Source of the DNA: a virus
Virus record (IMG/VR): IMGVR_UViG_3300010148_000106
Span: 1-24,900 of that record
Length of the DNA stretch: 24,900 bases
Direction: 5' to 3' (one strand)
Position 1 is the stretch's first letter. Every line of letters begins with the position of its first letter. Position numbers and translations under genes: made by a program. This document shows positions 1-24,900 of this stretch, one piece after another. The notes under the pieces were generated by a model, which was not told where the DNA came from, did not search any database, and saw nothing but the letters and a program-made list of their open reading frames with translations.

Positions 1-210
1 ACCTGATAGTATATCTTCACATTCTTTTGATGATATTCTTTTTTCGTCTTTTCTTTCGGACATTATTTCTGTGTTTTTGAATGTTGTTATTGATACATAG
101 AATATAAATGCTAAGATTATTATTATGAATGTTGATATTGGCATTAGATAGTATGATGCTATTGATAATGCTAGAGATATTAGTATTGTTTGTAAGTTAG
201 ATTGTAACAT
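1..210 (-). CDS. Partial small two-helix membrane protein
   Basis: The leftward frame is open from an ATG at 210 to the left edge, giving 70 codons without a stop, so the C-terminus lies outside the window. An in-frame stop at 246-244 and no other ATG fix the start. Two hydrophobic stretches are visible, about residues 8-24 and 26-43, separated by a short polar turn (SYYLMP). A charged tail follows, rich in Lys, Glu, Asp and Arg (ERKDEKR). This is the shape of a two-pass inner-membrane protein with a cytoplasmic tail. The codons are strongly A-ending (ATA, CTA, TCA), as expected for a phage gene on this strand. I do not recognise the family. A holin-like role is possible from size and topology but nothing in the sequence proves it. 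Confidence 0.6.
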   Translation of the reverse strand, partial: MLQSNLQTILISLALSIASYYLMPISTFIIIILAFIFYVSITTFKNTEIMSERKDEKRISSKECEDILSG

Positions 211-275
211 CTTTTTGGGTACAGTTTTTATTGAGGTGTCGTCCTACGTTTTGATAAATAAATAAGTTATTTTAA

Positions 276-299
276 GGAGATTAGATAAAGCTAATCTTT
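276..299. other. Stem-loop with flanking T-tract, terminator-like on the plus strand
   Basis: AGATTAG at 278-284 pairs perfectly with CTAATCT at 291-297 around a six-base loop, and two G-T pairs can extend the stem. On the plus strand it runs into a T-rich tract (about 297-309), the form of an intrinsic terminator. Both neighbouring genes are on the minus strand, so a plus-strand terminator here would only stop antisense or incoming transcription. Read on the minus strand the stem is followed by CCTTAAAATAA, which is a poor terminator. The rest of the 132-base gap holds a perfect TATAAT on the minus strand (318-313) without a convincing -35 partner. Confidence 0.35.
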
Positions 300-342
300 G
301 TTTTTCTTTAATATTATAGTTTGTCTGTTATTGATAGGTTGT

Positions 343-591
343 TTATTGAGTTGATTTGTTGTTTTGTTGGCTATTGAGATGGTCTAGGTTAGCGAGATGG
401 TTATCAAGGAGTGTTTTTTCTATGTTTTCTAGGGATTCTTTTAGTTCGTTGTATAGTTCTTCGGTTATTGTGTATGTTTTGATTGCTTTATTGTATTTAA
501 AGTCTTGTTTTAGGTTGTAATCTATTATGTTGCATAGTGGGTTCATTATGCTGCTGTAGTTTCTGTTTATTCTGTGTAGTTCTTTAGACAT
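343..591 (-). CDS. Hypothetical 82-residue protein
   Basis: This is a complete leftward gene of 82 codons starting at an ATG at 591 and ending with TAA. The product is hydrophilic, rich in Asn, Lys, Glu and Leu, and without a membrane segment. Residues about 43-75 look like one long amphipathic helix (ELYNELKESLENIEKTLL), so it may be a small coiled-coil or helical binding protein. It lies upstream of the partial membrane protein in the same direction, 132 bases away, and they may share a transcript. It is divergent from the structural block, which suggests that it belongs to a differently timed gene set. No family is recognised. The coding call rests on an intact frame, typical codon use for this A+T-rich genome and the lack of a competing plus-strand frame. 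Confidence 0.6.
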   Translation of the reverse strand: MSKELHRINRNYSSIMNPLCNIIDYNLKQDFKYNKAIKTYTITEELYNELKESLENIEKTLLDNHLANLDHLNSQQNNKSTQ

Positions 592-689
592 AGTTGTAGT
601 GTTTAATTAATAAATATTAGTAATAGGAGAATATATAAAGCAAAAGTTCTATTATGTTTTTGCATAAATAGGGGTACCCGTGTTTGAAT

Positions 690-750
690 TATGATAACGT
701 ACGGGGCGTTATACATAAGAGTCTAGCCTCTCGCCAGTTTATTTATTTTT
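690..750 (+). promoter_or_regulatory. Two mutually exclusive hairpins followed by a T-rich tract in the divergent leader
   Basis: Hairpin A: TATG-ATAACG (690-699) pairs with CGTTAT-A-CATA (707-717), a ten-pair stem with one bulged A and a seven-base loop. Hairpin B: GGCG (705-708) and AGAG (718-721) both pair with the continuous strand CTCTCGCC (728-735), leaving a nine-base bulge, and it is followed by TTTATTTATTTTT (738-750). A and B use the same bases at 705-717 and cannot form together. This is the geometry of an attenuator or terminator/antiterminator pair upstream of the rightward genes. Only the base pairing is seen; no ligand, leader peptide or known riboswitch motif is identified. 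The whole 592-865 region is otherwise non-coding apart from mini-frames of a few codons. Confidence 0.3.
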
Positions 751-762
751 AAAGGGGTGTAA

Positions 763-778
763 TTATGACATTTGCAAA
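763..778 (+). repeat. Copy 1 of a 16-base direct repeat
   Basis: TTATGACATTTGCAAA matches the copy at 850-865 at 14 of 16 positions, 87 bases apart on the same strand. The embedded ATG opens an eight-codon frame (MTFAKKML) ending in TAA. A shorter relative with one base fewer, TTATGTTTTTGCA, lies at 652-664. It could be a regulatory site or the remnant of a duplicated leader. Confidence 0.4.
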
Positions 779-800
779 AAAAATGCTGTAATTTTATGAA
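772..800 (+). promoter_or_regulatory. Weak promoter candidate for the rightward block
   Basis: TTGCAA (772-777) and TATGAA (795-800) are separated by 17 bases, each matching four of six sigma-70 consensus positions. The overlapping TAATTTTA (789-796) also matches the Bacteroidota -7 box TAnnTTTG at all but the last position, although the distance from the upstream TTTG is short for that class. It lies about 65 bases before the first rightward gene. In such A+T-rich DNA matches of this quality arise by chance, so this is only a candidate. Confidence 0.22.
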
Positions 801-849
801 TATGTTAACGCTCTATATATGAGAAATTCGTAGTAAACAGGGTATTTTT

Positions 850-865
850 TTATGAAATTTGCAAT
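850..865 (+). repeat. Copy 2 of the 16-base direct repeat
   Basis: TTATGAAATTTGCAAT is the partner of the copy at 763-778. Its ATG (852) opens an eight-codon frame, MKFAIWQK, ending in TGA at 876-878 and overlapping the start of the 38-residue gene at 866. Both copies therefore precede an eight-codon mini-frame beginning Met-x-Phe-Ala. Whether either is translated cannot be judged from the sequence. Confidence 0.4.
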
Positions 866-982
866 ATGGCAGAAATGATAGCTTTAGGATTATTCACTTA
901 CTTCGCTGTATTCTTTGCTATAATCGGTATCTTGTACGATATGAGGCGTAATAGTAAAAAGAATGGCAAAAAGGAGGATTAA
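866..982 (+). CDS. Small single-pass membrane protein, 38 residues
   Basis: ATG at 866 to TAA at 980-982 encodes 38 residues. Residues about 4-24 form one uninterrupted hydrophobic segment (ALGLFTYFAVFFAIIGIL), followed by a short strongly basic tail containing Arg27, Arg28 and several Lys. The positive-inside rule predicts an outside N-terminus and cytoplasmic C-terminus. Size and topology fit very small phage holin-like or accessory membrane proteins. A lipoprotein gene follows 19 bases later, which makes a lysis-related pair conceivable, but no family is recognised. The start codon overlaps an eight-codon mini-frame beginning at 852. An AAGGAGG sequence inside its 3' end (971-977) resembles a ribosome-binding site, unusual in a genome that otherwise lacks them. 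Confidence 0.5.
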   Translation: MAEMIALGLFTYFAVFFAIIGILYDMRRNSKKNGKKED

Positions 983-1001
983 GTTAGGAAGGTCGGCAAG
1001 T

Positions 1002-1139
1002 ATGCCATACATGCAAAGGTTCTGTATACTTGCTACTTTCTTATCTTTACTAGGATCTTGTGTTAGTTATAAAAGACCAGCTAGTTATTATCAGCCTAGT
1101 AAGCCTATAGAATGTTTTTGTGATGAAAATGATATGTAA
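1002..1139 (+). CDS. Small lipoprotein upstream of terL, 45 residues (possible outer spanin)
   Basis: The frame from ATG 1002 (or the in-frame ATG 1011) to TAA 1137-1139 encodes 45 residues. The N-terminus is a lipoprotein signal peptide: Arg6, a hydrophobic core, then a lipobox Leu17-Gly18-Ser19-Cys20. Cleavage and lipidation at Cys20 would leave a 26-residue mature peptide rich in Ser, Tyr and Pro with two further Cys (ECFC). There is no acidic cluster just after the lipidated Cys, of the kind linked to surface export of Bacteroidota lipoproteins, so a periplasm-facing position is more likely. Tiny Pro-containing lipoproteins are typical of phage outer spanins, but no inner spanin with a periplasmic coiled coil is visible next to it. 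Its stop overlaps the terL start by one base (TAATG). AGGAAGG at 986-992 is a possible ribosome-binding site. Confidence 0.55.
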   Translation: MPYMQRFCILATFLSLLGSCVSYKRPASYYQPSKPIECFCDENDM

Positions 1140-3004
1140 TGAAAAAAGAAACAAGGGGTCGTAAGAGGAATAGAAATTCCGTTTATCAGCCTATAATGAC
1201 AGAGGGTATACCTAAGATGCAGGAGTGGGAGAAGGAGTATCAGGAGTTCTGGAAAACGCAGTTACATAGATGCATACATGGATACAAGCCACATGGACAT
1301 GCACATATACCTGGAAGGTATTATTTTTATTTAAACTTTGTTAAGTTTCCTACAGCCTTTGGCGGAAGTTCCAGAAAGGTTATGGATTTTCCGTTTTATA
1401 GGGATATAGATCACGAGTACTTTCAGAAGATAGAAGAGTGCAAAGAGCAGGGTAAGGGCTTAATAGTTTTAAAGGCTAGGCGGAAAGGTATGAGTATGAA
1501 CAATGTTGGGGGTATCTGTTTGTATGACTTGACTATACAGAAGGATGTTAATATGGGTGTAGGTTGTTATCTGGAGGATGATGTTTTGGAGTTTAGAAGA
1601 AAATTTGAGAATCTATATAGTCAGTTACCGCAATATATGGTGCAGAATAGAGTGGCAGATAACAAGGATGAAATATCGTTTGGGCGAAAAATGCCTGACG
1701 GCATTATTAAGGGGTCAAGGAATACAATATACTTTAAACACTTTTACAATAACTCAGGTGCGTTTAGGGGTACGTCTTTAGACTTTCTATTGTTTGAGGA
1801 GGCAGGTGAAAACTTAAACTTGTTAAATAGCTTTTTAGTTTCTGAGGAATGTTTTAAAGAGGGATCTTATCAGTTTGGTACGCCTATTATATTTGGAACG
1901 TCTAACCAAATTAATAATGGATTAAAGGATTTAGAGGAGCTATGGTTTAATAGTGATAAGTATAATTTAGATACATACTTTGTTTCTGCGGCTAAAGCTT
2001 ACTATCCTTTCTTTGATATAAGAACTGGTAAGTCTGCTACGCAAGAAGCTACTGATGATATAATGAGCAGAAGAAAGCAGAAGAAAGAATTACAAGACAA
2101 GAGGGCATACTTTACATACTTACAAGAGATGCCATTAAAGGACAGCGATTGCTTTATTGCTGGTGCTAGTAGTGTCTTTAACTTGGAGCTAGTACACGAT
2201 CAGTTAGAGTTCTTAATGGATAATAAACGAGAAGCTGGCAAGGTAATGAGGGGTAGCCTAGAATGGGATTCTAATGCAGAAGGGGATATATTAACACATA
2301 GCGTTACTTGGGTTCCTAATAAGGATGGTAAGATGAAGATGTTATTACCGCCATTAGATGAGAATCCATATGTAGATGTAGGTGGGGTGGATCCATACTA
2401 TAAAGATCAATCGGCAACATCTGACTCGTTAGGCTCATTACATATTCATAGAGGCGTATATAGCACTAATGAAGAAGACGAACTTCCTATATTTGAATAT
2501 GTAGATAGACCAAAACAAGGTAAAGAAGAGTGGTATGAGAATTGTGCTAAAGTAGCTGTGTTTTATAACTGTCAGTTACTGGTAGAGGATACAGATGAAG
2601 AGTTCTTTAAGTGGTTCAAACATCATGGTTTTGCCAAATATTTAAAAAGATCTCCTGTTGTTTATAAGAGTTTATATAGTAAAGCGGCTAACCAATATGG
2701 ATACAATATGTCAGGTCAAGGGCGTAAAATAAAGCTTATAGATACCGTTAATGAGTATATAAATAAATATTCACATAAAATATATTTCAAGGAATTATTA
2801 AAGGAATTTACTATATTTGGTGTAAAGAACACCGATAGAGTAATGAGCTTTGGTCTAGCACTAATACATAGTAAAGACAATTCATTCTTGAGATTACAAG
2901 AAATAAAAGAGGAAAATACAGAGGCTATGCAGTTTCCTGTGTTTACAAATAAAATGAAAAAGCTTAATCGTAAGAACATTTTTAACATTTATAACAAGCT
3001 ATGA
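1139..3004 (+). CDS. terL: Terminase large subunit
   Basis: This is the ATP-driven motor and nuclease that cuts concatemeric DNA and pumps it through the portal. The 621 residues have the usual two-domain plan. In the N-terminal ATPase the Walker A-like P-loop is KARRKGMS (about 112-119), a variant loop with Met in place of the usual Lys before Ser. Walker B is FLLFEEA (216-222), with Glu220/221 as catalytic candidates, and the coupling motif is GTS (253-255). In the C-terminal RNase H-like nuclease, Asp418 in GVDPYY, Glu483/Asp484 in LLVEDTD and Asp566 in NTDRVMSFGLAL are the expected metal ligands. Length and motif spacing fit a full-length TerL. It is preceded by a one-base overlap with the lipoprotein gene and followed by a four-base ATGA overlap. 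No small terminase gene is recognised nearby. Confidence 0.93.
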   Translation: MKKETRGRKRNRNSVYQPIMTEGIPKMQEWEKEYQEFWKTQLHRCIHGYKPHGHAHIPGRYYFYLNFVKFPTAFGGSSRKVMDFPFYRDIDHEYFQKIEECKEQGKGLIVLKARRKGMSMNNVGGICLYDLTIQKDVNMGVGCYLEDDVLEFRRKFENLYSQLPQYMVQNRVADNKDEISFGRKMPDGIIKGSRNTIYFKHFYNNSGAFRGTSLDFLLFEEAGENLNLLNSFLVSEECFKEGSYQFGTPIIFGTSNQINNGLKDLEELWFNSDKYNLDTYFVSAAKAYYPFFDIRTGKSATQEATDDIMSRRKQKKELQDKRAYFTYLQEMPLKDSDCFIAGASSVFNLELVHDQLEFLMDNKREAGKVMRGSLEWDSNAEGDILTHSVTWVPNKDGKMKMLLPPLDENPYVDVGGVDPYYKDQSATSDSLGSLHIHRGVYSTNEEDELPIFEYVDRPKQGKEEWYENCAKVAVFYNCQLLVEDTDEEFFKWFKHHGFAKYLKRSPVVYKSLYSKAANQYGYNMSGQGRKIKLIDTVNEYINKYSHKIYFKELLKEFTIFGVKNTDRVMSFGLALIHSKDNSFLRLQEIKEENTEAMQFPVFTNKMKKLNRKNIFNIYNKL

Positions 3005-3519
3005 CTACGCATTTAGAAGTAAATCAAAGCATAGAAGGGTTAGATATTACCGATAAATTTTTTCTGGCTGTGCCAGAATTTAAGAAAGTTATAGACAAAT
3101 ATGATTCGTCTGTAATGATCTTTGTCGTATGTTTGTATGATTACTGGTCGCCATATAGAAATTTAGAATATGATGAACGTGTAATAATTGTATCGCAAGA
3201 TATAATGGGTGATAAAAATGCACACAAAAAACTTTTAAAAGAAGAAACGATAAAAATAGCGGCAAAAAAATATAGAGATTTACAGTATGATCCAATCTTG
3301 GATAGCTATACAGTAATATCTAAAAAAGTCAAAATCATGAATGAAGTTATAGATATGCATGAAGTTGGCTTAGAAAATATAAAGAACCTACAAGACGCTA
3401 TTAAAGGCAATGAAAAGATTAATGAAATGATGATGAAGATGCAAGACCATATTAAGGACATGCAACGCAAATCTCCATTTAGGGGATTTAGCAATATTGA
3501 AGATTATCATAATTATTAA
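3001..3519 (+). CDS. Conserved-position protein between terL and portal, 172 residues
   Basis: The function is unknown. The gene sits between terL and the portal gene, starting on an ATGA overlap with terL and ending two bases before the portal start, so it is almost certainly translated together with packaging proteins. The N-terminal half looks like a compact mixed alpha/beta fold (FFLAVPEFKK, MIFVVCLYDYWSPYRNL). Residues about 105-160 are a long Met- and Lys-rich helical region likely to form a coiled coil (NEMMMKMQDHIKDMQRK). The position would suit a packaging accessory or a portal-associated protein, and a divergent small terminase cannot be excluded, but no DNA-binding motif is apparent. 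Confidence 0.75.
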   Translation: MTTHLEVNQSIEGLDITDKFFLAVPEFKKVIDKYDSSVMIFVVCLYDYWSPYRNLEYDERVIIVSQDIMGDKNAHKKLLKEETIKIAAKKYRDLQYDPILDSYTVISKKVKIMNEVIDMHEVGLENIKNLQDAIKGNEKINEMMMKMQDHIKDMQRKSPFRGFSNIEDYHNY

Positions 3520-3521
3520 CT

Positions 3522-5753
3522 ATGCTGCCAGACTTATATGTACCGAAGGGTAAACTTAAAATAGATGAATGGGTTAAAGATGTACACGATAGTATAGATT
3601 CATACTATAGTGGATACTATGACGATTTCAGAGAGAAAGATTTTGACAACTATAATGTTTTTAATGGCATTATAAATAAAGATCAATTTGAGTACGTTAC
3701 CGATACGTATAGCAATACCAACCCAGCTCGGTTAGTAAACTATCCAATAGTAAAAAAAGTTATTGACTTACTTGTAGGGGAATGGCTGGCAACGCCTATG
3801 GATCAATATAGCGTTGAGCTTGTAAATAAAGACGCTGTAGCACGTGAATTTGATAAAAAGGTAGGATTAGTATTTGAAAAATTAATAAAGCCTTACAGAA
3901 AAGAAATAGAAAAGATTGCAGATATAAATCTATACGATCATATGGGCATGGAAATACCTGACCATATAGACGTATTAGATAAAAATAATTATAGAGAAAA
4001 TACAGCAGAGGTAGTATATAATGCTATTCTTGATTTATCTAACAAATATGATTATAAGCAAATCTTTAAACAAGGATTGTATGACTTAGCTATTACTGGT
4101 AAACAATTCTTTAAGGTAGACATTGTCGGTAAAGATCCTACTATTAGAAGAATAGATCCTAGAAACATTATATACGATGTACATGTAGGAGAAGAAGACA
4201 TATCTAAGTCAGAATGGGTAGCGGAGCAGCGTTACATGACAGCATCAGAAATATTACATGAGTATAAACAAGATTTAACTAAAGATCAAAAATTAAGAGT
4301 AGCAGAGTTACGTCAGGCTAGTGAAGCGTTTATATCTCAAAACTTTGAAGACTATAGCAGGTGGTATAAATTTCATAATGGATATCTATCTCACATTAGA
4401 GTAGTAACTTGTGAATGGAGAGCTATAAAAACTAAAAAGGTAAAAGTATCTCCTAACAAATACAATCCAGACTATCCACATTATAAATTTTTACCTGATG
4501 GTTATAAGAAAAAACCAGGTGAAGATATTAGAGATTATGACTGCGTAGAAGTATGGGAGTCTACACGTATAGGCACAGAAATTATTACTAAAAGTAGACC
4601 TATTACAAACATAGTTCGTAGAGAAGAGTATGGGTATCAAGATGCTCCATTAAGCTACGTAGGATATGTACAGCATAATATAGATGGCAGAACCGTATCT
4701 TTTGTAGATATGATGAAGCAAGTAGCTATACTATATGATATTACTATGTATAATATAGAGCTAGTAATGCAACGTAGTGCTGGTAAAGCTGTTGTTTATG
4801 ATACAAGTCAAATCCCTGAAGGTTTAGAGTTAGATGATGTAATATACCAAGCAAAGAATCATGGGTTTATTTGGATTAATGCAAGTCAAGAAGGTAATCA
4901 ATTTAAAAATGGATTTAATCAATTTCAATCTATTGACTTTACTATGAGTAATAGTTTGACACAGTTGATTAATTTAAAAATGATGCTAGAGCAGTCTATT
5001 GAAATTATTACTGGTATTAACCAAGCACGTATGGGTATGATGCCTAACACATCATTAGTTGGTACTACAGAGTCAAAGATTGTTCAATCTTCTTATATAA
5101 CACAAAACTTTTATCAGAGTCATATAAGAACTATTGAAAAATGTTTAACTAGAACAGCTGACTTATTAAAAAAGTGCTGGGCAGGAGAAAAAAGATTTAT
5201 ATTTTCACTTGGCGATAAAGGCACTAAGTTTTTAGAATTAATGGCAGAAGAAGATTTATCATTAAATGATTACTCTATTTATATTAAGAACTCTCTTAAA
5301 GACCAACAAACTAAACAAAATATTGTCGGTCTTGCTGAAGCTGCTTTGCGTGGTGGGCAAATTAACTTCCTTGATCTTGTTAAAATACTTAATACTGATA
5401 CCGCTAAAGAAACTGAGCGTATTCTACAGAAAAGTATTGATGCTACTAAGGAGGCTAACCAAGCAATGCAACAACAACAAATGCAGATGCAACAAGCAGC
5501 AATGCAACAACAAGCGCAGGCTACACAAATGAAAGCACAAGCTCAAATGGATTCTAATAGATCAAGAGTCCAGGCAGCGCAAGTAGCAGCAGATGGTAAA
5601 GTGCGTGCTGAAGAAGTTGAGCAAGGAGGAAAAAAAGATTTTGAAGACCATAGATTTCAACGTGATTTAGACAGAATGGTTATGCAGGAAGATGGTATAC
5701 AGAAAAATGAAAATGAAAAAGAATTGATAGAATTAAAAGAAAATACAATTTAA
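3522..5753 (+). CDS. Portal protein
   Basis: The dodecameric portal forms the DNA entry and exit channel at one capsid vertex, docking TerL during packaging and the connector rings afterwards. The 743 residues fit the large portals of crAss-like and related podoviruses. Visible features are an acidic, Tyr-rich N-terminus, the segment NYPIVKKVIDLLVGEWL (about 73-89) typical of the early portal core, an IDPRNIIYD strand in the wing/clip region, and helical LMMLEQSIEII-like sequence near the crown side. From about residue 646 it becomes a Gln/Met/Ala-rich helical tail (QQQQMQMQQAAMQQQ) with charged coiled-coil character to the end, as often seen in the barrel/crown of this portal type. Order downstream of terL supports the call. 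The next gene is 50 bases away, the largest gap in the block. Confidence 0.85.
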   Translation: MLPDLYVPKGKLKIDEWVKDVHDSIDSYYSGYYDDFREKDFDNYNVFNGIINKDQFEYVTDTYSNTNPARLVNYPIVKKVIDLLVGEWLATPMDQYSVELVNKDAVAREFDKKVGLVFEKLIKPYRKEIEKIADINLYDHMGMEIPDHIDVLDKNNYRENTAEVVYNAILDLSNKYDYKQIFKQGLYDLAITGKQFFKVDIVGKDPTIRRIDPRNIIYDVHVGEEDISKSEWVAEQRYMTASEILHEYKQDLTKDQKLRVAELRQASEAFISQNFEDYSRWYKFHNGYLSHIRVVTCEWRAIKTKKVKVSPNKYNPDYPHYKFLPDGYKKKPGEDIRDYDCVEVWESTRIGTEIITKSRPITNIVRREEYGYQDAPLSYVGYVQHNIDGRTVSFVDMMKQVAILYDITMYNIELVMQRSAGKAVVYDTSQIPEGLELDDVIYQAKNHGFIWINASQEGNQFKNGFNQFQSIDFTMSNSLTQLINLKMMLEQSIEIITGINQARMGMMPNTSLVGTTESKIVQSSYITQNFYQSHIRTIEKCLTRTADLLKKCWAGEKRFIFSLGDKGTKFLELMAEEDLSLNDYSIYIKNSLKDQQTKQNIVGLAEAALRGGQINFLDLVKILNTDTAKETERILQKSIDATKEANQAMQQQQMQMQQAAMQQQAQATQMKAQAQMDSNRSRVQAAQVAADGKVRAEEVEQGGKKDFEDHRFQRDLDRMVMQEDGIQKNENEKELIELKENTI

Positions 5754-5758
5754 TTGTA
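5744..5758. repeat. 15-base perfect palindrome at the portal stop codon
   Basis: TACAATT-T-AATTGTA is a perfect inverted repeat that includes the portal TAA stop. The centre is too tight for a strong RNA hairpin, so if functional it would be a DNA site. It immediately precedes the promoter candidate at 5754-5783. A palindrome this short and A+T-rich may be chance. Confidence 0.25.
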
Positions 5759-5783
5759 AATATTTTAAATAAATAGTGATAAT
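5754..5783 (+). promoter_or_regulatory. Candidate internal promoter before scaffold and capsid genes
   Basis: TTGTAA (5754-5759) and GATAAT (5778-5783) are spaced by 18 bases. The overlapping TAATTTTA (5780-5787) is one base off the Bacteroidota -7 box TAnnTTTG, with TTG 23 bases upstream, at the long end of reported spacing. This lies in the widest intergenic gap of the block, just ahead of the genes needed in greatest amounts. The A+T-rich context makes chance matches common. Confidence 0.33.
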
Positions 5784-5803
5784 TTTAATAAAAATGTAAT
5801 GTT

Positions 5804-6754
5804 ATGAGTAATGAAGTTGAAAATGCAACGGTAGATATGGCAAACGAAACTGAAGATATGGAAACTGCTTTTACCCTTACCCCATCGGTTTGGGAAAATG
5901 CATTGGCTGGAAAAAAAGTTGACAATGCTGAAACCGAAGAAACTGAGGAAGAAACGGTAGAAACTACAGATAGTACAGAATCAGAGCCAAAGGCAGAAGA
6001 AAGTACTCCTGTAGAAGAAGCCACAACTGAAACAGAAGAAGCGGAAGAAGCTTGGCAGCAGTTAGCTAAAGATCTAAATATAGAGGCATCCTCTTATGAC
6101 GATCTGAAATCCAAATTATCTACAAAGGAAACCAAATTTATATATGAGGATGATACTATTAATGGAATAGAGGAAATACTAAAACTCAATGAACATGATT
6201 TGTTTGTTGCCTACAAAACTTATGTTGAAGGCTTTGACAAAGAAGATTCTGAGGAAATGTATAAAGCTCTAGAAAATAATGGTATGCTCCGTTTTGAGGC
6301 TAAAAAAGCCAAAAAGTTTTTTGAAGAACAAAAGCAAGCTTATGTAGGCAAGCTTAAAAATCAAGAAACTGAAAAAACAAGTAAAATCAAAGAAACGCAA
6401 GAACACTTTACCAACACATTAAAGGATGTAGTGTCAAAGACAGAAAAACTTTATGATGCGGTAGCGTTCAAGCCAGAACAAAAAAAGAAGGTACAGGACT
6501 ATATTTTGACAGGAAAGTTTCAAAAAGATATTATTAACGATCCTAAAAAGTTAGTAGACTTTGCATATTTTACTTTATTTGAAGATACTATTAAGAATGT
6601 TTTTACACAGCAAGGCGAAAGTAAAGGCATCCGCAATATCTTAGATACAAGTAAAACATTAAAATCTAAGTCTAACTATACTGTTAGTGATAAACAAAAA
6701 GGTCTTTTTGATCCTAATAAATTCTTGTCTTCTTTATATTCAAAAAATAAATAA
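5804..6754 (+). CDS. Probable scaffold protein, acidic N-terminus and helical C-terminus
   Basis: The 316-residue protein is encoded between portal and major capsid genes, the usual place for a scaffold. Residues about 35-90 are a disordered, very acidic Glu/Thr tract (ETEETEEETVETT). From about 95 to the end the protein is Lys/Glu-rich and mainly helical (EAKKAKKFFEEQKQAY; HFTNTLKDVVSKTEKLYDA), ending in a basic tail. Acidic, elongated and helical is typical of proteins that guide capsid assembly and then leave the shell. The Asp-Pro-rich C-terminal segment (FDPNKFLSSLYSKNK) could be the capsid-binding end. No protease active site is visible, so it is probably not a fused head-maturation protease. 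The function is inferred from position and composition, not from a recognised motif. Confidence 0.6.
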   Translation: MSNEVENATVDMANETEDMETAFTLTPSVWENALAGKKVDNAETEETEEETVETTDSTESEPKAEESTPVEEATTETEEAEEAWQQLAKDLNIEASSYDDLKSKLSTKETKFIYEDDTINGIEEILKLNEHDLFVAYKTYVEGFDKEDSEEMYKALENNGMLRFEAKKAKKFFEEQKQAYVGKLKNQETEKTSKIKETQEHFTNTLKDVVSKTEKLYDAVAFKPEQKKKVQDYILTGKFQKDIINDPKKLVDFAYFTLFEDTIKNVFTQQGESKGIRNILDTSKTLKSKSNYTVSDKQKGLFDPNKFLSSLYSKNK

Positions 6755-6762
6755 ATAATAAA

Positions 6763-8142
6763 ATGAGTGCAATAAAAATTAGTACAGGTACTTTTGGAGA
6801 TTCTACTTTATTAGAAAACTCTTTAAGTCAAAATAGCTTATTGTACCCAATGATTTCTAAGGTTATCATTCGTCAGTACCCACAGTACGCTTTGACGTTT
6901 ATGACTGATGGATTGGGAAGATATGCTAGTGAAAAAGTAATTGGTTCTAACAGTTTTGAATGGTGGATTAAAGGTCGTTTAACTAGACCTATGACTGCTA
7001 CTGGTACTACTTCTGGAACTGGTGCTTCTAAAGCTCCTTTTACTGCTGAGTTCGTTGAAAACTTTGCTAATTCTAATGACATCTTAAAATTCAAAGATGG
7101 ACAACAAGCGTTAGTAATTACTGAACCAGTTGTATCTGCTGGAGGATATACTTATACTATGATCCTTCAAGATGCTGATTCTACTTCTACTCTTACAGCT
7201 TCTAACGTTGCTGCTGGAGCAAGAGCTGGAATTATCGGTAATGCTCATACTGAAATGTCTGAAAAAGGATATGGAAGTTTAGCATTTCCTTCTAAGTACA
7301 GAAACTATCTTTCCACTTGCAGACAAGCTGGTGAGATTTCTGGTGATGCAGCTACTGCTGTTACTTGGGTTGAAGCACAAGGCGAAAGAGTATGGTATTT
7401 CCAAGCTGAAGCTGACATTCGTGAAAAATTCATGTATGAAATGGAAGTACAAAAATGGTATAACAAGCTTAACGTTGATTCAAGCGGTAATGCTCTTGTA
7501 TACCAAGCTGGTAAACCAGTCATTACAGGAGATGGATTGTTTGCTCAAATTGATTCAGGTAACATCGGTACTTATAGTGCAGGTCTAACTGAAAAGCAAA
7601 TTACTAATTTCTTGGCTGACCTTCGTTACACTAACGGTGCTGTAGATGCAGAGTATACTGTATTTGCTGGTACTGGTGCAATGAGAGAGTTCCAACAAGC
7701 TATGAAAGATTACTACATTGCTTCAGGTCAAGCTTTAGCTTATGATGCTGGTGCTGGCGCAGAAGTAGAATTAGGTAGCAACTTCATGACTTACCACGCA
7801 ATGGGACTTAAAATGACATTGGTTCATACTCCAATTTTTGATGATCCTAACTTACACCACGATTTAGCTCCAGATGGATTACCTAAAGAATCGTACAAGA
7901 TGGCGTTTATTAACACATCTACGCTTCCTGAAGGTGTTTCTAACTTAGAGTCTATCGTAAAAGGAGAAGGTGGTCACAACAGAGCATTCGTACACAAGTA
8001 TATTCCTGGTATGATTGATCCGTTTGATCCTAAGTCTATCAAAGCATCTACTGCTAAAGATAGCTTCGGTGTTGAGTACTTATCTCAAAGTGGTATCATT
8101 TTAAGAAACCCTAAATCTTGCGGAATTTTAGAATATGTTTAA
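6763..8142 (+). CDS. Major capsid protein
   Basis: The 459-residue protein follows the scaffold-like gene by 8 bases and is expected to adopt the HK97 fold and form the icosahedral shell. It has an even mix of beta and helical sequence, no signal peptide, and Gly/Ala/Thr-rich loops such as ATGTTSGTGASKA (about 79-91). The C-terminal region, with HKYIPGMIDPF and a final ILRNPKSCGILEYV, looks like the capsid ends I recall from Bacteroidota podoviruses. Codon use shifts to GCT, GGT and ACT with few rare codons, consistent with a highly expressed gene. The start is preceded by a pure A/T leader (AAATAATAAA) with no Shine-Dalgarno sequence. The call rests on order, size and composition. Confidence 0.8.
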   Translation: MSAIKISTGTFGDSTLLENSLSQNSLLYPMISKVIIRQYPQYALTFMTDGLGRYASEKVIGSNSFEWWIKGRLTRPMTATGTTSGTGASKAPFTAEFVENFANSNDILKFKDGQQALVITEPVVSAGGYTYTMILQDADSTSTLTASNVAAGARAGIIGNAHTEMSEKGYGSLAFPSKYRNYLSTCRQAGEISGDAATAVTWVEAQGERVWYFQAEADIREKFMYEMEVQKWYNKLNVDSSGNALVYQAGKPVITGDGLFAQIDSGNIGTYSAGLTEKQITNFLADLRYTNGAVDAEYTVFAGTGAMREFQQAMKDYYIASGQALAYDAGAGAEVELGSNFMTYHAMGLKMTLVHTPIFDDPNLHHDLAPDGLPKESYKMAFINTSTLPEGVSNLESIVKGEGGHNRAFVHKYIPGMIDPFDPKSIKASTAKDSFGVEYLSQSGIILRNPKSCGILEYV

Positions 8143-8164
8143 AGCAATGTAAAATAATAATGAA

Positions 8165-8842
8165 ATGGAAATGACAGGAAACATAGTAAAGGTTAGACCA
8201 AGCAATCCAAGAAAAGCTGGTATATATACGCTTATGTCTAGATATCATGGTGATTATGGTTCTTTACATATATTAACTAATCCGTTAAGTGGAGAGGAAA
8301 TGACAATACGTTATAACTGGGACTCGCTTTCAGAAGTAACGTTAAACTTAGACAATCAGGTGGATTTAGCCGTTTACGAATGGCTTAAATCTCACCCGAT
8401 GGTCGTAGGTTCTTCTGCTCGCTTAAAAATAGTTAATGAAAGAGAACGTGTAGACACAAGTTTATTACACAAGCGTTTATTGACAAAAGCTTATGCGATC
8501 ATAGATCCGTTGCAAGGTACTAAGCTTGCGAAATTTGCAAGAGTGCTAGGATTAAGTACACTTAATATATCTGAAGATTCACTTAAAAATGCGTTGTTTG
8601 AGTATGCTGATAAAGCACCAGAAAGCGTAATTAGCGAGTGGAGCGATAAAGATAGAAACTTTAAGGAGATGCTTAAAACTGGTCAAGAAAAAGGTATATT
8701 TAAAGTAAACAAAGCTGGTGTATGGATGTGGAATGAACACAACATGGGAATTAATTTTGAGCAAGCTGTAGAGTTTCTTAAAACTAAAGAAAATGCTGAT
8801 TTGATTCCATCCATAAACAAAGAATTAAGGAAGATTAAATAA
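8165..8842 (+). CDS. Conserved structural-block protein, 225 residues
   Basis: This gene directly follows the capsid gene. Residues 1-70 appear as a beta-rich domain (IVKVRPSNPRKAGIYTLMSR; GEEMTIRYNW). The remainder is helical, with a segment ending in GIFKVNKAGVWMWNEHNMG (about 180-198) that resembles a wing or hairpin after a helical bundle. It is neither a membrane protein nor secreted. Its position after the capsid gene and before connector proteins suggests an auxiliary capsid, vertex or capsid-to-neck protein. I do not recognise the family. The ATG at 8160 opens only a four-codon frame, so 8165 is the start. The stop overlaps the next start by one base (TAATG). Confidence 0.7.
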   Translation: MEMTGNIVKVRPSNPRKAGIYTLMSRYHGDYGSLHILTNPLSGEEMTIRYNWDSLSEVTLNLDNQVDLAVYEWLKSHPMVVGSSARLKIVNERERVDTSLLHKRLLTKAYAIIDPLQGTKLAKFARVLGLSTLNISEDSLKNALFEYADKAPESVISEWSDKDRNFKEMLKTGQEKGIFKVNKAGVWMWNEHNMGINFEQAVEFLKTKENADLIPSINKELRKIK

Positions 8843-9651
8843 TGACAAATACTGAATTTCACACAGAATTAGATAGGCGGCTAGATAAAACTGGCACAGC
8901 ATATTTTACTGACGCAGAAAAAGATGCATTTCTTAATGATGCTTTATATGAATTTGTTCTTACTCGCTATAAAGAGTTTGAGCGTAATGAAAAAGCTAGA
9001 CAAGATATTGCACCTTTAGTAAGGCGTGTAGTAGTTAAAACTGGTTCTACTAGTTCTGGTGATAGGAAGTTTTTTAAATTAGAAGGTGTTCCTAGATTTA
9101 TGTATATTCTTAATATGGCTGGCATATTTAAAGATACATGTAATGGTGCTAATATTGTTTTAGATTACGATAGAAGTTTAACCAATTCAGATGATCCTAC
9201 TCCTATAAGTGATCCTGATCCTGCAACCAAATATGATTTATTTGAGCAGCAAGAAGAACTTATAGAAACTGGTTCTAGTGGAACGGTAACATACTCTCAA
9301 TCTGTAATGAATAGTATTAAGCCTATACAACATGATGATTGGTACTCTTTGAGTGACGATCCTTTTAATAAGCCAACCGATGGTTATCCTGTTTACAGGG
9401 TAGCTGGTGATATCGGATCAAGAAGATATGTAGAAATACAAAGCGATTCTAATCCATTAGCAGTAGTCATGGACTACTTAAAACAGCCTGTTCTTATAGA
9501 TAAGGTTAATGATGCTAGTGATACAATAGAATTGCCTGTACAAACACATAGATTAATTCTTGATATTGCTGAAAAGAATATGCTTTCAAATGTGGAGAAT
9601 CAATTTCGTACACAAGTTGAAACTTTTAATTACCGAGAAAACATTAAATAA
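8842..9651 (+). CDS. Putative head-tail connector or ring protein, 269 residues
   Basis: The N-terminus is a helical segment of the kind found in phage head-completion adaptors (TDAEKDAFLNDALYEFVLTRYKEFE, quoted in part, about residues 23-47). It is followed by a beta-rich middle with an Asp/Pro-rich acidic loop (about 113-130) and a C-terminal helical region containing QTHRLILDIAEKNML. That alpha-beta-alpha plan and the length fit the ring proteins stacked beneath the portal in crAss-like podoviruses. It is translationally coupled to the upstream gene through TAATG. It probably bridges portal to the tail rings, but the exact ring position cannot be set from sequence alone. Confidence 0.6.
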   Translation: MTNTEFHTELDRRLDKTGTAYFTDAEKDAFLNDALYEFVLTRYKEFERNEKARQDIAPLVRRVVVKTGSTSSGDRKFFKLEGVPRFMYILNMAGIFKDTCNGANIVLDYDRSLTNSDDPTPISDPDPATKYDLFEQQEELIETGSSGTVTYSQSVMNSIKPIQHDDWYSLSDDPFNKPTDGYPVYRVAGDIGSRRYVEIQSDSNPLAVVMDYLKQPVLIDKVNDASDTIELPVQTHRLILDIAEKNMLSNVENQFRTQVETFNYRENIK

Positions 9652-9672
9652 AACTGTTAAATATTTTAAAAA

Positions 9673-10707
9673 ATGAAAAAGACAATTCATTTAGATACTT
9701 ATCAAGTAATTGCTGATGCAGCTAAACTTGATTCGTTACAAGTAAAAGATGGTGAGGTAGATTTTACCTCAGAAATCTCTGGCGTTGATGCCGATCTTAT
9801 TGAAAGAGTAAAATATAAAGCTTCTGCTGCTGGTACAAATGAAAGACTTGACGTTACTGTTGGTTCTTCTACTGCTGGTGCAGAGTATAAAGCTACTCTT
9901 GTTATTAAAAGAGCTTTAGGTGTAGAACTTGAAAGAGTTTCTGCTTCTATTATTGCTTCTAGTGCTACTGCTAGTACTACAGCTACTGAGCTTGCTGCTG
10001 CTATTAACAAACTTTCAGGAGTTTCTGCTGTAGCTAATAGTGCTGACGTTAGAATTACTTTAGAAACTGCTACAGGCGAAGTTGCTGGAGAAGGCGATAT
10101 TCTTGAAGTAAAAGTTGCTAAAGATGGTGCTGACTCTGGTTTTGCTCAAGCTGCTGGTGCTGCAAGAGTAGTTCCTTTTGGTCAATACACTCAAGTTCAA
10201 AGATTAGATGATGCTAAAGGTGTAGACTTTAAAGGTACAGCTGAAAGTGGTGCAGAGTATGATGAGGTTACTTTTTATTTAAAAGGTGAAGGCTCTGACA
10301 GAAAGCAAATTACTTTTTGGATTAAATCTGGAATTACTCACGCTGCATTTACTGCACAAAAACTACGTTCAGTAGGAGTTTCTGTTGGTGCTGCTGGAGA
10401 TATTTTTAGATTAGCTCTTACTTCTGAGGCTACTGGAGCTTCTGCAAGAACTGGCAATATATATGTTGGAGGAAAAGTATTTTATGTAGATACTGCTGCT
10501 GCTGCTGATAATTTTGTTAAGTTACCAGAAGAATTTCCTCATGGATCTGAGGTTGCTATCTTTAATAATAGCGGTTCTAATGTTTTAAAAATTAAAGCAT
10601 CAGGATCTGAAAATATTAATAACGCAGCTACTTTAGACGTTCCAGTTGATTCTATGGCTATCTTGAAAAAGATTGCTGATGATGAGTGGGGTGCTGTAAT
10701 TAGCTAA
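9673..10707 (+). CDS. Probable capsid decoration or head-fibre protein, beta-rich
   Basis: The 344 residues are very rich in Ala, Ser, Thr, Gly and Val with alternating beta-strand patterns and no Cys. Three modules can be seen. Residues about 45-165 carry a strand-helix unit around TATELAAAINKLSGV, a pattern common in phage tube and decoration domains. Residues about 170-258 hold a second related unit (EVTFYLKGEGSDRKQITFWI). Residues about 262-344 form a terminal domain (KVFYVDTAAAADNFVKLPEE, then EVAIFNNSGSNVLKIKAS) that resembles the small beta-sandwich ending many phage decoration and fibre proteins. The heavily GCT-biased Ala codons and its place after capsid genes suggest high-copy expression. 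Its leader shares TAAATATTTTAAA with the leader of the scaffold gene. A tail-tube role is less likely in a podovirus. Confidence 0.5.
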   Translation: MKKTIHLDTYQVIADAAKLDSLQVKDGEVDFTSEISGVDADLIERVKYKASAAGTNERLDVTVGSSTAGAEYKATLVIKRALGVELERVSASIIASSATASTTATELAAAINKLSGVSAVANSADVRITLETATGEVAGEGDILEVKVAKDGADSGFAQAAGAARVVPFGQYTQVQRLDDAKGVDFKGTAESGAEYDEVTFYLKGEGSDRKQITFWIKSGITHAAFTAQKLRSVGVSVGAAGDIFRLALTSEATGASARTGNIYVGGKVFYVDTAAAADNFVKLPEEFPHGSEVAIFNNSGSNVLKIKASGSENINNAATLDVPVDSMAILKKIADDEWGAVIS

Positions 10708-10721
10708 TTAATTTCTGAATA

Positions 10722-11426
10722 ATGTTATTAAACGAAATACGTTATTCAATCATCAATACTGCAAAGGGAGGGGGAGTCGCTTCGGATGACTCTCGCCTCT
10801 CTAGCAGATTGGTTGATTACTGGATTAAGTATTATAGAAATTTCTTAATTCCAGAAGCTACAGATTTTGGCAAAATTTACCACCCAGACTTAATACAAGA
10901 CTTGGGTTGTGTTGAATTAAGCACAGCAGATGTAGCAGAATGTGCAGGTACTTTATCTAGTGTAGAGTATGACTGTAACGTTAAAAAAGCAACAATACCT
11001 ACTTTAGTAGATTTACCAAAAGATAGAGGATTAATATATGTTGGAGCAATTGGTAAACAACAGCCATTTGATATTATTAATGCAGAACAAGAATCTGTAT
11101 ACAAACATAGATTATTATCTAAGGTTAAGCCTAGAGCTTTTAGGAACGGCACAACACTATATGTTGTATATCCTAAAAACTATAGAATTAAATATGTTAA
11201 CGTAAGAGGCATATTTGAAGATCCTACAAAAGTAGATCATTGTAATAGCGCAGGAAGTTGTGGATGTTTTAATATAGAAACAGACAATTTTCCTATTCCA
11301 GATATATTAATACCAAAGTTAGTTGGATTAATTATGAAAAATGAACTTAATATGTCTGAAAGAGTATTAGATGATTTAGATAATGACAATATAGATAATG
11401 CAAGACTATCGGGATACCAGAAGTAA
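10722..11426 (+). CDS. Putative ring/connector protein with DDSRxSxR-type N-terminus
   Basis: The 234-residue product begins with a helix and the segment ASDDSRLSSRLVDYWIKYYR (about 20-39). This DDSR-then-helix pattern is one I associate with neck-ring proteins of crAss-like and related podoviruses. A long beta-rich centre follows (DRGLIYVGAIGKQQPF; NGTTLYVVYPKNYRIKYVNV), then a pair or trio of Cys near 175-183 (CNSAGSCGCF), and a C-terminal helical region (PDILIPKLVGLIMKNELNM). It most likely forms one of the dodecameric rings between portal and tail. The last 29 bases overlap the next gene, suggesting coupled translation. Confidence 0.6.
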   Translation: MLLNEIRYSIINTAKGGGVASDDSRLSSRLVDYWIKYYRNFLIPEATDFGKIYHPDLIQDLGCVELSTADVAECAGTLSSVEYDCNVKKATIPTLVDLPKDRGLIYVGAIGKQQPFDIINAEQESVYKHRLLSKVKPRAFRNGTTLYVVYPKNYRIKYVNVRGIFEDPTKVDHCNSAGSCGCFNIETDNFPIPDILIPKLVGLIMKNELNMSERVLDDLDNDNIDNARLSGYQK

Positions 11427-11838
11427 GTATGCAAATTATGGAGATTTATATTTATCGGTAGAAAAAGAATTAAACGCTGACTATGATAAAATTAAACCCA
11501 AAGGCAATATGCGTATTAACTTTAGAGAGTTCAGAAAGATAGTTAACACTTATTTAGATTTAGTCATAAAAGAATCTATAGACTCCTATAATGGTAAAGA
11601 CTTTTTAAAAAACTTTGGAAAGTTGCAAGTTATAGGTCATCCACATACAAAGCTATTACTTAATAAACGAGGTAATCCAGTTAGAACACATAATTTAGAC
11701 TATGTGTTTTATAGGATGAAGTGGAAAACAAAACATGGTAATTATAAAATAGTTTTAGACAACTATTATAAAAAGAAATATTTATATAATTTAAATCAGC
11801 TGAATAAAGAATACCAAGTTTATGAAAGTACTAGTTGA
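11398..11838 (+). CDS. IHF/HU-like protein of crAss-like phage type, 146 residues
   Basis: After a 36-residue lead the sequence MRINFREFRKIVNTYLDLV (about 37-55) forms a helix, a second helix follows, and then comes FLKNFGKLQVIG (about 68-79), resembling the HU/IHF pattern of helices leading to a short strand of G-x-(L/F)-x-V type. The rest is very basic and Tyr-rich, with YRMKWKTKHGNYKIVLDNYY (about 101-120). Crassvirales genomes carry IHF-related genes within the tail-ring cluster, and this protein has the position and outline of that family. Whether it binds DNA or has become a virion component is unknown. It overlaps the preceding gene by 29 bases and the next by 17. A later start is possible, but no other early ATG is present in frame. 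Confidence 0.45.
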   Translation: MQDYRDTRSKYANYGDLYLSVEKELNADYDKIKPKGNMRINFREFRKIVNTYLDLVIKESIDSYNGKDFLKNFGKLQVIGHPHTKLLLNKRGNPVRTHNLDYVFYRMKWKTKHGNYKIVLDNYYKKKYLYNLNQLNKEYQVYESTS

Positions 11839-12028
11839 CAAAAAAACTTACGATAAAAGAATTACAGTTTGTACAAGCTGTGATAAATTTAAAAAATCTA
11901 CCCAAAGGTGTGGTGTTTGCGGCTGTTTTATGTTTGTTAAGTCTTGGTTACACACAAACATAGATGGCAACTTAGTGCAATGTCCACATCCTGATGGTAA
12001 TAAATGGATTCTAAATGAAACGAATTAG
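11822..12028 (+). CDS. Small zinc-ribbon protein, 68 residues
   Basis: Cys17 and Cys20 (CTSC) and Cys30 and Cys33 (CGVC, followed by Cys35) form two CxxC knuckles ten residues apart, which should bind one zinc ion. A further Cys54 lies in QCPHP, and the conserved-looking end is GNKWIL. Small proteins of this pattern (CxxC, about 9 residues, CxxCGC, then CP and W) are common beside neck and tail genes of marine and Bacteroidota phages and have no settled function. The product is basic before the first knuckle. It overlaps the neighbouring genes at both ends (17 and 14 bases), so it is clearly part of the coupled block. It ends in TAG, which shows that TAG is a stop here. Confidence 0.75.
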   Translation: MKVLVDKKTYDKRITVCTSCDKFKKSTQRCGVCGCFMFVKSWLHTNIDGNLVQCPHPDGNKWILNETN

Positions 12029-12698
12029 CTCAAAAACAATAGCAGCTCAATTAGTTAGGGACTTTGATGTTGATAATCCTAACAGAATTATAAATGCTGT
12101 TGCAGAATGGTGCAGAGAAGCATTGGTTTTTATTGGTACTAAAGAATCTTTTGTAAGAAAAGAATGTGTTGTTCCATACAAAAACTATAAAGCTGAACTA
12201 CCACATGACTTTTATAAGCTTATAGATTTAAAAATAGGAGATGATTATCCTGAAATAAGTACTAGATCATTTAGAATTACTTCTAATGATGATGCTAATT
12301 TAGCAGATCGTAGAAGCATGCAAAGCTTAGATAACTTAGTTGATCCTCCATCTGCTACAATTACAAAATATAATGTTGAAAATGGATATATATATTTGAC
12401 AGCAGAAAATGGTAGTGTAGGTATTAGTTACTTTGCTTTTCCTGTAGATGAAGAGGGAGATATTACTGTAGACATAAGTCATTTAGAAGCAGCTACATCT
12501 TACTGTAAATACCTTTATTTACAAAGTAGAGCAGTTAGCGGCAAAGTTCCATATCAAATATATAAAGATCAAGAATCTCGCTGGTATCAACAATGTGCCA
12601 GAGCTAGAGGCAATAATACTATGCCAAGCAGAGGTGAAGCAGAAAGATTAGCGTCAATATGGAACAATATGACACCATGGAAGGGTATCAGAAAATAA
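12015..12698 (+). CDS. Putative tail tubular or adaptor protein (P22 gp4-like type)
   Basis: The 227-residue product opens with helical sequence (IAAQLVRDFDV; RIINAVAEWCREALVFIG, about 24-41), then a strand-loop segment YKNYKAELPHDFYKLIDLKI (about 54-73). The V-P-NY-A-x-LP-x-D/Y-x-L pattern is one I associate with adaptor or tubular proteins attached below the portal. A C-terminal helical half contains LEAATSYCKYLYLQSRAVSG and a basic tail. Helix first, beta core, helical end and a position before the giant tail protein fit a tail-tube adaptor in a short-tailed phage. The start lies inside the zinc-ribbon gene (14-base overlap), implying coupled translation. The family match is from memory and would need a profile search. 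Confidence 0.6.
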   Translation: MKRISSKTIAAQLVRDFDVDNPNRIINAVAEWCREALVFIGTKESFVRKECVVPYKNYKAELPHDFYKLIDLKIGDDYPEISTRSFRITSNDDANLADRRSMQSLDNLVDPPSATITKYNVENGYIYLTAENGSVGISYFAFPVDEEGDITVDISHLEAATSYCKYLYLQSRAVSGKVPYQIYKDQESRWYQQCARARGNNTMPSRGEAERLASIWNNMTPWKGIRK

Positions 12699-12715
12699 TA
12701 TTAGAAGATAAAAAA

Positions 12716-12877
12716 ATGTTATTAGTGTTTGATGATGAAATATATGATAGTTTGATTCTAACAGAAGCTAATGAACGTTTTATATTTATGGAAGTATCTG
12801 GGGGTATACCAAAAGAAACTGTAATTTTGCATTATACAGTTCAGATAGAAGATAAATTAGATATAAATTTGAATTAA
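12716..12877 (+). CDS. Hypothetical 53-residue protein in the tail block
   Basis: I chose the ATG at 12716, giving 53 residues that start after the preceding gene's stop behind an A-rich leader (GATAAAAAA), like other starts in this block. An upstream in-frame ATG at 12659 would give 72 residues but overlap the previous gene by 40 bases. The product is acidic, with strand-like stretches (MLLVFDDEIYDSLIL; ERFIFMEVSGG; TVILHYTVQI), suggesting a small beta protein. Its TAA overlaps the start of the 1435-residue gene by one base. No family is recognised. Position suggests a minor virion or assembly protein. Confidence 0.55.
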   Translation: MLLVFDDEIYDSLILTEANERFIFMEVSGGIPKETVILHYTVQIEDKLDINLN

Positions 12878-15800
12878 TGAGATCTGCATTTAACACATTT
12901 AGTAAAGGTATGTCTAGAGATTCTGGATATTCTAATATGGGTAAAAACACATATAAGCTATCTAAGAATGGAAGAATAATATTTAAAGGTGTAGATCCTG
13001 GTACTTCTGTAGATCCTGGCAATTACGCATGGTGTAATTCAAATGGAAATGAAATAGCGTTTTCTTTACAATCAAATTATTTGTTAAAAGGAGCGGTAGA
13101 AATAAACAACAAACTAGTAGTACTTAGTTATAATGGAACATATAGTGAAATAGGATTAGTTACATTTGCTGGTAATGATAAAACCACACATACATATAAG
13201 ACTATTTTTAATGATGAAAAAGATCCAAATAGTGATAGATTAAATTTAACAGAATTATGTGAAGTAAAATCTCATGCAGAAGTATCTGAAGATCCTACTA
13301 CGTATGTTGGTTCTGGTACAGAAGAAAATGAAGTTATAATAGAGCGTATTTATTGGACAGATAATAAAAATGAAATACGAAGTTTTAATTTAGGTTTATT
13401 TTATTATGTAGAAAAATACACTTCAGGATTTGATTATGCTGCTACTACTTATACAGCAACATTATCTAATGGAGTTAAAATGCAAAATTTTTACTCTGTA
13501 CATAATATGTCTTTAGAGCCTGATTTGCAAATGGGGCATATAGAGCATTATGAGCTTGTTCCAGGAACTTTAAAGTCTGGACAGTATATGTATTCATATA
13601 GAATGTTAACTTTTGATGGTAAAACTTCTAATTGGCATCCTGTTACTAATAAAATGTCTATAGTTGATTCAGATCATGATGCTACTAATATGAATAAATA
13701 TCATTTTACTAGTGTAGGTGAAGAAACTAGCAAAGGAAATTGTTTATATGTTTATATACCTGATGATAGATATTTTTATTACGAAGTAGCTTATGTTTAT
13801 TATAGTACAGAACTTATAGCACAAGAAGCTAAAATATTTTATAAAGGTTTATATGGCGATAATATTATTGGTGTTGGCAGCGAAATACATAAAGTAGAGC
13901 ATATATCTAATACAGGTGATGCTATAACTACATTAGAATTACAACAACAATATATACCAGTAGAAAAAGCTAAAACAATAGCTATAAAAAATAAAACATT
14001 TTTAGCAGCAAATTATAAAGAAAGAAAACCTTTAGAGCTTACTCAAGCTCAATTAAATGGAATAGCTGTAAAGCCACATTTTAGATTAATGCACTCAGAT
14101 CCGACAGACAATGTAAATAGTTTGCCGATTATGCATCATAATACTAAAACAACAACTTTATGGAAAACAATGTACAAAAATAGAACAGACAATAGGTTAG
14201 ATAGTAACACCTTGTATTCTAGAAGTACATATAGAAACTATAAAAGTTTACAAATAGAAACATCTTTTAGTGGATATTTTCGTGGTGAAACATATCGTAT
14301 AGGAATAGTATTGTATGATAAAAAAGGAAAACCTGGATTTGTTCAACATATAGCTGATATAACAATGCCTGAAATACATGGAGATGCTACAGGTAATTGT
14401 GATTATACAGTCAAAAATCAAGGAACTCCATCGGGAACTACAACTGTATATAATACTCCTGTTGGATTATCTGGAGCTGGTGCTAACTCTCCATCTAAAT
14501 ATAGCGAACTTGGTAACGTTACTGCATATCCTTTAGAGTATCAAGGATCTTTAACTTTTGGAAATGAATATAGATACGATATAACTCCTGGCAATAATGC
14601 TCCTACAGATGTTCCTGGTGTTCATGTAGGCGCAGAAGGAGCTATACGTATAATGGGATTAATGATAGACAATATAGATCTTTCAAATGTTATTGATGAC
14701 ATAAGTGGTTTTGAAATAGTAAGATCAGCTAGAGATCCTAAATCTATTGGTAGAGGATTAATGTTACCAACTGTGTATAGAAATACTGGATCTATAACTG
14801 GCGGCACATACCCAACTCCTACATTCTACTATATACACAATAGCACAACATATACAGCAAGTAATGGTATGCAAGCAATACTTCCTACAAGTGGTGGCAG
14901 TCAAAGTTTTACTAAAGCTGGTGGTGGAAATATAATGTATTATAGATCTAAAACATTTAATTTAATAGCTCCTGATTTAATGATGTCAGATGACTATAGT
15001 ATAGCTGCTAATGATAAAGTAAGACTAGAGGGATCATTATGGCAATCAGGAGTGTCTGCTGGATCACAAGCTCAAATAGAACTAGGCTCTGCTAGTAATG
15101 CTAATGACCATTTTTATGTAAAGCTTTATAATGACAGTCTTGATTCTTATCGTAATTTTATGACAGATTATAATGGTAGTGCATTTACAACTACAGCATT
15201 ATATGGTACAACTACATTAAAATCTTTTGCCAAAGCTGGTTCTGGAAATAGTGTTGCTGCTTATGACCCTAGCAATAGTGATTACATATTTAGAAATTAT
15301 TATCAAGGAGATAATTCATCGGCAGAATCATTAAAAGATTCTTCTACTGGAACAGCCTATCAAGGTTTTGCAGAGTTTAATAATTTAGAATCTCATGCTT
15401 ATGGTGCTAATGATAATGTTATTATTACTGTAGAAGATTTTGTATTAGCTAAACAAAATAGAAACTTAGGATCTGCCAATAAAGATTATATGATTGAGTT
15501 TCCTATAGCTTCTATATATAGAGATGGTGGTGGTACTTATAATGGAATAAGCGAATCTAGTTTTGCCGCTACAAATTATGAATCTATAGGTGAGTTTACT
15601 GCTATAAACGCTGATGTTAAAACTAAAATACATAGTGGTGGTAATTACATTTTAGATGGAAGAGAAACATTTGGTGGTGATTGTTACTTAGATTTATTTG
15701 CATATACTCAAATGATACCTAGATATATGTATGGTGCAGATTGTGCAACGCCTTCAAAGCAAACACATTCAAGCGTAGATTATTATTATGACTTTGCTGC

Positions 15801-17184
15801 AAGTGCAGTTTTTCCAATGGAGTCTAAGTTTAATTTTATGTTACATAGAACAGAAGATGGCTTTGCTGGTGTTGGAACTAAATCTCAATATGAAACAGAA
15901 GAAGGTGAGCCAAGATCAGGATTATCTTCGTTTGCTGATGGATTATTAGTTGCAGAAACTTCTTGTCATTCTCCAAAAACAGAACAATTTACAGATACAG
16001 GATTAGGGCATTTTGATAATAGTGAATTTAGAAAAACGGTAAAATCTGTAAACTATAGACAGTTTTTAAGATTTCCATATTCTTGGATTTGGTCATTATC
16101 TAAAACACATGGAGAGTTAATAGATAACTTTTCAAGATTTCCAATAGCTAATAAGTTAGACCTTGAAGGTAATCATGGTGAAATAACATCTAATGGTGAA
16201 GCAAGTGATATGCTTATATCATTTCAAGAAAATGCATTTGGTAGACTACCAGTAAAAGATAGAGCTGTATTAGGTTCAGGCAATACAAGCTTAGTAATAG
16301 GAGATGCAGACTTTATGAATCGTATAGATTACGTGTCTACACAATATGGGAATAAAAGCCAATTTAGCCTCACAGGAGATGGTAGGACATTGTTTTGGGT
16401 AGATGCTACCAATGGTAAGGTTTGTAGCTTTAATGGCGGTAATTTCCAGCTTTTAAGCGATGTTAAAGGATTACATGACTATATAGAAACAATAGCACAA
16501 GATTTTTACAAGCAAGGCGACATACATGCTGGTTATGACTTTAAAAATCAAGAAGTTTACTTTACGTTTGTTGCTCCATATGCAAACCTATCTGCACATA
16601 CTAAAACGTTTTTATCAGAAACAGGAAGATCTGCATCTAACTTGACAAAAGTAGGAACTACTTTAGTTTACAATAATTACTTAGGGGTGTTTACAAGTTT
16701 TTTAACTGCTGTTCCTAATATGTGGTTTAGTTTTGGAGATAATTTTTATAGTGACAGAGCTAATACTGAAACTACAGCTTTATCTGCTGATGCTGTAAAA
16801 AATGTGTATATTTATAATGAAGATATTGAATGTAATTTTTTCGGTACTAATTATGATAGTACAATAGAAATTATAGTCAATGATTTATCACAATTAAGTA
16901 AAGTATTTGACAACTTGGTATTAAGCGTAAATAGAACTGGTTATGATAGATTGAGTAGCGTTGTAATGACTACAGAGTCAGATACACAGACTTTAACTTT
17001 ATCTTCTGATACTAGAGCTAAGTACAGAGAAGATTTTTACCGTATGCCAATGAGGGCAGTAAATGATCCAAATAGATTAAGAGGTAGGTGGGTATCGGTA
17101 AAATTAATATTTGATAATGCATCAGATAAAGATGTAGTATTAAATACTTTAGAAACAAAATATAGAATTTCAAGAAGAGTATAA
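12877..17184 (+). CDS. Giant tail protein, crAss-like tail stabilisation (muzzle-type)
   Basis: This 1435-residue protein is almost wholly beta-rich, with abundant Tyr, Asn, Ser, Thr and Gly and no membrane or coiled-coil segments. The N-terminus has a short Asn/Gly motif (NTFSKGMSRDSG, about 6-17). Later come YWTDNKNEIRSFN (about 156-168) and SGQYMYSYRMLTFDGKTS (about 234-251), followed near 1170-1200 by WVDATNGKVCSFNGG, which resembles beta-propeller blades. These features, the size and the position after the ring genes match the large tail stabilisation protein of Crassvirales, called muzzle in the crAss001 virion structure, which assembles at the tail end below the rings. Host-recognition domains are not obvious. 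The start and stop codons are both one-base TAATG overlaps with neighbours, so it is part of one translationally linked series. Confidence 0.7.
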   Translation: MRSAFNTFSKGMSRDSGYSNMGKNTYKLSKNGRIIFKGVDPGTSVDPGNYAWCNSNGNEIAFSLQSNYLLKGAVEINNKLVVLSYNGTYSEIGLVTFAGNDKTTHTYKTIFNDEKDPNSDRLNLTELCEVKSHAEVSEDPTTYVGSGTEENEVIIERIYWTDNKNEIRSFNLGLFYYVEKYTSGFDYAATTYTATLSNGVKMQNFYSVHNMSLEPDLQMGHIEHYELVPGTLKSGQYMYSYRMLTFDGKTSNWHPVTNKMSIVDSDHDATNMNKYHFTSVGEETSKGNCLYVYIPDDRYFYYEVAYVYYSTELIAQEAKIFYKGLYGDNIIGVGSEIHKVEHISNTGDAITTLELQQQYIPVEKAKTIAIKNKTFLAANYKERKPLELTQAQLNGIAVKPHFRLMHSDPTDNVNSLPIMHHNTKTTTLWKTMYKNRTDNRLDSNTLYSRSTYRNYKSLQIETSFSGYFRGETYRIGIVLYDKKGKPGFVQHIADITMPEIHGDATGNCDYTVKNQGTPSGTTTVYNTPVGLSGAGANSPSKYSELGNVTAYPLEYQGSLTFGNEYRYDITPGNNAPTDVPGVHVGAEGAIRIMGLMIDNIDLSNVIDDISGFEIVRSARDPKSIGRGLMLPTVYRNTGSITGGTYPTPTFYYIHNSTTYTASNGMQAILPTSGGSQSFTKAGGGNIMYYRSKTFNLIAPDLMMSDDYSIAANDKVRLEGSLWQSGVSAGSQAQIELGSASNANDHFYVKLYNDSLDSYRNFMTDYNGSAFTTTALYGTTTLKSFAKAGSGNSVAAYDPSNSDYIFRNYYQGDNSSAESLKDSSTGTAYQGFAEFNNLESHAYGANDNVIITVEDFVLAKQNRNLGSANKDYMIEFPIASIYRDGGGTYNGISESSFAATNYESIGEFTAINADVKTKIHSGGNYILDGRETFGGDCYLDLFAYTQMIPRYMYGADCATPSKQTHSSVDYYYDFAASAVFPMESKFNFMLHRTEDGFAGVGTKSQYETEEGEPRSGLSSFADGLLVAETSCHSPKTEQFTDTGLGHFDNSEFRKTVKSVNYRQFLRFPYSWIWSLSKTHGELIDNFSRFPIANKLDLEGNHGEITSNGEASDMLISFQENAFGRLPVKDRAVLGSGNTSLVIGDADFMNRIDYVSTQYGNKSQFSLTGDGRTLFWVDATNGKVCSFNGGNFQLLSDVKGLHDYIETIAQDFYKQGDIHAGYDFKNQEVYFTFVAPYANLSAHTKTFLSETGRSASNLTKVGTTLVYNNYLGVFTSFLTAVPNMWFSFGDNFYSDRANTETTALSADAVKNVYIYNEDIECNFFGTNYDSTIEIIVNDLSQLSKVFDNLVLSVNRTGYDRLSSVVMTTESDTQTLTLSSDTRAKYREDFYRMPMRAVNDPNRLRGRWVSVKLIFDNASDKDVVLNTLETKYRISRRV

Positions 17185-18722
17185 TGAGTAGTCTACCAGT
17201 ATATCAGTCGTTTGATGCTATAAAGCAAGCAGAAGATACAATAGCCAATAGAGAAGCTTTAGCAGCCGCAGGTTCAACTGCTGGATATGTTGCTGGAGGA
17301 ATAGGAGCAACGGCAGAACTAGCTTCTATGTTAGCTCCAGAAGGAAGTACAGCTAGTAATGTTTTAGAATATGGCTCTGGTGTTGCACAAACTGGTGTAG
17401 GTGTAGGTTTAACATTATCAGGAAATCCAATACAGGGTGTTCCTATGATATTACAAGGAGTAGGAGATATAGTAGGAACGGCAAAAAGCCAAAAATCAGA
17501 AAGAGAGCAAGAGGCTATAAGACAAGAACAAGAAAAACGTTTTTTACAAGCACAAAGCACAGCTCAGATAAATCCTTTATATGCAAAAGATGGAATGAAA
17601 GTTCCTAAAGATCCTTATAGTTATGCTGAAAATTATTTAGAGGATATTAAAATTCAAAATTTAAATTTACAACGATCTCAAGAAACTCCTGATGCTAGTA
17701 TTAATATGAATACTTATTCTAGATTGGGATACAATAGACCTTTTGAAAGAACACCAAATATTAAAGATATTGTTTCTGGCTTTACAGGCACTTTAGGAGT
17801 ACAAGGTCAAGGATACATGCCTTTAGGTGATATAGGTTCTGCTAATTTAGGATATGATGCTTCAGCTACATTATCTAGTCAAGGTTTATCTGGTCAAGGA
17901 AATATTAATTTATCAGCAGATATAAATCCTAATGATAGATTAAATATTGCTCCTTATGCTAATATTGGTATTAATTCTTTTGGAACAAATGTAGGTGGTG
18001 GCGTTAGAGCAACATACAATTTTGAAAATGGCGGTAAAGTAGATCCTCCTAAAAAAGAAATGACAAGGGCAGAAAGAGTTTACAATTTAATTGCTCCTAC
18101 TGGTTATACTGATTTGGGAAACTATGTAAACGCATTAAAAATAGATACTGATGAAGATGTTCCTTTAAGAACAGCAATGACAGATCCAAGAGGTGAAGAA
18201 ATGTATAAACAATATTTAGGAATAAATAAAGAATCTCAATATTTAAAACCTTCAAAATACAAACCTTCTAAAAGTAAAAATCCTAATGATCAATATTATT
18301 CTTTAGATGAAGAGTTTGAAAAATCAATAATATCATCATTAGTTGGTAATAGGTTAAAAGTAGGAGAAAGTAAAAATTTTAGCGAAATAGGAGATCTGCC
18401 AGGGGAATTTGATGAAAGTTATAAGCCTAAAAATATGAGAAGCAGTTATTATCCATATAATATCTGGTCAGGATTAGGAAATTTTACAGTTAGCAAAGGA
18501 TTAGATGAATCGGGAAATGAATATTATTCTTATTATGACAAATATGATTTTCCTGAATATATTCAAAAAGGAGCTTTAGGTGTTAGAGGCTTAGAAGGCA
18601 ATCCTTTTGAAATATATGGAAGAATACCAGCAGAAAAAATAGATAACTTTTATAGAAAAGTTTCTTTTAAAAATGGAGGAAAAGTTTCATATTTAGATCA
18701 ATTAGATATATTAACACAATGA
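17184..18722 (+). CDS. Virion-associated protein with Gly/Ala membrane-like and beta-hairpin segments
   Basis: The 512 residues show four regions. Residues about 28-100 are Gly/Ala-rich and hydrophobic, glycine-zipper-like (GSTAGYVAGGIGATAELASM). Residues about 103-125 are a charged helix. Residues about 200-280 contain successive alternating strands ending in aromatic residues (LNIAPYANIGINSFGTNVGG, then TYNF), resembling outer-membrane beta-hairpins. The C-terminal region has LGNFTVSKGL and NPFEIYGRIP, motifs I associate with large proteins of Bacteroidota phages. Short Gly-Gly-Lys-Val boxes follow the strand region (about 280-286) and sit near the end (about 495-501), and YAKDGMKV lies at 133-140. 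After the tail gene, with a cargo-like composition, it is likely an internal or tail-tip protein ejected into the envelope. It is linked to the next gene by ATGA. Confidence 0.55.
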   Translation: MSSLPVYQSFDAIKQAEDTIANREALAAAGSTAGYVAGGIGATAELASMLAPEGSTASNVLEYGSGVAQTGVGVGLTLSGNPIQGVPMILQGVGDIVGTAKSQKSEREQEAIRQEQEKRFLQAQSTAQINPLYAKDGMKVPKDPYSYAENYLEDIKIQNLNLQRSQETPDASINMNTYSRLGYNRPFERTPNIKDIVSGFTGTLGVQGQGYMPLGDIGSANLGYDASATLSSQGLSGQGNINLSADINPNDRLNIAPYANIGINSFGTNVGGGVRATYNFENGGKVDPPKKEMTRAERVYNLIAPTGYTDLGNYVNALKIDTDEDVPLRTAMTDPRGEEMYKQYLGINKESQYLKPSKYKPSKSKNPNDQYYSLDEEFEKSIISSLVGNRLKVGESKNFSEIGDLPGEFDESYKPKNMRSSYYPYNIWSGLGNFTVSKGLDESGNEYYSYYDKYDFPEYIQKGALGVRGLEGNPFEIYGRIPAEKIDNFYRKVSFKNGGKVSYLDQLDILTQ

Positions 18723-21487
18723 ATACTCAAAAATTACATGGAGCTAGACATAGCGAAGGCGGTATTAAAATAGAAGCTGAAGGTGGTGAAAGAATCTTTA
18801 GTAGAGAAGATACGGCAAAAATAGAATCATTATCTAAGCAAAATAAATTTGAAAAGCTAGGTAAGTTTATTAAGGGAGCTATGCAAACACAAGATAGTAG
18901 ACCTCCTATGTATGCTGAACAAGGCATGAAAGTATTTAATCAATACAATAATGAATTACCATTTGTGCTATCTCCTAAAGAAATGGAAACTTTAAATCAG
19001 TTTGCTGCAATGAATAATACAATGTCTTATGAACAGTTTATGGAAGCAGGTGGTAAAATAGCAAGCATAACTCAACAAATGATAAAAGCAAATCCTAATA
19101 ATGCTGCATTAAAGAATAATAACCCAGGAAATATAATGTATTATTCTAAAGATAAGCAAGGTAATTTAAGTAAAACTCCATCAGGATATGCTAAATATTT
19201 GTTAGATCAAGGATATGAAATTGAAGCAGGATCATCTAACCAAGATGGTCAGTTTATAAAATTTAAAAACTTAGAAGATGGCATGGCTGCTAAGTTAGGT
19301 TTTTGGAATTTTGTTACTTCAAAAAACACATATGGAGGTCAACCTGTAGATGGCATGACTTTAGATGAGGCTTTATCTTTATATAGTAATGCAGGTTATA
19401 CTGCTAAAGATTTAGGTTTAGGAGAATTTGCAGATACATATATATCAGAAATAACACAAGATGTATGGAATAAAGTATCAGCAAACCAAATTAAAAGAGA
19501 AGATGGTGTAATGTATAAACATCTTTTTGGAACTTCTCAACCTAATGATATAGATTTTTCTAATTTTTCAACTACTCCTGTTCAAACCGAAACTCCTGTA
19601 AATCCTTTTGAAATAGAAGAAGGATTTAATATAGTTAATGCAAAAGGAGAAAAAATTGGAGAAGTAGAAAAAAGTCCTACGGTTAAACAAGAAAAAGAAA
19701 TTGAAACTACATTAGAAGCAGATACAGTAGGAAGTGAGGAATTAAAAGAAAAAGAAAAAAGAAATCTTGCATCTAAAGAAATAGGTAATCGGCAAAAACA
19801 AATAGAAGAATTAGAAAAAGAAAAACAAAAGTATTCTGATCAAATAAAAGGTACAACTACAGCATCTCCAGAACATCGTAAGGCATCTCGTTTAAAACAA
19901 AATGTAGAAGATCAAATTAAACAGTTGCAAGATGAAATAGATTATTTAGGTAGTCCTATACATTCTACAGCTTCTGGAAAAATTTATGGTAGCATAACAG
20001 ATGAAGATAGAAAACTAGCTAATGAATCATTAAAGCAAGAATTTGAAGATTTTTATTATGCAGATGAATCTAAAGTAAATAGAAGAACAGGTTTTGGTGA
20101 CGATACCGAAAACACTAAATTACTTTATGATAAAATTCGTAAAAGAATAGCTGACTCTGATTCATTTAAAAATAAAAACTTATCAAAAGAAGACGCTGAT
20201 TTTCTTTTAGACGCTTTAACGTCTGAAGCGTTTATGTCTTTAGAGGGTAGTGGAGAAGAAATTATTAAAAATGTATTAGGAATAGAAGATACTAAACTTC
20301 AAGATACACAGCTAGAAGATTTATTACAGGATGACAGAGGAAAAAATGTATCGTTAGCTTCTACTAATAAAGCTTATAATGAGTTTAGAAATCAATATAT
20401 TAATCCTCGTACTGGCAAACAAGCTAAATATCAACAAGACATAAATAAAACTTTAAATTTAGTTTCTCCAAGTCAAGATAATCTTACAGCTACAGGAGCT
20501 GCTGTAGATCCTAATAAAGTACCTAGTGGACAACAAGTACAATTAGCCGCTCAAAAAATATCTCCTGTTAAAAAACAAGATGAAGAAGATAAGGCAGCAC
20601 AAGCAATGCAAATTGCAGCTAAAAAAGCAGAAGATGATGCTAATAAAGATTTTCTTCAATCATTAAAAGATTATGATCCTAGTTTTACTGGAGAGGCTAC
20701 AACAACTTATGAAGATTTATTTCAAGATGATAGAACTACTGGTCAAAAGTTTAGACAATCATTATTAGATAATGCTGTTAATATCGCACAAGTAGTAGGC
20801 GGTATTAAGGGTGCGGCAGAGCCAATGCCAAGATTTATGATAAGTCAAGAACTTATAGATCAAGCTAAAAATTTAAATCAAAGAGCGCAAACAGGATTAA
20901 CGGCAGAAGAAAAATCTAAAATGCTTAGTGATGCTACAGATGCTGAAAGGTCAGCTATGAACGCTATGACTAAAAGTGGATTATCTAGTGGTCAAATATT
21001 AGGTATAGCACCACAATTGCAACGGCAAACACAAAAGCAAAAACTTAATATAGATATATTAGACCAAAAAACTAGAGAGCGTTATGAAGATAAGGCTATG
21101 AATATGCAAAAGTATTTAAATGACCTTAGATATCGTACTCAGTTTATGCCAGACTATCAAGAAACACAACAACGTACTCAAGCCGCAGCACAAACTGCAC
21201 AGGCTGGAATACAAGGCTTTCAAGATTATATGGGTTATCAAAGAACTTTTGGAGAAGGTACTCCTTACCAAGCTTTACAAGAAGCTACAATTAAAAATAT
21301 AATTTCTAATGTAAGAGCTGGAGAAATGGCTACTAGCGCAAATATGCAACAAGCTGATTTTATAGATCAACAAAATCAAGCAATAGCAAGTTTTCAAGCT
21401 ATGAGTCCTGACCAACAAAAAGCATTTAGAGATAATCAATCAGGAAAAACACAAGAAGAAATATTACAAGCATTAATAAATCCATAA
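18719..21487 (+). CDS. Large virion protein with a peptidoglycan-hydrolase-like domain
   Basis: The 922-residue protein begins with HSEGGIKIEAEGGERIFS (about 11-28), a Gly-Gly motif I recall from large proteins of crAss-like phages, and YAEQGMKV (65-72), which also occurs in variant form in the upstream protein. Residues about 110-270 look like a virion-associated lysozyme or transglycosylase segment: NNNPGNI (133-139), FKNLEDGMAAKLGFW (182-196) and MTLDEALSLYSNAGY (213-227) follow the usual order. A catalytic Glu at the expected distance is not obvious (Glu109 is the nearest upstream). Residues about 338-411 form a coiled coil, and the last 200 are Gln-rich helices. It probably travels in the virion and locally opens the cell wall at infection. 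It starts on a four-base overlap with the upstream gene. Confidence 0.55.
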   Translation: MNTQKLHGARHSEGGIKIEAEGGERIFSREDTAKIESLSKQNKFEKLGKFIKGAMQTQDSRPPMYAEQGMKVFNQYNNELPFVLSPKEMETLNQFAAMNNTMSYEQFMEAGGKIASITQQMIKANPNNAALKNNNPGNIMYYSKDKQGNLSKTPSGYAKYLLDQGYEIEAGSSNQDGQFIKFKNLEDGMAAKLGFWNFVTSKNTYGGQPVDGMTLDEALSLYSNAGYTAKDLGLGEFADTYISEITQDVWNKVSANQIKREDGVMYKHLFGTSQPNDIDFSNFSTTPVQTETPVNPFEIEEGFNIVNAKGEKIGEVEKSPTVKQEKEIETTLEADTVGSEELKEKEKRNLASKEIGNRQKQIEELEKEKQKYSDQIKGTTTASPEHRKASRLKQNVEDQIKQLQDEIDYLGSPIHSTASGKIYGSITDEDRKLANESLKQEFEDFYYADESKVNRRTGFGDDTENTKLLYDKIRKRIADSDSFKNKNLSKEDADFLLDALTSEAFMSLEGSGEEIIKNVLGIEDTKLQDTQLEDLLQDDRGKNVSLASTNKAYNEFRNQYINPRTGKQAKYQQDINKTLNLVSPSQDNLTATGAAVDPNKVPSGQQVQLAAQKISPVKKQDEEDKAAQAMQIAAKKAEDDANKDFLQSLKDYDPSFTGEATTTYEDLFQDDRTTGQKFRQSLLDNAVNIAQVVGGIKGAAEPMPRFMISQELIDQAKNLNQRAQTGLTAEEKSKMLSDATDAERSAMNAMTKSGLSSGQILGIAPQLQRQTQKQKLNIDILDQKTRERYEDKAMNMQKYLNDLRYRTQFMPDYQETQQRTQAAAQTAQAGIQGFQDYMGYQRTFGEGTPYQALQEATIKNIISNVRAGEMATSANMQQADFIDQQNQAIASFQAMSPDQQKAFRDNQSGKTQEEILQALINP

Positions 21488-21490
21488 ACA

Positions 21491-23089
21491 ATGGCAGTAA
21501 ATTATAGTGTATATAATGCATTAAGAGTAAGACCACAGTTTGATAAACAGGCTGCTGTAGCGCAACAAAACATGTCTTATTTGTCTGAGCTTAACAGAAT
21601 GACTGAACGGCAAAATCAACAACGCTTACAGGCAGAACAAGCTATTAGTAAAAGTCTTACTGAGTTTGATCAAACAGAAGGTTTAGAAAGAGATAAGCAA
21701 GCATTGTTAGAACGCATAAAAAAAGAAGAAGAACGTATTATAATGGGTATACGTAATTCTGGTGGTGATGCTAATAGGTATATTAATAGTGGAGGTCTTA
21801 CCGATCTTAGAAAGTATTATACTAATATTAAAACTAGTGAAGAGTTAAACACTACTCTTAATAATAGAAAAATAAACAAAGATTATCAAGATGCTATAAA
21901 TCAAGGTAAACTTGCTGTACCTATTGTAGAACAAGATGAAAATGGTCAAAATAGATTAGTTACATTTCAACAGCAATTAGATGAATATGAAGCTGGTCAA
22001 AGGGAAAAACTACAATGGCAAGGCGCAGAAAGACCAATACCTTTAGATCCTTCAATGTTTAGTAGAATACCTAATCCTAGAAATCCTTTATCTCCAGGTT
22101 TTGTAAGTGTAGATGAATTACAAAATTTTTATATGTTAAAAGGTCAAAATCCTTTATTAGCTAATATTCAAGCTGAAAAATCTAGAGTAGGTAATTCAGA
22201 ATATACTCAATATCAATATGGTATTGATAAAAATGCTTTAGCTATGCAACGAGCTAAACAAAATGGTTTAAAAGCAATATTACAAAATCAAAATGCATTA
22301 AAACATTATCAAGCTCAATACTTGCAGGGTGAACAAGCTAGAGATGATCAAGATGCATTTTATTATACTATAGATCCTGGAAGTAAAGCAGAAGTTACTA
22401 ATGAAGCTATATTAGATCCAAATAAACGTTATGAAAGAATAACAGAAAAAATGTCTAATATTCAGTTTACAGATAAAGCAATGTATAAAAACTTTATGGA
22501 GCTATATAACTATGATCAAAAAGAAAAACGCATGGATTTAGGTGATTGGCAAAAGAAAAATTTGCCAGCATTTATGAAAAACAATGATGGTAGTTTAAGG
22601 CAAATTGATTTAAATAATAAAGACATTAAGTTTTTAGATGTTGAAGCTGATCCTAGTTTTGTTCAAATACTTAGAGAAGAAAATTTTCCTGGACAATTTA
22701 CAGGTGAAGCAAAAGATAGAAGAGGTTATTTAAAAGTAAGAGTAAATGTTCCTGATAATATTTTAGAGGATATGGGGTTAGCTACTAGTTTTGGGATAGG
22801 AGAAGATGTGTTAGATGAAGCTCAAACTAATATAGATCAATTAGATGGTGACAGATATAGATTTGAAATGTATATGCCTGTTCCTGATCAATCTGTGTTA
22901 CAAAATATTTTTTCTAAAACAGTAAAACCAGATATTACAAGTCAAGAATATGCACAAATGCAAATGCAAAATATGTTTTTAAAGAATCCATATATGGCAG
23001 ATTATGGGCAAGGTTTTTTTGATAATTTTCTTAATTTAGACGAATCCGATATTTTTACATATAATCAATCTCAATTTATAAATCCTTAA
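21491..23089 (+). CDS. Putative internal virion (cargo) protein, 532 residues
   Basis: This gene starts three bases after the preceding gene. Residues about 15-90 are a Gln/Glu/Lys-rich coiled coil (RMTERQNQQRLQAEQ; RDKQALLERIKKEEERI). The middle is helical and Gln/Asn-rich (YQYGIDKNALAMQRAKQNG), and a mixed alpha/beta segment occupies about 345-480. There is no signal peptide or membrane helix. It ends FINP, while the upstream 922-residue protein ends LINP. Between a hydrolase-like protein and another very large protein, it is most likely packaged inside the head or tail and ejected. No family is recognised. Its TAA is followed by one codon (TTA) and then the in-frame ATG of the next gene. 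Confidence 0.55.
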   Translation: MAVNYSVYNALRVRPQFDKQAAVAQQNMSYLSELNRMTERQNQQRLQAEQAISKSLTEFDQTEGLERDKQALLERIKKEEERIIMGIRNSGGDANRYINSGGLTDLRKYYTNIKTSEELNTTLNNRKINKDYQDAINQGKLAVPIVEQDENGQNRLVTFQQQLDEYEAGQREKLQWQGAERPIPLDPSMFSRIPNPRNPLSPGFVSVDELQNFYMLKGQNPLLANIQAEKSRVGNSEYTQYQYGIDKNALAMQRAKQNGLKAILQNQNALKHYQAQYLQGEQARDDQDAFYYTIDPGSKAEVTNEAILDPNKRYERITEKMSNIQFTDKAMYKNFMELYNYDQKEKRMDLGDWQKKNLPAFMKNNDGSLRQIDLNNKDIKFLDVEADPSFVQILREENFPGQFTGEAKDRRGYLKVRVNVPDNILEDMGLATSFGIGEDVLDEAQTNIDQLDGDRYRFEMYMPVPDQSVLQNIFSKTVKPDITSQEYAQMQMQNMFLKNPYMADYGQGFFDNFLNLDESDIFTYNQSQFINP

Positions 23090-23092
23090 TTA

Positions 23093-24900
23093 ATGGCAAA
23101 CGGCATTTATAACCAAGCACCAACGGCAAACCCTAACAATAGCCAAGCTACTAATAATCAACCACAACCAGAACAACAATCAAGTGGATGGGATCAAGCA
23201 CAAGATATAAAACCAATAGGTTATTATGAGGCTTTAAATAATGCTAGACCAGCTACATTACAAGAGGTAGGAGCAACTGACGATGTTTGGTTTGAAGAAT
23301 ATGCTGGATCAGTTTATAATGGTGCATTAGAAGGCATGGCAGCATTAGCAAGTGCGCCAGCGTTTGCAAGGGATTTAGTGGTAGATGCCAAAGATGAAGA
23401 ATCATGGATAAAAGCTATTGATGATTCAATGGAAAAATTAAAACAATCAGATTGGTATTATAAGTCATATTTTAAAGGTCAAGAGGATCAAATGACTATG
23501 AATCCTTTTGATGAAAACTTTAATAAGAATTATGCTGCTGGTCAGTTTGGTCATTTTTTAGGATATGTATTACCAATGATAGCTGGCGGCTCTGGAGTAA
23601 CTGCTGTAGGTAGATCTTTAGGATTAGGCGCACAAGCATTACGAGGTACAGCAATGATGAACAATGCTGTTACTATGTCTGGTATGGGTTATCAAATGGG
23701 ATATCAGGCAGCTAAAGAAGCAGGTTTAGATCCTCAACATAGATTAGGTTTTGCACAAGCTTACGCTGGAGGTATGACAGCTTTGTTTGGCGTAGGTATG
23801 CCTTTAGTTACAGGTAAAGCTTTAACTGGTACTGCACCTGGTTTAATTCCTAAATCTATAATGGAAAAAATAGGTAATGGAAGTAAAAAAGCTGCATTAG
23901 AAGCTATTAAAAAGTTTAAAGGCAAAGGTAAAACTGTAGATGTTATTAATGACATGGTTATTCAGGCAAATAAAAACAATGCTAGAAACTTTTTTAATAA
24001 TGTTGTTAAAGACATTAAAAGTTTTGGCAATGAAAGTCTTAGGTCTGGAGCAATGTTGGGATCTTTTACCGAATATGACTATGCTTCAAAAGCAATAAAT
24101 GATGTAGTTATTGATCATTTTGATTTATATAAAGATTCTAATGTTAGAAAGTTTGATGCTGAAAAATATTACACAACAGCTGAAGGTATTAATCAAAGAG
24201 GAAAAGACTTTCTAGGATCTGCTTTATTTGGATTTATAGGTCATGGCTTTAACAAAGCCTTTTTAGCTCCAGCAGGAGCAGCAGCGACAGCAGCAGGCGT
24301 AAATCCAATGGCTCCTAAAACTGGTTTAGGTAAACAATACCAAAACTGGAAAAACGAAAAACTAGGTGTAGCATTTGACAATATTAAAGCACAAGAACTT
24401 AGAGGTCTTGTTTTAAAAAGCCGTAATGAAAAGGGAGAAATAGATGAGCTTAAATTACAAAATGGCTATAAAAAATATTTGAACGGCATAGAGCAATATG
24501 TAAAATCTGGTAAAATAGAACAAGCAGATTTTGACAATATAAAGTTAAATTCTGATAGGATGCTTGAATGGGTTAAAACCTTACCTAATGCTGATAGTAA
24601 TGCATTTATGCAAGCATGGCGTTTACAGGATAACTATAGATCTATAGAAAGTATTGAGCGTCAACTAGAAGGTAGAGTAGACGAAGCTTATATCAAAGAT
24701 ATTGCCGACTTTAAAAAAGAATCGGGAAACTTATTAAAAAATATACGTACAACACAAAAAAAATTAAAGTACTCTGATTTAGAATCTTATGAAACGTTAT
24801 TGAAAAACATATCAGAAGGATTACCTAAAAAGACTAAAAATTATGTTTTAGATTATTTTGAAGACATAAAAGCTGCTAGTACAAATCAAAGTATATCTAA
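23093..24900 (+). CDS. Partial very large virion protein, probable ejection protein
   Basis: The frame opens at ATG 23093 and runs uninterrupted to the right edge, 602 codons so far. Residues 1-35 are a disordered Asn/Gln/Pro tract. Residues about 149-250 are Gly/Ala/Met-rich and hydrophobic (FGHFLGYVLPMIAGGSGVTA; GMTALFGVGMPLVTG), and another such stretch lies near 375-405 (SALFGFIGHG). These could be membrane-active segments. The C-terminal part seen here is charged and helical. A giant protein in this place, with membrane-seeking segments, matches internal or ejection proteins of podoviruses. In crAss-like phages the multi-domain RNA polymerase proteins also lie near this part of the genome, so such a domain may appear further right, but no catalytic motif is seen in this part. 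Confidence 0.65.
   Translation, partial: MANGIYNQAPTANPNNSQATNNQPQPEQQSSGWDQAQDIKPIGYYEALNNARPATLQEVGATDDVWFEEYAGSVYNGALEGMAALASAPAFARDLVVDAKDEESWIKAIDDSMEKLKQSDWYYKSYFKGQEDQMTMNPFDENFNKNYAAGQFGHFLGYVLPMIAGGSGVTAVGRSLGLGAQALRGTAMMNNAVTMSGMGYQMGYQAAKEAGLDPQHRLGFAQAYAGGMTALFGVGMPLVTGKALTGTAPGLIPKSIMEKIGNGSKKAALEAIKKFKGKGKTVDVINDMVIQANKNNARNFFNNVVKDIKSFGNESLRSGAMLGSFTEYDYASKAINDVVIDHFDLYKDSNVRKFDAEKYYTTAEGINQRGKDFLGSALFGFIGHGFNKAFLAPAGAAATAAGVNPMAPKTGLGKQYQNWKNEKLGVAFDNIKAQELRGLVLKSRNEKGEIDELKLQNGYKKYLNGIEQYVKSGKIEQADFDNIKLNSDRMLEWVKTLPNADSNAFMQAWRLQDNYRSIESIERQLEGRVDEAYIKDIADFKKESGNLLKNIRTTQKKLKYSDLESYETLLKNISEGLPKKTKNYVLDYFEDIKAASTNQSIS

Follow-up and report, generated by a model that had tools for sequence, protein, structure and literature searches.

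The described phages closest to the locus studied here are the crAss-like phages of the Crassvirales. The window, by which we mean the whole 24.9-kb linear virus record that was analysed, resembles them in that its TerL, portal and major head protein matched head-and-packaging PHROG families by profile, and in that the TerL matches listed are mostly to crAss-like phages. TerL matched 166 phage records, all at less than 60% identity, from Flavobacterium (73), uncultured phages (43), Bacteroides (27), Cellulophaga (10) and others. Where the window departs from these phages is in distance: the best 60 of the 166 matches, mostly crAss-like, share 21-27% identity with its TerL, and its near relatives are IMG/VR contigs. 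Three such contigs carry a near terL, namely L001, from the same species, and L002 and L004, whose TerL is 83% identical.

Small genes with one transmembrane segment or a lipobox are familiar from the holins and spanins of phage lysis, and the sequence-only reading of this DNA had proposed that two tiny genes directly before terL form a minimal lysis or envelope pair of this kind, a holin-like membrane protein with an outer-spanin-like lipoprotein. The two open reading frames (ORFs) in the window share these features; they differ from holin and spanin genes in that no lysis neighbour was recognised, the lipoprotein is not conserved and the membrane ORF has no room for a periplasmic coiled coil. 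The same interval also folds into an RNA hairpin, for which intrinsic (Rho-independent) terminators and phage non-coding RNAs are the nearest comparisons. The loops of ordinary intrinsic terminators are free; the element described here is like them in that a U-run directly follows the stem, or a capsid-type gene precedes it, in part of its members, and unlike them in its fixed 18-nt tip, its varying stem and the lack of a U-run in the window and in L004. Skipping-rope is among the non-coding RNAs reported from phage sequences (PMC8501573), and a literature search, which included PMC10136315, listed no description of the present element. It is apparently an undescribed phage RNA element, and as such of more interest than a lysis gene pair. 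The features of the region are as follows.

788-870, plus strand: leader block just before the membrane ORF, conserved in all three of the window, L002 and L004 by alignment
866-982, plus strand: single-pass membrane ORF of 38 aa with a basic C-terminal tail (MAEMIALGLFTYFAVFFAIIGILYDMRRNSKKNGKKED), with conserved counterparts in L002 and L004
987-1041, plus strand: RNA hairpin by folding, with a 7-bp outer stem, a bulged base at 994, an 11-bp stem, a 3x3 internal loop, 2 bp and an 8-nt loop
1002-1139, plus strand: lipobox ORF of 45 aa (MPYMQRFCILATFLSLLGSCVSYKRPASYYQPSKPIECFCDENDM), an open frame that is not conserved
1006-1023, plus strand: conserved 18-nt tip (CATACATGCAAAGGTTCT / CAUACAUGCAAANGUUCU; family form CATACATGCAAANGTTCT) that recurs in other phages
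1139-3004, plus strand: terL, crAss-like terminase large subunit (phrog_6681, E 6.2e-71; matches in 166 phage records)

A hairpin with a constant tip before terL

Between the membrane ORF and terL, positions 985-1041 fold at -22.0 kcal/mol (z -4.16), and none of 200 shuffles was as stable. The tip comprises a 3x3 internal loop CAU/YCU, two pairs R-C/G-Y and the octaloop AUGCAAAN. In a by-eye comparison, L004 has the same loop with differing arms around it, and it folds into the same shape of long stem, 3x3 internal loop, two pairs and octaloop (L004 290-375, z -3.13, 1 of 200 shuffles as stable; 303-350 alone, z -1.69, 12 of 200). The element is absent from L002, although the TerL encoded there is as close to that of the window as is the TerL of L004. 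The hairpin itself is well supported, and its function we infer below.

A first scan of IMG/VR with the loop pattern returned five stretches, and progressively wider pattern scans defined the motif CATACATGCAAANGTTCT, with C commonest at position 13. In another phage, represented by L011 and L013, the same hairpin shape stands on a third stem; L012 is a chance match without the hairpin shape (z 0.40). Altogether the 18-mer was found in IMG/VR in 22 distinct contexts, 21 of them in hairpins. The closing stem had at least six pairs in 11 contexts, three to five in 3 and fewer in 8; among the 11 contexts with fewer than six closing pairs, 10 had, within 9 nt, an outer helix with seven or more pairs, whereas one, L146, had neither. 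Closing stems of at least six pairs were seen in none of 48 control contexts with a mismatched inner pair (10 of which had three to five pairs), none of 39 with other changed letters, none of 5 (7 loci) with the first or last letter changed, and none of 26 bacterial-genome contexts of a related pattern, in which the maximum was two pairs and R was specified at position 13, so that the canonical C form lay outside that pattern. The background for the outer-helix criterion was 6 of 48, 1 of 39 and 4 of 26 contexts for mismatched inner pairs, other changes and bacterial genomes, respectively. Two of the 26 bacterial contexts, in the contigs L028 and L047, carry the exact 18-mer without a hairpin.

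The inner pair itself varied. Both contexts with a G-U pair there have stems (L233 and L271), while the five with G-C comprise one with at least six closing pairs (L004), two with an outer helix (L218 and L229) and two without a hairpin (L197 and L206). No hairpins were found where the first inner pair was C-G (0 of 8), U-A (0 of 4) or U-G (0 of 6), 18 contexts in all. Together with the two G-C contexts that lack a hairpin, this indicates that the inner pair is not freely exchangeable, with A-U, G-C and G-U being tolerated. Neither of two contexts that combined an A-U inner pair with C at position 16 had a stem.

Variants that differed in the first, the sixth or the last letter, or at the end of the octaloop, were taken as chance, since they had no six-pair closing stems, and L012, L018, L019, L146, L197, L206 and the 26 bacterial-genome contexts were left out because they had no hairpin. 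Four near-identical contigs, the L095 group, in which the motif lies inside a coding sequence that we read as radical-SAM-like, were kept in the counts though they are possibly chance matches. Including compensated forms, the carriers of the element are 41 IMG/VR contigs and the window record, a number made up of hairpin-bearing contexts and their duplicates. Exactly one copy was present in 36 of 38 records, with no further copy at up to two mismatches; the exceptions were the record of L002, which has none, and that of L004, which has a variant form. In the phage collection no record matched the whole canonical 18-mer carrying C at position 13, a search in which other letters at that position are undetectable, and plasmids gave no match to this form either. 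Tandem tip-like copies, CATGCATGCAAATGTTCT followed by GCG or GTG at a spacing of 21 or 42 nt and without the motif-type closing stem, were seen in a Phycisphaeraceae assembly, in L042 (minus strand, about 3050-3220) and L043 (1030-1200).

Comparison of the members showed a constant tip carried on varying stems. Across the 13 members of type A, 85.2% of 169 cells pair and both sides change in 12 of the 13 pairs, a count biased by the choice of these members for having stems, so that the classing of contexts described above is the less biased test. Covariation in this set was 0.804, whereas shuffles gave 0.252 and slid controls did not exceed 0.304. Among the nine members of type B, pairing holds in 98.1% of 108 cells, and both sides change in 7 of 12 pairs; further pair types in this alignment did not exceed shuffles (13 versus 13.2; 359 of 500). 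When 24 members were taken together, the two innermost closing pairs and the inner helix paired in 100% of 96 cells, the inner pair being A-U in 19, G-C in 3 and G-U in 2. The window copy has the 18-nt tip, the inner 2-bp helix and the closing stem by which the family is recognised. The G-U pairs and U-runs of the members point to RNA as the form in which the element acts. The type-B members (L103, L015, L089, L121, L127, L151, L229, L131 and L020) have a second internal loop in common, GAAA versus GAGUAA or similar, which partly resembles loop E (AGUA/GAA); readings of this loop as a kink-turn or a hammerhead were weighed and not adopted.

We built a covariance model, R1, from the 13 type-A members, the window among them. 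It scored the window at 51.9 bits and the members then compared at no less than 28 bits, including type-B members that had not been used in building it, and the best non-member was L028 at 27.2 bits. On the reference phage loci L005-L010 and L048-L052, R1 found nothing at E values up to 5. When the window and nine loci were scanned against Rfam at permissive thresholds, no match came close to a gathering score; the best over the window hairpin was MIR535 at 16.6 bits, compared to a gathering score of 64. The covariance model of skipping-rope (RF02924) matched none of 26 records tested, a result that does not prove absence because the control genomes gave no signal either. Identity with a known RNA family was set aside on the outcome of these scans.

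Genomic contexts of the hairpin family

Ten of the 26 distinct members lie 25-40 nt downstream of a capsid-type gene. In L015 this gene is related to annotated structural proteins of Flavobacterium, Cellulophaga and Maribacter phages and in L020 to major capsid proteins of phages from many hosts, whereas the remaining capsid-type genes were assigned by reading the sequence, not by search. The copy in L136 follows a gene for a 316-aa protein related to Nonlabens phage proteins. In 11 of the 26 distinct members a U-run starts immediately after the stem. No U-run follows the stem in the window or in L004, where the element is placed before terL, and a terminator role therefore does not cover these copies. 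In three relatives, the environmental L048 and the isolates L049 and L050, short and unlike terminator loops occupy the same place after the capsid-type gene.

The copy in L016 adjoins a terminase gene on the opposite strand, and that in L156 runs antisense to the genes beside it. Each has a TAnnTTTG box located 21-24 nt before the tip, together with a second hairpin that has a U-run. TAnnTTTG is the -7 consensus of Bacteroidota, and its presence in 2 of 26 members, compared to about 0.7 expected (2.7% of windows), is not clearly above background. In L091, L233 and L271, which form one related group, TTGACA-N17-TAGTAT lies just upstream (background 0.2%), and L091 has a second long hairpin of about 17 pairs after the tip hairpin. 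The RNAs of L016, L156 and L091 comprise two hairpins and are apparently free-standing. The sigma70-like box together with the tip hairpin spans L091:2005-2160 and L233:200-345 and lies around 4400-4600 on the minus strand of L271.

The two small open reading frames

The 38-residue membrane ORF is present where the sequence-only reading had placed a membrane gene, and counterparts occupy the same place before terL in both related lineages, one of 41 aa in L002 (1038-1163), the stop of which lies inside terL, and one of 39 aa in L004 (193-312). In all three, a single hydrophobic segment is followed by a basic tail, with a computed mean hydropathy over residues 4-23 of 2.46-2.60. The balance of nonsynonymous and synonymous change, named beforehand as a check on both frames, was examined by the Nei-Gojobori method over the first 28 codons in three pairwise comparisons. 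It favoured the membrane ORF in both comparisons with the window (pN 0.44 versus pS 0.68 for L002; 0.35 versus 0.90 for L004) and was equal between L002 and L004 (0.32 versus 0.32, or 0.32 versus 0.26 over 23 codons). In the same three comparisons, terL gave pN 0.05-0.11 and pS 0.70-0.73. Two of the three comparisons, over few codons, thus support selection on the membrane protein, which is far weaker than the selection on terL. A family search matched the window ORF only, to phrog_29866 (unknown function) at E 0.0015, and gave nothing firm. As place, size and character are kept in L002 and L004, the ORF is probably a real gene that encodes a separate small phage membrane protein. With its small size and the transmembrane segment predicted from hydropathy, it is a possible holin candidate. 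No lysis families were recognised among the proteins scanned from the window, itself a genome fragment; in the crAss-like relative cr273_1, a gene annotated as endolysin lies directly before terL. In the crAss-like record L177 (TerL 37% identical), that place is taken by a 72-aa ORF that lacks a hydrophobic segment.

Upstream of the membrane ORF, the part of the leader block at 845-869 has a single occurrence in the window when as many as three mismatches are allowed, and shorter pieces of the block were not rarer than chance. The block at 788-870 could be the start region, perhaps a late promoter, of the terL transcription unit. Small divergent ORFs that point away from terL, one of them with a hydrophobic segment, lie on the minus strand of the window at 1-210 and 343-591, and a small hydrophobic ORF that differs from these is oriented alike in L002 (489-740, minus strand). 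Elsewhere in the window, a 922-aa ORF (18719-21487) with no PHROG match and no Pfam match above the cut-off contains an NNNPGN stretch reminiscent of virion-associated peptidoglycan hydrolases.

The lipobox ORF had been described accurately as a reading frame: open from ATG 963 to 1139 in a frame other than that of the membrane ORF, and 45 aa long when counted from ATG 1002, it contains the lipobox LGSC, 26 mature residues with C-F-C near the end, and a stop that overlaps the terL start in the sequence TAATG. Conservation of position before terL, which had been suggested as a check on both peptides, held for the membrane ORF in L002 and L004 and failed for the lipobox ORF. The latter is absent from L002, which has no room for it because terL overlaps the membrane ORF there, and the aligned place in L004 has an unlike 16-codon frame without a signal peptide; L001 is identical over the ORF and therefore uninformative. 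We also counted ORFs of 25-120 aa with a lipobox-like signal in 40 runs of a second-order Markov null, which gave about 0.25 per 24.9 kb, the same rate as in other loci (16 in 1.55 Mb). The window has two, the second being on the minus strand within the 3001-3519 gene region, and compared to this background the lipobox ORF is not clearly more than chance. It is probably no gene, or at most a species-specific one. An outer-spanin role is unlikely: the lipobox signal is there at the level of the pattern, with LGSC in frame, but no conserved gene was found in the related phages L002 and L004, and no inner-spanin partner with a periplasmic coiled coil is present, the membrane ORF ending in a short basic tail.

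Both candidate starts of the lipobox ORF, 1002 in the 5' arm and 1011 in the octaloop, lie inside the hairpin, and the frame looks good because there is an AUG in the loop and because translation of the U-rich 3' arm gives hydrophobic residues. Since the octaloop contains AUG, each of 25 members, including the window, can be read as MQ[TKRM], with continuations that differ between lineages and run from 5 to 171 codons; in the residues compared, only the frame in the window has a lipobox. Translation of the tip as MQ[TKRM] thus explains the start of the supposed lipoprotein. The variable tip letter, position 13, falls on the middle base of the third codon (T, K, R or M), and variation there is, in these sequences, the reverse of the pattern left by protein selection. 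A lipoprotein as a conserved gene was rejected for the lack of conservation and for an N-terminus that coincides with the RNA tip. The frame would be mainly a by-product of the RNA hairpin, a view that belongs to the explanation that we favour by a little overall. The earlier interpretation therefore survives in part, in that a small membrane gene before terL is likely, while the pairing of membrane protein and lipoprotein is not supported, as its second partner is missing from L002, not lipoprotein-like in L004 and begins with a translated RNA loop. The case is a warning that structured RNA can cast shadows in the form of small ORFs when these are called only from sequence.

Possible roles of the hairpin

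The combination of an invariant tip with freely varying stems is the hallmark of an RNA structure that is recognised. The best reading, which we consider somewhat better than even, is that of an RNA recognition hairpin that is bound by a conserved factor and tunes late-gene RNA. The tip, on its interchangeable stems, would act as the recognition site for a conserved partner, which would grip it and change what becomes of the RNA carrying it. Since the phages with the element are diverse, the simplest and most likely partner would be an RNA-binding factor of the host. At the 3' end of capsid-type messages, binding could affect RNA stability or termination, in the window and L004 it could affect terL accessibility, and the free-standing two-hairpin RNAs may possibly sequester the factor.

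Several other explanations have to be weighed against a recognition hairpin. The tip could be an antisense seed through which a trans-acting small RNA would pair with a conserved RNA of host or phage, as the apparently free-standing two-hairpin RNAs, the conservation of unpaired letters and the single copy per record would suggest. However, no partner with complementarity beyond shuffles was found on the motif-sense strand of 20 phage loci, these contigs being fragments, or in E. coli rRNA, and the tip is itself partly paired, so that a structural recognition site fits better and we regard a small RNA as rather unlikely. Translation from the loop AUG to the terL start could alternatively yield a leader peptide, with the hairpin and the short frame coupling terL translation to a signal. 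This reading is kept alive by the loop-AUG frame ending over the terL start in both the window (42 codons, TAATG) and L004 (16 codons, ATGA), and in L131 a frame of 15 codons ends directly before the ATG of the next gene. Yet the peptide is not conserved, because its third codon (T, K, R or M) has the free position 13 as second base, and the type-B members mostly read MQ[TKR]FS[ED], with the stop inside the terminator stem; a leader peptide seems distinctly improbable.

We consider it very unlikely that the locus is a two-gene lysis or envelope cassette of a holin-like protein and an outer-spanin-like lipoprotein. Both ORFs exist, one with the lipobox LGSC and the other conserved, and the endolysin annotation before terL in cr273_1 would suit such a cassette, but the failure of the lipoprotein frame in L002 and L004, its start inside the RNA hairpin, the rate at which lipobox ORFs arise by chance and the lack of a recognised lysis family among the proteins scanned from this fragment all argue against it. 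A site that acts at the DNA level, for example a packaging signal or recombination target in the form of a single-stranded hairpin, would be in keeping with one copy per record, often near terL or capsid-type genes, whereas the G-U pairs of the stems fit RNA, as does the U-run that directly follows the stem in 11 of the 26 distinct members, and the position of the element differs between phages; we give this reading very little credence. That an ordinary hairpin merely coincides with a chance 18-mer is scarcely credible, even though the exact 18-mer occurs without a hairpin in L146 and in the bacterial contigs L028 and L047, given hairpins in 21 of 22 viral contexts compared to no six-pair closing stem in any of the four control sets, and given compensated inner pairs.

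Taking the recognition hairpin as our preferred reading, we tentatively suggest, as something possible rather than probable, that diverse phages use one compact 18-nt module, once per genome, to trap a host partner that is conserved, either an RNA-binding factor or a ribonucleoprotein. This module would be set in capsid-gene terminators, in the terL leader or in free-standing two-hairpin RNAs, might serve host takeover or the evasion of RNA-based defence, and may represent a previously undescribed class of phage RNA. The occurrence of the element once per record in crAss-like phages, relatives of flavobacterial podoviruses, phages with a different major capsid protein and others suggests that many phages meet the same partner, and the identity of that partner would expose a shared host factor that is used, or countered, by these viruses.
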